Source: Tachypleus tridentatus (Eukaryota > Arthropoda > Merostomata > Xiphosura > Limulidae). Taken from it: DNA of 64,000 bases. The notes under the pieces were generated by a model. It made no database searches. It was not told the DNA's origin and saw only the letters and a list, made by a program, of their open reading frames with translations. Positions within the stretch are counted from its first letter, which is position 1, and every line of letters starts with the position of its first letter. Below, piece by piece: positions 1 through 64,000 of the stretch. The position numbers were made by a program, and so were the translations under genes. The stretch lies in NCBI RefSeq assembly GCF_004210375.1, contig NC_134827.1, positions 102,843,285-102,907,284 of the forward strand, read 5' to 3'.

Positions 1-294
1 AAGCGTATGTGTCTTCATCGGTGCAACAGATGTTATTGCGTAAAAAAGAAAATAAATCGGAAGACATTTCAGCGAACCTTTATCAAAGGAAGCCCATGAA
101 AACTAAAGACACTTTGGATAAAACAGAAACTTATTTTAAAATTAATCAAAGAAGTATCAGTGTATGTTCTATTTGCTGTTGCTACTTTTATAGCTGTGCA
201 CGGACATCGCTCACCTTTGGCATACTATGGCACCAAGACGGCTAAAGACGTATTCGTCAGAGGGCACTACACGCATTCAATGCCCTTGAAGAAT
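1..294 (+). CDS. Polycystin-family channel, exon with S1 (partial gene)
   Basis: This exon runs in from the left edge and ends at a GT donor (aat|gtgagt) at 294/295. Its 3' part reads VSVYVLFAVATFIAV then HGHRSPLAYYGTKTAKDVF, the S1 helix and the first part of the TOP (polycystin) domain seen in PKD2/PKD1 proteins (family pattern: hydrophobic helix, YGNRDP, then FV). The upstream part, about 3-140, is open in a different frame and reads as a charged linker (LLRKKENKSEDI...), as expected just before S1. The two frames differ by one base, and the switch falls around 120-150, near TTTTAAAA. This is either an assembly indel or a real lesion. The exon joins in phase 0 to the exon at 738. Polycystins are non-selective or calcium-permeable cation channels of cilia and the ER. 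The gene's 5' part lies outside the window. Confidence 0.8.
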
Positions 295-737
295 GTGAGT
301 ATTACTGAAGAAAAGTTTGTTTTTTATCTATGATGTAGTTTGTTTGAAGTACAAACATATAGATCATAGCTCTGCCATATTTTGACCAGTTTAAGATCTT
401 ATTACAATTTTGTACTTAAGAGGTCACATCCTTTCATTTGATGTATTTGATCATAACCAAGGTGTCATAGATTAATCTACCTTAACCCTGCCTAAATGAA
501 TTGTAGTTTGAAAGTAAGCTGATTGAGATCCTGATGGTAAATAAATTGTAATCAGGATACCCCATGTGCACCCCATGCCCAAACATATAACTAATAAAAA
601 TGTAAAGGTATCATAGATTAATCTACTTTAATACTGTTAAAAGAATTTCAAGTGCCAAAGCTATTGAGGATTCCCTCAAGCTTATTCAATATACAGTTAT
701 TTATTTATCATATTTTAATTTTTTTCCTCCTTTTTAG
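295..737 (+). other. Polycystin intron
   Basis: This intron begins GTGAGT and ends in a pyrimidine tract plus TTTTTAG. It is AT-rich and I see no gene or clear repeat in it. Confidence 0.7.
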
Positions 738-906
738 GTAAGAAATTTCAAGGATGTCATTACTTTCATCAATCATACTTTAATTCCTAGTTTACACATG
801 GACCACAGGTATAATAAAGATAATATTAATTCTTTGGGCTTCACTGTAGACTGTGTTTCCAAGCTGGTTGGAGTACCACGGCTGAGACAACTTAGAGTAA
901 AACCAG
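738..906 (+). CDS. Polycystin-family channel, TOP-domain exon
   Basis: The acceptor is cctttttag|gta and the donor ccag|gtgag. The translation VRNFKDVITFINHTLIPSLH then VGVPRLRQLRVKPG matches the start of the polycystin (TOP) domain, where family members have a 'W/I...TLLP.L' helix followed by the hallmark 'VG.PRLRQ.R'. VGVPRLRQLR is the strongest family signature in the window. The exon starts in phase 0 after the S1 exon and ends in phase 1, leaving a G that is completed by TC at 2777. Confidence 0.92.
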
Positions 907-1833
907 GTGAGATGGTAAAATTGTATCACTTTGTGTTCCAGATGTATAATTTTCCATACAACCAACTTCTACAGAAATATCTTTTAAATAACAACACACA
1001 TCTGAGGATTTTCAGACAGTAATGGTGGTAACATTGTTTTCAAACTCTGCCATCATAACTGGTGTGTTTCTGTAAATCCCTTATTATTTTTTTTACCCAC
1101 TCCATCAGTTATTAAGAGGGAAACTTGAAGGTGAATTAGGTTCTGAAACTAAATTACATGCATTCAACCTTCAATTTTGAGTATATCTATGTGAATATCT
1201 TTAAACCTATTAGTACACGTTTTAACCACTTGACTGTATGTAATTTATTAATATCAAATAATTTATAAGTAAAGTTTTCCACCTTCTGACCTGTTTCCAA
1301 AGCTGTTTGTTTGATATAAATAAAAACAGAATTCCATAACATACTGTTTCACAAAGTTTAACCAAGAGTTCAAAGATGTATAAATTGATAAATTAGTAAT
1401 CCCTATGTCTTTCTCTGTTTGATTCTCAAAATTGTTTTTTTTCACATTGATGCTTTAACTACAGTTGGTAATATAATTGTAATAATATCAAATAATCCTT
1501 AAATACAGTTTATATATTCACAAGTAAAGATATGTATTTCTTTAGTGTTTTGATGAATCTTTAAAACTTGGCATATTGATGCAAGGAAATCACACAGAAA
1601 TAAACTAACCACCATATTTTTCATATAACTTAATTATACAATTGAAAATTTTTGTAAGATACATGATAGTTGTGAACCATTATAAACTCATGCAGATCAG
1701 AAAATTTGTCCTAGCTAAGTGTAAACAGACTCTTATATCTCGTGTTATTTATAAGATCACTTCAAGTAGCATATAAATTTCTCAACAAGTAGGGTTTCTG
1801 TCATCACTGATTAGAGTCTTATATCTCTTGTTA

Positions 1834-1919
1834 TTTTGATATGCATTATGGACAGAGTAGCCTGTCTGCATACTTACATTGTTATAAATCATGTTTTGAT
1901 ATGCATTATGGACAGAGTA
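1834..1919 (+). repeat. Exact 26-bp direct repeat, 60 bp apart
   Basis: A 26-bp sequence starting ttttgatatgcattatgg occurs at 1834-1859 and again at 1894-1919. A weaker echo of the preceding sequence (ctcttatatctc-gtgttatt) lies at about 1730-1751 and 1817-1835, so the segment may be an imperfect local tandem duplication. Confidence 0.8.
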
Positions 1920-1970
1920 CAGATCGCCCTTTGTGTAGCTTTGTGCTTAGTTACAAAAACAAACAAGTAA
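1920..1970 (+). mobile_element. Type-3 SINE tail fragment
   Basis: The sequence cagatcgccctttgtgtagc followed by tttgtgcttagttacaaa matches the 3' part of the SINE at 58790-58914. The tRNA-like head is missing. Confidence 0.6.
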
Positions 1971-2064
1971 ACAGTAAAGTAGTTATAGTGCTAAGGCTAG
2001 AAAGAAACTAATTCTTGTATACAAGTTTTGGTGCACAACAGTTGCTGTAAGTTTGTTGTGTTTG

Positions 2065-2214
2065 TTTTAGAATTTCGTGCAAAGCTGTGTAAGAATAAAG
2101 GAAAGGCAACTAGTCACCACCACCTACCATCAACTCTTGGACTATTCTTTTACCAAGGAATAGTGGGATTGGCCATCACATTATAATGCTTCCATGGTTG
2201 AATGGGCTAGTTGT
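2065..2214 (-). mobile_element. Type-1 SINE fragment, old
   Basis: This is a diverged antisense copy of the tail and body of the type-1 SINE: atttcgtgcaaagctgtg, then a segment close to accaaggaatagtgggatt. The head is absent, and the fragment abuts a second fragment of the same family. Confidence 0.75.
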
Positions 2215-2412
2215 GGAAGACTAGAGGGGAAGTAGCATAGAAATCACTGCCAACTCCTGGGCTGTTCTTTTACCAACGAATAGTGGGATTGACAGTTACA
2301 TTATAATGTCCCCAGTGCTAAAAGGGCAAGCATGTTTGATGTAATGAGGATTTGAATCCATGACTTTTGGATTGCGAGTTAAGTGCCCTAACCACCTGAC
2401 CATGCCAGGCTG
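2215..2412 (-). mobile_element. Type-1 SINE, second abutting copy
   Basis: This antisense copy includes the body (accaacgaatagtgggattg) and the tRNA-like head, ending at ctgaccatgccaggc. With 2065-2214 it forms a pair of partial copies in the same orientation. Confidence 0.75.
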
Positions 2413-2776
2413 TTGTTAAAAGTTTCCTTGTAAATATAATCACCAAACTATCATGCAATTTTCACCAGGACATATGTTATCTAATTTAGTCCATCCATCC
2501 ATACATACAAACAAACAAAGATATATATATATAATCATGAAGGCATTCTATTCACAGAAATATCATGGTCAAATTCCATTTAGGAATTCACAAGCATTAA
2601 AGCTGGTCAAGTCTACATCCGTTCCTTCCGTGAGATCTGTGCATTATTTGAAATATTGTTCTTTCAAATAATTTGCATACAGTTTCCAATTTATTTCTTG
2701 TATTTTGTTCTGCATCTGAATTATTCGCTACTCAGCTTTGCATCAGCTAAAAAATTTGAAAATTTATTTTCCTCAG

Positions 2777-2971
2777 TCTTACGCAGTGGTAACAGTGATG
2801 TGGAAGATGTACTAGGAAAATATAGCTTATCATACAGCTGGAACAACGAAGACACGACTGACTATTTGATTGGATGGAAAACTGCTCGTAATACAAATGA
2901 AATAGAAAGAACAGCAGTTAACCCTTGGATCTGGCAATCGAGCAAAGAATTATCCACTTTACCTACAACAG
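2777..2971 (+). CDS. Polycystin-family channel, TOP-domain exon 3
   Basis: The acceptor is ttttcctcag and the donor acaacag|gtaaag. The translation reads SYSWNNEDTTDYLIGW then NPWIWQSSKELSTLPTTG. It corresponds to the middle of the polycystin domain, where relatives have a Tyr/Ser-Asn-Glu stretch, a GW, and the 'W.Y.S..EL' motif before the strand leading to S2. It starts in phase 2 of the codon begun at 906 and ends with one base that is completed at 4576. The cysteine pair present in PKD2 TOP domains is not obvious here. Confidence 0.9.
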
Positions 2972-4575
2972 GTAAAGTATTACGGATTTTACTGGGGCTT
3001 GTCCCAAAATATTGTAAATAAAAACTGAAACAAATAAAAGTAATTAATTTATTTTATTATTATTTTATTTAGTGTAACAGAATAGTGAACTATGTTGTGG
3101 TAATATTAACAGAGAAATTCAAATAATTTTAACTCAGAAATGATAATTAACTGATATACTGAGACAACAGCAACAGTAATAAATATTTTATATTGTATCG
3201 CACAACTTGTATTGTACAGATATAAACAAATACGATGTATGGAAAAACTCTTAGTGGTTTTGTTTAAATCACCACGTGGTTTAAAAATATATGATTCAAT
3301 ATTCTGCTTCAGGGTACTACTAATATAATTAAATTAGAACACATGTTTCTTTCCACATTCAAGCCATAATGGTCAAATTAAGAGCATTGTGTAAAAGTGT
3401 ATGTATGATTTTTTTCCATATGATAACTTTTAGCTGTATTGGTTTTCCAGTATATTTGTGGCGTTTGGTGTGTTTAACCTTTAAACAGCAGGAACGTCGT
3501 CGGTAGCGACATCAGTTGATGGTGGCTGCTGTTTAAGGGTTAAACAGTAATATCAATAGTTTATGTTTTTGGCAACCTTATAGCTATGATGAATTTGTTA
3601 TAAATCTTGTACCGTTAAATAGTTTGTAAATAACCAATAACTTACATATACTGTAAATTTTGTGTCTCTCTGTTCTACTTATAATAAAACTATTATTCTG
3701 GTTTTTTGGGACTGATCTCGATAATTACTTGGGTATTTTGTAAAAGGCATTATTACATCAACAAAACTTAGAAGGAACTAACATGTAGTATGTTCAGAAT
3801 GTAGTAGGCTTAATAACAAACACAAAATACTATCTGATGGAATTACCATGAGAAACAAAATTGCCTTTTAAAACCAGAAACATCACTAATTAGACAAATA
3901 GGTACCAATGGTTGTTCTCTTTCAGAAACTTTCTAGAACACTAGCAGATTGAAAAAAATGAAATTGAATAACTTATGCATAAAAGCGACATAAATTGAAC
4001 AACAATTATGTAGAAAACTTTTACCAACAAATGTATGGTAGAATCATTACCAATTCAGTGAAAGTTCTTTAAAGGTTTATTTTGGTAGTGCATTCACCTG
4101 GGAGTATTTCTTTGTATGGACTTTTTCTGTCTAGAGTTTTCCTTCCTCATGATTTAATAACATATACAAAGTGGAATGATTTTTTAAATTTATCTTGATA
4201 AGGTACAATACTTAAGCAGATAGTGTGTGAAATTTCATTTAAAAAGCAAAACAAGGCCTGTTGTCTTCACAATTGTATCTCACTGAATAAAGAACAAGGT
4301 GTAATGTTACTGTTACATATAAAATTACCTTTTGTTTAGAAAACACTTGGTTATATCCTATCACAAAGACTAATTAATCTAAACAAGTCATTTAGCTCTC
4401 TTTGTTTAATGTTGATAGTCATTTTAATAATTCGTATATATTTAGAGAATAATAATAAATGAAAGGTTGTCGTATGATAAAATGTTTCCTGTAAAAACTG
4501 TTGTGTGATACAAAATGTATACCATGATTTGTAACAGTTGTCCACGTATGTATGCTGTAGTTTCTGTATTTGTAG
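2972..4575 (+). other. Polycystin intron 3
   Basis: This is AT-rich intron. The only structure I see is the foldback at 3472-3545. No coding region is supported. Confidence 0.6.
3472..3545. repeat. Short foldback element
   Basis: A 21-bp arm, gtttaacctttaaacagcag + g at 3472-3492, is repeated inverted at 3525-3545 with about 19 of 21 matches. The 32-bp centre is GC-richer (gaacgtcgtcggtagcgaca). The outer ends read TTAAC/GTTAA. It looks like a tiny MITE or a stable hairpin. Confidence 0.7.
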
Positions 4576-5651
4576 GTTTGCTGGCCTACTACTCAGGAAA
4601 TGGTTATGTTACTCAACTAGGAAGAGCTCGACCATGGTCCTGGAGAATTTTCACCGAGCTAGTAGAAGCAGGCTGGCTAGATGAGCAAACCAGAGCCGTT
4701 CAAGTAGAGTTTACGACATACAATGTGAACAGTAACTTATTCTGTCATGTGACATTGTTGTTTGAGTTTGCACCCACAGGTGGCGTCTTCACTAGAAGCC
4801 ATCTCAACACTTTACGTCTGTTTCTTTACATGACAAATTTTGAGATCTTTGTAGCCATGTGTGAGGTGATGAGTGTAATTTATTTAATTGGGTTTGCAAT
4901 CAAAGAAGGAACTGACTTGTATAAACTGAGACTCCAATATTTCAAAAAATTTTGGAACTTACAAGAACTTTTGGTGGTATTACTTGGTTTTGGTTGTGTT
5001 TTCCTTTACTTTCAACGAACCTTAGAAGTTAAAAACACTTTAGGGGCTAATGATGCTAAGACTGGAAATAAATTTGTAAGTTTTACGTACGTAACTTTCT
5101 GGGATTCCACCTTATTTTACGTACAAGCCATCCTCATCTGCTTAGTGACTATTAGGTTCTGGAAATTGTTGTCTTTCAGTCCCTACATGCAAGTCCCCAC
5201 TCGAACGATGGGCAAGGCGGGGACTCCTCTACTGTACTTCGTCTTCTTACTCTCTGTTGTGATGACTGGTATGGTTTTCTTCTGTTATTTTACATTTGGT
5301 GCAAACGTGGACATGATGAGGAATTTTGTGGAAACTTTCTTTTCCTTAATCAATTTCAGCTTGGGCAGAATTGAGTTCGAAGCTATGAACGAAGCTGATC
5401 ACCTTTTCGGTCCAGTTTTTGTCAGTTTCTTTATAATATTTATAATGCTAATTCTTCTCACTTTATTCTTCACCATACTGAACAGAGCTCTGGAAGAAAC
5501 CTTACACGAAGCTCTCGGTGCAGACATTCCAGAGACCAAAGACATGTTAGATTACTTGAATCACCAGATCAACTTAATTTTTAGGAAAACAAGTATCTCA
5601 TGGGTTGAAAAGGTCTACATGAATGAAATAAATCAAAATAAAACTTTATGA
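4576..5651 (+). CDS. Polycystin-family channel, terminal exon with S2-S6
   Basis: After the acceptor tatttgtag the frame stays open for 1.07 kb to a TGA at 5649-5651. It begins GLLAYYSGNGYVTQLGR, the end of the TOP domain ('Y.G.GYV..LG'). Hydrophobic helices follow: S2 about 4815-4890, S3 about 4968-5010, S4 about 5085-5175, S5 about 5224-5295 and S6 about 5400-5495. The pore-helix region is FFSLINFSLGRIEFEAMNEA, with GRIEF where PKD2 has the LGD filter. S6 ends in LNRALEETLHEALG, more like PKD1-type than PKD2-type proteins, and the C-terminal tail is short (ends NEINQNKTL). I therefore favour a PKD1-like or PKDREJ-like member. Only this exon and three upstream exons are visible, so any large extracellular region of the gene is unseen. 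Confidence 0.93.
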
Positions 5652-6430
5652 AATGCTTACCTTGTTCTGTTCAGTTCATAATCCTATGGTCAAACCCCCT
5701 TTAATCTAACTTGTATCTTGTTTGTTATTGTAACTGGTACTCTTCTTCTTCTCTCTTTTTTTTTTTATATATATATATATATAGATTTCATTTGCCATAA
5801 GATAAACCTCTAGGGATGGCTTAAATAAATGAATTTTGTAAATTATTTTGCAACACGAATCCCCTGCCTGAGTTCAGTCTATTGTGGTAATTCTGATTTC
5901 TAGCTTCAAATATGTTTGACCAGAAATGATGCTTAAAATGCCCCGAGTTTCTAATTCTCTTTTATTCTATCATTAGACTTCTAACAAAAAATGGCTATAC
6001 AACAAAATTGTTGCTGCAACAACAGGAAAATGAAACATCCCAAACATTCAGAATGGTTAGTTTGTTTGTTGTAATTGAAATCTCAATGAACTGTTTGTTT
6101 GTTTATAACATTATGGTTCACTGAGTTATGTTTGATGCAAGTAACATCAGTTACTGAATATTAATTTCATGTATTATTAATTGCTTTTATTGCACAATTA
6201 TTTATATCAGACCTACATAACTATTGCAACTTAATAAATAATTTATTTAGACTATGAAACAGATGTGGCAGGAAGTGTTTAACCAATAGGAATTGTGATT
6301 TACTTGTACCAGATGTTGTTTTCGTAATGGTTAATGCACTCTTTTTGTTTTTAATAGGAAAGCTATACTTCTGTTTAAGTTTCTTTTTTTTTCCTCAATA
6401 TTATAAATATTGTTTATGTTATCAAAAAAA
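5652..6430 (+). other. 3' flank of the polycystin gene
   Basis: This holds the 3' UTR and downstream sequence. A candidate poly(A) signal AATAAA lies at 5824-5829, and a short (TA)n run at about 5767-5783. No gene is seen. Confidence 0.55.
5824..5829 (+). terminator. Candidate polyadenylation signal AATAAA
   Basis: AATAAA lies about 170 bp after the polycystin stop codon and is the first canonical hexamer there. Confidence 0.45.
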
Positions 6431-7040
6431 GCGTGGGTTTGTTAAAGTAATAAGGTTACAAACGTGTTATATTGTAAACGTATGTGGGTTTATTACAATA
6501 ATAAGGTAACAAACATGTTATATTGTAAACGTATGTGGGTTTATTACAATAATATGCTAACAAACATGTTATATTGTAAACGTATGTGGGTTTATTACAA
6601 TAATATGCTAACAAACGTTATATTGTAAACGTATGAGGGTGTGTTACAATAATAAGGAAACAAACATGTTATATTTTAAACGTATGAGGGTTTGTTACAA
6701 TAATAAGGTAACAAACATGTTATATTGTAAACGTATGATGGTTTGTTACAATAATAAGGTAACAAACATGTTATATTGTAAACGTATGAGGGTTTATTAC
6801 AATAATAAGGTAACAAACATGTTATATTTTAAACGTATGATGGTTTGTTACAATAATAAGGTAACAAACATGTTATATTGTAAACGTATGAGGGTTTGTT
6901 ACAATAATAAGGTAACAAACATGTTATATTGTAAACGTATGTGGGTTTGTTGCAATAATAAGGTAACAAACATGTTATATTTTAAACGTATGAGGGTTTG
7001 TTACAATAATATGCTAACAAACATGTTATATTGTAAACGT
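6431..7040. repeat. Minisatellite, 51-bp unit, ~12 copies
   Basis: The unit contains acaaacatgttatattgtaa then acgtatgagggtttgttaca and ataataaggta. Because 51 is a multiple of 3, it yields a long repetitive open frame, which is an artefact. Copies differ at a few sites (gtggg/gaggg/gatgg). Confidence 0.93.
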
Positions 7041-7226
7041 ATTTTCTTAAACAGATATCTTCATTGAAATATTTATAACATTTAAAAATTTATATTTATC
7101 CTTTTGTGATATATTTGAAAGTTGTTCAAACGATATATATATATTAAAATTAATAAATGATACTTCGAAACGTGTTCTGCTGTTGTTTATTTAAGACTTC
7201 TCCAACACTGAGAGTTTAAAAATAAA

Positions 7227-7480
7227 GCCCGGCATGGCCACGTGGATAAGGCGCTCGACTCTTAATATGAGGGTCGTGGGTTCGAATCTCCGTCACACCA
7301 AACATGCTCGCCCTTTCAGCCGTGGGGGCGTTATATACTTACAGTCAATCTCACTATTCGTTGGTAAAAGAGTAACCCAAGAGCTAGCGGTGGGTGGTGA
7401 CAACTAGCAGCCTTATCTCTAGTCTTACACTGTTAAATTAGGAATAGCTAGCGCAGATAGTCCTTCAAAACAAACAAACA
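7227..7480 (+). mobile_element. Type-1 tRNA-derived SINE with 11-bp target duplication
   Basis: A full-length copy. The head gcccggcatggccacgtgga carries an anticodon-loop-like region and a B box (gggttcgaatctc). It is followed by a family-specific body (ctcgccctttcagccgtggg) and an (AAC)n tail. Perfect target-site duplications ttaaaaataaa flank it at 7216-7226 and 7481-7491, so it is a fairly recent insertion. Confidence 0.95.
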
Positions 7481-7491
7481 TTAAAAATAAA

Positions 7492-8056
7492 ACCTGAATT
7501 ATGAACGATCGCGAATAAATTGGCATCACTAACAGTCAAGTCTCAACCCCGCTGATTTATACAAGGACCCTGGGACTTAAGACCCTTCCAGAAAATTAAA
7601 AGACGGGTCAGCTTATCCTAGAGTGTTGATGGCTCTTGTCCCTTTATCTAATGATAAATGCAAATAATACAGACCTGTGATGGTTTTATTGTCTTGAAAT
7701 TTGTACATGTTATGTGTTAATTGCTGCTCGCTGAATCCGAAAATTATATCCTTCAATCTTCATCACGTACAGATTAGTTTCACCGAATGTGATATGTGCT
7801 TTTACATAAGTGAATCATTTACATTGAAATCGGGTAACTTTTTTTTATACTTAAAATGTTGAGAACAACTGGCGATAGATGTCTCTAGACAAATCGCGAC
7901 GTGAATTTCATCTGTTTATCGTTCTACAGCCCAGAGAAACACACCGCTAGTATATAAACAGTTAACAGGTCACCTGACGTGTCACTTCTGGATAGTATTT
8001 GTTTGTGCGTGCACTTTGGCATTATTAATTTTTTTCAACATTACTTATTTGTCGTT
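7492..8056. other. Intergenic, no feature seen
   Basis: Unremarkable AT-rich sequence between the SINE and the transposon relic. It may include the relic's untranslated leader or terminus, but I cannot define one. Confidence 0.4.
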
Positions 8057-8099
8057 ATGGCAACAAGAGGTTGTATAAATGACCCAAACATGTTATATT

Positions 8100-8212
8100 T
8101 CTTTGTTTAGAATTAAGCACAAAATGGACCATCTGTGCTCAGCCCATCACGAGTATTGAAACCCGGTTTTTAACAATGGGAGTCTGCAGACATACTAAGG
8201 TGCCACTAGGAC
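8100..8212 (-). mobile_element. Type-3 SINE inside the family-X ORF
   Basis: Antisense copy: gaattaagcacaaaatggac, the B-box region (gtattgaaacccgg), then ctaaggtgccactagg. It is flanked by acatgttatattt (8087-8099) and acgtgttatattt (8213-8225), a 13-bp target duplication with one mismatch. It separates MATRGCINDP from CYICC of the host transposon ORF. Confidence 0.8.
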
Positions 8213-8536
8213 ACGTGTTATATTTGTTGTAAAGAAACAAAGGCGAAATAATAAAAAATTCGTCAAAAAGTGTATTACACGTATTTTGGAATAAAACAAA
8301 TTATGAACTCCACAGAAAGTTTGTGCCAAAGAATTGAGAAATATGGACTGAATATTAGAAAACGTCTTTTTTTTTTTTTGGAATTCCAATGTTCTGGCAT
8401 GAGACTAGAAACTACAGAGGTGACTGCTGTTTGTGGTCATGTAACGTAAAGTCTGCAACATTCGAAACGAAAACGAAATTCCTTATCCAAATCTTCATTC
8501 TGCCATGAGACCTATTGTTCATAGACCTGAGGTTGC

Positions 8537-8809
8537 GGCACGGCATAGCCAGGTGGGTTAAGGCGTTCGACTCGTAATCTGAGTGTCGCGGATTCGAATT
8601 CCGGTCGCACCAAACATGCTCGCCCTTTCAGCCGTGGGGGCGTTATAATGTGATGGTCAATCCTACTATTCGTTGGCAAAAGAGTAGCCCAAGAGTTGGC
8701 GGTGGGTGATGATGACTAGCTGCCTTCCCTCTAGTCTTACACTGTTAAATTAGGGACGGGTAGCGCAGATAGCCCTCGTGTAGCTTTGTGCGAAATTAAA
8801 AAAAAAAAA
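8537..8809 (+). mobile_element. Type-1 SINE inside the family-X ORF
   Basis: A near full-length copy with the head ggcacggcatagccaggtgg, a B box (gcggattcgaattcc), the body and an A-rich end. It interrupts the family-X reading frame between RPIVHRPEV and DVPVPTP. No clear target duplication is visible. Confidence 0.9.
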
Positions 8810-9483
8810 TCCGATGTTCCTGTACCTACTCCAGTTGAGACTTTTCATAGTTTTTTCTTAATCTGATGTCAACAGAAATTATGACAAGGATTGTTTTCAA
8901 CCTGAAACATCTGGTGAACTTAGTAATTTGATGAGATATTTGGACCTTCCATGGGATTCTTCAGACTTTTTTGGGTCCATACTTCGGGCTATAAACTTAC
9001 TTCCTCCAGAGACATCATTTTACTGGTACAGAAATTATGAGAAATAATTTATACTTTTTGCAAAAAGGTTCACTGGTTTATTTCAACAATGTTGCTAAAT
9101 TAATACCATACTAAGGAGCTCAAATCTATGAACGAATTGAGTGATGATTGTTCATTGATTCTAAACAAAAGTATAAAAAGTGACTTCCTTCACAATCGTA
9201 ACATATATACATCTGTTTCTAATCCTCATTCGATTCAACTGAAAAAAATGTACAAAAACCTCGAACTTATTAATGAGATCAAACACAAAGAACATGGTTG
9301 GCTACTTGGTAGAGACTTTGTATGTTATTGGGTCAGCAATCTGGTCATACAGATTTTCCATGGTTTATGAGACTAAAATGCGTAAGTTTCAAAACAACAA
9401 AAAATGAGGATGTATATCTGTTTTACATCAAAGTTCTTCCATTCTCTTTGGTTTGTTTGTATATTTGTTACCTAACATCATAG

Positions 9484-9759
9484 GCCCGGCATGGCCAGGT
9501 GGGTAATGAACTCAACTCGTAATCTGAGGGTCGCAGGTTCGAATCCCCGTCACACCAAACATGCTCGCCCTTTCAGCCGTGGGGGCGTTATAATGTGACG
9601 GTCAATCAATCCCACTATTCGTTGGTAAAAGAGTATCTCAAGAGTTGGCGGTTGGTGGTGATAACTAGCTGCCTTCCTTCTAGTCTTACACTGCTAAATT
9701 AGGAACGGCTGGCGCAGATAGCCCTCGTGTAGCTTTGCGCGAAATTCAAACCAAACCAG
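9484..9759 (+). mobile_element. Type-1 SINE
   Basis: Full-length copy beginning gcccggcatggccaggtggg and ending gaaattcaaaccaaacc. The head is slightly short (gtaatgaactcaactcg). Confidence 0.93.
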
Positions 9760-9918
9760 ACTTTCTCGTTTATCAGATACCCAGAAAATGAGCTTTGTAA
9801 AGGGGGTTTTCAGGGAGATGCCCCCTTCCCTCTTCCAAAGAAAAGCAGATTCGTTTCTCTTTTAAGGAAGTTAAGATATTATGCTGAATTTTATCCATGT
9901 TCAACCATTTGAATCGTG

Positions 9919-10085
9919 AAGGCATCTAGTCATCACCACTCATCGCCAACTCTTGGGCTACTCTTTTACCAACGAATAGTGGTATTAATCGTAACATTAT
10001 AACGCTCCCACGGCTGAAAGGGCGAGCATGTTTAGCGCGACGGGGATGCGAGATTACGAGTTGCACGCCTTAACACGCTTGGCCC
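9919..10085 (-). mobile_element. Type-1 SINE, 3'-truncated
   Basis: Antisense copy covering the body (accaacgaatagtggtatt) and head (gattacgagttgcacgcctt). The AAC tail and distal body are absent. Confidence 0.85.
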
Positions 10086-11021
10086 AAATGACATGAAAAA
10101 CTGAACTTGCGAAACATTTGTATTCGTTAGGGACTGCAATTTCCTAAACTTTTATATACCCCTTACGAAACTGTCATTTACTTAGAATGATCAGTGAAAT
10201 TTAGTATATACATATTCTGTAAACCAGTCACCAAACTACACGTTTCCAACAGAGGATTTGAAACAGAAACCGCCCACGTTGGACTGAACGTGAAATATCT
10301 CGAGCCGAGTGTAAGGTACGTGATGTGTACAACTGCTGCCACGGTTTTTGCGTGACTCCATTGGTTATCGCGTGCTGATTGTTGAAGAATTATGAATTCA
10401 CCAGCATAATTTTAGAATAACATTTTGGTATTTAGTGTCGTAACTCTAACGGTATGCCTAATTGGACGAGTTATTGTCGGAATACTCGTCACGTTTCTGT
10501 GTTAGTCAGAACAATTTCCGTTGAAAATGCATTTGAACAAGCTAAGTGATATTTATGTTACAGCAAGTAAACGGTTGGAACTGACCAAAAGCAGGTTGTT
10601 CTCGAAATCACCACAGTTGCGACTTCTGGCGGTGAAAAGGTTCGTTCAGGAAGGGGAAAATAATAATTTAAAAAAACCAAAACAGGAAACGAGATAAAAC
10701 CAAAATCATGTAAATCAGTGGTGGTAACCCAGGTTGTTTTATCTCATAAAGGTAATATTAAACCTTTATATGTATTGTTTATGGTAATTGTCCGAAATTA
10801 TAAATAATAATGACTACGTCGTTCCCTACTTTATTTCGGTTCCCAGAACTGATGAATGTAATGAGAGAAAAATAAAACACGTAGTGGTTGATAACTGGTT
10901 CCCATTGGCTTACTCACATATTAATATTGTTCAATGTAGTTCAATTTTCTGACGAACACATTCACTCTAGAACCCGAAACAATAATATGTTATAACTGAA
11001 GGAAATGTTCACATCTGCCGT
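10086..11021. other. Upstream region of the PAN/EGF gene
   Basis: No ORF or repeat is recognised. It should contain the promoter and 5' UTR of the gene starting at 11022/11067, but I see no convincing TATA box or initiator. Confidence 0.35.
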
Positions 11022-11357
11022 ATGGAAAAATTCGTTTTAGTGAATGCACTTACCGACTTGAATACCATGAATTATATGATATTATCTGTTTGGAGCTTTG
11101 TTTCTTTAGCTGATACCTCCAAGTCCCCAGTGGTCACTGCTAGTTACTTTTATCGCCTTCGTGCCTTCAATAAAACGACTGAAACACCACTTTGGTCAAT
11201 GGCTTTACCCGCAATGCGCTGTTTGCGGTTATGCCTGGACATGGAAGACGGATGTATGGGTTGGAAATACACAGAATCATTACGTAAGTGTAATATTCTT
11301 ACAGAAGTTTCAGATAAAGAGAAGCCACAGAACAGCGAGGACGTGTTTTTGAAACCT
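11022..11357 (+). CDS. Secreted PAN/EGF-domain protein, exon 1
   Basis: The open frame starts with ATG at 11022. A second in-frame ATG at 11067 begins MNYMILSVWSFVSLADTSKS, a good signal peptide, so 11067 may be the true start. The mature part has CLRLCLDMEDGCMGWKY then RKCNIL. This C-x3-C-x6-C-x(~11)-C spacing and the following hydrophobic residue fit a PAN/apple-like module. The exon ends in phase 0 (aaacct|gtaagt). With the exons at 16873 and 24572 it gives a protein of about 220-235 residues with no membrane anchor. Such proteins are extracellular and often bind carbohydrate or protein partners. I do not recognise a specific orthologue. Confidence 0.7.
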
Positions 11358-11681
11358 GTAAGTTGAACTCTAACTGGTTATATCTATTATGTAATATTAA
11401 AACCATTTACAACAGTGTTATCAAATAATTTTTTCCTTTGACGTCAACTGCTACACTTTTTTCGGAAATGAACAGTTTTATATAAATTTAAACCAATCTT
11501 TTTTTAATACTGGGAGAGAAGGAGTAATGAAAACAAAAGGTTTTAGGTAAAATCAAAAGAATAAGACAATCCTGAACACATGAAAATCCACCTTTTTGGA
11601 GAGGAAGTTGTTAAGATAAAAAAGCAAACAAACTGGTGTCATTTGAAGTGGGTAAAATATTGCTTATGAGTTTTGAACTTC
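11358..11681 (+). other. Intron 1 of PAN/EGF gene, start
   Basis: This starts GTAAGT. Nothing is recognised before the SINE cluster at about 11671. Confidence 0.5.
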
Positions 11682-11702
11682 GCACAAAGCTATTCGAGGC
11701 CT
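11671..11702 (-). mobile_element. Type-1 SINE tail remnant used as insertion target
   Basis: The sequence ttttgaacttcgcacaaagc then tattcgagg resembles the antisense 3' end of the type-1 SINE (ttttgaatttcgcgcaaagc then tactcgaggg). The full SINE at 11704 inserted into it, duplicating ctattcgaggcct. Confidence 0.6.
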
Positions 11703-11703
11703 G

Positions 11704-11981
11704 GCCCGGCATGGCAAAGCGTGTTAAGGCGTGCGACTCGAAATCTGAGAGTTGCGGGTTCGAATCCCCATCACACCAAACATGCTTGCCCTTTCAGCTG
11801 TGGGGGCGTTATAATGTTACGATCAATCCCACTATTCGTTGGTAAAAGAGTAGCCTAAGAGTTTGCGGTGGGTGGTGATGACTAGCTGCCTTTCCTCTAG
11901 TCTTACACTGCTAAATTAAGGACGGCTAGCGCAGATAGCCCTCGAGTAGTTTTGCGCGAAATTAAAAAACAAACAAACAAA
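11704..11981 (+). mobile_element. Type-1 SINE with 13-bp target duplication, nested
   Basis: Full-length copy gcccggcatggcaaagcgtg ... (AAC)n. The perfect 13-bp duplications ctattcgaggcct lie at 11690-11702 and 11982-11994. The target site itself looks like the end of an older antisense copy. Confidence 0.93.
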
Positions 11982-11994
11982 CTATTCGAGGCCT

Positions 11995-12150
11995 AATTTT
12001 GAAGTCGAACACTAGTAATTGAAGCACAAACTTTTTTTATGAGCACCAGTTTTCTAAACGTGCCTTTTGTTGCATCCCCGCCTCCCGTATAAAAGTAAAA
12101 TAAATTTTAAAACAGTAACATGTTTGTTTGTGTTACTTTCTTATATAACA
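11995..12150. other. Intron sequence, nothing seen
   Basis: No feature is recognised between the SINE and the next SINE-like fragment. Confidence 0.4.
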
Positions 12151-12243
12151 GAGCTACACAGGGCTATGTACTTGCACGGCCCGGAATCTAACCCCAGATT
12201 TTAGCATTGTAAATCCCTAAACTTATCGCTGAACCATCGGGAT
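12150..12243 (-). mobile_element. Type-3-like SINE fragment
   Basis: Antisense tRNA-like remnant: agctacacagggctatgtac, then ggaatctaaccccag, then atcgctgaaccatcggg. It is diverged and its limits are approximate. Confidence 0.5.
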
Positions 12244-12394
12244 ACCCAGGTGAGTGTGAAGAATAAACTTGAGATAAGACGAGGTCCATTATTGGTTGAA
12301 TCGTTAAGGTAGCAGTTTCGAGATCACCCTCCGCCTGTGGACGAGACTAGTAATTTGTTCCAATTGCTGTCAGAGCAGAATACGCCGACTCATA

Positions 12395-13430
12395 GCGCTA
12401 TGTTGATGTGAAAGGCACGCCTATCGCTTTTATTGATAGATCAGAGAATTTTTTGCAAACGAGCATCCAAAATCTTAACCTGAATTCTGTCCGATAAGTT
12501 TTGTTACTTCGTATTTCTGTGAGTTTTTCTTGAGCTCCCGTTGGCAGATGAGGAGTTACGTTACCATCTTCCAGATCAGTTTTCAAGATTAATAGAAACG
12601 ACGTCACGAACAAGGCTACAATTTTATTTCATTTTCTTTCAAGACTTCACTAAGGTAAAGAAATATTTCACATTTTTCATTACCAAGCTGGTTATCCATA
12701 GCACTAGTTTGACATTACAAAACGCAGATACTTTGTCACTCATCTTGCAAAATACAAATACCTCGACTTTATAATGACGAGTTAAAGTCGTGGTGGTTAT
12801 GAAAGACATCAACCAACTAGCACCTTTCTGGAAGCCTCCTATTCATCCATAAGGCGCACAGTCTAACAACAACAATCATAAAACAACGAAGTTCATCTTT
12901 CGTCTGAACAATGTGACTGAATGCCATCCCTCCAGATGGCTAACAGGTGCTTGTCGTATATGGACATTTCTTCAGAAAGAATGGAAGACAATCTGCTGCT
13001 TGAAGCCCTTGATTTCATAATGTTCGCAACACTCACAACGTCTTGTAGCACTTTGTTTTTAGCTCGTGCTTCCCTGTGTGTGGTACAATGTGTAAACCTT
13101 ACATCTGGAACCTCCTTTAGTTATGAATCCATTCTTGTTTCTCGCCAATGTAGCTGACCCATCAGTGCTTACTTTGTGGTGAAAAAACCCATCAACAAGA
13201 GATAAGATGTAACTTTCCATTCCGGTGCTTATCAAAACACAATATTTTCATCAGCTTTCTCTCCATAACAGTATTGACTTCATCATGTCCTATGGTAAAG
13301 TTTTGGCCATTATGGATGAGTGTTACCATTTGCATTTCTGCGTCACCAAATATTACATCTATACGCCTATCAAACTTTACTCGATAAAGTGATTGTCTTA
13401 GAATACCTCTTTCTATCTATACATGATTTC
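12395..13430 (-). mobile_element. hAT transposase relic (SCAND3/ZBED5-like)
   Basis: Minus-strand translations show blocks of the hAT-type transposase found in SCAND3/ZBED5/FAM200 relatives. STDGSATLARNKNGF at about 13128-13178 corresponds to 'TDGAPAM....GF'. HREARAKNKVLQDVVSVANI then MKSRASSSRLSSILSEEM at about 12968-13090 corresponds to 'HREALA...L..V....V..VN.IK..ALNSRLF..LCEEM'. FWMLVCKKFSDLSIKAIGV near 12430-12480 is the C-terminal dimerisation region ('FW......YP.LS.KAL'). The blocks lie in several frames with stops between them, so the copy is inactive. It lies inside intron 1 of the PAN/EGF gene, in the opposite orientation. No terminal inverted repeats were found. Confidence 0.78.
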
Positions 13431-13594
13431 ACATATTTTTATTTCCAAACACGTTTTCAAGAAATGGAACAGTGACCTCTTTGGCCCTTTCAGTTGTTTT
13501 ACTTGTTTCTTGAAGTACTCGTTAGGTTGCTCACATGCTCAGGGGGTTTGATTTCTGAATCCCCCTCCTGGTGATTTATTTGTTATTTGTATAT

Positions 13595-13725
13595 GAAGTA
13601 CATGTTTGGTTTGGAACGAAGCACAAAGGTACATAATGTGCTATCTGTGCTCTGCCCACCACAGGTATCGAAACCTGGTTTCTAGCAAGTCCTCAGACAT
13701 ATCGCCGTGCCACTGGGGGCGCTGT
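13595..13725 (-). mobile_element. Type-3 SINE
   Basis: Antisense copy: gaacgaagcacaaaggtaca, ctatctgtgctctgcccacc, tatcgaaacctggtttctag, then catatcgccgtgccactggg. It matches the sense copy at 58790-58914. Confidence 0.8.
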
Positions 13726-13856
13726 ACATGTTACTATATTACTTGATAATAATTATTATATTTTGAGGTTCTCTAATTTTAAACCTTTATTTGCAGACAT
13801 ATGCTCCTATAATCGTAGTTTCGTGCCCCTCTGTGCTCCACAGTTTATACTTATTA

Positions 13857-13955
13857 AGTCTAGAGAAAAAGCAGTTAGTCACTGTCAACTCTCAGGATAA
13901 TATTTATCAATGAATAGTGGGATTGACTGTTACATTGTAACACCCCCACAATTAA
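13857..13955 (-). mobile_element. Type-1 SINE fragment, old
   Basis: The body only: agttagtcactgtcaactct then tcaatgaatagtgggattga and cacccccacaa. Head and tail are lost. Confidence 0.65.
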
Positions 13956-13959
13956 TGGT

Positions 13960-16872
13960 ATTAAAACTTTTTATGGTTCTTCCCTTTTTAAACATACGTC
14001 GTGTCTCTCTTCTGCACCCCACCCTATACTACCGCATATAAATAAAAGAAGTCTTAAAATGGTATATAAAAAATATTTTCAGCTTACTCGACAATTTAGT
14101 GTGAAGGGTGGATTTGAGCTCGGAATAGTTTGAATTCCATCCTCAGCTAAATCGTTGACTCAACGATTCATCATCGTCAGCTATCCGTGTACAATTAGCA
14201 CACACAATTACATGTCTCACTCCATCCTGTAATTGCGATAAATCTGACCAGTTCCGCTATTACTAGCATCAACTGTCCAGCAGTAGTAAAACTTGAAAGA
14301 CCGGAGGTGATAAGGCACAGTTCACATCTTCACCACACCTAACTTTACATGAATCCCTTGCAGTTGTGGATTGACCTTACAGTACCAAAGTGGCTCATGA
14401 GCTTCAAACATCTGAAAGAGATGATTGTACTTTGGATCAAAACGTTGCTTGAACAAAACTCTGTTATGCTATATCACCAAAATCTGCAATACAGAAATGT
14501 TATGACTATCTTACTACAAGCTGAGACCCTGGACACCATTTGGGGTTTTAAAGTCATTTTTGTGATATCAATTCAAATGATAATATATTCCAATATATTG
14601 AGCCTCCAATGGTACAACAGTATACCTGCGGAATTGTAAAGCAAGAGAAAGATACACATGACAAGCACATATAATCCATGGTCTAGTTTTGTGCTTAACT
14701 AAAAACAAATAATCCACTCTTTATTAATGATTCAGGAACTCCAGAGTTGGAGCAGTTGGATCACCCAGATCTGACACCAGCACTCCTTGCTATGCAGTAA
14801 GACCTTTGAAGCATGGTTAGCACAAATAAAGTAACATGTAACATTTGTATGACACTTATGGGTAAAGAAAGGTGTGTTGTACCACTGTTATCAACCATCG
14901 AAACATGGTTTTCAAACTTGTGTTGCAGATAGTGATCCCAGAGTTTTACGTCAAACTTTGTATAACGTGAAGACTGGAGGTGCTAACGTAGGTCAGTAGT
15001 TTTACAGACTGCATTATGGTGGGAACATTAAGCAGTGGGGCGTGTTGTTACAAGGAAAAGTCAGCCTAAACTAGGTGTAAACTCCAACATAGTTACCCTT
15101 TACCTTTGATGTTGCTGTTCCTCTTCTAGAACCTGAATTGCATTATTGATATTTATATCTTATTATGAAATACTTCACTACATGTGCCAATGCTTATCTC
15201 TTTGTCAGCATATTAGCACTGTTTAGCTCAATTCATTGCATCTGAAGAAGTTCACATGGACGAGGGTGTTAATTTCAATAGTTAGCTATTCTCTGACTTA
15301 TTTAATGTTGGTTATGTTGATGAAGTGCACTTTGCCTCATCGCCTCCAGTAATTTAAGGTTTTGCACGTTTAAAATGTAAATTTAGTTCGCTATACTGCA
15401 TTATATTTAGTTTGGTTTTAAGTTATAATTTGTGGTTTTCTTGTTTGTCATGTTATTGTTTATCTTGTCCACGAGCAAGAGTAAGTCACACTGATTTCTT
15501 GTATGATGTCAAAATTGTAATTCAATTTTAAATTCTAAACTTATGGATGTTTTAAGATGATATGAATGTATAGGAAAGAGAAAAGACATAGAATACAGAC
15601 ACGTATATGTTTTATAACCCCTTTATTTAGTAAAGTTCACACTAAAAATTTTTAGACATACAAATACTTGTGGTTTTAACTGTAGAACACAGATCAAGAA
15701 ACTGAATAAATTTATTTCGCCCTAGTTACCTGCTGTTCTGAGCTGTCCACTTAGGGTACCACGCACACCTTCTGGTAAAACTTTCTGTAAAGTTGAAGAT
15801 TTTAGGTGTGAAAGGAGAGACCCGTCCTTTACACCTGTGGTTCGCCTGTTACTTTAAGGATGCAGTATTCCTTATTTTTAATTTGGAGTCAAGGAATTTA
15901 GACTTACCCCTAGAAAACATTGTATGCTCGAACCTTTTGTTATATTGAGAATCCTTCCCACTTACTCTTAATGGAAATCAAAGTACCGGAGAATATCATA
16001 TATATACACAGAAATACTATATAAGGGTACTAGACACATTTGAGCTTGACATTATATTGTCTTTTGTGACAAGGAGTTATAAATCTCTAACCCGCCACGC
16101 TACACAAATAAAGTGTTGACATTCGGTTGACCACAGTATGGGTGCAGCCATATTGGATGACGAGTGTGAGAGCTAACTCTCAGATTCTAGTCCTAGTCGA
16201 GTAAATAATAAGTCTGAAATCTCCACACACATTTTGGAGATTATACTTATTAAAGTCAGGGTATTCAAGGAAAAGATAAATGCTGAGCATACGAGTTGGA
16301 CAAAACATCATACATTGCTGAAACTGAATTTTAGTCTGTTTATGACTTTATAAGTATAACTACCACAAGATGATGATTGACCAGAAACGAGCTCAATGAG
16401 TAATCTATTATCAGTTTATTTAATAGACAAAATAGGTCTATTATAAAAAAAAAAGTGCGTACTGTAGATGTCGCTCCTGTTCCTATAATATATGAATGAG
16501 TGCTGATAAGTACCCAGTCCAGAAGGGTTAGACTCCTACGAGTGATGGTGAGTGGACTGCATAAGGTTAACTAATACGCAGACAAAATAACAAATTTCAA
16601 ACCTTCCAAAATATGTTGTTCAAGAGAGAAAACTGTATAAATAGGAATATAAAAAATGGCGTCACCCTATCCACTCTAAATTTTAACACTACTGTCTAGC
16701 ATATAAACTTGTTGCAGATTGCATTCGGTCTATCAATACCACAATGCAACAATCAATCAAAAAATACAAAATGATTATGCTAATTCATGTTGTAATTTAT
16801 GAGAAACTTTATTTTACTTAATAGTTTGTATGAACGTTTGGTGACTTTAATGTTGTTATTGATATTTTCCAG
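13960..16872. other. Long intronic stretch, no gene seen
   Basis: This is the rest of intron 1 of the PAN/EGF gene. Short open frames (for example 14349-14639) show no family resemblance. Small structures are a 19-bp palindrome with TGACTCA at its centre (14150-14168) and a 12-bp hairpin (15804-15836, aggtgtgaaagga ... tcctttacacct). Confidence 0.5.
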
Positions 16873-17002
16873 ATCACATGTAGGAATACAAACTGTCTGA
16901 ATGATGGAGAATGTCGAAACCTGCCTAGTCCAAGAATGTCCTCTGTGAAAGCTTTCCTCTGTAGGTGTCACTGCGGTTCCTGTGGTGTGCACTGTGAACG
17001 AT
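16873..17002 (+). CDS. Secreted PAN/EGF-domain protein, exon 2 (EGF-like)
   Basis: The acceptor is gatattttccag and the donor cgat|gtgagt. The translation ITCRNTNCLNDGECRNLPSP ... LCRCHCGSCGVHCER holds an EGF-like module. CLNDGEC is the classic 'C.NGG.C' segment and CRCHCGSCGVHC the C-terminal part, with two extra cysteines compared with a six-cysteine EGF. The exon is in phase with exon 1 (phase 0) and leaves one base for exon 3. EGF modules next to PAN modules are known in extracellular animal proteins. Confidence 0.82.
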
Positions 17003-17430
17003 GTGAGTGCATGAATCTGTATTCTCTTTTTATATGCAATAATTTCTGGTTATTTCAATTATAACAGATAGGCTTAACAAGAGCGCCGAGAGCGAGAACA
17101 GCTGCCTCCTTAAATTTTCCTTTTGGCAAACGACTTTTTTATCCTCCCAAAACGCCCATATAAAAAACAAAACAAAAAGTGAAAAGTAAAAGAATAACGA
17201 ATATAGATAAAAATTCTGACATCCTTTTTAATGATTACGCCATTTTCATAGTTTTCCCTCACCCCAAAATGTGCCGGTACCCTTTGGTCTTAATTATGAT
17301 GAACTGCTTCTCTATATACCATGTTTCAGGCCATTTGTTGGGTTCCAGTACCCTCGCTGTTAGCAGTATATAATATAAATACTTAAACAAAACAATTAAT
17401 TATTATTTATACAGATATCATTAACCTTAT
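17003..17430 (+). other. Intron 2 of PAN/EGF gene, start
   Basis: Starts GTGAGT. No gene or repeat is seen; the short open frame at 17179-17373 has no recognisable family. Confidence 0.45.
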
Positions 17431-17614
17431 AACACCGTGAGGGCGTTATAAAGTTACAGTCAATCTCACTACTCGTTGGTAAAAGAGTAGCTCTAAAGTT
17501 GGCGGTGGGTGGTGATGACTAGCTGCCTTTCCTCTAGTCTTACACTACTAAATTAGGGACGGCTAGCGCAGACGGCCCTCGAGTAGCTTTGCGCGAAATT
17601 CAAAACAAAACAAA
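17431..17614 (+). mobile_element. Type-1 SINE, 5'-truncated
   Basis: Body and tail only, from caccgtgagggcgttataaa to gcgcgaaattcaaaacaaaa. The tRNA head is missing. Confidence 0.9.
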
Positions 17615-17639
17615 CCGTACCTTTTGTGATCCAGAGTTA

Positions 17640-17760
17640 TCATCTGGTGACACGGCATTTAGTCTACGGACATAAAATGTCAGAATCTGGTGTTTGATTC
17701 ACAACAAGGAATAGTACAAATGGCCCATTATGGCTTATCTGTAAAACGTTTGTGTTTTGT
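17640..17760 (+). mobile_element. Type-3-like SINE, very diverged
   Basis: The order of a tRNA-like head (acacggcatttagtctacgg), a B-box-like ggtgtttgattcaca and a tail-like atggcccattatggctta resembles the type-3 SINE. Its limits are uncertain. Confidence 0.4.
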
Positions 17761-17995
17761 TGGTTTTTGTCTTGCTTGTATAAATACCTAGTTGATTGCG
17801 TGAAGTATTTTTCACTGATGTTCTTATGAACAAGATTCTATGGTGAAACACTTGAATCTGTGAAGTCCATCTTGCCTGAACTTAACCAAACGTTATATTG
17901 TTTATATATTTTTATGTATTTATTTTACTTTAGAATATAATTTATCGAGAGGTAATAAAAGTTTGAACCAATTTTTTACCGAGTGCTCCTCCATA

Positions 17996-20900
17996 TTTCT
18001 GTTGTTATATCTGTGTTTTTAACATTTTAAGTACCTTCTCCAGAACAACCAGTATTTTTGTTCTATAGTTAGGCATACCGTTTCTGTTGTTGTATCTGTG
18101 GTTTGTAATATCTGACGTACCTTTCCCAGAACAGTCAATATTTTTGTTCTATAGTTAGGCATAACGTTTCTGTTGCTGTATCTGTGGTTTGTAACATCTG
18201 ACGTACCTTTCCCAGAACACTCAATATTTTTGTTCTATCGTTAGGCATAACGTTTCTGTTGCTGTATCTGTGGTTTGTAACATCTGACGTACCTTTCCCA
18301 GAACACTCAATATTTTTGTTCTATCGTTAGGCATAACGATTCTGTTGCTGTATCTGTGGTTTGTAACATCTGACGTACCTTTCCCAGAACAGTCAATATT
18401 TTTGTTCTATCGTTAGGCATAAAGTTTCTGTAGTTGTATCTGTGGTTTGTAACATCTGACGTACCTTTTCCAGAACAGTCAATATTTTTGTTCCATAATT
18501 AGACATAACGTTTCTGTTGTTGAATCTATGGTTTGTAACATCTGACATACCTTTTCCAGAACAGTCAATATTTATGTTCTATAATTAGGCATAACGTTTC
18601 TGTTGTTGTATCTGTGGTTTGTAACATCTGATGTACTTTATCCATAACAACCAGTATTCATGTTCTATAGTTAGTTATAACGTTTCTGCTGTTGTATCTG
18701 TGGTTTGTAACATCTGACGTACCTTTTCCAGTACAGTAAATATTTATGTTCTATAGTTAGGCATAACGTTTCTGCTGTTGTACCTGTGGTTTGTAACATC
18801 TGACGTACCTTTTCCAGAACAGTCAATATTTTTGTTCTATAGTTAGTCATAACGTTTTTGTTGTTGAATCTGTGGTTTGTAACATCTGCGTACCTTTTCC
18901 AGAGCAGTCAATATTTGTGTTCTATAATTAGGCATAACGTTTCTGTTGTTGAATCTGTGGTTTGTAACATCTGATGTACTTTATCCAAAACAACCAGTAT
19001 TTATGTTCTATAGTTAGTCATAACGTTTCTGTTGTTGCATCTGTGGTTTGTAACATCTGAGGTACTTTATCCAGAACAACCAGTAATTGTGTTCTATAGT
19101 TAGGCATAACGTTTCTGTTGTTGTATCTGTGATTTGTAACATCTGATGTACTTTATCCAGAACAACCAGTATTTATGTTCTATAGTTAGTCATAACATTT
19201 GTGCTGTTGTATCTGTGGTTTGTAACATCTGATGTACTTTACACAGAACAACCAGTATTTATGTTCTATAGTTAGTCACAACGTTTTTGTTGTTGTATCT
19301 GTGGTTTGTAACATCTGACGTACCTTTTCCAGAACAGTCAATATTTATGTTCTATAATTAGGCATAACGTTTCTGTTGTTGTATCTGTGGTTTGTAACAT
19401 CTGACGTACCTTTTCCAGAAGTCAATATTTTTGTTCCATAATTAGACATAACGTTTCTGTACTTAAGCCTGTGGTTTGTAACATCTAACGTACCTTTTCC
19501 AGAACAGTCAATATTTATGTTCTTTAATTAGACATAACGTTTCTGTTGATGTACCTGTGGTTTGTAACATCTGACGTACCTTTTCCAGAACAGTCAATAT
19601 TTTTGCTCTATAGTTAGGCATAACGTTTCTGTTGTTGTATCTGTCGTTCGTAACATCTGATGTACTTTATTCAGAACAACCAATATTTATGTTCTATAGT
19701 TAGTCATAACGTTTCTGTTGTTGCATCTGTGATTTGTAACATCTGAGGTACTTTATCCAGAACAACCAGTAATTGTGTTCTATAGTTAGGCATAACGTTT
19801 CTGTTGTTGTATCTGTGATTTGTAACATCTGATGTACTTTATCCAGAACAACCAGTATTTATGTTCTATAGTTAGTCATAACGTTTCTGTTGTTGCATCT
19901 GTGGTTTGTAACATCTGATGTACTTTATCCAGAACAACCAGTATTTATGTTCTATAGTTAGTCATAACATTTGTGCTGTTGTATCTGTGGTTTGTAACAT
20001 CTGATGTACTTTACACAGAACAACCAGTATTTATGTTCTATAGTTAGTCACAACGTTTTTGTTGTTGTATCTGTGGTTTGTAACATCTGACGTACCTTTT
20101 CCAGAACAGCCAATATTTATGTTCTATAATTAGGCATAACGTTTCTGTTGTTGTATCTGTGGTTTGTAACATCTGATGTACTTTATCCAGAACAGTCAAT
20201 ATTTATGTTCTATAGTTAGGCCTAACGTTTCTGATGTTGTATCTGTGGTTTGTAACATCTGATGTACTTTATCCATAACAACCAGTATTTATGTTCTATA
20301 GTTAGTTATAACGTTTCTGCTGTTGTATCTGTGGTTTGTAACATCTGACGTACCTTTTCCAGTACAGTCAATATTTATGTTTTATAGTTAGGTATAACGT
20401 TTCTGTTGTTGTACCTGTGGTTTCTAACATCTGACGTACCTTTTCCAGAACAGTCAATATTTTTGTTCTATAGTTAATCATAACGTTTTTGTTGTTGAAT
20501 CTGTGGTTTGTAACATCTGACGTACCTTTTCCAGAGCAGTCAATATTTGTGTTCTATAATTAGGCATAACGTTTCTGTTGTTGAATCTGTGGTTTGTAAC
20601 ATCTGATGTACTTTATCCAAAACAACCAGTATTTATGTTCTATAGTTAGTGATAACGTTTCTGTTGTTGCATCTGTGGTTTGTAACATCTGATGTACTTT
20701 ATCCAGAACAACCAGTATTTATGTTCTGTACTTAGGCATAACGTTTCTGTTGTTGTATCTGTGGTTTGTAACATCTGACGTACCTTTTCCAGAGCAGTCA
20801 ATATTTTTGTTCTATAGTTAGGCATAACGTTTCTGTTGTTGAATCTGTGGTTTGTAACATCTGATGTACTTTATCCAAAACAACCAGTATTTATGTTCGA

Positions 20901-23228
20901 GAGTTAGTCATAACGTTTCTGTTGTTGCATCTGTGGTTTGTAACATCTGAGGTACTTTATCCAGAACAACCAGTAATTGTGTTCTATAGTTAGGCATAAC
21001 GTTTCTGTTGTTGTATCTGTGATTTGTAACATCTGATGTACTTTATCCAGAACAACCAGTATTTATGTTCTATAGTTAGTCATAACATTTGTGCTGTTGT
21101 ATCTGTGGTTTGTAACATCTGATGTACTTTACCAGAACAACCAGTATTTATGTTCTATAGTTAGTCACAACGTTTTTGTTGTTGTATCTGTGGTTTGTAA
21201 CATCTGACGTACCTTTTCCAGAACAGCCAATATTTATGTTCTATAATTAGGCATAACGTTTCTGTTGTTGTATCTGTGGTTTGTAACATCTGACGTACCT
21301 TTTCCAGAAGTCAATATTTTTGTTCCATAATTAGACATAACGTTTCTGTACTTAAGCCTGTGGTTTGTAACATCTAACGTACCTTTTCCAGAACAGTCAA
21401 TATTTATGTTCTATAATTAGACATAACGTTTCTGTTGATGTACCTGTGGTTTGTAACATCTGACGTACCTTTTCCAGAACAGTCAATATTTTTGCTCTAT
21501 AGTTAGGCATAACGTTTCTGTTGTTGTATCTGTCGTTCGTAACATCTGATGTACTTTATTCAGAACAACCAATATTTATGTTCTATAGTTAGTCATAACG
21601 TTTCTGTTGTTGCATCTGTGATTTGTAACATCTGAGGTACTTTATCCAGAACAACCAGTAATTGTGTTCTATAGTTAGGCATAACGTTTCTGTTGTTGTA
21701 TCTGTGATTTGTAACATCTGATGTACTTTATCCAGAACAACCAGTATTTATGTTCTATAGTTAGTCATAACGTTTCTGTTGTTGCATCTGTGGTTTGTAA
21801 CATCTGATGTACTTTATCCAGAACAACCAGTATTTATGTTCTATAGTTAGTCATAACATTTGTGCTGTTGTATCTGTGGTTTGTAACATCTGATGTACTT
21901 TACACAGAACAACCAGTATTTATGTTCTATAGTTAGTCACAACGTTTTTGTTGTTGTATCTGTGGTTTGTAACATCTGACGTACCTTTTCCAGAACAGCC
22001 AATATTTATGTTCTATAATTAGGCATAACGTTTCTGTTGTTGTATCTGTGGTTTGTAACATCTGATGTACTTTATCCAGAACAGTCAATATTTATGTTCT
22101 ATAGTTAGGCCTAACGTTTCTGATGTTGTATCTGTGGTTTGTAACATCTGATGTACTTTATCCATAACAACCAGTATTTATGTTCTATAGTTAGTTATAA
22201 CGTTTCTGCTGTTGTATCTGTGGTTTGTAACATCTGACGTACCTTTTCCAGTACAGTCAATATTTATGTTTTATAGTTAGGTATAGCGTTTCTGTTGTTG
22301 TACCTGTGGTTTCTAACATCTGACGTACCTTTTCCAGAACAGTCAATATTTTTGTTCTATAGTTAATCATAACGTTTCTGTTGTTGTATCTGTGGTTTGT
22401 AACATCTGACGTACCTTTTCCAGAGCAGTCAATATTTTTGTTCTATAGTTAGGCATAACGTTTCTGTTGTTGTACCTGTGGTTTGTAACATCTGACGTAC
22501 CTTTTCCAGAACAGTCAATATTTTTGTTCTATAGTTAGGCATAACGTTTCTGTTGTTGTATCTGTGGTTTGTAACATCTGATGTACTTTATCCAGAACAG
22601 TCAATATTTATGTTCTATAGTTAGGCATAACGTTTCAGTTGTTAAATCTGTGGTTTGTAACATCTGACGTACCTTTTCCAGAACAGTCAATATTTTTGCT
22701 CTATAGTTAGGCATAACGTTTCTGTTGTTGTATCTGTCGTTCGTAACATCTGATGTACTTTATCCAGAACAACCAATATTTATGTTCTGTAGTTAGTCAT
22801 AACGTTTCAGTTGTTGAATCTGTGGTTTGTAACATCTGACATATCTTTTCCAGAACAGTCAATATTTATGTTCTATAATTAGGCATAACGTTTCTGTTGT
22901 TGTATCTGTGGTTTGTGACATCTGATGTACTTTATCCAGAACAACCAATATTTATGTTCAATAGTTAGGCGTAACGTTTCTGTTGTTGTAACTGTGGTTT
23001 GTAACATTTGATGTACTTTATCTAGAACAACCAGTATTTATGTTCTATAGTTAGTCATAACGTTTCTGTTGTTGTATCTGTAGTGTGTAACATCTGATGT
23101 ACTTTATCCAGAACAACCAATATTTATGTTCAATAGTTAGGCGTAACGTTTCTGTTGTTGTATCTGTGGTTTGTAACATCTGATGTACTTTATCCAGAAC
23201 AACCAGTATTCATGTTCTGTAGTTAGTA
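17996..23228. repeat. 5.2-kb minisatellite, ~86-bp unit, ~60 copies
   Basis: The unit includes taacgtttctgttgttgtat, ctgtggtttgtaacatctga, then cgtaccttttccagaacagt and caatatttttgttctatagt. Two main variants alternate: 'gacgtaccttttccagaacagtcaa' and 'gatgtactttatccagaacaaccag' types. A block of about 1.6 kb (near 18880-20480) recurs about 1.89 kb downstream (near 20770-22370) with shared odd variants, such as a unit lacking 'aca' at 19411-19421 and 21301-21310. This is a higher-order repeat. The array lies in intron 2 of the PAN/EGF gene. Confidence 0.96.
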
Positions 23229-23829
23229 GCAGCTGATGTAGCTTTTCCAGAATAATCCACATTTATTATGTCATCTTGATAAGGCTAATCTTAACCATTG
23301 TTACACTTCCAGTGTTGTTGCCTTCAAATATTTATTGAAGAGAAGTTCTCGGTAGAGCTAACTGATAAAAAATACCTCGAATATGACGTTTAGTAATTAT
23401 GTAATTAAAACGTTTTGAACATAAAAATTTCACCACCGAAAAATCTTCATTTGTGTAACAGTTATCACGTTGTTTACGACTTACGCCGAATCTCATCTTA
23501 ACGAAGCCTAATAATGTTTACCGTTCGTAGGTAATTATCTACACACTCTCTACTGGCACGAGTAACCTCTGTGCTGGTTAAGTAATTGTGGTTACTATAA
23601 CACTTTCTGTCAACAACTCTAACTGTTGGAACTATACGACTGGTATCTGATGTTTTAAACTTGAAACACAAGGGCTGAACAACCATATCAAAGTAACTTC
23701 TGGTTCAGGGATAGCCATTCTTTATTTAGAGCGGCCAACAAGAATTGAAATCACTCAACAACATCCGCCGCTTGTCAGCTGCTCTTAACAGAATAGGGAG
23801 ATTGACGGTCAAAGATCCATAACATTGAA
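23229..23829. other. Intron sequence, no feature seen
   Basis: Between the array and the next SINE. Short open frames only; no family recognised. Confidence 0.45.
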
Positions 23830-24112
23830 TTTGTTTGTTTGTTTGTTTTGGAATTTCGCACAAAGCTACTCGAGGGCTATCTGTGCTAGCCGTCCCTAAT
23901 TTAGCAGTGTAAGACTAAAGAGAAGGGAGCTAGTCATCACCACCCACCGCCAACTCTAGGGATACTGTTTTACCAACGAATAGTGGGATTGGCCGTCACA
24001 TTATAACGCCCCCACGGCTGGGAGGGCTAGCATGTTTGGCGCGACTCGGGCGCGAACCCGCAACCCTCAGATTACGAAGCGCACGCCTTAACGCGCTAGG
24101 CCATGCCGCCCC
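23830..24112 (-). mobile_element. Type-1 SINE
   Basis: Full-length antisense copy: the (TTTG)n tail, then ttcgcacaaagctactcgag, the body, and the head ending aacgcgctaggccatgccgc. Confidence 0.93.
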
Positions 24113-24124
24113 ACCCCCTCACCC

Positions 24125-24230
24125 GGTTGAACAGCGGTAAGTCTACGAATTTCCAACACTAAAATCAAGCGTTCGATTCCTCTCGTTGGACGCAGGAAAT
24201 AGTTCAGAGTGCCTTTTATATTAAAAAACA
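24125..24230 (+). mobile_element. Type-2 SINE fragment
   Basis: tRNA-like head with gaacagcggtaagtctacga, aacactaaaatcaagcgttc and gattcctctcgttggac. It resembles the clearer type-2 copy at 32762-32905. Confidence 0.55.
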
Positions 24231-24323
24231 CAAATTGACATATGTTACTTCTCGTGCATTTCTCTCCTTCTCCTTTTAGTTTTGACTTATAACTGAATCG
24301 TTAACAAGTTTAGATTATTCATA

Positions 24324-24486
24324 ATTATAGTCAACCCCGGATTAAGGCATGGACTTACCAGGCTGAAGTCCATGATTTCACACTAATTAGACCTCAAGCT
24401 ATTACTATAAATGCATTGCACGTAGAGATTCTGTCTCTAGGGGGCCTCTATAACTTGAAATGCCTTAATCCGGTTTTGATTATAGT
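24324..24486. mobile_element. MITE-like foldback element with 26-bp inverted ends
   Basis: The left end attatagtcaaccccggatt + aaggca (24324-24349) is repeated inverted at 24461-24486 (tgccttaatccggttttgat + tatagt) with about three mismatches. The whole is ~163 bp, has no coding capacity, and sits 85 bp upstream of a coding exon. An inner short inverted pair (tggactt ... aagtcca) lies near 24350-24374. Confidence 0.75.
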
Positions 24487-24571
24487 AATCCCAAAAGTTC
24501 TGTTAGTTTTCTAACTGTAGTTTACTAAAACACTGAAAAACTAATTATATATGTATGCACATATATTACAG

Positions 24572-24807
24572 TGAACTTCGGTCGACGGGAAGGTAGAGGA
24601 ATTGTTGAGAACAATATCGGAAGAATATCAGCCGAGACTCCAGAAACTTGCCAGGCTGAATGTCTGATCACACCAGCGTGTCGATCAGTGGATTACGACA
24701 AGAAAGAAAGGCGGTGTTACTTGAACAAAGTTAATCATACAGATCCTAGAGCTAAACTCGAAGTTTTTGACAATATAGACTATTATTATCCAGTTTGTAC
24801 GTGTTAG
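24572..24807 (+). CDS. Secreted PAN/EGF-domain protein, terminal exon (PAN/apple)
   Basis: The acceptor is catatattacag; the first two bases complete the codon begun at 17002, and the frame ends at TAG (24805-24807). The translation has ETCQAECLITPACRSVDYDK followed by RRCYLNKVNHTDPRAKLEVF and ends YYPVCTC. The C-x3-C-x6-C-x-S-x-x-Y then C-x-L-N pattern is that of a PAN/apple module, clearer than the one in exon 1. The gene therefore encodes signal peptide, PAN-like, EGF-like and PAN modules. A candidate AATAAA lies near 25084. Confidence 0.82.
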
Positions 24808-25284
24808 TTGTTTCGAAAATCGTAACCGCCATGAGTCTTTCAAACTGACATTTCAAAGCATGAATTAAAAAACCGTTTGTGTTGTAAAAAGCCTAATACG
24901 TTTCAACAACCTCCGGAAAAAGAGAACGAGTTAGGCCCATTATACAGAAAAGTTATTCCTTTGAAAAGACGTTTTCTTACCTTATTTCCATAGTTCTGTG
25001 TTTACGTATACAGCATTACTTTGTTCTGTTTCTACAACTTCCTTAATCGAACTAAAAGAGGCGTTTTCTGACATATATTTTGGTAATAAAAAAAGGAGAA
25101 AGCAGAATTTGCTCTCTACATACTACACTTTCCACAATCCTAATTATGTATTCTATTTTCGTTACAGAATTAATACCTAACTTTTCCACTAGGATACGAA
25201 TCACTTTAGTTACATCAGCTTAATTGCTCTTTTGCGTTGATGTTTTTCCAGGAATATTTCTATTGTTTACTTATTTACAGAAAT
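24808..25284 (+). other. 3' flank of the PAN/EGF gene
   Basis: Probable 3' UTR and intergenic sequence, with AATAAA near 25084. No other feature. Confidence 0.4.
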
Positions 25285-25295
25285 GCTTGCAGAAC

Positions 25296-25509
25296 GGCCC
25301 GGCGTGGCCAGGTGTGTTAAGGCGTTCGACTCGTAAGCCCCGGGTTCGAATCCCGCTCGCATTAAACATGCCCGCTCTTTCAGCCGCGGGGGCATTCTAA
25401 TGTGACGGTCAATTCGTTAATAAAAGAGTAGCCCGCGAATTGTAGGTGGGTGGTGATGACTAGAGCAGATAGCCCTCGAGTTGCTTTGCGCGAAATTCAA
25501 AACAAACAA
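25296..25509 (+). mobile_element. Type-1 SINE, internally shortened, with 10-bp target duplication
   Basis: Begins ggcccggcgtggccaggtgt and ends gcgaaattcaaaacaaac. It is about 50 bp shorter than full-length copies, lacking the anticodon-arm segment and the part between 'gactag' and 'agcagatag'. gcttgcagaa is duplicated at 25285-25294 and 25510-25519. Confidence 0.9.
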
Positions 25510-25519
25510 GCTTGCAGAA

Positions 25520-28500
25520 TTTTTCGGGAATTTGGAGATAAAACTGAAAAACGATGGTGTGAATGAAGTTTGTAATTATTTATTTCTTGAAACTTGAAAA
25601 TTTATTCATCTATATACATTTTTTACGACCGTTATTGCTTGTTATTATTTTAGAAGTTTTCCACTTTACGTAAATAATTTGTTATGCATACAGATACATT
25701 AATTATTTTGATGTCTTTCGATTTCACTTTTAATATTTTGACAACTAAATTTTTAAAGTTTTTTGTTTGTTTGTTTGAATTCGGTGGCAAATCCAGAAAT
25801 AGAGTTGGATGGGAGGCAATGATATGAAGAAATGCTGTCTGAAGATGGCAACGCGAACTCAAGAATCTAAGGGGTGGGGTCCATAAAACCGCCTTAGGGC
25901 CCCTGGTTGAGGACTCGGAATGACGCTCCCAGAAGCTCTGCACTTTTCTGTCATCTGGAGAAGAGAAATACGCCTAAAAATAAAACAAAAAATCATCTCG
26001 TGCACTTCCAATGCTAAACTTTTAAGAATGTGATTCGAAAATGTATTTGAAATTGTGAAAAATAATATTTTTAGGTTAAAATCATAGTGACATTTTGACT
26101 TTATTTTAGTTGGAAAGGTCACGACCCCTTTGCCCTACCACTCTTACTGGATCCATCAGTGTTGGAGTTCCCTTTTCAGTGAAAGTAGTAGACAGAAATA
26201 TTTTATTATCTTTACTCTGTAAATGTAAAAGAGTGAAAACTTAATTTTTGTCTGGCTAATTTTTTAGAGTATGTAAGTTTTAAATTCCAAAATAAATAAA
26301 TTTGAAAAGCATATTTTTATTGCTGTTGTTAGAGTCGTAATATTTATTAATGGTTTAATGATACATTTTTGAAGTGATACGAAAAGAAGCGATAGAAGAC
26401 TGGTGCCTTCAGCGTGGTATACACACTTTAAAGTCGTGATTAAAATAACGTAATGACATTCCGCCTGTCTTGACCGTGATTTAAACAATGGAAAGAAAGA
26501 TACCGGCTCATGGACATTATGTGATAAAGACACCGAGACATTTATATTGCCTGTGTCCAATGGTTCAATCTTTGTGAGCATTAGTATTTAACACTGTTTT
26601 CTTTATCACCCAAAAACCAGTATTATTTAATCAGAAAAAACAAAACAAAACTGGATTTCTTGTGAAGTTTACGAAAAGATGAAAACTTATAATGTATGCA
26701 TTTGATTACTTTATTTAAACATTTTATTATGACTATTAGGAAACTTTGTTTAGCTAAAAATATTCTTTTAAATTTATTATCCTTTTATAAGGCACAGATA
26801 AGAAAGAAAATAAGTTTTGATTATTTCGGATATAGAATTCAAAATAATGTTGATGCTTTCTTTCATTTTTCTCTAAGCTTGTTCGTCCTTGTTCAGAATG
26901 CTATACTACTGAATGTCCTTTGATATAAACTATAAGAAATAATTTTATTGACGTGCATTTCACTGTATAACAGTTTATTTGATTTTTTCATTTGGCTCTT
27001 TTGTAACGTATGTGATTACGACTTCTATGGAGGATTCTTCAATGAAAAAAAAAACCAGAAGAAAAGGCCTACAGCAATGGAGAACAATTTTATTTTGACA
27101 GTTATTAGTTCTAACTTTTAATTCTCTGTCACCTACTACGTTTATATATGTAAATCCCTTGATGAGGTATATCTAAAGATGGTCAATCCCTGGCCAGAGC
27201 ATACTTTCTATATTGGCCTAAAGTTTTAAATCATACTAATGTTTGTCATTATGTTCAGTAAATTTATGCATATTTTTTACTTATTAAAGCCATTCTTATT
27301 TCGGAAATTAGAAGGAATAAGTATAGTTCTCGAGATTTTCGTTGCAATACTTGAATTTGTCAGTCCTGTTTTGATATTATAGGTACAGATCTTCTTCACA
27401 ATTCCTACTTCTAGTTTTGTCACTTCATAATTTCAGAAAATTCCACTGTTGGTTTTATAACTGTAGAGGGTTAGGTTTTTAATGATTTAGTAATATCAGC
27501 TTTCTTTAAAAATTTACCAAAGATACATCCAATAGAGGTCAGTAATCTGCAAGAGCTATTACTAAAAGATAAATCCAACAATGGTTAGTGTCTAGTGAGA
27601 GTTGTCTAAGGAGATACATTCAACAGGAGTCAGGAAACAGTCAGAACTGTCAATGAAGAAACATTCAACATAGGTAAGTCAAAAAAGATACATTCGACAG
27701 TAGTTTAACAGTAACAGTTAGAAAACACCAGGAAAGCTAACACGTGTACGTTTGACCTTCTGAAAAATAACTAAAAATGTTACAAAACAACAATTTGACC
27801 AGTTTTGTCTGGTTTGACGCTATTATAGTGATAGTTTCGGCCATATTCCCGATAGTAACGCACGTACTTTGAAGAGTTTAGGAAATTTAAGTTAGTCATA
27901 AGTCCGTTTGCTCAACTGACAATACAAAAATAATCTTCATAAGTGTAATATAATTAATAATAATAATATTCGAAACCATTTTATACATAATGAACAATAA
28001 TATGAACAGAAAACAAGTTACATAATTATTTTCGTACGTTTGAAGTGGCACTGATCTTTAAAACTGGACATTTTTTATATGCTGACCAAAGAAACTGTTT
28101 AGGCCTTATTTCAACCTCCAAGTTGAGCACAAAAGAATGATATTACACTCTGTGAAAGAGCACTTCCAATCATGTGTGCTATGTGTGTAATTAATACAGT
28201 AGGAATAAAGAAATACACACAGTTTTAACACTATAATCTTAGTTGGGAATGATAAAAACTGATACACCTTTTTGTAAACATCCTCTTAGCCTGAATTCAA
28301 CTTTTGAAAATTTTCTGCAATATTAACAGCTGTGAGCAATTAATTTTAATTAATGAAATAGTGGTAATTAGGCTCATAACAAGGCAACTGGTAATGGTTT
28401 TTGAATTTACAAATGTATACACAGTAAAAAAAAGGATACACAGAGTAAAAATATCTATCGTTCTTATGATTATTATATTCTTTGTGGATGAACAGATAAA

Positions 28501-28792
28501 CAGTCTTGCGTTTTACATAGCCGGGTATTTACTAGTGATGTAAATATGTCCACCAAATTACAGGAGGAGGGGGGGGAAAAGGTGGCCTAACAAACAGAAG
28601 AATTGCCGAAAATTGGAATAAATGTAAAGGGGACTTATTTTTTATGAGGTGAGTAATCTTTTGTAGTTACGCCACTACACTGTTTCCTTTATTTGTTTAA
28701 ATTTAGTTTAGCTTTTAAAGAGACTTAGTATGGTGAAACTGGTATAAAAAAATGTAAAATAAACCACAATGCTGGGGAAATAGAGATGGTTT
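25520..28792. other. Intergenic region without a supported gene
   Basis: AT-rich. Several short open frames (for example 26264-26581, 26696-26923, 28304-28543) lack any family resemblance or splice context. A loose set of ~65-bp near-repeats around 'gatacattcaac' spans about 27525-27730. Confidence 0.45.
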
Positions 28793-29005
28793 GTTTTTTG
28801 GATTTCGCGCAAAGCTACACGACTGTTATCTGCGCTAGCCGTCCCTAATTTAGCAATGTAAGACAAGAGGGAAGGCAGCTAGTCATCACCACTCACCGTC
28901 AACTCTTGGACTACTCTTACCAAAGAATATGGGGATTGACCGTCACATTATAAAGCCCTCCACGGCTGAAAGGACGAGCATGTTTGGTGTGATGGAGATT
29001 CGAAC
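28793..29005 (-). mobile_element. Type-1 SINE, head-truncated
   Basis: Antisense: tggatttcgcgcaaagctac, the body, then catgtttggtgtgatggaga ttcgaacc. It stops inside the B box. Confidence 0.9.
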
Positions 29006-29263
29006 CGAAACTGTATTTAAAGTTCCACGCAAAGAAGGTGTTTGTGATTATTTTTAATGTTTGTTAATGTGATATTTTTAGTTTGTCCTGACCTGCCAGT
29101 TATCCGCACGTGAGCTGTGCGGCAAGGTTAGAATACTCCAGAGATTCAGCTATGACCATCCTCAATTTTGAACTAGGGAAGGAAGTCAGCCAGCAATAAC
29201 CGACTCAACAGCGAATTTGCTCGGTTCTTTCAATCGAATAATGGTTTTTGTCTGTCACTTTTA

Positions 29264-29541
29264 GGCCCTGCATGGCCAGGTGGTTAAGGCACTCGACTCG
29301 TAACCTGAGAAGTCGCGAGTTCGAGTTTCTGTCACAACAAACATGCTCGTCCTTTCAGCCGTGGGGGCGTTATAAAGTGAAGGTTAATTCCACTCTTCAT
29401 TGGTAAAAGAGTAGCCCAAGAGTTGACAGTGGGTGGTGATGACTATCTGCTTTCCCTTTTGTCTTACACTGCTAAATTAGGGACAGCTATTGCAGATAAC
29501 CCTCGAGTAGCTTTGCGCGAAATTAAAAACAAACCAAACTT
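29264..29541 (+). mobile_element. Type-1 SINE with 9-bp target duplication
   Basis: Full length, ggccctgcatggccaggtgg to gaaattaaaaacaaaccaaa. Flanked by tcactttta at 29255-29263 and 29542-29550. Confidence 0.92.
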
Positions 29542-29550
29542 TCACTTTTA

Positions 29551-30060
29551 TTACACGCCCACAGCTGAAATTGCGGAGCGTATTCAGTGGCATCACGTTT
29601 CGAACCTTGTACAGTTGGTTCAAACAGGTCCCTAAGCAAAGTTATTTCTCTAACATAAACCAAGGCCTTCAAGATCTTTAAACTACATTCTCAGAAAAGG
29701 ATAGAAAGATAATGTAAGTAGTAGATTCTACGAACGTCGAATATAAAGCAAATAAAGTATTTGTTGTTGTTTTATGAATAACGTTTGTAAAAAGAATAAA
29801 AAACACCTTAACCCTAAGAGGATAAATTTGGTGACATATTAGTTGTCGTGTATAACAAACACTCGCACATTGTTTGTGTTGACGCCGGTTGCAGTGTTTC
29901 GTTTCCATGGGAACATTCATCTGAGCGTGCGCTTTATTACGTACCCGTCAATGTTTCTTGCAAAACTGCTGGTGATAAAAGACGTTAGGTTTATTCTATA
30001 AGATTGACACCACGATCAGAGATGTTTCAAGAACGTTAAGTAAGTATCTTTTCATTAAAG
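29551..30060. other. Region upstream of the candidate first TRPM exon
   Basis: No repeat or ORF is recognised. It could hold the TRPM promoter if the exon at 30061 is real. Confidence 0.3.
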
Positions 30061-30132
30061 ATGCTTCGCTTTTTAGGCCGCTGTAGAATTTTGCCTTCCA
30101 GTGAAGTGGGTCATGATAAGATGCAGGACGAG
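30061..30132 (+). CDS. Candidate first coding exon of the TRPM-like gene
   Basis: ATG opens a 24-codon frame, MLRFLGRCRILPSSEVGHDK + MQDE, that ends at a good donor (gacgag|gtaaga) in phase 0, matching the phase-0 start of the exon at 42224. An in-frame stop lies 24 bp upstream, consistent with a start exon. There is no family resemblance, and the intron to 42224 would be 12 kb. This is a guess from frame and splice context only. Confidence 0.3.
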
Positions 30133-30475
30133 GTAAGACAGCAGATGTTTGTTTTCATATCGTTCATTATGAATTGATAGAGTTTGACTTATACCACGAG
30201 ACATTTAAAAATCGCGTGTTTAATTTCTCTCTAAAATATATATTCTTAACGTGTAGAATATGAGTAGATACAAGTTAATCTGAGGAATATAATATTAAAA
30301 GTCTGAACTTACAGAAAATTATTCAAAGTTAGGCCAAAGCGCGTAATCAACTTATGCTCGAGTTTACCTTCATTCTAGCTGTACAGGTCTTTCGAACGTT
30401 CCTACATTCTACGTAGTCGAGCAGATACACCTGAATCAAGTATGTTACTTGCTTAAGATAATCCTTCTATCTGAA

Positions 30476-30722
30476 GGCTCGGCATCGCCAGGTAATTAGA
30501 ACGCTTGACTCGTAATCTGAGGGTCGCGGGTTCGAATTCCCGTCACACCAAATATGCTCGCCCTTTCAGCCGTGGGGCGTTACTATGTAACGGTCAATCC
30601 CATTATTCGTTGGTAAAGAGTAGTCCAAGAGTTGGCGGCGGGCGGTGAGAGATAGCTGCCTTCCCTCTAGTCTTACACTGTTAAATTAGGTATGGATAGT
30701 CTAGATAGCCCTTGTGTAGCAT
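30476..30722 (+). mobile_element. Type-1 SINE, variant head
   Basis: The head ggctcggcatcgccaggtaa then ttagaacgcttgactcgtaa differs from the family norm and is shared almost exactly with the copy at 32484. The tail ends abruptly at cccttgtgtagc. Confidence 0.9.
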
Positions 30723-30838
30723 GGCTGCAGAATTTCCCAAACGCTTTTATAACCCCTTTTTGCCTGCAACCAAACTAAACACTTATTTTACCCACGTCTT
30801 GTAGTTGTATGGGGTCTATCATTTGTTTAAAACTACAG

Positions 30839-31083
30839 GTTCGACTCGTAATCCGAGGGTCGCATGTTCGAATCCCGGTCGCACCAAATATTCTCGCTCT
30901 TTCAGCCGTGAGGGCGTTATAATGTGACGGTCAATCCGCTATTCGTTGGTAAAAGATAGCCCACGAGTTGGCGGTGGGTGGTAATGACTAGCTGCCTTCC
31001 CTCTATTCTTACACTGCTAAATTAGGGACGGCTAGCACAGACAGCCCTCGAGTAGCTTTGTGCAAAATTCAAAACAAACAAAC
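30839..31083 (+). mobile_element. Type-1 SINE, 5'-truncated, with target duplication
   Basis: Starts within the tRNA-like head at gttcgactcgtaatccgagg and ends caaacaaac. Flanks aaaactacag (30829-30838) and aaaactccag (31084-31093) form a 10-bp duplication with one mismatch, so the truncation happened at insertion. Confidence 0.88.
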
Positions 31084-31093
31084 AAAACTCCAG

Positions 31094-31640
31094 GTCATAT
31101 TATACTTATTCTGACTTAAAAGTTACACCAGACTTATGACCAACTGTTTGGTGGTTATTGCGCTGTAAATCAAATTATTCATGTTTTACGCCCTATTTCC
31201 CTAAATGTATCCCCCTCTCAGTCAGATCAGTGATAAGCTTACGGTATTACAAAGCCAAGATCCAGAGTTCGATTCTTCGAGAAGGACGAACGGAGATGGC
31301 CCATTTTCTGGCTTTTGAACTGAGAAAACAAAAAGCTTACGAAGAAAAAAAGTTCCGTATTCTGGAGCCATCAGCGCGCGAAAATACATACAGTCACGTT
31401 CCACTATTCGATGAAAATAAGAGTAACCCATGAACTGGCAGTGGGCGCTGTGCCCCAACGTACTTTCTTACGGTCTATTGATAGTTCAAATTAAGAACAG
31501 ATATGTACAGAAAATCCTTTGTGTACCGTTGTGCAAAAATTCTAAAAACAAACAAACTGTATTTATAAAGGAAATAAAAGACATAATGGAATTTGTCCAT
31601 TAAACTGTTTTAATAGAGTACAGAAAAAAGAAGAAAACTG
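31094..31640 (+). other. Mixed old SINE-like sequence
   Basis: Contains a diverged tRNA-like segment at about 31222-31295 (gataagcttacggtattaca, gttcgattcttcgagaagg), a 60-bp block repeated at 32410 (see 31302-31361), and body-like remnants at about 31395-31445 (actattcgatgaaaataaga). No gene is supported. Confidence 0.45.
31302..31361 (+). repeat. 60-bp block duplicated at 32410-32470
   Basis: Starts cattttctggcttttgaact and ends gttccgtatt. The second copy is identical except for one extra A in a poly-A run. Confidence 0.9.
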
Positions 31641-31705
31641 ATCACATAGGTATCGAATCCCGAATATTAGCGTGATAAGCTTACTGGCATAACCTCTGAA
31701 TCCCT
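31640..31705 (-). mobile_element. Type-3 SINE head fragment
   Basis: Antisense head: cacataggtatcgaatcccg, then gcgtgataagcttactggca taacctctg. The body is absent. Confidence 0.5.
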
Positions 31706-32409
31706 TGAGGCATAAAAATTGGAAAAAAAATTGATAATTTAATATTGTATTTAAATTAAAACATAACCAAATCAGGTTAGTGATTCTCATTTCTGCTGGT
31801 AGTTTTAATTATGGCTTACAATAATAAAATAAAATAAGTATTATTTTTATTTTTATTTCACTTACCTTCGTTCGAAAAGCTAATAATTATGGATCAATTG
31901 GCTCACTCCTTGGTTAGCGCATTTTGTATAATTACATATATCCTCTCACACTTTCCATTACACAGTAACTATAAAACTAATACACATGTGGGATTTTCAG
32001 GTGAAACCAATTTTCCGACACGTATCAGATAACTGGTTCCACATTTTTTCACCTGACATCTCTTAGCAGAAATTTGCTAAAGAATGATTGAATTCAATAG
32101 ATAAACTGTTGTTGTTTTGTTTTTAATCCAGTCAGTAATGCCACCTCGTGAAGATCATTGTTGTCTCACATCGCTGATCGGCTGTTAGATGTAGTCAACT
32201 TCAAATTCGGTCATTGAAGATATTATAATTTCAATCTTTTATAACCTGGATGCCATATATTATTGCAATTCCCCCTCTGGCAGATTAGACGTTATCTACT
32301 ATAGAGAACAAAGAAACAAAGCGACTGGAACAAGGCAATTTAAATGACTTTCTGGAACAAGTGTTGTCTTTATTATAGCCAGGTAGCTAAATAACCAAAA
32401 AACAGTAAA
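31706..32409. other. Intronic or intergenic, nothing seen
   Basis: AT-rich; no repeat family or ORF is supported. Confidence 0.4.
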
Positions 32410-32470
32410 CATTTTCTGGCTTTTGAACTGAGAAAACAAAAAGCTTACGAAGAAAAAAAAGTTCCGTATT
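32410..32470 (+). repeat. Second copy of the 60-bp block
   Basis: Near-identical to 31302-31361, and placed 14 bp before a SINE whose first ~53 bp copy the head at 30476. The junction looks like a patchwork of two nearby sequences. Confidence 0.9.
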
Positions 32471-32483
32471 ATCAGCTCCAAAA

Positions 32484-32757
32484 GGCTCGGCATCGCCAGG
32501 TAATTAGAACGCTTGACTCGTAATCTGAGGGTCGCCGGTTCGAATCCCCGTCACATCAAACATTTTCACCCTTTCAGCCGTGGGGGCGTTAAAGTGATAG
32601 TCAATCCCACTATTCGTTGGTAAAAGAGTAACCCCAAGAGTTGGCGGTGGGTGGTAATGACTAGCTGCCTTCCCTCTATTCTTACACTGCTAAATTAAAG
32701 ACGGCTAGCGCAGATAGCCCTCGTGTAGCTTTGCTTGAAGGTAAAAAACAAACAAAA
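32484..32757 (+). mobile_element. Type-1 SINE with head shared with 30476
   Basis: Full-length copy. Its first ~53 bp (ggctcggcatcgccaggtaa ... gagggtcgc) match the copy at 30476, while the body and tail follow other family variants. Confidence 0.9.
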
Positions 32758-32761
32758 ACAG

Positions 32762-32905
32762 GCTGTGTCAGTTCACCCCAGAGAAGGTGCTACTCTTCAT
32801 CTGTACCCTACTGGTACAGAGTTACAACGCTAAAACCAGGGGTTCACTTCCTCTCGGTGGACTCAGCAGATAGCTCGATTTGGCTTTGCTATAAGAAAAA
32901 AAGTG
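32762..32905 (+). mobile_element. Type-2 tRNA-derived SINE
   Basis: Contains acaacgctaaaaccaggggt, tcacttcctctcggtggact, cagcagatagctcgatttgg and ctttgctataagaaaaaaag. Head and tail are recognisable. It lies directly after the type-1 SINE. Confidence 0.75.
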
Positions 32906-35900
32906 TTTCTCTAGTTCGCTAGGAGGCAACCAGTGCTTTAACAGATGGCCTTCCTCCTGGGTTTTAAAGTGCTGATACTTCCTCCATCTGGCAGCTTGAC
33001 CTTGATACTGGCACTTTAAAACCTCTATATCCTGAAGTATGATGCTCTGTCATATTGCTTAGGATGCAGAGGTCAACAACAAATTCTAAGTCCAGACCAG
33101 TTAAGAGTCTGCTCAACTTTTGACATCGAAGCACTCGCGTTGACACCAAAGTTTCTTGTGGTTGTGTCCACTACTGATTTGAAAGTGTTTGCTAGTGTAC
33201 CTCTTCAAATACTTTAGCTTCAAGAAGGTTTTATATGACCAAAGAATGTAGTAGTCCCATTGGATGTGCAGACATATTGAGTGATTCTGGTTTCATTGAG
33301 ACGGGGTTAACCTCATGGGACATAATCACTGGTTGAATAGTATTAATATACAGGACCCTCCATCAGTGGCTTGGTGGTAATTGACTTGTTTGCAGTTGGT
33401 TATGGTGGTTCCACGGGGCTTTAGGGTCATTCCATTAGTGGTTAATGCAAGAATAACGAAAATACCAACTATATATTAGGATTGAAATGCAGGGTCAGTC
33501 GAATTTTCCACAATTCTTTGTTCAATTTACCTTTGGAACAGAATGCTGAAAACTATTCTTCTGATCAAGTGACATTCCTTAAGGATCTTGTGTGTACTCG
33601 TGTGTATATTGCATGTGGAACATTTATTTTCATCTATGATTTTTCCACTTTTCACACTTCATTGGGTCTCATGCTTGACATTGTCATGACAGCATCTCAC
33701 AGTTACACTGTAACTCAACCACATTCTTTTCCATATTCTTTGGTAGTTATGCAAACAGAAACTGGATTCATTAGGAAGAAAATGAAGTCAAGACTGAAGA
33801 CTCTACAGAGGTAAAAACCATGTAGGTGCTGATATAAAGTGTCTGTTCTTCGAAGTGCATTGATACCAATGTCTCAAAGGCTAAAAGCAATTACAAAGCA
33901 ACACCACATAGATGTTCCTCTTTGCTTCCGCCTCTTCACTTAGAGTCTGTACGTCATACATTTCAGCTACACTTTATACAGAAATAACGTAAAGGAAAGA
34001 TTAATAAAAGTGTGTATTTCTCAAAACATTCAATCATAGCCAAATAAAACATGAGGTACATCAAGCTTACCTTTCATATAATACAAGCTATTGTTTGTGA
34101 ATTTCACTTTTGGCACATGGTTCCCTCTACTCGGGAATGCCAATTTGATGCAAGTGAATTATTATTTGCTAATGCTGATGAAACAACACGTTAAATTGTG
34201 TTATTGTGCGAGCATAGCATGAGTCTGGTTATTTTTCTCATCACTTCCATTAAAAATCACTGCCTGTTAAATATTTCAAACTTGAACCGTTTTCTCTCCA
34301 ACGTCAATGAAAATATTAGATAAACTGTATACTCAAATAATGTTTCATAGATGAATAACCATATTTAACTTCATACCTAAAGGAGTTAATAGCTAGATCC
34401 AATACTTGTTTTCAAATGTTTCTTAAATGAAGCATTTCCAATAAATGATTAATTTGTGTTATGAAACACTTGTGAATGACTTTATGTAAATTTCGAAACC
34501 GTGTGCAACATCGTACGTATATATTTATTCATAAACGTATATTGATATATAAGTATATTTTAACATTACACATTGTTAACTACATTTGTAGACAGAGAGC
34601 CAGAACATTGGTAACATATGTAGATTACAGCTGTTAGAAATGTCTGAGTAGTTATGTGGTTATAACGTGCTGCCATTTGGGAACCGTTTTATTCAAAATA
34701 TTTTGTCAACCTTAGTAGAAGTAAGTCAAACACAGACTTTGCATATAAAATTATTCCAGTCAGGTTTAAAATCAATAAACACTCGGAGCAACTAATAATT
34801 CACAGTAAAATATATTTAATGTCCTAGATGACTATTAACATTAGTGGTTGATACAATCAAGAGGTTATATTTCCAGATGAAAGTCAATCCATTTATTTCA
34901 CTCGACCTAAAACGTACATACAAGAAAAGTCAATAAAATTATTTCTTTCACTTTGACTCATGGCAACTAATTTATACACTTGGTGCAGTGAGTATTACAT
35001 GTTGCTCCATGGATAGGATGAATGGTTCTTACAAATTTCCGAGGACCATTTTGTTGTAAAATATTGCTTAAAAATCCAGAAATTAGGATTGCAACATTTT
35101 CTGTTATGCAAACTGCGATATTCTACACCTACTGATCCCAGCTATCCCAGCTGAGTGGTAATTAGACAGTTATCCTTCAATATCCGGCAGTTATCTTACA
35201 GTTGAATTCTATTTGATATTTCAGAATGTAAGGTTTGCAACGTCCCTTCAGTCCTTCAACAAACTGCCCTAACTTTGATAATACTCAAGTAGCTGTCAAT
35301 CAGTGTAGCACATTAATTATATAGCAAATATTTAGTAGCTTGAAAAACAATAAACACTACTTTTTTACAATCAGTGACTGACCATTAGTAACCAACTGGA
35401 GGTCACAAAACCTCATACCTAGACTGTAGAGTGAATATTATCATTTGATAGCTTAGAAAACATGGAATGTCACTTCCTTCCAGTTATTAATTCTTCAGCC
35501 AGGTGATTATTCTAGTCTTTAGTCTGACAGTTAATCTTCACCAAAGTGATCAGAATGCTGACACTAATTCCTTAACAGACTATTAGAGTTATTCAGTATT
35601 TCTTATTCAGATGTTTCCTCATCTTATTTGACTGGCATAGTCAGGAAAATACTTTCATTACTTCCACATGATAGAATATCATAAATAGTTACCTTTGAGG
35701 CAAGATGCAGAATGTTTAGTTTCAAACCTTCACAAGCTTACTACCTTGCTTACAAGAGGTGTGTAAGAGGAAGACACAAAATGGTAAAGATTACCAACAT
35801 AAAGCACAAAACGGAAGTCTAAGATGTGAACTCTATCAATTTCAATGAAGAGCTAATGTGATCCAACACTGAAATTGAGCTGTTCAGGCAAAAGGTGTGA

Positions 35901-35969
35901 TTTTAAACCTGTTATTCATTGAGTAAAGAATAATATAATTCATTGTGCGTACGAGAGTGCTTGTTGTGT
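32906..35969. other. Long stretch without a supported gene
   Basis: Open frames such as 33482-33814 have no recognised family. A perfect 12-bp inverted repeat (gttttaaagtgc 32961-32972, gcactttaaaac 33011-33022) is the only clear structure. The part before 36000 may contain more of the retroelement fossil, too decayed to define. Confidence 0.4.
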
Positions 35970-36600
35970 CAGAAATGGAAAGATACCAGTGGACAGAAAT
36001 AACGACTACAACTGGCGCTTCTGTGGTCTCTATCATGAAACACTTGATCATCTCTACGATAGCTAGACACTTTAGAAAGTAAAAGAATTCTTCGAGCGAG
36101 TACAGACTGGGCATATGTATAGATTTGGTGCAAACTTTTATAAGGTATACTGTGAGCAAGAGGATCCACAAAAAACAGCTACAATAGTGTTAAGTTGGAG
36201 CACTACTCAAGAGAGTTGTTGTTGATGTACCTTTTCCTTTATCATAAAATAACAGTGGGAATGAATTCATTATGATTATAATGGACTATTTCATCAAATG
36301 GTGAAAAGCCTGTAATGCCTCTGACCAGGAGCAGAAGTTGTAGAAAGGAAACTCGTCAGTGAGTTCGTTTCAAGGTCTGAAGTGTCTGTGGAACTTCTCT
36401 CAGATCGGGGACAGAGTATTGAATAAACTTTTTTTTTCATAAATGTGTCAGCTTCTAAAATAAAAAAAAACAACAGAACAATAGCTCTTTATCCATCTTG
36501 CCTATGAGAAAGTATATATAATACCTCAACTGGATGCCCCAGTTTCGTGAGTACCTAGGGCAAGAGGAACTTAATGATTACTTTGACTGATTTTCTACAG
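35970..36600 (+). mobile_element. Ty3/gypsy-type pol fossil (integrase region)
   Basis: Short translated blocks in more than one frame resemble the zinc-binding and core regions of a Ty3/gypsy integrase. It is broken by many interruptions, and I found no LTRs, gag or reverse transcriptase nearby. It looks old and is treated as a fossil. Confidence 0.6.
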
Positions 36601-36715
36601 GTTCGCCAACTTAAGTCACCAGATTTACAATATTAAAATCAAGAGTACAATTCAGCTCAGTGGATAGAGTGTACATAGCCTATATTGTAGCTTTGCACTG
36701 ACAGCAACTTTGTTA
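36601..36715 (+). mobile_element. Type-2 SINE, diverged
   Basis: Head-like cagatttacaatattaaaat, caagagtacaattcagctca and a tail-like tatattgtagctttgc match the order of the type-2 SINE. Confidence 0.5.
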
Positions 36716-36933
36716 ATCCTAAGTGCTTAATATGCAAGAAATTTATGCCAGCTTCTATATATAAGATAACGAAATAGGATGTGCATGGTATGTCTGCATA
36801 CTACAAAATAAAGAGACTGAGATACAATCAAATAGACAAACAGTACATGGTGTAAGTTTGTTCAAAGACCTCGTATGCTTAAGGTGACCTACTTCCTATC
36901 TCAAGTTTACTACTTATAAAGCCTCCTATTAAT
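36716..36933. other. No feature seen
   Basis: Short AT-rich spacer between SINEs. Confidence 0.4.
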
Positions 36934-37205
36934 TGTTTGTTTGTTTTGAATTTCGCGCAAAGCTACTCGAGCGTTATCTGCGCTAGCCGTTCCTAACTTA
37001 GCAGTGTAAAACTAGAGGGAAGGCAGCTAGTTATAACCACCCACCGCCAACTCTTGGGCTACTCTTTACCAACGAATAATGGGATTGACCGTCACATTAT
37101 AACGCCCCATGGCTGAAATGGAGAGCATGTTTAGTGTTACAGGATTCGAACCCGCGACCCTCAGATTACGAGTCGAATGCCTTAATCACCTGGTTATGCC
37201 GAGCC
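36934..37205 (-). mobile_element. Type-1 SINE
   Basis: Full-length antisense copy from the (TTTG)n tail and tttcgcgcaaagctactcga to the head end aatcacctggttatgccgag. Confidence 0.93.
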
Positions 37206-37469
37206 CAGGCTTAAGTGGACTTTTGATAAGCGAACAGAATAATGTTTGTGGTATAACTGCGATTATATGGTGTATGGAATTACTGTATATACGTTTAATT
37301 TGTTCCGAATACATATTGTATACAAGCACTTGAAACTCTGCATTCAGTATAAGAAGGTATACATCAAGTATTATTACATATTAGCTTACGTGTTTTTATT
37401 TTATTAAAGTTTATAAAAAAATATAAATATTAGTATGTTTGTTAATCATAATTTTCGTTTGTAGTGAAA
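37206..37469. other. No feature seen
   Basis: AT-rich spacer. Confidence 0.4.
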
Positions 37470-37560
37470 CACGAAAACAGACAAAGGGCTATTTGTGCTG
37501 TGCAAATCACGGGTATCGAATCCAGCTTTTTAGCGTCATAAGCTTATTTATAGCATACAA
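37470..37560 (-). mobile_element. Type-3 SINE fragment
   Basis: Antisense: agggctatttgtgctgtgca then acgggtatcgaatccagctt and ataagcttatttatagcat. Confidence 0.6.
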
Positions 37561-37659
37561 AGATGACAATTACTTCACATATGCTTTAATTTCAAAATCT
37601 TACGATTTTATTTAAAACCAAAGCAGCTTTCAGAATCAAAGTTTTTGGTTTCTTTATCT

Positions 37660-37872
37660 TTGAATTTCGCGCAAAGCTACACGAGGACTATCTGCGTTAG
37701 CCGTCCCTAATTTATCAGTGTGAGACTAGAGGGAAGGCAACAAGTCATCACCACCAACCGCCAACTCTTGGGCTATTTTTTAACCAACGAATAGTGGGAT
37801 TGACCGTCACATTATAACGCCCCACGGCTGAAAGAGCGAACATGTTTGGTATGACGGGGATTCGAACCCGGA
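37660..37872 (-). mobile_element. Type-1 SINE, head-truncated
   Basis: Antisense: tgaatttcgcgcaaagctac, the body with accaacgaatagtgggattg, then gacggggattcgaacccgg, ending inside the head. Confidence 0.9.
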
Positions 37873-38352
37873 AGCGTTTGGTGCATGCATGGTGCAACGC
37901 TACCTTTTTAAAAAGAAAGAGGTAACACATAGGATATTTTATTTACGTATGCAAACACTAGTTCTTTCACTCTGCTTACGACCATGAAGTATCAATGATG
38001 TTAGGGTGCTTTTAAAATACAACAATAAGGAAGGTTGTTGTGAACAACATCTGTATGTGCTAATAACACATGTTTTACAATGTTAAAGTTGAATTATCAT
38101 GTTATATATATATATTGTTATATACCTGCGTGATAAAATTGAGTAGATGGTATAAACATTTGCAAAAAAGTAATGTTTAGTTAACGATTTAATAGCTTCA
38201 GTTTCCGTATAAAGTAACGAGCGTATTGCACACACTTACACATATATATACACATACATAACACAAACACACTCACGCATATGTAGAAGCTTAAACAATA
38301 GCCTACTTAAGCTCAGCCAGGAGCAGAAAACTACTTTCCATCAAATTTTCCG
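37873..38352. other. No gene seen
   Basis: Contains a short (TA)n run near 38104-38117 and a CA-rich stretch near 38225-38275. Confidence 0.45.
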
Positions 38353-38560
38353 CTCCCTGTTACACCAAACATGCTCTCCCCTTCAGCCGTGGGGGCATTA
38401 TAATGTGTTGGTCAATCCCACCATTTGTTGATAAAAGAGTAGCCCAACAGTTGGCGGTGGGTAACGATGAGTAGCTGCCTTCCCTCTCGTCTTACACTGC
38501 TAAGTTAGCGCAGGTGGCCCTCTTGTAGTTTTGCTCGAAATTCAAAACAAGTAAACAAAC
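38353..38560 (+). mobile_element. Type-1 SINE, 5'-truncated
   Basis: Starts at the end of the head (ctgttacaccaaacatgctc) and runs through the body to gctcgaaattcaaaacaagt and the tail. Confidence 0.9.
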
Positions 38561-38779
38561 ATTCCAATCTGAGCGCCCGATTATTACGCGTTTTCAGATG
38601 AGAATCGTTGGTTGGTTGGTCATTAAACTGCTTACGTCACATGTTAACATGAATAAGAAAAAAATCAAATTGCCTCTCTCTCGTTGCTAATGTTTACAAT
38701 GAAATTTTTAATAAACTCGATACACTAAATTTCAGTGTCTTTTTCCACTGATATAATGCTTTTGAAGGTTCGTGTATAT

Positions 38780-38831
38780 TTGTGTTTTATAACAAAGCCA
38801 CATCGGGCTATCTGCTGAGTTTCAAAGGTTT
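38780..38831 (-). mobile_element. Type-2 SINE tail fragment
   Basis: Antisense: ttgtgttttataacaaagcc then acatcgggctatctgctgag matches the type-2 tail at 32870-32900. Confidence 0.6.
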
Positions 38832-39259
38832 GTGACTACGTAGTTTTGTAAATTCTGTTTTTCTTCTGAACTCAGTGAGTTAAAATTATAGCTACGAATG
38901 AAACCGTAGAGGGACAAATTTCATGTTTGTTAGACTTAAACGATAAAACATTTTTATGTATTCATGTAGCAAAAGGAAGATTTTACGACTTAATTTGTAC
39001 AAATTTTGGAATTCAGGTTTAATTTCCATAGAAATTAGTAAATCTATCGTTTGGCGAACCGTCAATTGTGAAGTGTCTGTTATACCTAGATCAAACACCA
39101 AAACAGGTTAGAAAATATTTGTTTAAAAGAGAGCAAAGTTCAGAACAGGTTCACTCACAAGTTACACGAGCTTACAGCGTCTCTTCAGCGTTTCTTCAGA
39201 TTTGTTGACAGAAGTAATGTGATAAGGTTGGCAGCTGTATTTAAATTACGATGAAAGAA
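38832..39259. other. No gene seen
   Basis: Spacer before the family-X element. Its left terminus may extend into it. Confidence 0.35.
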
Positions 39260-40655
39260 CTTTTGGAAAAATAATATCATTTTTACTTTTTCTTGTTTCT
39301 GGACAGAAAGTGTTATTTTCCAATTGCTTATGCCTAAAGTAAATGGAAAAGACGCATTCTTCTCTTCAAACTTTGCTTTTGTGACCTGGGTAATGAAATT
39401 TTCAAATTTGCCCATTTTCCAGAAGATTCCAGGTAGATTCAGTGCTGAGTAGCTGATAGAGAATTTTATTGAACTTTCAAGAATTTTCAAGAACTTTCTA
39501 GAATGTTGTAGAATGTACAAGAAATTTCAAGAATAAGTATCCGTCTCTTCCCCTGGCTCATTCGATGCACCTCAAAGAGGAATACAACAGCATCAAGACC
39601 TTGCTAGAAGCCTTGAACTGTGATGAGTATGGCTGGGAGGTTATTGAAAACTTCAAAATGGTGGCATTTCTGATGGGTCTTCAAGTAGGCTTTACCAAGT
39701 TTCCTTGTTATCTTTGCCTTTGGGACAGCAGGGACACCGCAGCGCACTACAACAGGAAGCACTGGCCACAATTGACGGAATTCTCTGTGGGGAAACTCAA
39801 TGTCAAGTGTGAGCCACTAGTGGACCTCCAGAAGGTGTTGTTCCCACTATTGCACATTAAATTGGGTCTTATGAAAAAATTTGCCACAGTTCTTGATAAG
39901 GAGTCTGCAGCCTTCAAGTACCTTCGAGACTTCTTCTCGAAGCTGTCTGAAGCAAAGGTCAAAGCTGGTGTCTTCGTTGGACTACAAATAAAGATCCTGG
40001 AGTGCACAGAAATCCTCAAGAAGTTCAGCAGGAAGGAAAAAAAAAGCTTGGGGCAGCTTTGTCGCAATAATTCGAAAATTCTTGGGAAATCACAAAGCCG
40101 AAAATTATGTGGAACTCGTTGAGGCTCTGGTGAGAACTACGGTAAAATGGGTTGCAGGATATCTCTGAAAGTCCAAATACTTGACTCTCATCTTGATAAA
40201 TTCAAGGAGAACATGGGAGCATACTCAGAGGAGCAAGACGAGCGCTTCCACTAAGATATACTGGACTTTGAACGCTGCTACCAAGGAGCGTATAAGGAAA
40301 ACATGATGAGAGACTATATTTGGGGGCTGAGACGTGAAAGTGATTTACATTACATTCGCAAATCTCGAAAAACTACCCACATATAAACATTTTTGTATAA
40401 CTTTAGTATAAATACATGTAAATCTTGATTCATATGTTGTTTTATTCAGACCTTACGTAAGTGAAAATATGCAAATTTGTTCGTTATTACATAGAAAATA
40501 GGTTAATTTCTAAATTTCATTATCCAGGTCACAAAAGCAAAGTTTGAAGGGAATAATGGTCATTCTCTGTACTTTTACAACACAAGCAGTTAAGAAATAA
40601 CACATACTATCCAGGAACAAGATTTGAGTTACATCGTGTTATTGAATGCTTATTT
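39260..40655 (+). mobile_element. Family-X TIR transposon relic with ORF and long inverted repeats
   Basis: The 3' half of the family-X protein is readable: YPSLPLAHSMHLKEEYNSIK, then FLMGLQVGFTKFPCYLCLWD, LFPLLHIKLGLMKKFATVLD and later MGCRISLKVQILDSHLDKF, DERFH and YIWGLRRESD. The longest open frame, 39565-40122, covers the first three. An inverted repeat flanks this: 39363-39401 against 40512-40550 with about 38 of 39 matches (cttcaaactttgcttttgtg acctggg). Weaker pairing extends to roughly 39260-39410 and 40505-40655. The N-terminal half is deleted, and the C-terminal part is interrupted by several lesions, so the copy is dead. The family is seen again at 8057 and 43459. The catalytic chemistry is unknown; the CYLCLWDSR block and conserved HIKLGL and ERFH could be metal-binding or catalytic, by inference only. 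Confidence 0.8.
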
Positions 40656-41740
40656 GTAGTTTTTAATAATATTTTATAGAGTGTTATTAGAAATTTCCAA
40701 AAACTATAACATATTCAAGTGTTTTTTATTACTTTTTCATAATTTGTGTAAATAAATGTTAACAGGTGTAACTTTTTAAGAAGACCGTAAAGGGTAGTTG
40801 AATAATCCAGGCTTCTCTGTAATTAAAACTTAAAACAACGGCTTGTAGAATAACAAAATTGTTACACCAGTAGCAATGCCATGATCATTGTACATGCGTG
40901 AATTGTGTAGTCCTATCTGACTTCCAAGTACATGGCAAACACTTTATTTATTCAGGTCTATAATTGTTCATATCTTTAAAAAAATCTAGAATTAGAACGT
41001 TAGAACTAGAACATAATATTACATTAATTGACATATTAGCAGTCTTGTATTAATAGTTTTTTAATTGTATTTAATCTCGCTTTCCCATTACTGTATCAGT
41101 TTTAATATATATAACTTCAAAGTGTAACTATGTTGTATCAAATTCATTTTACAGCTGTTAACAATAACATTGAATTATCCACTTGTTAGTACATTAAGTC
41201 AAATTAGTAGTAAGTATCCTTGGGCATTCAAGATTTAAAAAAAAAAACACAAACGTACTGTACAGTCATTCTTGGAATTGACAGCCCATTTTCAAAGTCA
41301 GATAACAACTGAGAATTTATTTAGTGTATTCTTTCTGTGCAGATGTTAATTTGTGTTTTAAATATATAATTAGCCTTAGATGTGCTTACTGATAAATGCT
41401 ACTTGTAAATAACTGTGTTAATGTTGTTTTCATCATTTAGAGAATTAAAAACAATTACAATTTGGGTAGTATTTTGCTAAGATGTTGTTTTTATTTTGAA
41501 AGGTTAGGGTACACATTTTATTTTAGCTCCAGACTAACCTGTAATTTTCTATATGAATTATGAAACAAAGCAGAAAGAGCTAAAATTTAAATTGTTTGCA
41601 TGGACCTGAAATAACATTCATCAATTTTTATAAATTGTTTAAAGTTTAACATTAAATGCTGTTAATATTTAAAAGCCACTTTAGTAAAATTGATTCACAC
41701 TAAAGCATTTGTTTTAGTTTTCTTTCAAATGTTTATACAT
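40656..41740. other. TRPM intron, nothing seen
   Basis: AT-rich with no supported gene or repeat family. Confidence 0.4.
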
Positions 41741-42078
41741 AAAAGTAAAATAATGTTTATGTGTAAAAGTAAGGTAATGTTTATGTGTAAAAGTAAAGTA
41801 ATGTTTATATGTAAAAGTAAAGTAATGTTTATGTGTAAAAGTAAAGTAATGTTTATGTGTAAAAGTAAAGTAATGTTTATATGTAAAAGTAAAGTAATGT
41901 TTATGTGTAAAAGTAAAGTAATGTTTATGTGTAAAAGTAAAGTAATGTTTATATGTAAAAGTAAAGTAATGTTTATGTGTAAAAGCAAGTAATAATGTTT
42001 ATGTGTTAAAGTAAAGTAATGTTTATGTGTAAAAGTAATGTTTATGTGTAAAAGTAAAGTAATGTTTATATGTAAAAG
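41741..42078. repeat. Minisatellite, 24-bp unit, ~14 copies
   Basis: Unit gtaatgtttatgtgtaaaag + taaa, with occasional 'tatatg' variants and a few shortened units near the end. Both strands give long artefactual open frames because 24 is a multiple of 3. It ends about 145 bp before the next TRPM-like exon. Confidence 0.95.
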
Positions 42079-42223
42079 AAGTGTACATGTCTGATGTTTC
42101 TTTATTTAAAAAATAGTTTTCAAGATCTGGGGGTTAATCGGTACTTTTGGAGACATTAAAAATTTTACATAGTTTTGCATTTGACAGGTTCCATGTATTG
42201 ACAGTATTTTAAATTCTTTGTAG

Positions 42224-42427
42224 TTAGATGAAATACTAGATGAAGCTACAGGTAAACCAGTTCAGGAACTTGGTTCAGATTCAAAACAAGCTGATGAAGA
42301 GTCTTCAGCTTCACATCGACAGAAGAGTAGTGTGTCAAGACATGGCAGGAGGGAGGTTCCAGCACCTCGTTATATTGCAGGAAAGGGGACAGTTTCCTTC
42401 TGGAAGAATTTTGAGTATGAGCAACAG
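42224..42427 (+). CDS. Probable TRPM-like exon (N-terminal linker)
   Basis: The acceptor is aaattctttgtag and the donor gagcaacag|gtattt. The frame gives LDEILDEATGKPVQELGSDS, then HGRREVPAPRYIAGKGTVSF and WKNFEYEQQ. It is acidic and Ser-rich with a basic patch, as in the variable N-termini of TRPM proteins, but I see no diagnostic motif. This frame starts in phase 0. The next exon (42914) needs a phase-2 partner, which the cag|gtattt donor does not give. A weaker donor at 42414 (tttga|gtatga) would give WKNFE-FCCHK and restore phase. Confidence 0.5.
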
Positions 42428-42913
42428 GTATTTAAAGTTTCACATCTTAATGATTAAGATGTTTTAATAGGAATCTATGAAGTTACCAGGTTGAAACTTG
42501 TAATGAATTTCAGAGTTAGGTGAGCTATTGTCCCACTTATCCCTTTAACTCAGTTTTTCATCTTTCACTCGCATGTTTTTCATCAGATATCTATAAATAT
42601 CTGTTGTCATAGAACTAACTTTTATTTATAATCATCCAGGATTGATCTCAAATATTTGAAGGTATTTCTTAATCAGTAATTTGTGTGATGTTACGTAATG
42701 GTATCTTTACTAGCTTTATATAGTTTTCACTAAGATATGTAAATAATGATTTTAACTGTACGTGTATGTTACAGCTTCTACTGATTAGACATTTCACTCA
42801 GTACCAATGGTTTTCAGACCTGCTGTGTAAAAAGACACAATTCATTTCATTGTGTAAATATTATAAATCTTTATTTCTCATAAATTTTGGACAAAAATAG
42901 TGTTTCATCTTAG
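42428..42913 (+). other. TRPM intron
   Basis: Intron between the two N-terminal exons. No further exon was recognised, although a missed microexon would explain the phase problem. Confidence 0.45.
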
Positions 42914-43046
42914 GTTTTGTTGTCATAAACCAGTGCTCTTGGTGAGCCCTAATGCTAAGTGGAAAACCTTCTCGGTAGTGGGATGTAAAATTACAACAAA
43001 TACATTTGCAATGCTGTTATGTGCCCTTATTGGAAACCTTAATCAG
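42914..43046 (+). CDS. TRPM-like exon, start of the melastatin region
   Basis: The acceptor is tttcatcttag and the donor aatcag|gtaagt (phase 0). The translation FCCHKPVLLVSPNAKWKTFS then VVGCKITTNTFAMLLCALIG + NLNQ follows the TRPM N-terminal layout: a Cys/His segment ('C.CG....H'), then 'W.....T...PT.AFG...F' leading into the strand continued by the next exon (GRPFIRVSHD). The motif is diverged; TTNTFAML stands where relatives have PTDAFG. Confidence 0.68.
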
Positions 43047-43458
43047 GTAAGTAAAGTCACAGAGATGATCAGTTTTACTTTAGTGATCAAGAGGTTCGGC
43101 TTAGCCATTATACAGAACAAGACAAGATTTTTATTTTCAGTTTTATGACAATCTGATTATACTACCACATCCATCAGGTTTTCTGATCTACAGCTGCTTA
43201 AACAAATCCTTTTCTAGTGCATGTGAATGATATTGTAAAGACAATGTTATGTTACTCAACTATTAAACTTGCTGTTTGGTTCATAATAACAAAATTAATT
43301 TTGTAAACAATTTTCAGAAGTGAAAATTGAGGCTTTTGGAGGGATGATAAACAAAAGCTTGTGATTGCTTTTAAGTTTGACTGTTTGACTAACTGAATTT
43401 ACGATGCTGAGAATTAAAATGTACAGAAAATATATTTCTGGTGTCTTAAATTTGTATT
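43047..43458 (+). other. TRPM intron, start
   Basis: No feature is seen before the inverted-repeat element. Confidence 0.4.
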
Positions 43459-43963
43459 ACACTGGGGAACACTCATTTTGTTGCATTTAAAAAAAGACCT
43501 TTCTATAGTCAATTTGAGTGTGTTGATTTCAAATCTGAAGTCGGTTTTTGTCTGCAAGCTACAGATTTTAAGCAATTTGAACTTCAACATATGCCTTGCA
43601 GGCACGCTTGACGAACGAGGATATGTTACGTCTCTGACGATTGAGTGTGTAGCATCCACATATGTAGCAGAAGGCATCAGGCTTGTTTCTGCAATGATAT
43701 CTATTTTTGGAAGCCATGTTTGATCTGAAACAAAAGAAGAATGATCAAAATATTAGAAGCTATCTATATATATGGACGTGAAAATGCTCATACATGGTTT
43801 CACTTAGTTCACATTTGTACAATTTCATTAACCTCAAATTGCATACAAACTAGAGCTTGTAGAAAAACTAATTTCAGATTTGAAATCAGCGCCTAAAACT
43901 CCTTCAGAATCAGTTAAAATATCCAATGCAACTCAAAGTTACTGAAAAAGTGTTCCCCAGTGT
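43459..43963 (-). mobile_element. Family-X non-autonomous element with intact TIRs
   Basis: Perfect 15-bp inverted ends acactggggaacact (43459-43473) and agtgttccccagtgt (43949-43963) bound a ~505-bp element. Weaker pairing continues inward for ~125 bp on both sides; for example gatttcaaatctgaa occurs near 43526 and its complement near 43876. The minus strand from 43718 reads MASKNRYHCRNKPDAFCYIC then GCYTLNRQRRNISSFVKRAC + KAYV, the N-terminus of the same protein family as at 8057, cut off where the left terminal repeat begins. If the element runs CACTG...CAGTG, the flanks ATTA and TTAT are consistent with a 3-bp TTA target duplication. It is an internally deleted derivative lying in a TRPM intron. 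Confidence 0.82.
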
Positions 43964-44061
43964 TATTGTTCTCAAAAGAAAAATAACTTCCAGTACAATA
44001 AAGTTGTAGTTTAGACAAAATATCAGTGTAAGAGTATTTTTTAGTGATAGAAGTTGACTGG

Positions 44062-44472
44062 TTTAGTTTGTTATTGTTACATGACTCCTTAATCATAAGT
44101 AAGAGACAGTTCAGTTTGTTATTGTTAAATGACTCCTTAATCATAAGTAAGAGACAGTTCAGTTTGTTATTGTTACATGACTCCTTAATCATAAGTAAGA
44201 GACAGTTCAGTTTGTTATTGTTACATGACTCCTTAATCATAACTAAGAGACAGTTCAGTTTGTTATTGTTACATGACTCCTTAATCATAAGTAAGAGACA
44301 GTTCAGTTTGTTATTGTTACATGACTCCTTAATCATAAGTAAGAGACAGTTCAGTTTGTTATTGTTACATGACTCCTTAATCATAACTAAGAGACAGTTC
44401 AGTTTGTTATTCTTACATGACTCCTTAATCATAACTAAGAGACAGTTAAGTTTGTTATTGTTACATGACTAC
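44062..44472. repeat. Minisatellite, 48-bp unit, ~8.5 copies
   Basis: Unit gttattgttacatgactcct then taatcataagtaagagacag and ttcagttt. It merges directly into the next array, which shares the block gttcagtttgttattgttac + atgact. Confidence 0.95.
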
Positions 44473-47400
44473 TATGACTAGTACTCTTTGTTCACAAGAG
44501 ATGGTTCAGTTTGTTATTGTTACATGACTACTACTACTACTACTACTATTTATTCACAAGAGATGGTTCAGTTTGTTACTGTTACATGACTACTATGACT
44601 ACTCTTTATTCACAAGAGATGGTTCAGTTTGTTACTGTTACATGACTACTATGACTACTCTTTATTCACAAGAGATGGTTCAGTTTGTTATTGTTACATG
44701 AATACTACTGCTATTATTTATTCACAAGAGATGGCTCAGTTTGTTATTGTTACATGAATACTACTGCTATTATTTATTCACAAGAGATGGTTCAGTTTGT
44801 TACTGTTGCATGACTACACTACTACTACTACTACTTATTCACAAGAGATGGTTCAGTTTGTTGCTGTTACATGACTACTACTACTTATTCACAAGAGATG
44901 GTTCAGTTTGTTACTGTTACATTACTACTACTACTACTACTACTTATTCACAAGAGATGGTTCAGTTTGTTACTGTTACATTACTACTACTACTACTACT
45001 ATTTATTCACAAGAGATGGTTCAGTTTGTTACTGTTACATCACTACTACTACCATTTATCCAGAAGAGATGGTTCAGTTTGTTACTGTTACATGACTACT
45101 ACTACTATTTATTCACAAGAGATGGTTCAGTTTGTTACTGTTACATGACTACTATGACTACTCTTTATTCACAAGAGATGGTTCAGTTTGTTATTGTTAC
45201 ATGAATACTACTGCTATTATCTATTCACAAGAGATGGCTCAGTTTGTTATTGTTACATGAATACTACTGCTATTATTTATTCACAAGAGATGGTTCAGTT
45301 TGTTACTGTTGCATGACTACACTACTACTACTACTACTTATTCACAAGAGATGGTTCAGTTTGTTGCTGTTACATGACTACTACTACTTATTCACAAGAG
45401 ATGGTTCAGTTTGTTACTGTTACATGACTACTACTACTATTTATCCACAAGAGATGGTTCAGTTTGTTATTGTTACATGAATACTACTGCTATTATTTAT
45501 TCACAAGAGATGATTCAGTTTGTTACTGTTACATGACTACTACTACTACTACTACTTATTCACAAGAGATGGTTCAGTTTGTTACTGTTACATGACTACT
45601 ACTACTACTACTACTTATTCACAAGAGATGGTTCAGTTTGTTACTGTTACATGACTACTACTACTACTACTACTATTTATTCACAAGAGATGGTTCAGTT
45701 TGTTACTGTTACATGACTACTATGACTACTCTTTATTCAGAAGAGATGGTTCAGTTTGTTACTGTTACATGACTACTATGACTACTCTTTATTCACAAGA
45801 GATGGTTCAGTTTGTTATTGTTACATGAATACTACTGCTATTATTTATTCACAAGAGATGGCTCAGTTTGTTATTGTTACATGAATACTACTGCTATTAT
45901 TTATTCACAAGAGATGGTTCAGTTTGTCACTGTTGCATGACTACACTACTACTACTACTACTTATTCACAAGAGATGGTTCAGTTTGTTGCTGTTACATG
46001 ACTACTACTACTTATTCACAAGAGATTGTTCAGTTTGTTACTGTTACATGACTACTACTACTATTTATCCACAAGAGATGGTTCAGTTTTTTATTGTTAC
46101 ATGAATACTACTGCTATTATTTATTCACAAGAAATGGCTCAGTTTGTTATTGTTACATGAATACTACTGCTATTATTTATTCACAGGAGATGATTCAGTT
46201 TGTTACTGTTACATGACTACTACTACTACTACTACTTATTCACAAGAGATGGTTCAGTTTGTTACTGTTACATGACTACTACTACTACTACTACTTATTC
46301 ACAAGAGATGGTTCAGTTTGTTACTGTTACATGACTACTAGTACTACTACTACTTATTCACAAGAGATGGTTCAGTTTGTTACTGTTACATTACTACTAC
46401 TACTATTTGTTCACAAGAGATGATTCAGTTTGTTACTGTTACATGACTACTACTACTACTTATTCACAAGAGATGGTTCAGTTTGTTACTGTTACATGAC
46501 TACTACTACTACTTATTCACAAGAGATGGTTCAGTTTGTTACTGTTTCATGACTACTACTACTACTACTACTTATTCACAAGAGATGGTTCAGTTTGTTA
46601 TTGTTACATGACTACTACTACTACTACTACTTATTGACAAGAGATGGTTCAGTTTGTTACTGTTACATTACTACTACTACTATTTATTCACAAGAGATGA
46701 TTCAGTTTGTTACTGTTACATGACTACTACTACTTATTCACAAGAGATGGTTCAGTTTGTTACTGTTACATGACTACTCCTACTATTTATTCACAAGAGA
46801 TGGTTCAGTTTGTTACTGTTACATGACTACTACTACTATTTATTCACAAGAGATGATTCAGTTTGTTACTGTTACATGACTACTACTACTATTTATTCAC
46901 AACAGATGATTCAGTTTGTTACTGTTACATGACTACTACTACTTATTCACAAGAGATGGTTCAGTTTATTACTGTTACATGACTACTACTACTATTTATT
47001 CACAAGAGATGATTCAGTTTGTTACTGTTACATGACTACTACTACTATTTATTCACAAGAGATGATTCAGTTTGTTACTGTTACATGACTACTACTACTA
47101 CTACTACTTATTGACAAGAGATGGTTCAGTTTGTTACTGTTACATTACTACTACAACTACTTATTCATAAGAGATGGTTCAGTTGGTTACTGTTACATTA
47201 CTTCTACTACTATTTTTTCACAAGAGATGGTTCAGTTGGTTACTGTTACATTACTACTACTACTATTTATTCACAAGAGATGGTTCAGTTTGCTACTGTT
47301 ACATTACTACTAGTACTACTACTATTTATCCACAAGAGATGGTTCAGTTTGTTGCTGTTACATTACTACTACTACTATTTATCCACAAGAGATGGTTCAG

Positions 47401-48290
47401 TTTGTTACTGTAACGTTAGTACTACTACTACTATTTATCCACAAGAGATGGTTCAGTTTGTTACTGTTACATGACTACTGCTACTATTTATCCACAAGAG
47501 ATGGTTCAGTTTGTTACTGTTACATGACTACTACTCTTTATTCACAAGAGATGGTTCAGTTTGTTACTGTTACATTACTACTACTACTACTATTTATCCA
47601 CAAGAGATGGTTCAGTTTGTTACTGTTACATGACTACTGCTACTATTTATCCACAAGAGATGGTTCAGTTTGTTACTGTTACATGACTACTACTATTTAT
47701 CCACAAGAGATGTTTCAGTTTGTTGCATGACTACTATGACTACTGCTATTTATTCACAAGAGATGGTTCAGTTTGTTACATGACTACTATGACTGCTGCT
47801 ATTTATTCACAAGAGATGGTTCAGTTTGTTACATGACTACTATGACTACTGCTATTTATTCACAAGAGATGGTGCAGTTTGTTACATGACTACTACTACT
47901 ATTATTTATCCACAAGAGATGGTGCAGTTTGTTACATGACTACTACTACTACTATTTATCCACAAGAGATGGTTTAGTTTGTTACATGACTACTATGACT
48001 ACTACTATTTATTCGCAAGAGATGGTTCAGTTTGTTACTGTTACGTGACTACTATAACTACTACTATTTATCCACAAGAGATGGTTCAGTTTGTTACTGT
48101 TACATGACTACTACTACTATTTATCCACAAGAAATGGTTCAGTTTGTCACTGTTACATGACAACTATGACTACTACTATTTATTCACAAGAGATGGTTGA
48201 GTTTGTTATTGTTACATGACTACTACTTTTATTCACAAGAGATGGTTCAGTTTGTTACTGTTCCATGACTACTGCTACTACTACTATTTA
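44473..48290. repeat. 3.8-kb minisatellite, 42-60-bp units with an internal (ACT)n run
   Basis: Each unit has tcacaagagatggttcagtt then tgttactgttacatg, followed by 2-7 ACT triplets. Variants such as 'gaatactactgctattattt' and 'actactatgactactcttt' recur in blocks, showing higher-order duplication (for example 44690-45120 resembles 45180-45440 and 45820-46080). Long open frames here are repeat artefacts. Confidence 0.95.
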
Positions 48291-49405
48291 CTGTGTGGAC
48301 TAGTAGAAAAAGTGTTTCATATTGAAATACAGTAGGGAAACACTGGTTGAAATACATTTATTTTCTATGTGGACTAGTAGTAAAAGTGTTTGATATTGAA
48401 ATACAGTTGGGAAACACTGGCAGAAATACATTTATTTTCTGTGTGGACTAGTAGTAAAAGTGTTTCATATTGAAATACAGTAGGGAAACATTGGCTGAAA
48501 TACATTTATTTTCTATGTGGACTAGTAGTACAAGTGTTTGATATTGAAATACAGTAGGGAAACGCTGGTTGAAATACATTTATTTTCTATGTGGACTAGT
48601 AGTAAAAGTGTTTCATATTGAAATACAGTTGGGAAACACTGGCTGAAATACATTTATTTTCTATGTGGACTAGTAGTAGAAGTGTTTCATATTGAAATAC
48701 AGTAGGGAAACATTGGCTGAAATACATTTATTTTCTATGTGGACTAGTGGTAAAAGTGTTTCATATTGAAATACAGTAGGGAAACACTGGCTGAAATACA
48801 TTTATTTTCTATGTGGACTAGTAGTAAAAGTGTTTGATATTGAAATGCAGTAGGGAAACACTGGCTGAAATACATTTATTTTCTATGTGGACTAGTAGTA
48901 AAAGTGTTTGATATTGAAATGCAGTAGGGAAACACTGGCTGAAATACATTTATTTTCTATGTGGACTAGTAGTAAAAGTGTTTCATAATGAAATACAGTA
49001 GGGAAACACTGGCTGAAATACATTTATTTTCTATGTGGACTAGTAGTATTAAAAGTGTTTCATATTGAAATGCAATAGGGAAACACTGGCTGAAATACAT
49101 TTATTTTCTATGTGTTCTAGTAGTAAAAGTATTTCATATTGAAATACAGTAGGGAAACACTGGTTGAAATACATTTATTTTCCTTGTGGACTAGTAGTAC
49201 AAGTGTTTCATAATGAAATACAGTAGGGAATCACTGGCTGAAATACATTTATTTTCTGTGTAGACTAGTAGTACAAGTGTTTCATATTGAAATACAGTAG
49301 GGAAACACTGGCTGAAATACATTTATTTTCTATGTGGACTAGTAGTAAAAGTGTTTCATATTGAAATACAGTAGGTAAACACTGGCTGAAATACATTTAT
49401 TTTCT
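48291..49405. repeat. Minisatellite, 74-bp unit, ~15 copies
   Basis: Unit ctatgtggactagtagtaaa then agtgtttcatattgaaatac, agtagggaaacactggctga and aatacatttatttt. It abuts the ACT-rich array with no spacer. Confidence 0.95.
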
Positions 49406-50220
49406 AGAGTAAAGGTAATTTTTTTTATTAATTTTAGTGTCAAATATTTAAATCACTCCAGTATGCACTCAGTCTTTTTTGTTTATAGGTAAATTTCTAT
49501 AATGTACCATTCACTGAGAAATTGTAAAACAGAATGTGATTGAATACAGTGACAGCTTGACACTCTGTGAATAGTATTTTACTTTAATAGGAACAATAAG
49601 GTGTTTTAAGTAGCAAAACACTAATTTTTTATTTAATGTAAAACTTTTGCCAGGATTCACCTGTATTTTGGTGTTCAGGAAGGTATATTTCAAAAAGTTC
49701 AATTGCTAACTCAGAGACATCAAAGAGCAACAAATAACATGCATATGGTTTTGTTGTTATCATTGAATTTGGACCAGTATAAATATTAATCTTTAAAAAA
49801 TATAAACGTTTGTTGTATTATTTCTCCTCAGTCTTGAAGTGTTGAACATTTTTAAATTTAAATAGTTTTATTCTTGTTTTGAAGTATTAAATGTTCCATT
49901 TTATTCTGTTTCTAACAACATTGTTGTATGTAATTAGAGATTGATTGAGGTTTTAGGACGTGACACTAAACTCAAACTTACATGAGCATACCAACATTTT
50001 TTACAAGATTGGTAAATTGTTGGTGATATGATTAACTTCGATGAACATAATAATTGTTGTTTTCCATTGAAGTGTGTGTGTGTTACTCCATCTGGAAAAA
50101 CAAAACAAATGTAAGTGCACAGTTGTAGGTTTACAGAACCACAGTTGATCTAAGGGAAAGTGTTTTGAGGTAAAACCAACACAGTTTGCTCCTAATTACA
50201 AATGAACTAACCTTTCTTAG
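49406..50220 (+). other. TRPM intron, end
   Basis: No repeat or gene is seen. Ends aacctttcttag before the next exon. Confidence 0.5.
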
Positions 50221-50400
50221 GGCCGACCATTCATTCGAGTCAGTCACGATGTTAACATGGAAGAAGTTGCTGAGGTTGTTTCTCAAGATTGGAATTTAAG
50301 CAATCCTCGTATTGTTTTGGTTATTGTATCTAATGTGGCTCCTTTAACAAACTGGAAAAATTCCAGGCAGCTTGAAAATTTCCAGAAGGGATTAATCAAG
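50221..50400 (+). CDS. TRPM-like exon, SLOG domain first half
   Basis: Acceptor aacctttcttag, donor atcaag|gtaaat, exactly 60 codons in phase 0. It reads GRPFIRVSHDVNMEEVAEVV then SQDWNLSNPRIVLVIVSNVA and ends LENFQKGLIK. TRPM proteins have 'KYVRVS.DT....L..LM...W.L..P.LVISVTGGA.NF.....L...F..GLIKAA' here. The framework residues (RVS, W-L-P, F..GLIK) are kept, but the glycine loop VTGGA is replaced by IVSNVA. In TRPM2 this domain binds ADP-ribose, so the loss of the GG may mean altered or absent ligand binding (inference). Confidence 0.9.
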
Positions 50401-51114
50401 GTAAATACCCCTCTGGGTGTTTTATCTATAGTTGGTGTGTGTGTGACTTCATAATGTGAAGTTATACAACTTGCATAATAAAATGTTTTTAATGATTTTT
50501 TATGTTGAAATTACTTTTTTATTAAAGTTTGTTAAACTCTTAATTTTCAGTAGCAAATTTGTTCACTTTTTCAATAAAATATGACACTTTTTTAAGGTTG
50601 AACTCTGAATTTTTTAGGTATTATGCAAAAATTAAAGCAAATTTTTTTTAAACCTTACAATGCTGTTAATGAATGTTAAAAACACTAATCCATTGTCAAG
50701 ATGGGCATTTTGGTTCAGCCAGAAGCCTTAAAATACTGTTAGTAAGTGTTAACAACTGCTTACCCAGCATCCAGCTGGACCATTTGGTTTAGCTGGAAAC
50801 ATTTGGGAGGTACCAGTAAGCATTGAAAACCACTGACAACTTGTAAATTAAAGCAGTTGGTTTGGTCAAAGATTTTGACATTTCATTTTGATTAATATAA
50901 AATTATAACAAGAACATTTAAGTTATATTATCTAGTTATGTATTAATGTTTTAAACCTTGCAAATGTTCAAAATGTAATTTCAGGTTATTTTCCAAACCT
51001 CCAAGAAAAAATCTTTGTATCCAGAACTAAGTTTTGTCTTTCTTTATTTAGAACCTGTAGTAATCCATAGTATTACTGTAACTGTCTTTCATAAAGTACT
51101 GATTAGACCAGCTA
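50401..51114 (+). other. TRPM intron, start
   Basis: AT-rich with no feature before the 37-bp array. Confidence 0.5.
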
Positions 51115-54060
51115 GAATGTTAGAATATAATTAGTAAGGTAATGCCAGCTAGAATGTTAGAATAAAACTAGTGAGGTAATGCCAGCTAGAATGTTAGAAT
51201 ATAACTAGTGAGGTGATGCCAGCTAGAATGTTAGAATATAACTAGTAAGGTAATGCCAGCTAGAATGTTAGAATATAACTAGTAAGGTAATACCAGCTAG
51301 AATGTTAGAATATAACTAGTGAGGTAATGCCAGCTAGAATGTTAGAATATAATTAGTGAGGTAATGCCAGCTAGAATGTAAGAATATAACTAGTAAGGTA
51401 ATGTCAGCGAGAATGTTAGAATATAATTAGTAAGGTAATGCCAGCTAGAATGTTTGAATAAAACTAGTAAGGTAATGCCAGCTAGAATGTTTGAATAAAA
51501 CTAGTAAGGTAATGCCAACTAGAATGTTAGAATATAATTAGTAAAGTAATGCCAGCTAGAATGTTACAATATAACTAGTAAGGTAATGCCAGCTAGAATG
51601 TTTGAATAAAACTAGTAAGGTAATGCCAGCTAGAATATAACTAGTAAGGTAATGCCAGCTAGAATGTTAGAATATAACTAGTAAGGTAATGCCAGCTAGA
51701 ATGTTTGAATAAAACTAGTGAGGTAATGCTAACTAGAATGTTAGAATATAATTAGTAAGGTAATGCCAGCGAGAATGTTAGAATATAATTAGTGAGGTAA
51801 TGCCAGCTAGAATGTAAGAATATAACTAGTAAGGTAATGTCAGCTAGAATATAATTAGTAAGGTAATGCCAGCTAGAATGTTTGAATAAAACTAGTAAGG
51901 TAATGCCAGCTAGAATGTTTGAATAAAACTAGTAAGGTAATGTCAGCTGGAATGTTAGAATATAACTAGTGAGGTAATGCCAGCTAGAATGTTAGAATAT
52001 AACTAGTAAGGTAATGCCAACTAGAATGTTAGAATATAATTAGTAAGGTAATGCCAGCTAGAATGTTACAATATAACTAGTAAGGTAATGCCAGCTAGAA
52101 TGTTTGAATAAAACTAGTAAGGTAATGCCAGCTAGAATGTTAGAATATAACTAGTAAGGTAATGCCAGCTAGAATGTTTGAATAAAACTAGTGAGGTAAT
52201 GCTAACTAGAATGTTAGAATTTAACTAGTAAGGTAATGCTAACTAGAATGTTAGAATATAATTAGTAAGGTAATGCCAGCTAGAATGTTTGAATAAAACT
52301 AGTGAGGTAATGCTAACTAGAATGTTAGAATATAATTAGTAAGGTAATGCCAGCTAGAATGTTAGAATATAACTAGTAAGGTAATGCCAGCTAGAATGTT
52401 AGAATATAACTAGTGAGGTAATGCCAGCTAGAATGTTAGAATATAACTAGTGAGGTGATGCCAGCTAGAATGTTAGAATATAACTAGTAAGGTAATGCCA
52501 GCTAGAATGTTAGAATATAACTAGTGAGGTAATGCCAGCTAGAATGTTAGAATATAATTAGTGAGGTAATGCCAGCTAGAATGTTAGAATATAACTAGTA
52601 AGGTAATGCCAGCTAGAATGTTTGAATAAAACTAGTGAGGTAATGCCAGCTAGAATGTTAGAATATAACTAGTAAAGTAATGCCAGCTAGAATGTTTGAA
52701 TAAAACTAGTAAGGTAATGCCAGCTAGAATATAACTAGTAAGGTAATGCCAGCTAGAATGTTAGAATATAACTAGTGAGGTAATGCCAGCTAGAATGTTA
52801 GAATATAACTAGTGAGGTGATGCCAGCTAGAATGTTAGAATATAACTAGTAAGGTAATGCCAGCTAGAATGTTAGAATATAACTAATGAGGTAATGCCAG
52901 CTAGAATGTTAGAATATAATTAGTGAGGTAATGCCAGCTAGAATGTTAGAATATAACTAGTAAGGTAATGCCAGCTAGAATGTTTGAATAAAACTAGTGA
53001 GGTAATGCCAGCTAGAATGTTAGAATATAACTAGTAAAGTAATGCCAGCTAGAATGTTTGAATAAAACTAGTAAGGTAATGCCAGCTAGAATATGACTAG
53101 TAAGGTAATGCCAGCTAGAATGTTTGAATAAAACTAGTAAGGTAATGCCAGCTAGAATATAACTAGTAAAGTAATGCCAGCTAGAATGTTTGAATAAAAC
53201 TAGTAAGGTAATGCCAGCTAGAATGTTAGAATATAACTAGTAAGGTAATGCCAGCTAGAATGTTAGAATATAACTAGTAAGGTAATGCCAGCTAGAATGT
53301 TTGAATAAAACTAGTGAGGTAATGCTAACTAGAATGTTAGAATATAACTAGTAAGGTAATGCTAACTAGAATGTTAGAATATAATTAGTAAGGTAATGCC
53401 AGCTAGAATGTTTGAATAAAACTAGTGAGGTAATGCTAACTAGAATGTTAGAATATAATTAGTAAGGTAATGCCAGCTAGAATGTTAGAATATAACTAGT
53501 AAGGTAATGCCAGCTAGAATGTTAGAATATAACTAGTAAGGTAATGCCAGCTAGAATGTTAGAATATAACTAGTGAGGTAATGCCAGCTAGAATGTTAGA
53601 ATATAACTAGTAAGGTAATGCCAGCTAGAATGTTAGAATATAACTAGTGAGGTAATGCCAGCTAGAATGTTAGAATATAATTAGTGAGGTAATGCCAGCT
53701 AGAATGTTAGAATATAACTAGTAAGGTAATGCCAGCTAGAATGTTTGAATAAAACTAGTGAGGTAATGCCAGCTAGAATGTTAGAATATAACTAGTAAAG
53801 TAATGCCAGCTAGAATGTTTGAATAAAACTAGTAAGGTAATGCCAGCTAGAATGTTTGAATAAAACTAGTAAGGTAATGCCAGCTGGAATGTTAGAATAT
53901 AACTAGTAAGGTAATGCTAACTAGAATGTTAGAATATAATTAGTAAGGTAATGCCAGCTAGAATGTTAGAATATAACTAGTGAGGTAATGCCAGCTGGAA
54001 TGTTACAATATAACTAGTAAGGTAATGCCAGCTAGAATGTTAGAATATAATTAGTGAGGT
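51115..54060. repeat. 2.9-kb minisatellite, 37-bp unit, ~79 copies
   Basis: Unit aatgccagctagaatgttag then aatataactagtaaggt. Main variants are 'gttagaatataactagt' and 'gtttgaataaaactagt', plus a shortened 29-bp unit and a 'gctaact' variant. Variant order repeats with a period of about 362 bp (for example the rare 'gaggtgatg' at 52453 and 52815), a higher-order repeat. It ends about 120 bp before a coding exon. Confidence 0.96.
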
Positions 54061-54182
54061 ACTGGTTTCTTTCTGTACGTAAAAAAATCATATATAATAT
54101 TTAATTAAAATTTTACTTCGATGTTTTTTACAAACTGTTATTATTATCATTGTGTTATGTTAAGTAACATATTAACTTCTAG

Positions 54183-54398
54183 GCTGCTAACACAACAAGC
54201 ATGTGGATTGTCACAAATGGAATTAACATCGGAATTTCCAAGGTCATTGGTGATGCTGTCAGTGATGAAATTCTTCACCGACAGACTCTTCAGTGTCACA
54301 AACATCCAAGTCAGAGTGTTACTCCAAGTAATCCTCTGACCCTGATTGGAATCGTACGAGAAGATTTTCTCTTGTATAGCGAAGTGTTTGATGGAAGG
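54183..54398 (+). CDS. TRPM-like exon, SLOG domain second half
   Basis: Acceptor cttctag, donor ggaagg|gtaagt, 72 codons in phase 0. It begins AANTTSMWIVTNGINIGISK and VIGDAVSDE, matching the TRPM hallmark 'AA.TTGAWIITGG.NTGV...VG.AV.D'. The second glycine pair (TGG) is TNG here. It ends PLTLIGIVREDFLLYSEVFD + GR, the 'IGI.PWG' strand region, with VRED in place of PWG. This is the most diagnostic TRPM exon in the window. Confidence 0.93.
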
Positions 54399-56425
54399 GT
54401 AAGTCTTGAGAATGAAGTGTTATAAGCATAACAACCACCTTTTAATATGTCATCCCGAACATCATTACAATTATTGGTCAGTTCTGTGTGATATATTTTG
54501 TGTGACCAGTATGATAAATAAGCCTTAAAACTGATTCTTTCATGCCTTGAATCCCTTTACTGAGTTGTAGGTGGCACCAGATTCCAAAATTTCTCCATTG
54601 GGACCTGTTGAGCAGTGACGTGTTGGCGGCAAAAGATAGATTTGAAGTGCTATTTTTAAATACTTTTGATTTTTGAACCAACAAAATAGAAAAGTTAAAA
54701 GGAATTTTGGACAAAAACTGTAGTTAACATGACTTTCATCTTGGTCATGGTAGTTAATGGAAACTGTTTGCCAACAGTCTATCATTACTCTCCTGTTTTT
54801 TGACGTTTGAGAAAGATAAACAGAAATTAGTATGAGAGAAAGAAGAACACATTTCAAACCTTATGTTTTGAATATTTTCCAAAGGGAAAGAAGTTATCCT
54901 TCATGCTCGTGGAAAGTTGTAATTCACAGTTAAGTCTCTTTTATTGAGTCACTTGAAGTTTTAGATTTCTCTAGATATTCCTGTTAGGCTACTATATGAA
55001 CAACTACTAAGTTATCTTCTCCTTGAAATTTCTATTTTTATATAGTACCAGAAATTTTTCATGTTGTTATGGGGTAGTGAATATAATAAGAAATTTGTTA
55101 GTAATTTACGTAAAACTAAAATTAAGTAACGTTTCTAGTTTATATGTGATTAGATATCGAGATTTGAGAATTGAAGATGTCTGTTGTGTTGCCATGAAAA
55201 ATAGTGATCTTATTAAAGTTGTTGTTAAACTATGATGTTGTGAGTTTGGGTACATGAAGTTTCATCAGGTGATAGTTTTCTGCTAACACTAATTTCATTT
55301 ACCATCTTTTAGGTTTTTATCTAAATGTATTGATAAACAAAACTGAAGAACTAATTTTTAGATAACAAAAAAGTAGAAAAAACTTAAATTAACCTGTGAA
55401 CGGTAAACAAAAACAATTATAAAAATGGAAGAAATATATACAGAAATTAAAGCCAAAGACAACACTGATTTTTAACAAAAAAATTACAAGTTTTTAACAT
55501 AACATCATAAGTTGCTTGGTTACTTCATCACATAATAAATTCTTCATATTTTGGCTTCACTTTATGTTTGGTGACTTTCAGTACTAAAACATTTTTTTGA
55601 TATAAAATACATTTTCTCTGCAGTATCAGAACTCGGCAAATTGTACTTGTAAATATTAATTTGCATAATGTTGTTACTGCATTGTAATTTTTTAACGTTT
55701 TGTGTGCAGGTATGCCATCACAGAGGTAGAAAAAACAGTGCTCTGAGTTAAGAAGATTTTAATGAAATAAAGTTTTTAATTTAGATCTTGTTTTTGGTGG
55801 CTTGTTAACAAGTTCTAATGAATTTTTTTCAACAAGTGTAGGTACTGTACTTCGTTTGCATTGTTGCTTCACATATATTTATCATTTGATAAAACAGCTT
55901 TTGAAATTCTAATATTTTTTGTAAGGGATTGTAGGTGGATTTGTGAGGGAAATGTAGTGTTGTTAAGACTTGTGACTTAAGTGTATTGTGCTCCTACAAG
56001 TGTATATCCAATATTTACCAAAGAATGGTAGTAATGGTGGTGGTAAATTGAAAATTTACTTTCTTGTCTTCAACTTGTATTTTCACAGTTACTGAGCCAG
56101 TTCTGAGTACACTTTTAGAACTTCCAGAATAAAATGTTCCATTAGGGTTAAATATCAATGGACTGTTTCGTCAGTGGCGTACATGTGTGAAAAAGTACAC
56201 AAGGGCTTACGATAGTTCTTATTATGTATGAACTTTTAAAAGTTTCTTTATTTTGTTATTTAGAAAACCATTCATTTCTACGAACTCTTAAATGTGATTT
56301 GTCGTGTTTGCGTACAGTATATAATATCTTTTTTTTTGTTCTGTGTACAAACTGCAAACTCATAAACAGAAGTGTATAGTTTAAGGTATTTATATATCGT
56401 GTTTTGTTTTGTTTTGTTTTTCCAG
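54399..56425 (+). other. TRPM intron
   Basis: 2 kb of AT-rich intron. Short open frames on both strands have no family resemblance. Ends gttttgtttttccag. Confidence 0.5.
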
Positions 56426-56621
56426 ACAAATTTAGTGATGATAGAAAATGAAGGAAATGTTCCTGAAGATGAAAAGTATGAACTTAACACTTATCACTCT
56501 CACTTTGTTGTGGTAAACGATAACACTATTGCCAAAACAGGAATCAACTATTTCCTGCTTAGATTTGAGCAGTATTTGGCAGCTGCTTTGGAAACCCAGC
56601 AAACTGATGAAGAAAAACAAG
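56426..56621 (+). CDS. TRPM-like exon (melastatin homology region)
   Basis: Acceptor gtttttccag, donor aaacaag|gtgaca. It reads TNLVMIENEGNVPEDEKYEL, NTYHSHFVVVNDNTIAKTGI and NYFLLRFEQYLAAAL. TRPM proteins have 'Y.LD.NH.HF.LVD.GT.GK.G.E...R..LE..I' here; YELNTYHSHFVVVNDNT keeps this pattern. The exon starts in phase 0 and ends with one base completed at 58053. Confidence 0.9.
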
Positions 56622-58052
56622 GTGACATGGAAACTTTTCCTTTAACCAAACATGAGCTTAATAATTGTATAAAATTTTATGATGTACATTGTAATTAACT
56701 TAACTGTCTCTTGTGCTAAAATGAAAGTGTGAGAAACTTAATTTTAAGACTAAGTAATAAGTTTCATGTATTCATTGAGCAATAAATATGATAAATCAAT
56801 ATTGGACAAAGAATGTCATGATTATGATATTTAATGTTATTAATTCTTACTGTTAATCTGAAAAGTAAACTTAAGTACAGAAATGTTTGTATTTAAAAAA
56901 AATCAGATTTAATATTTAGATCTCGGAATATCACATACATTTAATCTAGCACTTGAAGTTACATGTAAGATAAAATTTACATTGTTTCATGGTGGTAAAC
57001 TTAAGTACAGAAATGTTTGCATGTGGTGATAAAATTTACAGTTAATGTGGTGAAGTTAACATTTAGGGCACCCATCTGAGGACTGGGTTTGAATCTAGTC
57101 AACAATTTCTGATGATGATTATTATGAAGTCAACAGTACCCTTAAGGAATTATTTGTATCTGATGATGCTGTAGCATGTTACCAGATATGCAAGTTGTGG
57201 CATGAGGGATGACACATTACCCATACATGGTTCACAGCATTTTATGTTACAGTTTTGCTGCAGGTTGATTTATTGAGGAAAGATATTTAATTAACAAGAT
57301 TATTTGATTACAAAGAAACAAAAAGACAACATGTGAAAGGCAGGAGTCTGTAGTTTTCTTCATAAATCTGAAAACTTAAACAGTAAGTTACTGAGCATAA
57401 TAATGGGCTCTGAAATCACATTCTGAATCAATGTGGACAAACAGAATGGACTAAGGAAACATATTCCAAGCATAAGTGGACAACAATAGTAGGCTTTAAA
57501 AACATATTGCAAACCAGTGTGGACTACCAGAATGGTCTTTGAAACCACATTCTAAGTCAGTAGGGAGGGTGAGGGGTCAGCATTCTTATCTGTGAAATGA
57601 AAGTTGTGGCTACAAAAGAAAATTTTAAGAGCCAAAAGCTTATTGCAATAAAACAAACTTGTAATCAGAATTGCAGTGTTGAGTAGTAGTGTAATCTTGC
57701 TCATTAGGCCAAACTACGTCAACAATGGAGCAAGTATATTCAAGGGCAGAAGTGGACTTAGAACATAACTTGTAGAAAGTGTGATTTTAACCTTCAGTTC
57801 ATGTAAATTGTGTGTACTTGGGTTTAAAGGTAGTTTATGTGTAATTTATAGTATATATATATATAAAACACTGAAGTATTTTGGTGTAGGTACATACACT
57901 TTGGTGTATAGATAACAATTTCATAAATTTATCATGATGTTTAGTTTTGAATTAAATAATACAGGCCATTTTTTTAAACATTTGAAATTGTGTTCAAGAT
58001 GCTTTGTTCATACAGGTACTACAAGACTGAACGATTGGTGTTCATTTTACAG
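56622..58052 (+). other. TRPM intron
   Basis: Contains a few degenerate ~52-bp near-repeats (about 57395-57565; 'aatgtggacaaacagaatgg'-like) and a short (TA)n run at about 57853. A possible diverged tRNA-like SINE head lies near 57050-57115. No gene. Confidence 0.45.
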
Positions 58053-58243
58053 TTTCAGCAATGTACAACAAAGGTACTTTTGGTTCAAGTGAAGTACCTG
58101 TGGTTGCCATATTGATACAGGGAGGGTATGACTCTGTTAGATTCATTCTTGATCATCTAAAGAAACAGTTTCCAGTTGTTGTCATCAGGGGTAGTGGGGC
58201 CTGGCTGACTTGCTGGCTTACGCCTACTCGAGTTTAAACATCG
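58053..58243 (+). CDS. TRPM-like exon with an apparent frameshift
   Basis: The acceptor gtgttcattttacag leaves two bases completing the codon from 56621. It reads NKGTFGSSEVPVVAILIQGG, then YDSVRFILDHLKKQFPVVVI + RGSG. TRPM proteins have 'VPVV.L..EGG......V......PVVV.DGSGRA.D.LA'. After RGSG the frame runs into W...TPTRV-stop. The next frame instead reads LADLLAYAYSSLNI, exactly the expected continuation, up to a donor at 58243 (catcg|gtaata). One base appears to be missing at ggtagtggggcc, about 58189-58200. This is an assembly error in a G run or a real lesion. Confidence 0.85.
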
Positions 58244-58311
58244 GTAATAAAATCGGTCATTTGTTCAATAAACTCTGTTAATGCTCTCTCACTTTGTTTG
58301 TTTTGTAAGTA

Positions 58312-58954
58312 CAACATGGTCCAGAATTCTTTTCTATTTTAAAATTTAATAATTAAATAAATACAATCTTACAGTTGTAACCTCTTGTAGCCAACTGAAA
58401 CAGTTTTCTATTGTCATGTTGTTTTTATACTCCAGTGAGTAGTATTGCCTTGTAACATGGGAGCCATGTGAGAAAAAGCTCAGTGCAGTGGATTAGTCAA
58501 GGTGGGCCAATTTCATGGCCTCTGCATTCACCAGACATCACTCTGCTAGACTTCTTTCTTTGAGAGTATGTTAAGGACACTGTGTTGCTCACCTTTGGCA
58601 AACATGATGAAGTCAGAGACCATGATAAAGAATGTCATTCATTCCTGTTGTAACTGTGCTGATGTGCTGAGAGCCACTGATGGTGCACACGTGGAAGTCT
58701 GCTGACATGACAACTTTTTAATTAAGTTGGATTACAAGTTGTTGAAAAGTGTACAGTTGTATTTCTTTAGTTATTTAATTATTAAATTTTAAGCCTTCCA
58801 GTGGCTCAGCAATATGTCTGCAAACTTACAATACTAGAAGGAGGTTTTGGTACCTATGTTGGGCAGGATACAGATAGCCCTTTGTGTGGCTGCATGCTTA
58901 ATTACAAACAGACGTTAAATTTAAAAATAGGAAAGACAATTTTGGACCACTCTG
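58312..58954 (+). mobile_element. Mariner-like element, decayed, split by a SINE
   Basis: Ends caacatggtccagaattctt (58312) and, inverted, cagagtggtccaaaattgtc (58954 leftwards) are both flanked by TA, the Tc1/mariner target duplication. Inside each, the run ttaaaatttaataattaaat pairs as an inverted repeat, giving ~60-bp ends. The centre (about 58490-58570) reads GPISWPLHSPDITLLDFFL then EYVKDTV, matching 'WPPRSPDLTPLDFFLWGYLKD', the end of the mariner-type catalytic domain. The element is too short to be autonomous and contains stops. It lies 68 bp after a TRPM exon, in the intron. Confidence 0.85.
58790..58914 (+). mobile_element. Type-3 SINE inside the mariner right end, 8-bp duplication
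   Basis: Sense copy: taagccttccagtggctcag, caatatgtctgcaaacttac, ggttttggtacctatgttgg, then cagatagccctttgtgtggc and a tail in aattacaaac. ttaaattt is duplicated at 58782-58789 and 58915-58922. It inserted into the inner part of the mariner terminal repeat and is therefore younger. Confidence 0.82.
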
Positions 58955-59732
58955 TATAAAAACACATTGTTTTGAAGTTGTTTCATAAGTTTCTTATTAC
59001 TCACATTAACCTGAACACCACTTAACATTTCACTTTGAAACATTGAAAGATATGAAACAAGAGATTTTGAACAATTGGATTTCTTTTTTGTCTTTGTACT
59101 AATATAATTTTCTAAACTTTTAAAGTTGTATATAAATATTTGCTTGTTTCAGGTTTGAAGCTAATTAACCTCAAACAGAGAGCATCGAGCGTGTCACAGT
59201 TAGTGTTAATGATATATATATTTTTGTAATGCCTGCTGTCATTGTTTGATAAAAATATATACAAATGAAGTATGCATTTAGCATTCATTGCTGGTCAGCA
59301 TGGTTATAATTTTGCATGTTTTCCTAAAGTTAAGTGTTTCTGTCATATTTTTTAGTATCGTAAGTGAACGTAAGATACATCTTGAATAGTAAGTGCAAAA
59401 TAGATTAAAGTTGGATACCAGTATTTAAAAACCTTGTACAAGGTTCCTTTGTGGAATAAAGTCACTTTTTAGGAGTTCATGGCTAATTTTTCAGTTTCTT
59501 AATTAATTTTTAGATGTTACTTAAATCTTTTTTTAATTAAAGCAAAAATAATTAATCTTGAGCCAGTTCTCTGTTGAAGTAAAATGACTATTTTAAAGTG
59601 AAAATTGGGATGTAGATCATACTTTGATTCAATATTTATGTAAATTTGTTTGATTTGTTATTTTTCACATGTTTACAGTGCAATTGCTCAGACATTTAAA
59701 CACAAGTATTTAGTTATTGTTTTTATTCTTAG
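58955..59732 (+). other. TRPM intron, end
   Basis: AT-rich with no repeat family seen. It may hide an extra microexon, because the phases of the flanking exons do not match. Confidence 0.45.
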
Positions 59733-59889
59733 TGCCCAATTTAGGTGGGATGCCGAATTTATTGAAAATTTTCTTAAACCAGAGATTTCAAACAAGATAG
59801 TTTATCACTTTCCTAAACTGAGAGAAAATAGCCTATCTCGAAATATCTTCAGAGACAGGATTCTGGAATGCGTTCGATATGCGAGACAG
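59733..59889 (+). CDS. TRPM-like exon
   Basis: Donor gagacag|gttagt, phase 0. It reads AQFRWDAEFIENFLKPEISN, KIVYHFPKLRENSLSRNIFR and DRILECVRYARQ. This is the helical stretch that in TRPM follows 'GSGRA.D.LA' and precedes the 'LLTVF' block. The start is uncertain: acceptors tattcttag (59732) and caatttag (59744) are both possible, and either implies a phase-2 intron, whereas the previous exon seems to end in phase 1. A short intervening exon is the likely reason. Confidence 0.85.
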
Positions 59890-59984
59890 GTTAGTTTTGA
59901 GAAAGATGCCATGAATTATTTGTAATGTACACAAATATATGAAGTTTTTTATTATGTATAAAAGAATTAATGTTGTTGTTTTTT

Positions 59985-60237
59985 TTACCTGGTGGTTAGG
60001 GCACTTTGCTTGCACTCTGTAGGTTGAGGGATTGAAACCTGCCCCTGAAAATGCTTCTCTTTTCACTGCAGGGGGGCATTATAATGTAATGGTCTATTGC
60101 ACTATTCGTTTGTAAAAAGGAGTAAAAAAAGTTGGCAGTGAGTTGTGAACTAAGCATTTTTCCTCTGCTCTGTCATTTTCAAATTAGGGACAGTGAGCCC
60201 TTGAGTAGCTTTGTGCACAATTAACCAAACAAACAAA
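59985..60237 (+). mobile_element. Type-1 SINE, old and diverged
   Basis: Head remnant acctggtggttagggcactt, body (attataatgtaatggtctat, gcactattcgtttgtaaa) and tail gctttgtgcacaattaacca with (AAC)n. Clearly more diverged than most copies here. Confidence 0.8.
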
Positions 60238-60959
60238 AGAGCAAAAGTGATGTGTAAGACAGTGCATTATCGTGTCTGTGAAAGAATGATGTTTAATATT
60301 TAATTAGATAGTCGTTAATGTGAAGAACCGTTGCACATTGCTGTCTTACAGTATTCTAGTATTTATAAGAGAATTTTTACTAAGAAATGGTCTTGTATTA
60401 TACAGACTAGTAACAACAATACTGAAAATGGAAGAAGTAGGATGTTTTAAAAAATAATAAAGAACAGCCTTCCTTGGGGCATTAAAAATGGAAGATCTTT
60501 GTCTAACAGTAAGAGGTTTTTTGCTGGATATGTGGCTGAGTGCCTAATTAGGACTCTTGTATTCATACTTTTGTAGAACACTTATTTTCGTATAAATGTA
60601 AGGTTGTAGCTAGACCTGGTTAATCTGCAAGATAATTAGTAAGAGCAAGGATCTCTGACTTTCAGAATGGTGTGGTAGTTGATGCCAATCTAGGAAGTGC
60701 ATTATTATAAAAGTGGGTGTTTTGACAGGTTATTCTTATTGAAATCTTTGTTACAACTGTTGATTTAAAGATTTTTTTCAAAGAATTTTATTATATTTTT
60801 GTGGGGGGGGTTAGGTTTTGACAGAATTAACATGAAGTTTTTAAGTAGTAATGGAAAATTTGTATCATGAAAATGTGATGCATGTTTAACATCATGTGAT
60901 TTAACAAACTTATGAGTTAATCACCCAATGAAACTATTTTTTTGTGTGTGTTTTTTCAG
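60238..60959 (+). other. TRPM intron, end
   Basis: No feature besides a short G run near 60802. Ends with a long pyrimidine tract, tgtgttttttcag. Confidence 0.5.
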
Positions 60960-61053
60960 CAACAACAGATTTACCTCACTGTTTTGAATATCCACAGCCA
61001 CTTATGTAACCTGACCAACTTGGACCAGTATATACTTCAGGCCCTGTTTAAAT
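60960..61053 (+). CDS. TRPM-like exon
   Basis: Acceptor gtgttttttcag, donor tttaaat|gtaata, phase 0 in and phase 1 out. It reads QQQIYLTVLNIHSHLCNLTN then LDQYILQALFK, equivalent to the TRPM block 'LLTVF......DLD.AIL.ALLK'. The last base T joins CC at 63479 to give Ser (ALFKS). Confidence 0.9.
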
Positions 61054-62496
61054 GTAATATTGACTAGTTTTTTATTAAGATGATGTGGTGTCTGTATAAG
61101 CTTGTATTGTTTTAACAATTCTACTTAAACTAGAAGGATTTATAATACTGCAGTTTTAAATGTTTTTACTTGAGTATTACAAAGATAGTGGATACAAAGA
61201 TACACTAGGTTTGTGTTTATATACACTTTTAGTTGGAAATAAGGTTATATGTTTGTTGTTATAATTTATTAATGTTTTGGCTTGTTAATCATTGGATGTT
61301 TAACCCTGTTGCTGTAGGTAGGTCAAAGTACACATATCATGACATTTTTTATAGTTGCATTGAAGCTTTAATTAAGCTACATTTCTATAACCATTTATGA
61401 ATAAACTGGAAATAAAAACATAGTTAATAAATCAGGTTTTAATTTCATAATATTATCAGGAAATATATGTAAACAAATACTCAGTCTTCCCTTGTATGAG
61501 AAATTAAACATTTACTCGCTAGGTTTTCCCCTGCTCTAGTTTATTCACCACCCTTCACTGACATAACTAGTCAACATAATACAGCCGTTACTAAAATAGA
61601 TTAATTTTTAGTTGTCAATCTTATTTGTTTATGGAGTTCTAAACTAAAAGGCCAGGCCCACTTTCCGTGACCACATGTCGCATCCTCTCCTTCCTAAGTT
61701 AACAAAATAATTCTCGGATACAGTTTTCTGTTATATGATTTATAAGTAATAGTTAGGTAAAGTTTTAATCTATTGAATGGTGTATTATGCTATGTTGTGT
61801 TCATTACAATACATTGTCTGTTTCATTGTCATCTTGAATGTTTATTTCGTGGTCTTCAGAACAGGTAACTAAAGAAATTATTTTAAATCTCCTTTGTCGT
61901 AGTTAAATTGTAATAGATGTAGGACATTGTTTACTTTGAGCATGCTATTCTCCTATTAGGTACACTCTTTAAATAAAATTTTACTAGTATTATTACAAAA
62001 AAAACAAAAACAGGCTTAACTTTTATTGGTAACACAGCAAAAACAAGAGGTTAAAGGACTGCATTACACCCTTTGTTTTGGGATGTATATTTTAAATTTA
62101 TTCTTTGAAAAGTAACTAAAATGTAAAATTTAGGAATTTGCTAGATCGGGTAAGATAATAATAAATAGTAATGTTCTCCATGAGTTAAGCATTTTCTGAG
62201 TTATTTATAACTTGTGTGGTTGGATTATTTATTAGACATGGTTCAGAGAGCAATAAAACGATACAGTTAATTAGAAGTAAGCTTATGCTGTTGTCAACTT
62301 TAAACTGTTTAAGATAAACCATCCACTGACCCCATCGATAAAGAATTAAGATTCATGTAAGTGGAAATTTCAACTGATACCTTATAATTTTAACAAACTC
62401 TATTAATTTTAAATCCATAATTTTGACAGGAAGTTTAGTCTGGAACTGTAATAGATCATTCCTATACAAAACACATAAAATATTACATATCAAGTA
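61054..62496 (+). other. TRPM intron
   Basis: AT-rich with no supported repeat or gene. Confidence 0.45.
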
Positions 62497-62632
62497 TAAC
62501 TAATAAAATCAATAAAAGTATCTTGTGTAACTAATAAAAGTATCTTGTGTAACTAATAAAAGTATCTTGTGTAACTAATAAAAGTATCTTGTGTAACTAA
62601 TAAAAGTATCTTGTGTAACTAATAAAAGCTTG
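62497..62632. repeat. Minisatellite, 22-bp unit, ~6 copies
   Basis: Unit taataaaagtatcttgtgta + ac, almost perfect, so probably young. Confidence 0.92.
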
Positions 62633-63478
62633 GCAGCAACTTGTTGGTTGTTAAGAGCAGTCTTCTTTTAAAGAGATAAGTAGTCGTCAGAAAATTATGT
62701 AATTTCATTGCTTGGCAGTTGATAGTGCTTTTGCCTCTTCCACATCAGGAAAACCTATGAAAAAGGATAAAATAATGCAGTAATACTAAGATTCACCAAA
62801 ATCCAAGTAATCTTAAATATGAGCTCAAGTGCTCCTGTGTTGTACTGTCAAAAAATACATTTAAAAATCATGGAGTGCTTAGAACAAGACTTTGGTTAGG
62901 ATCCAAACCTTATAATTTGGTAAAAGAAGTCCACCCTGAAAACCAACAAACTATTGCTGCTTCTTGTAGTAACAATAATTATTTTAATTTTATTAAAAAA
63001 TGTTATAGAATATCTCACATTGTGAATTAAATATTCTGTGGTAGGCACGTTCTTTAACTTGCTGAAAATCATAAAAGAGGGATATTTCTTTATTATTTAA
63101 AAGACTTAGGCTGTGTAGTTACCATCAAACTGTCTGAGTTTTTATGTGACAGTGACAGTTGTATTACCATCTCTCATGTATAAATGAATTGTTTTTGCAA
63201 GTTGAATTCACTCAAAACTGTTTAGTTCTATTAAATACAATAGTTGGCTTTTCTACTTAAGTTTAATAGTACAAAAAATGTTAGCAAGGTTTCTGTGGTT
63301 GTTGCTCGAATAAAAATAAAAGTCAAGTCCTTGTAGTAAGCTTGAGAAAAGTATTTCTAAACAAACTGTAGATGAAGTGATGGCACTAATTATCCTTTTA
63401 TTGACTCAGTTTTTCTTTGTGTGTGTGTGTATTAGTTTTATTTTTTGATATCTATAAAGTGGAAAAGTATATTTTTAG
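62633..63478 (+). other. TRPM intron, end
   Basis: A (GT)n run at about 63419-63430 precedes the acceptor atatttttag. Nothing else. Confidence 0.5.
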
Positions 63479-63606
63479 CCCAAAAACCAGAGAAAAATAA
63501 CTGGCACGAGCAGATACAGAAAGATCTGTTTCTAACGTTGGACTGGAACAATCCACATGTAGCTCTGATTGAAGTGTTCGGGAAAGATCCTTCTAACAAA
63601 CTCAAG
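63479..63606 (+). CDS. TRPM-like exon, last one visible
   Basis: Acceptor agtatatttttag, donor ctcaag|gtaaca. It reads QKPEKNNWHEQIQKDLFLTL then DWNNPHVALIEVFGKDPSNK + LK, equivalent to 'DQL.LALAWNR.DIA...IF' in TRPM channels. LDWNNPHVALIEVF is a good match. It ends in phase 0. The coiled or ankyrin-like linker, the six-helix channel and the C-terminal region must lie beyond 64000. Confidence 0.9.
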
Positions 63607-64000
63607 GTAACACTCATAAGGTTATTTAGAGTGGATGAAGTTCTGTATATCTTCAAAATAAACAAAACATTTAATGCTAATATGTATGAATCATTCTTTT
63701 ATTCAGACATTTGTAAAATCTTTGCCATTGAATCGTCACTCGGCTGTTGGAAGATGATTTATCTTTTCCTATGAAATAAGTTGAACACACAGATGCACTG
63801 ACAGACAGAGAGAGAGAATATATTTTATTTAGCTGATAACGTTGTATTGAAAAACCTTTTAAGTTTCCTCTATGGGAAGAGAAAGAAACTGAATAAGAAA
63901 ACCATCAATAGGTTTAACTTCTGTTACTTTTTACAGCATGTTTACATCTCTGCTGTTATTCTTAATTTGTGTTATTGGCATGATGACTCAAATACTCTGT
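63607..64000 (+). other. TRPM intron, running off the window
   Basis: Begins GTAACA. Contains a short (AGAC/AG)n run near 63800-63818. No exon is recognised before the edge. Confidence 0.5.

Follow-up and report, generated by a model that had tools for sequence, protein, structure and literature searches.

The feature at 43460-43962 of the window (the whole 64,000-nucleotide stretch of DNA that was analysed) is, with a probability of roughly 0.93, a non-autonomous Chapaev3-type DNA transposon (MITE) of the horseshoe crab Tachypleus tridentatus, a class assignment made by comparison with described features. The assignment rests on the CAC/GTG ends, the TWA target between A and T, and the C(2)C/LH/H(4)H motifs of the corresponding full-length protein, all of which match published features. 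The element is a cleanly documented, ordinary example of a known element kind. This fits the statement that all arthropod species investigated had Chapaev together with other CMC superfamilies (PMC6327564).

The window element starts with CACTGGGGAACACT and closes with its exact reverse complement, AGTGTTCCCCAGTG. The original prediction gave it perfect 15-bp ends and the limits 43459..43963; the ends are indeed perfect, but the 15-bp repeat takes in the flanking A/T, and the element proper therefore runs for 503 bp from CAC to GTG. Its parts are as follows.

43460..43962, minus strand: the whole MITE, CAC to GTG, 503 bp, with its coding remnant on the minus strand (from the sequence and the genome copies)
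43949..43962, minus strand: 5' terminal inverted repeat, CACTGGGGAACACT when read on minus
43460..43473, plus strand: 3' terminal inverted repeat, the identical 14 bp when read on plus
43457..43459, no strand: target-site duplication TTA, left copy
43963..43965, no strand: target-site duplication TTA, right copy
43578..43962, minus strand: kept 5' part, full-length positions 1-387 (97% identical to full-length locus L062)
43460..43580, minus strand: kept 3' part, the last 121 bp of the full-length element (98% identical to L062)
43578..43717, minus strand: remnant of the transposase ORF, approximately the first 46 codons, zinc-finger-like, with CYIC
43524..43580, plus strand: subterminal imperfect inverted repeat, left arm (81% identical to the right arm)
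43834..43888, plus strand: subterminal imperfect inverted repeat, right arm

Where the deletion joins them, the two kept parts share 3 bp. The inner inverted repeats, predicted at about 125 bp, extend for approximately 120-130 bp with gaps, and their strongest block reaches 81% over 57 bp. The minus-strand ORF opens at 43717 and is 49 codons long, of which about 46, close to the 45 first codons originally proposed, correspond to the full-length protein up to the deletion junction. TTA is present on each side of the element; when random window positions were drawn at the same spacing, an equal 3-mer was found in 2.3% of draws and an equal TWA in 0.19%. Adjoining the MITE is a tandem-repeat array (44044-44480, with a unit of about 48 bp by eye), in which long repetitive ORFs are open on both strands. 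Elsewhere in the window, at 4515-5651, there is an ORF of 378 codons, which we take to resemble a polycystin/PKD2-type channel.

The genome of Tachypleus tridentatus (2,167,478,450 bases in 205 contigs) was searched for further copies. The Coagulin family (PF02035) has 19 matches in this genome, every one above the family's cut-off, and none in 14 control genomes. With the 505-bp query, 33 of the 40 best-scoring places, out of 849 first-look candidates, span at least 499 of the 505 bases at 95-100% identity, the window copy included. In the remaining seven, the main matching piece is positions 120-505 only, and three of these (L061, L062, and L063) were retrieved. These copy counts are lower bounds, since only the best-scoring candidates, which are not a random sample, were aligned; the first-look totals for the MITE (849) and for the full-length element (1,090, below) overlap because the ends are common to both. 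Could the structure be an inverted repeat that arose by chance, or a local palindrome, and no transposon at all? A 12-base end allowing two mismatches has 3 matches in the window against a mean of 3.24 in shuffled sequence, so that the end by itself is no commoner there than chance would give. However, the near-full-length copies lie on many contigs, mostly between different flanks, and empty sites exist (below); so many copies exclude chance, and the probability of such a coincidence is effectively nil. The element that was originally proposed is, in short, a real one.

The copies also form a MITE in the usual sense, being shorter than 600 bp, derived from a longer coding element by internal deletion, homogeneous, and numerous. 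Their lengths are 498-512 bp (n = 30 copies), and the median divergence from the majority sequence is 1.2% among the 30 best-scoring copies. In 30/30 MITE copies examined, the first ~387 positions of the full element run directly into its positions ~2034-2154, with exactly the same junction limits in 27 and limits a few bases off in three, which upholds the proposal of an internally deleted transposon. The junction sequence is GAAGTTCAAATTGCA in 26 of the 30, and the other four carry a single substitution. On either side of the deletion, the full element reads GAAGTTCA-TCTTGG and AATGTCA-AATTGCA, so that TCA is common to both borders. The simplest reading of this uniformity would be a single founding deletion that was amplified afterwards.

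Three further loci (G000:C1:31097570-31098371, C1:33065515-33066496, and C3:61415299-61415926) carry the two parts of the MITE approximately 120-470 bp apart, and probably derive from this element too, through different internal deletions. The MITE also recurs about 225 kb away from the window copy (C3:103111472-103111979) at 98% identity, with reverse-complement flanks, and a 172-amino-acid stretch of the related sequence at 39532-40287 recurs at 100%, about 138 kb away and on the other strand (G000:C3:102744992-102745507). The region is thus in part either duplicated or wrongly assembled.

Target sites were tabulated for 35 copies (30 MITEs and five full-length elements) with an end search that tolerated at most two errors per 10-base end and demanded CA/TG. 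Among the parsed copies, 34/35 have CAC...GTG inverted termini, the exception being L016, which is altered at both ends. The 3 bp to the left of the element equal those to its right in 33/35 copies (all except L003 and L023), the left flank is TAA or TTA in every copy, and an A precedes and a T follows the duplication in 34/35 each. By eye, these 35 copies represent approximately 28 separate sites, as seven share the flanks of another copy. A duplication of TTA had been suggested from the window copy; its length holds, and TTA is what the window copy shows, but across the family the target is TWA (TTA or TAA).

Joined flanks were made from eight copies, and two of these were searched in the genome. 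For L012, two empty sites were found (L074 and L075), both of which agree with its joined flanks at 132/137 positions and carry a single TAA. The joined flanks of L005 gave, besides occupied sites, matches of at most 78%, and were left out as an empty site. L065 sits in a tandem array whose neighboring units show a single TTA, which is also an empty site. The empty sites at these two insertions (L012 and L065) confirm that three bases are duplicated, and the length of the duplication, which the original prediction had asked to be tabulated, is constant. A 4-bp duplication of TATT, with ends ACACTG...CAGTGT, suits the window copy and not others by eye (e.g., L004), and was ruled out also by the three bases at the empty sites; a 4-bp duplication abutting CAC fits 0/35 copies. 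Transib elements produce a 5-bp target duplication. Transib was ruled out by the 3-bp duplication at the empty sites.

Full-length elements with both ends and a complete ORF, another check that had been proposed, do exist. L061 (2,152 bp) and L062 (2,151 bp) are full-length with both ends present, as are L065, L066, and L067, and L063 is truncated. When the 2,151-bp element was used as a query and the best 40 of 1,090 first-look candidates were scored, 38 covered at least 99% of it (the query included) and two covered 92-97%, all at 97-100% identity. The frames of L061 and L062 are interrupted, and those of L065 (569 codons), L066 (574 codons), and L067 (569 codons) run without interruption; the frame is thus open in three of five full-length copies checked, which were chosen by score. 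The first ~46 codons of this ORF are the remnant found in the window element. Neither an unrelated transposase between these ends, in the full-length copies examined, nor an inconstant duplication length was found; either had been named as grounds for rejecting the prediction.

The protein begins with pairs of cysteines (CYIC at 17, CHNC at 61, and CYFC at 97 in L065 numbering), followed by D272, D326, C(2)C at 345-348, LH at 393-394, H(4)H at 502-507, and SDEQGER from 519. The C(2)C, LH, and H(4)H motifs therefore occur in that order. In a four-sequence alignment, D270, D324, C343, C346, L391, H392, H500, and H505 (L071 numbering) are invariant. For the DDE catalytic triad described for Chapaev3, D270 and D324 are candidate members, whereas the Glu is ambiguous: of its two candidate positions, each is altered in one copy of the two that represent a related family (family B, below). 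Compared with family B, the present family shows a saturated pS of 0.77 and a pN of 0.36, as expected for a protein that has long been under selection; among young copies, a pN/pS-type ratio of 0.48-1.40 was obtained, as expected if copies drift once inserted. Searches of Pfam and, by sequence, of the PDB gave no significant match for the transposase, with only sub-threshold zinc-finger and other weak matches; in the PDB this was a zinc-finger chain at a non-significant E of 0.079. Two fold predictions, the first of which took in 29 of 38 listed segments together with L065 and L066, are of low confidence (pLDDT 40 and 47), too low for an RNase-H fold to be read from them. Relatives were looked for in viral contigs, and none was found there. 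Given the lack of a significant Pfam model, such genes may sit as uncharacterised proteins in arthropod annotations.

The window element had been described as the third copy of a "family X". According to tblastn, only two other stretches of the window are related to it, and these are taken to be copies 1 and 2 of that description.

8359..9319, plus strand: decayed pieces of a further related family, 27-50% identical, not part of the element (tblastn)
39532..40287, plus strand: broken transposase from another family related to this one (39% identical), and no part of the element (tblastn)

The grouping does not survive, as these stretches belong to different families, and the relatives of copy 2 have ends different from those of the MITE. 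A query made from copy 2 gave 9,450 first-look protein candidates, which may include related families; 150 of these were scored, at 75-100% identity. Candidate ends like CACTATGTAACA with equal TWA flanks were found at 6/30 loci from the copy-2 search (L034, L039, L041, L045, L048, and L054) and at 0/8 other loci, in a paired-end scan that required TWA, CAC/GTG, and 12/15 matching end bases, and left a recurring end sequence optional. At L034 and L039, one end has two possible partners each. Around copies 1 and 2 in the window itself, the same scan gave no paired ends. Another family, family B (L071 and L072), has CACTGGTTTACAAA ends and a protein 47% identical to the present transposase, with a TTA duplication in 2/3 copies and differing flanks in L073. 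The frames of L071 and L072 are open from stop to stop for 581 and 559 codons. At least two related families besides that of the MITE, each with ends of its own, are therefore present in the genome, and the presence of several Chapaev3-like families in Tachypleus tridentatus explains the original "family X".

The original prediction compared the ends with those of CACTA/EnSpm elements. CACTA and Chapaev3 are both placed in the CMC (CACTA-Mirage-Chapaev) megafamily, according to the silkworm report (PMC4079192), so that the comparison found the correct megafamily and missed the branch within it. That the element is a CACTA/EnSpm element proper is extremely unlikely. It shares with that group the CACT- ends, a 3-bp duplication, and the megafamily itself, and CACTA even stands at the start of the elements related to window copy 2. 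Among the 35 copies of the present family, however, the termini are CACTG or CACAG, with CAATG in one copy, and none has CACTA. Its duplications are TWA with near-fixed flanking bases, as reported for Chapaev3, and among the Pfam matches listed at E up to 10 for the proteins scanned, none is to an En/Spm-type model. The remark that the protein is not CACTA-like was incomplete, since it does contain motifs reported for the CMC megafamily, to which CACTA belongs. The copy-2 relatives with CACTATGTAACA ends, for their part, begin with CACTA, yet have equal TWA flanks as in the CACTGGGG family.

In the descriptions given in PMC4079192, Chapaev elements have CAC/GTG termini and 3-4-bp duplications, and the Chapaev3 elements examined there insert between A and T, duplicate TWA, and have paralogous empty sites. 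That the element belongs to a CMC lineage of its own, as yet unnamed, with Chapaev3-like ends and target site but not nested in Chapaev3, is very unlikely; it draws on the comparison with Chapaev3 being by description only and on Pfam and the PDB holding no matching model, while the termini, the duplication, the flanking bases, and the motif set all agree with Chapaev3, and the size is near that of its silkworm member, Garfield_BM. Among titles and abstract starts in the openly licensed PMC literature, no paper was found on Chapaev3 in horseshoe crabs; two papers (PMC5745447 and PMC9976928) contain both terms.

The MITE is probably moved by the enzyme of its longer sister copies and would make no transposase itself. 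The transposase made by full-length copies would recognize the termini CACTGGGGAACA, possibly together with the subterminal repeats, excise the MITE, and insert it where A-TWA-T occurs, cutting the target with a stagger of 3 bases. A single founder, which could have arisen through abortive gap repair, would then have spread through cross-mobilization. The uninterrupted transposases (three of five checked), the near-identical full-length copies, and the one homogeneous MITE would fit a Chapaev3 system that was recently, or may still be, active in the horseshoe crab, alongside a MITE that it may mobilize, a reading that is less likely than not. If this is the case, the animal would offer a transposase together with its natural donor, in a superfamily that has seen few tests. 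The open-frame full-length copies and the MITE constitute a ready pair with which Chapaev cutting and the choice of TWA could be tested.

The closest described counterpart is Garfield_BM of the silkworm, which, in PMC4079192, is 2,289 bp long and encodes a 556-amino-acid transposase, against 2.15 kb and 569 amino acids here. Like the horseshoe-crab element, Garfield_BM has CAC/GTG ends, a TWA target between A and T, and the C(2)C, LH, and H(4)H motifs (PMC4079192). Unlike Garfield, which has two exons, the horseshoe-crab ORF is uninterrupted, and most other Chapaev3 elements appear to be single-exon in that account (PMC4079192). The hosts differ, and the terminus CACTGGGGAACA is particular to the horseshoe-crab family. 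Chapaev3 MITEs are described in the same source as direct internal deletion derivatives (PMC4079192). Among these, GarfieldN1_BM offers the nearest parallel to the window element, as a MITE that arose when a full-length Chapaev3 in its own genome lost an internal stretch, and whose copies have diverged little, although it belongs to another host and another family (PMC4079192).
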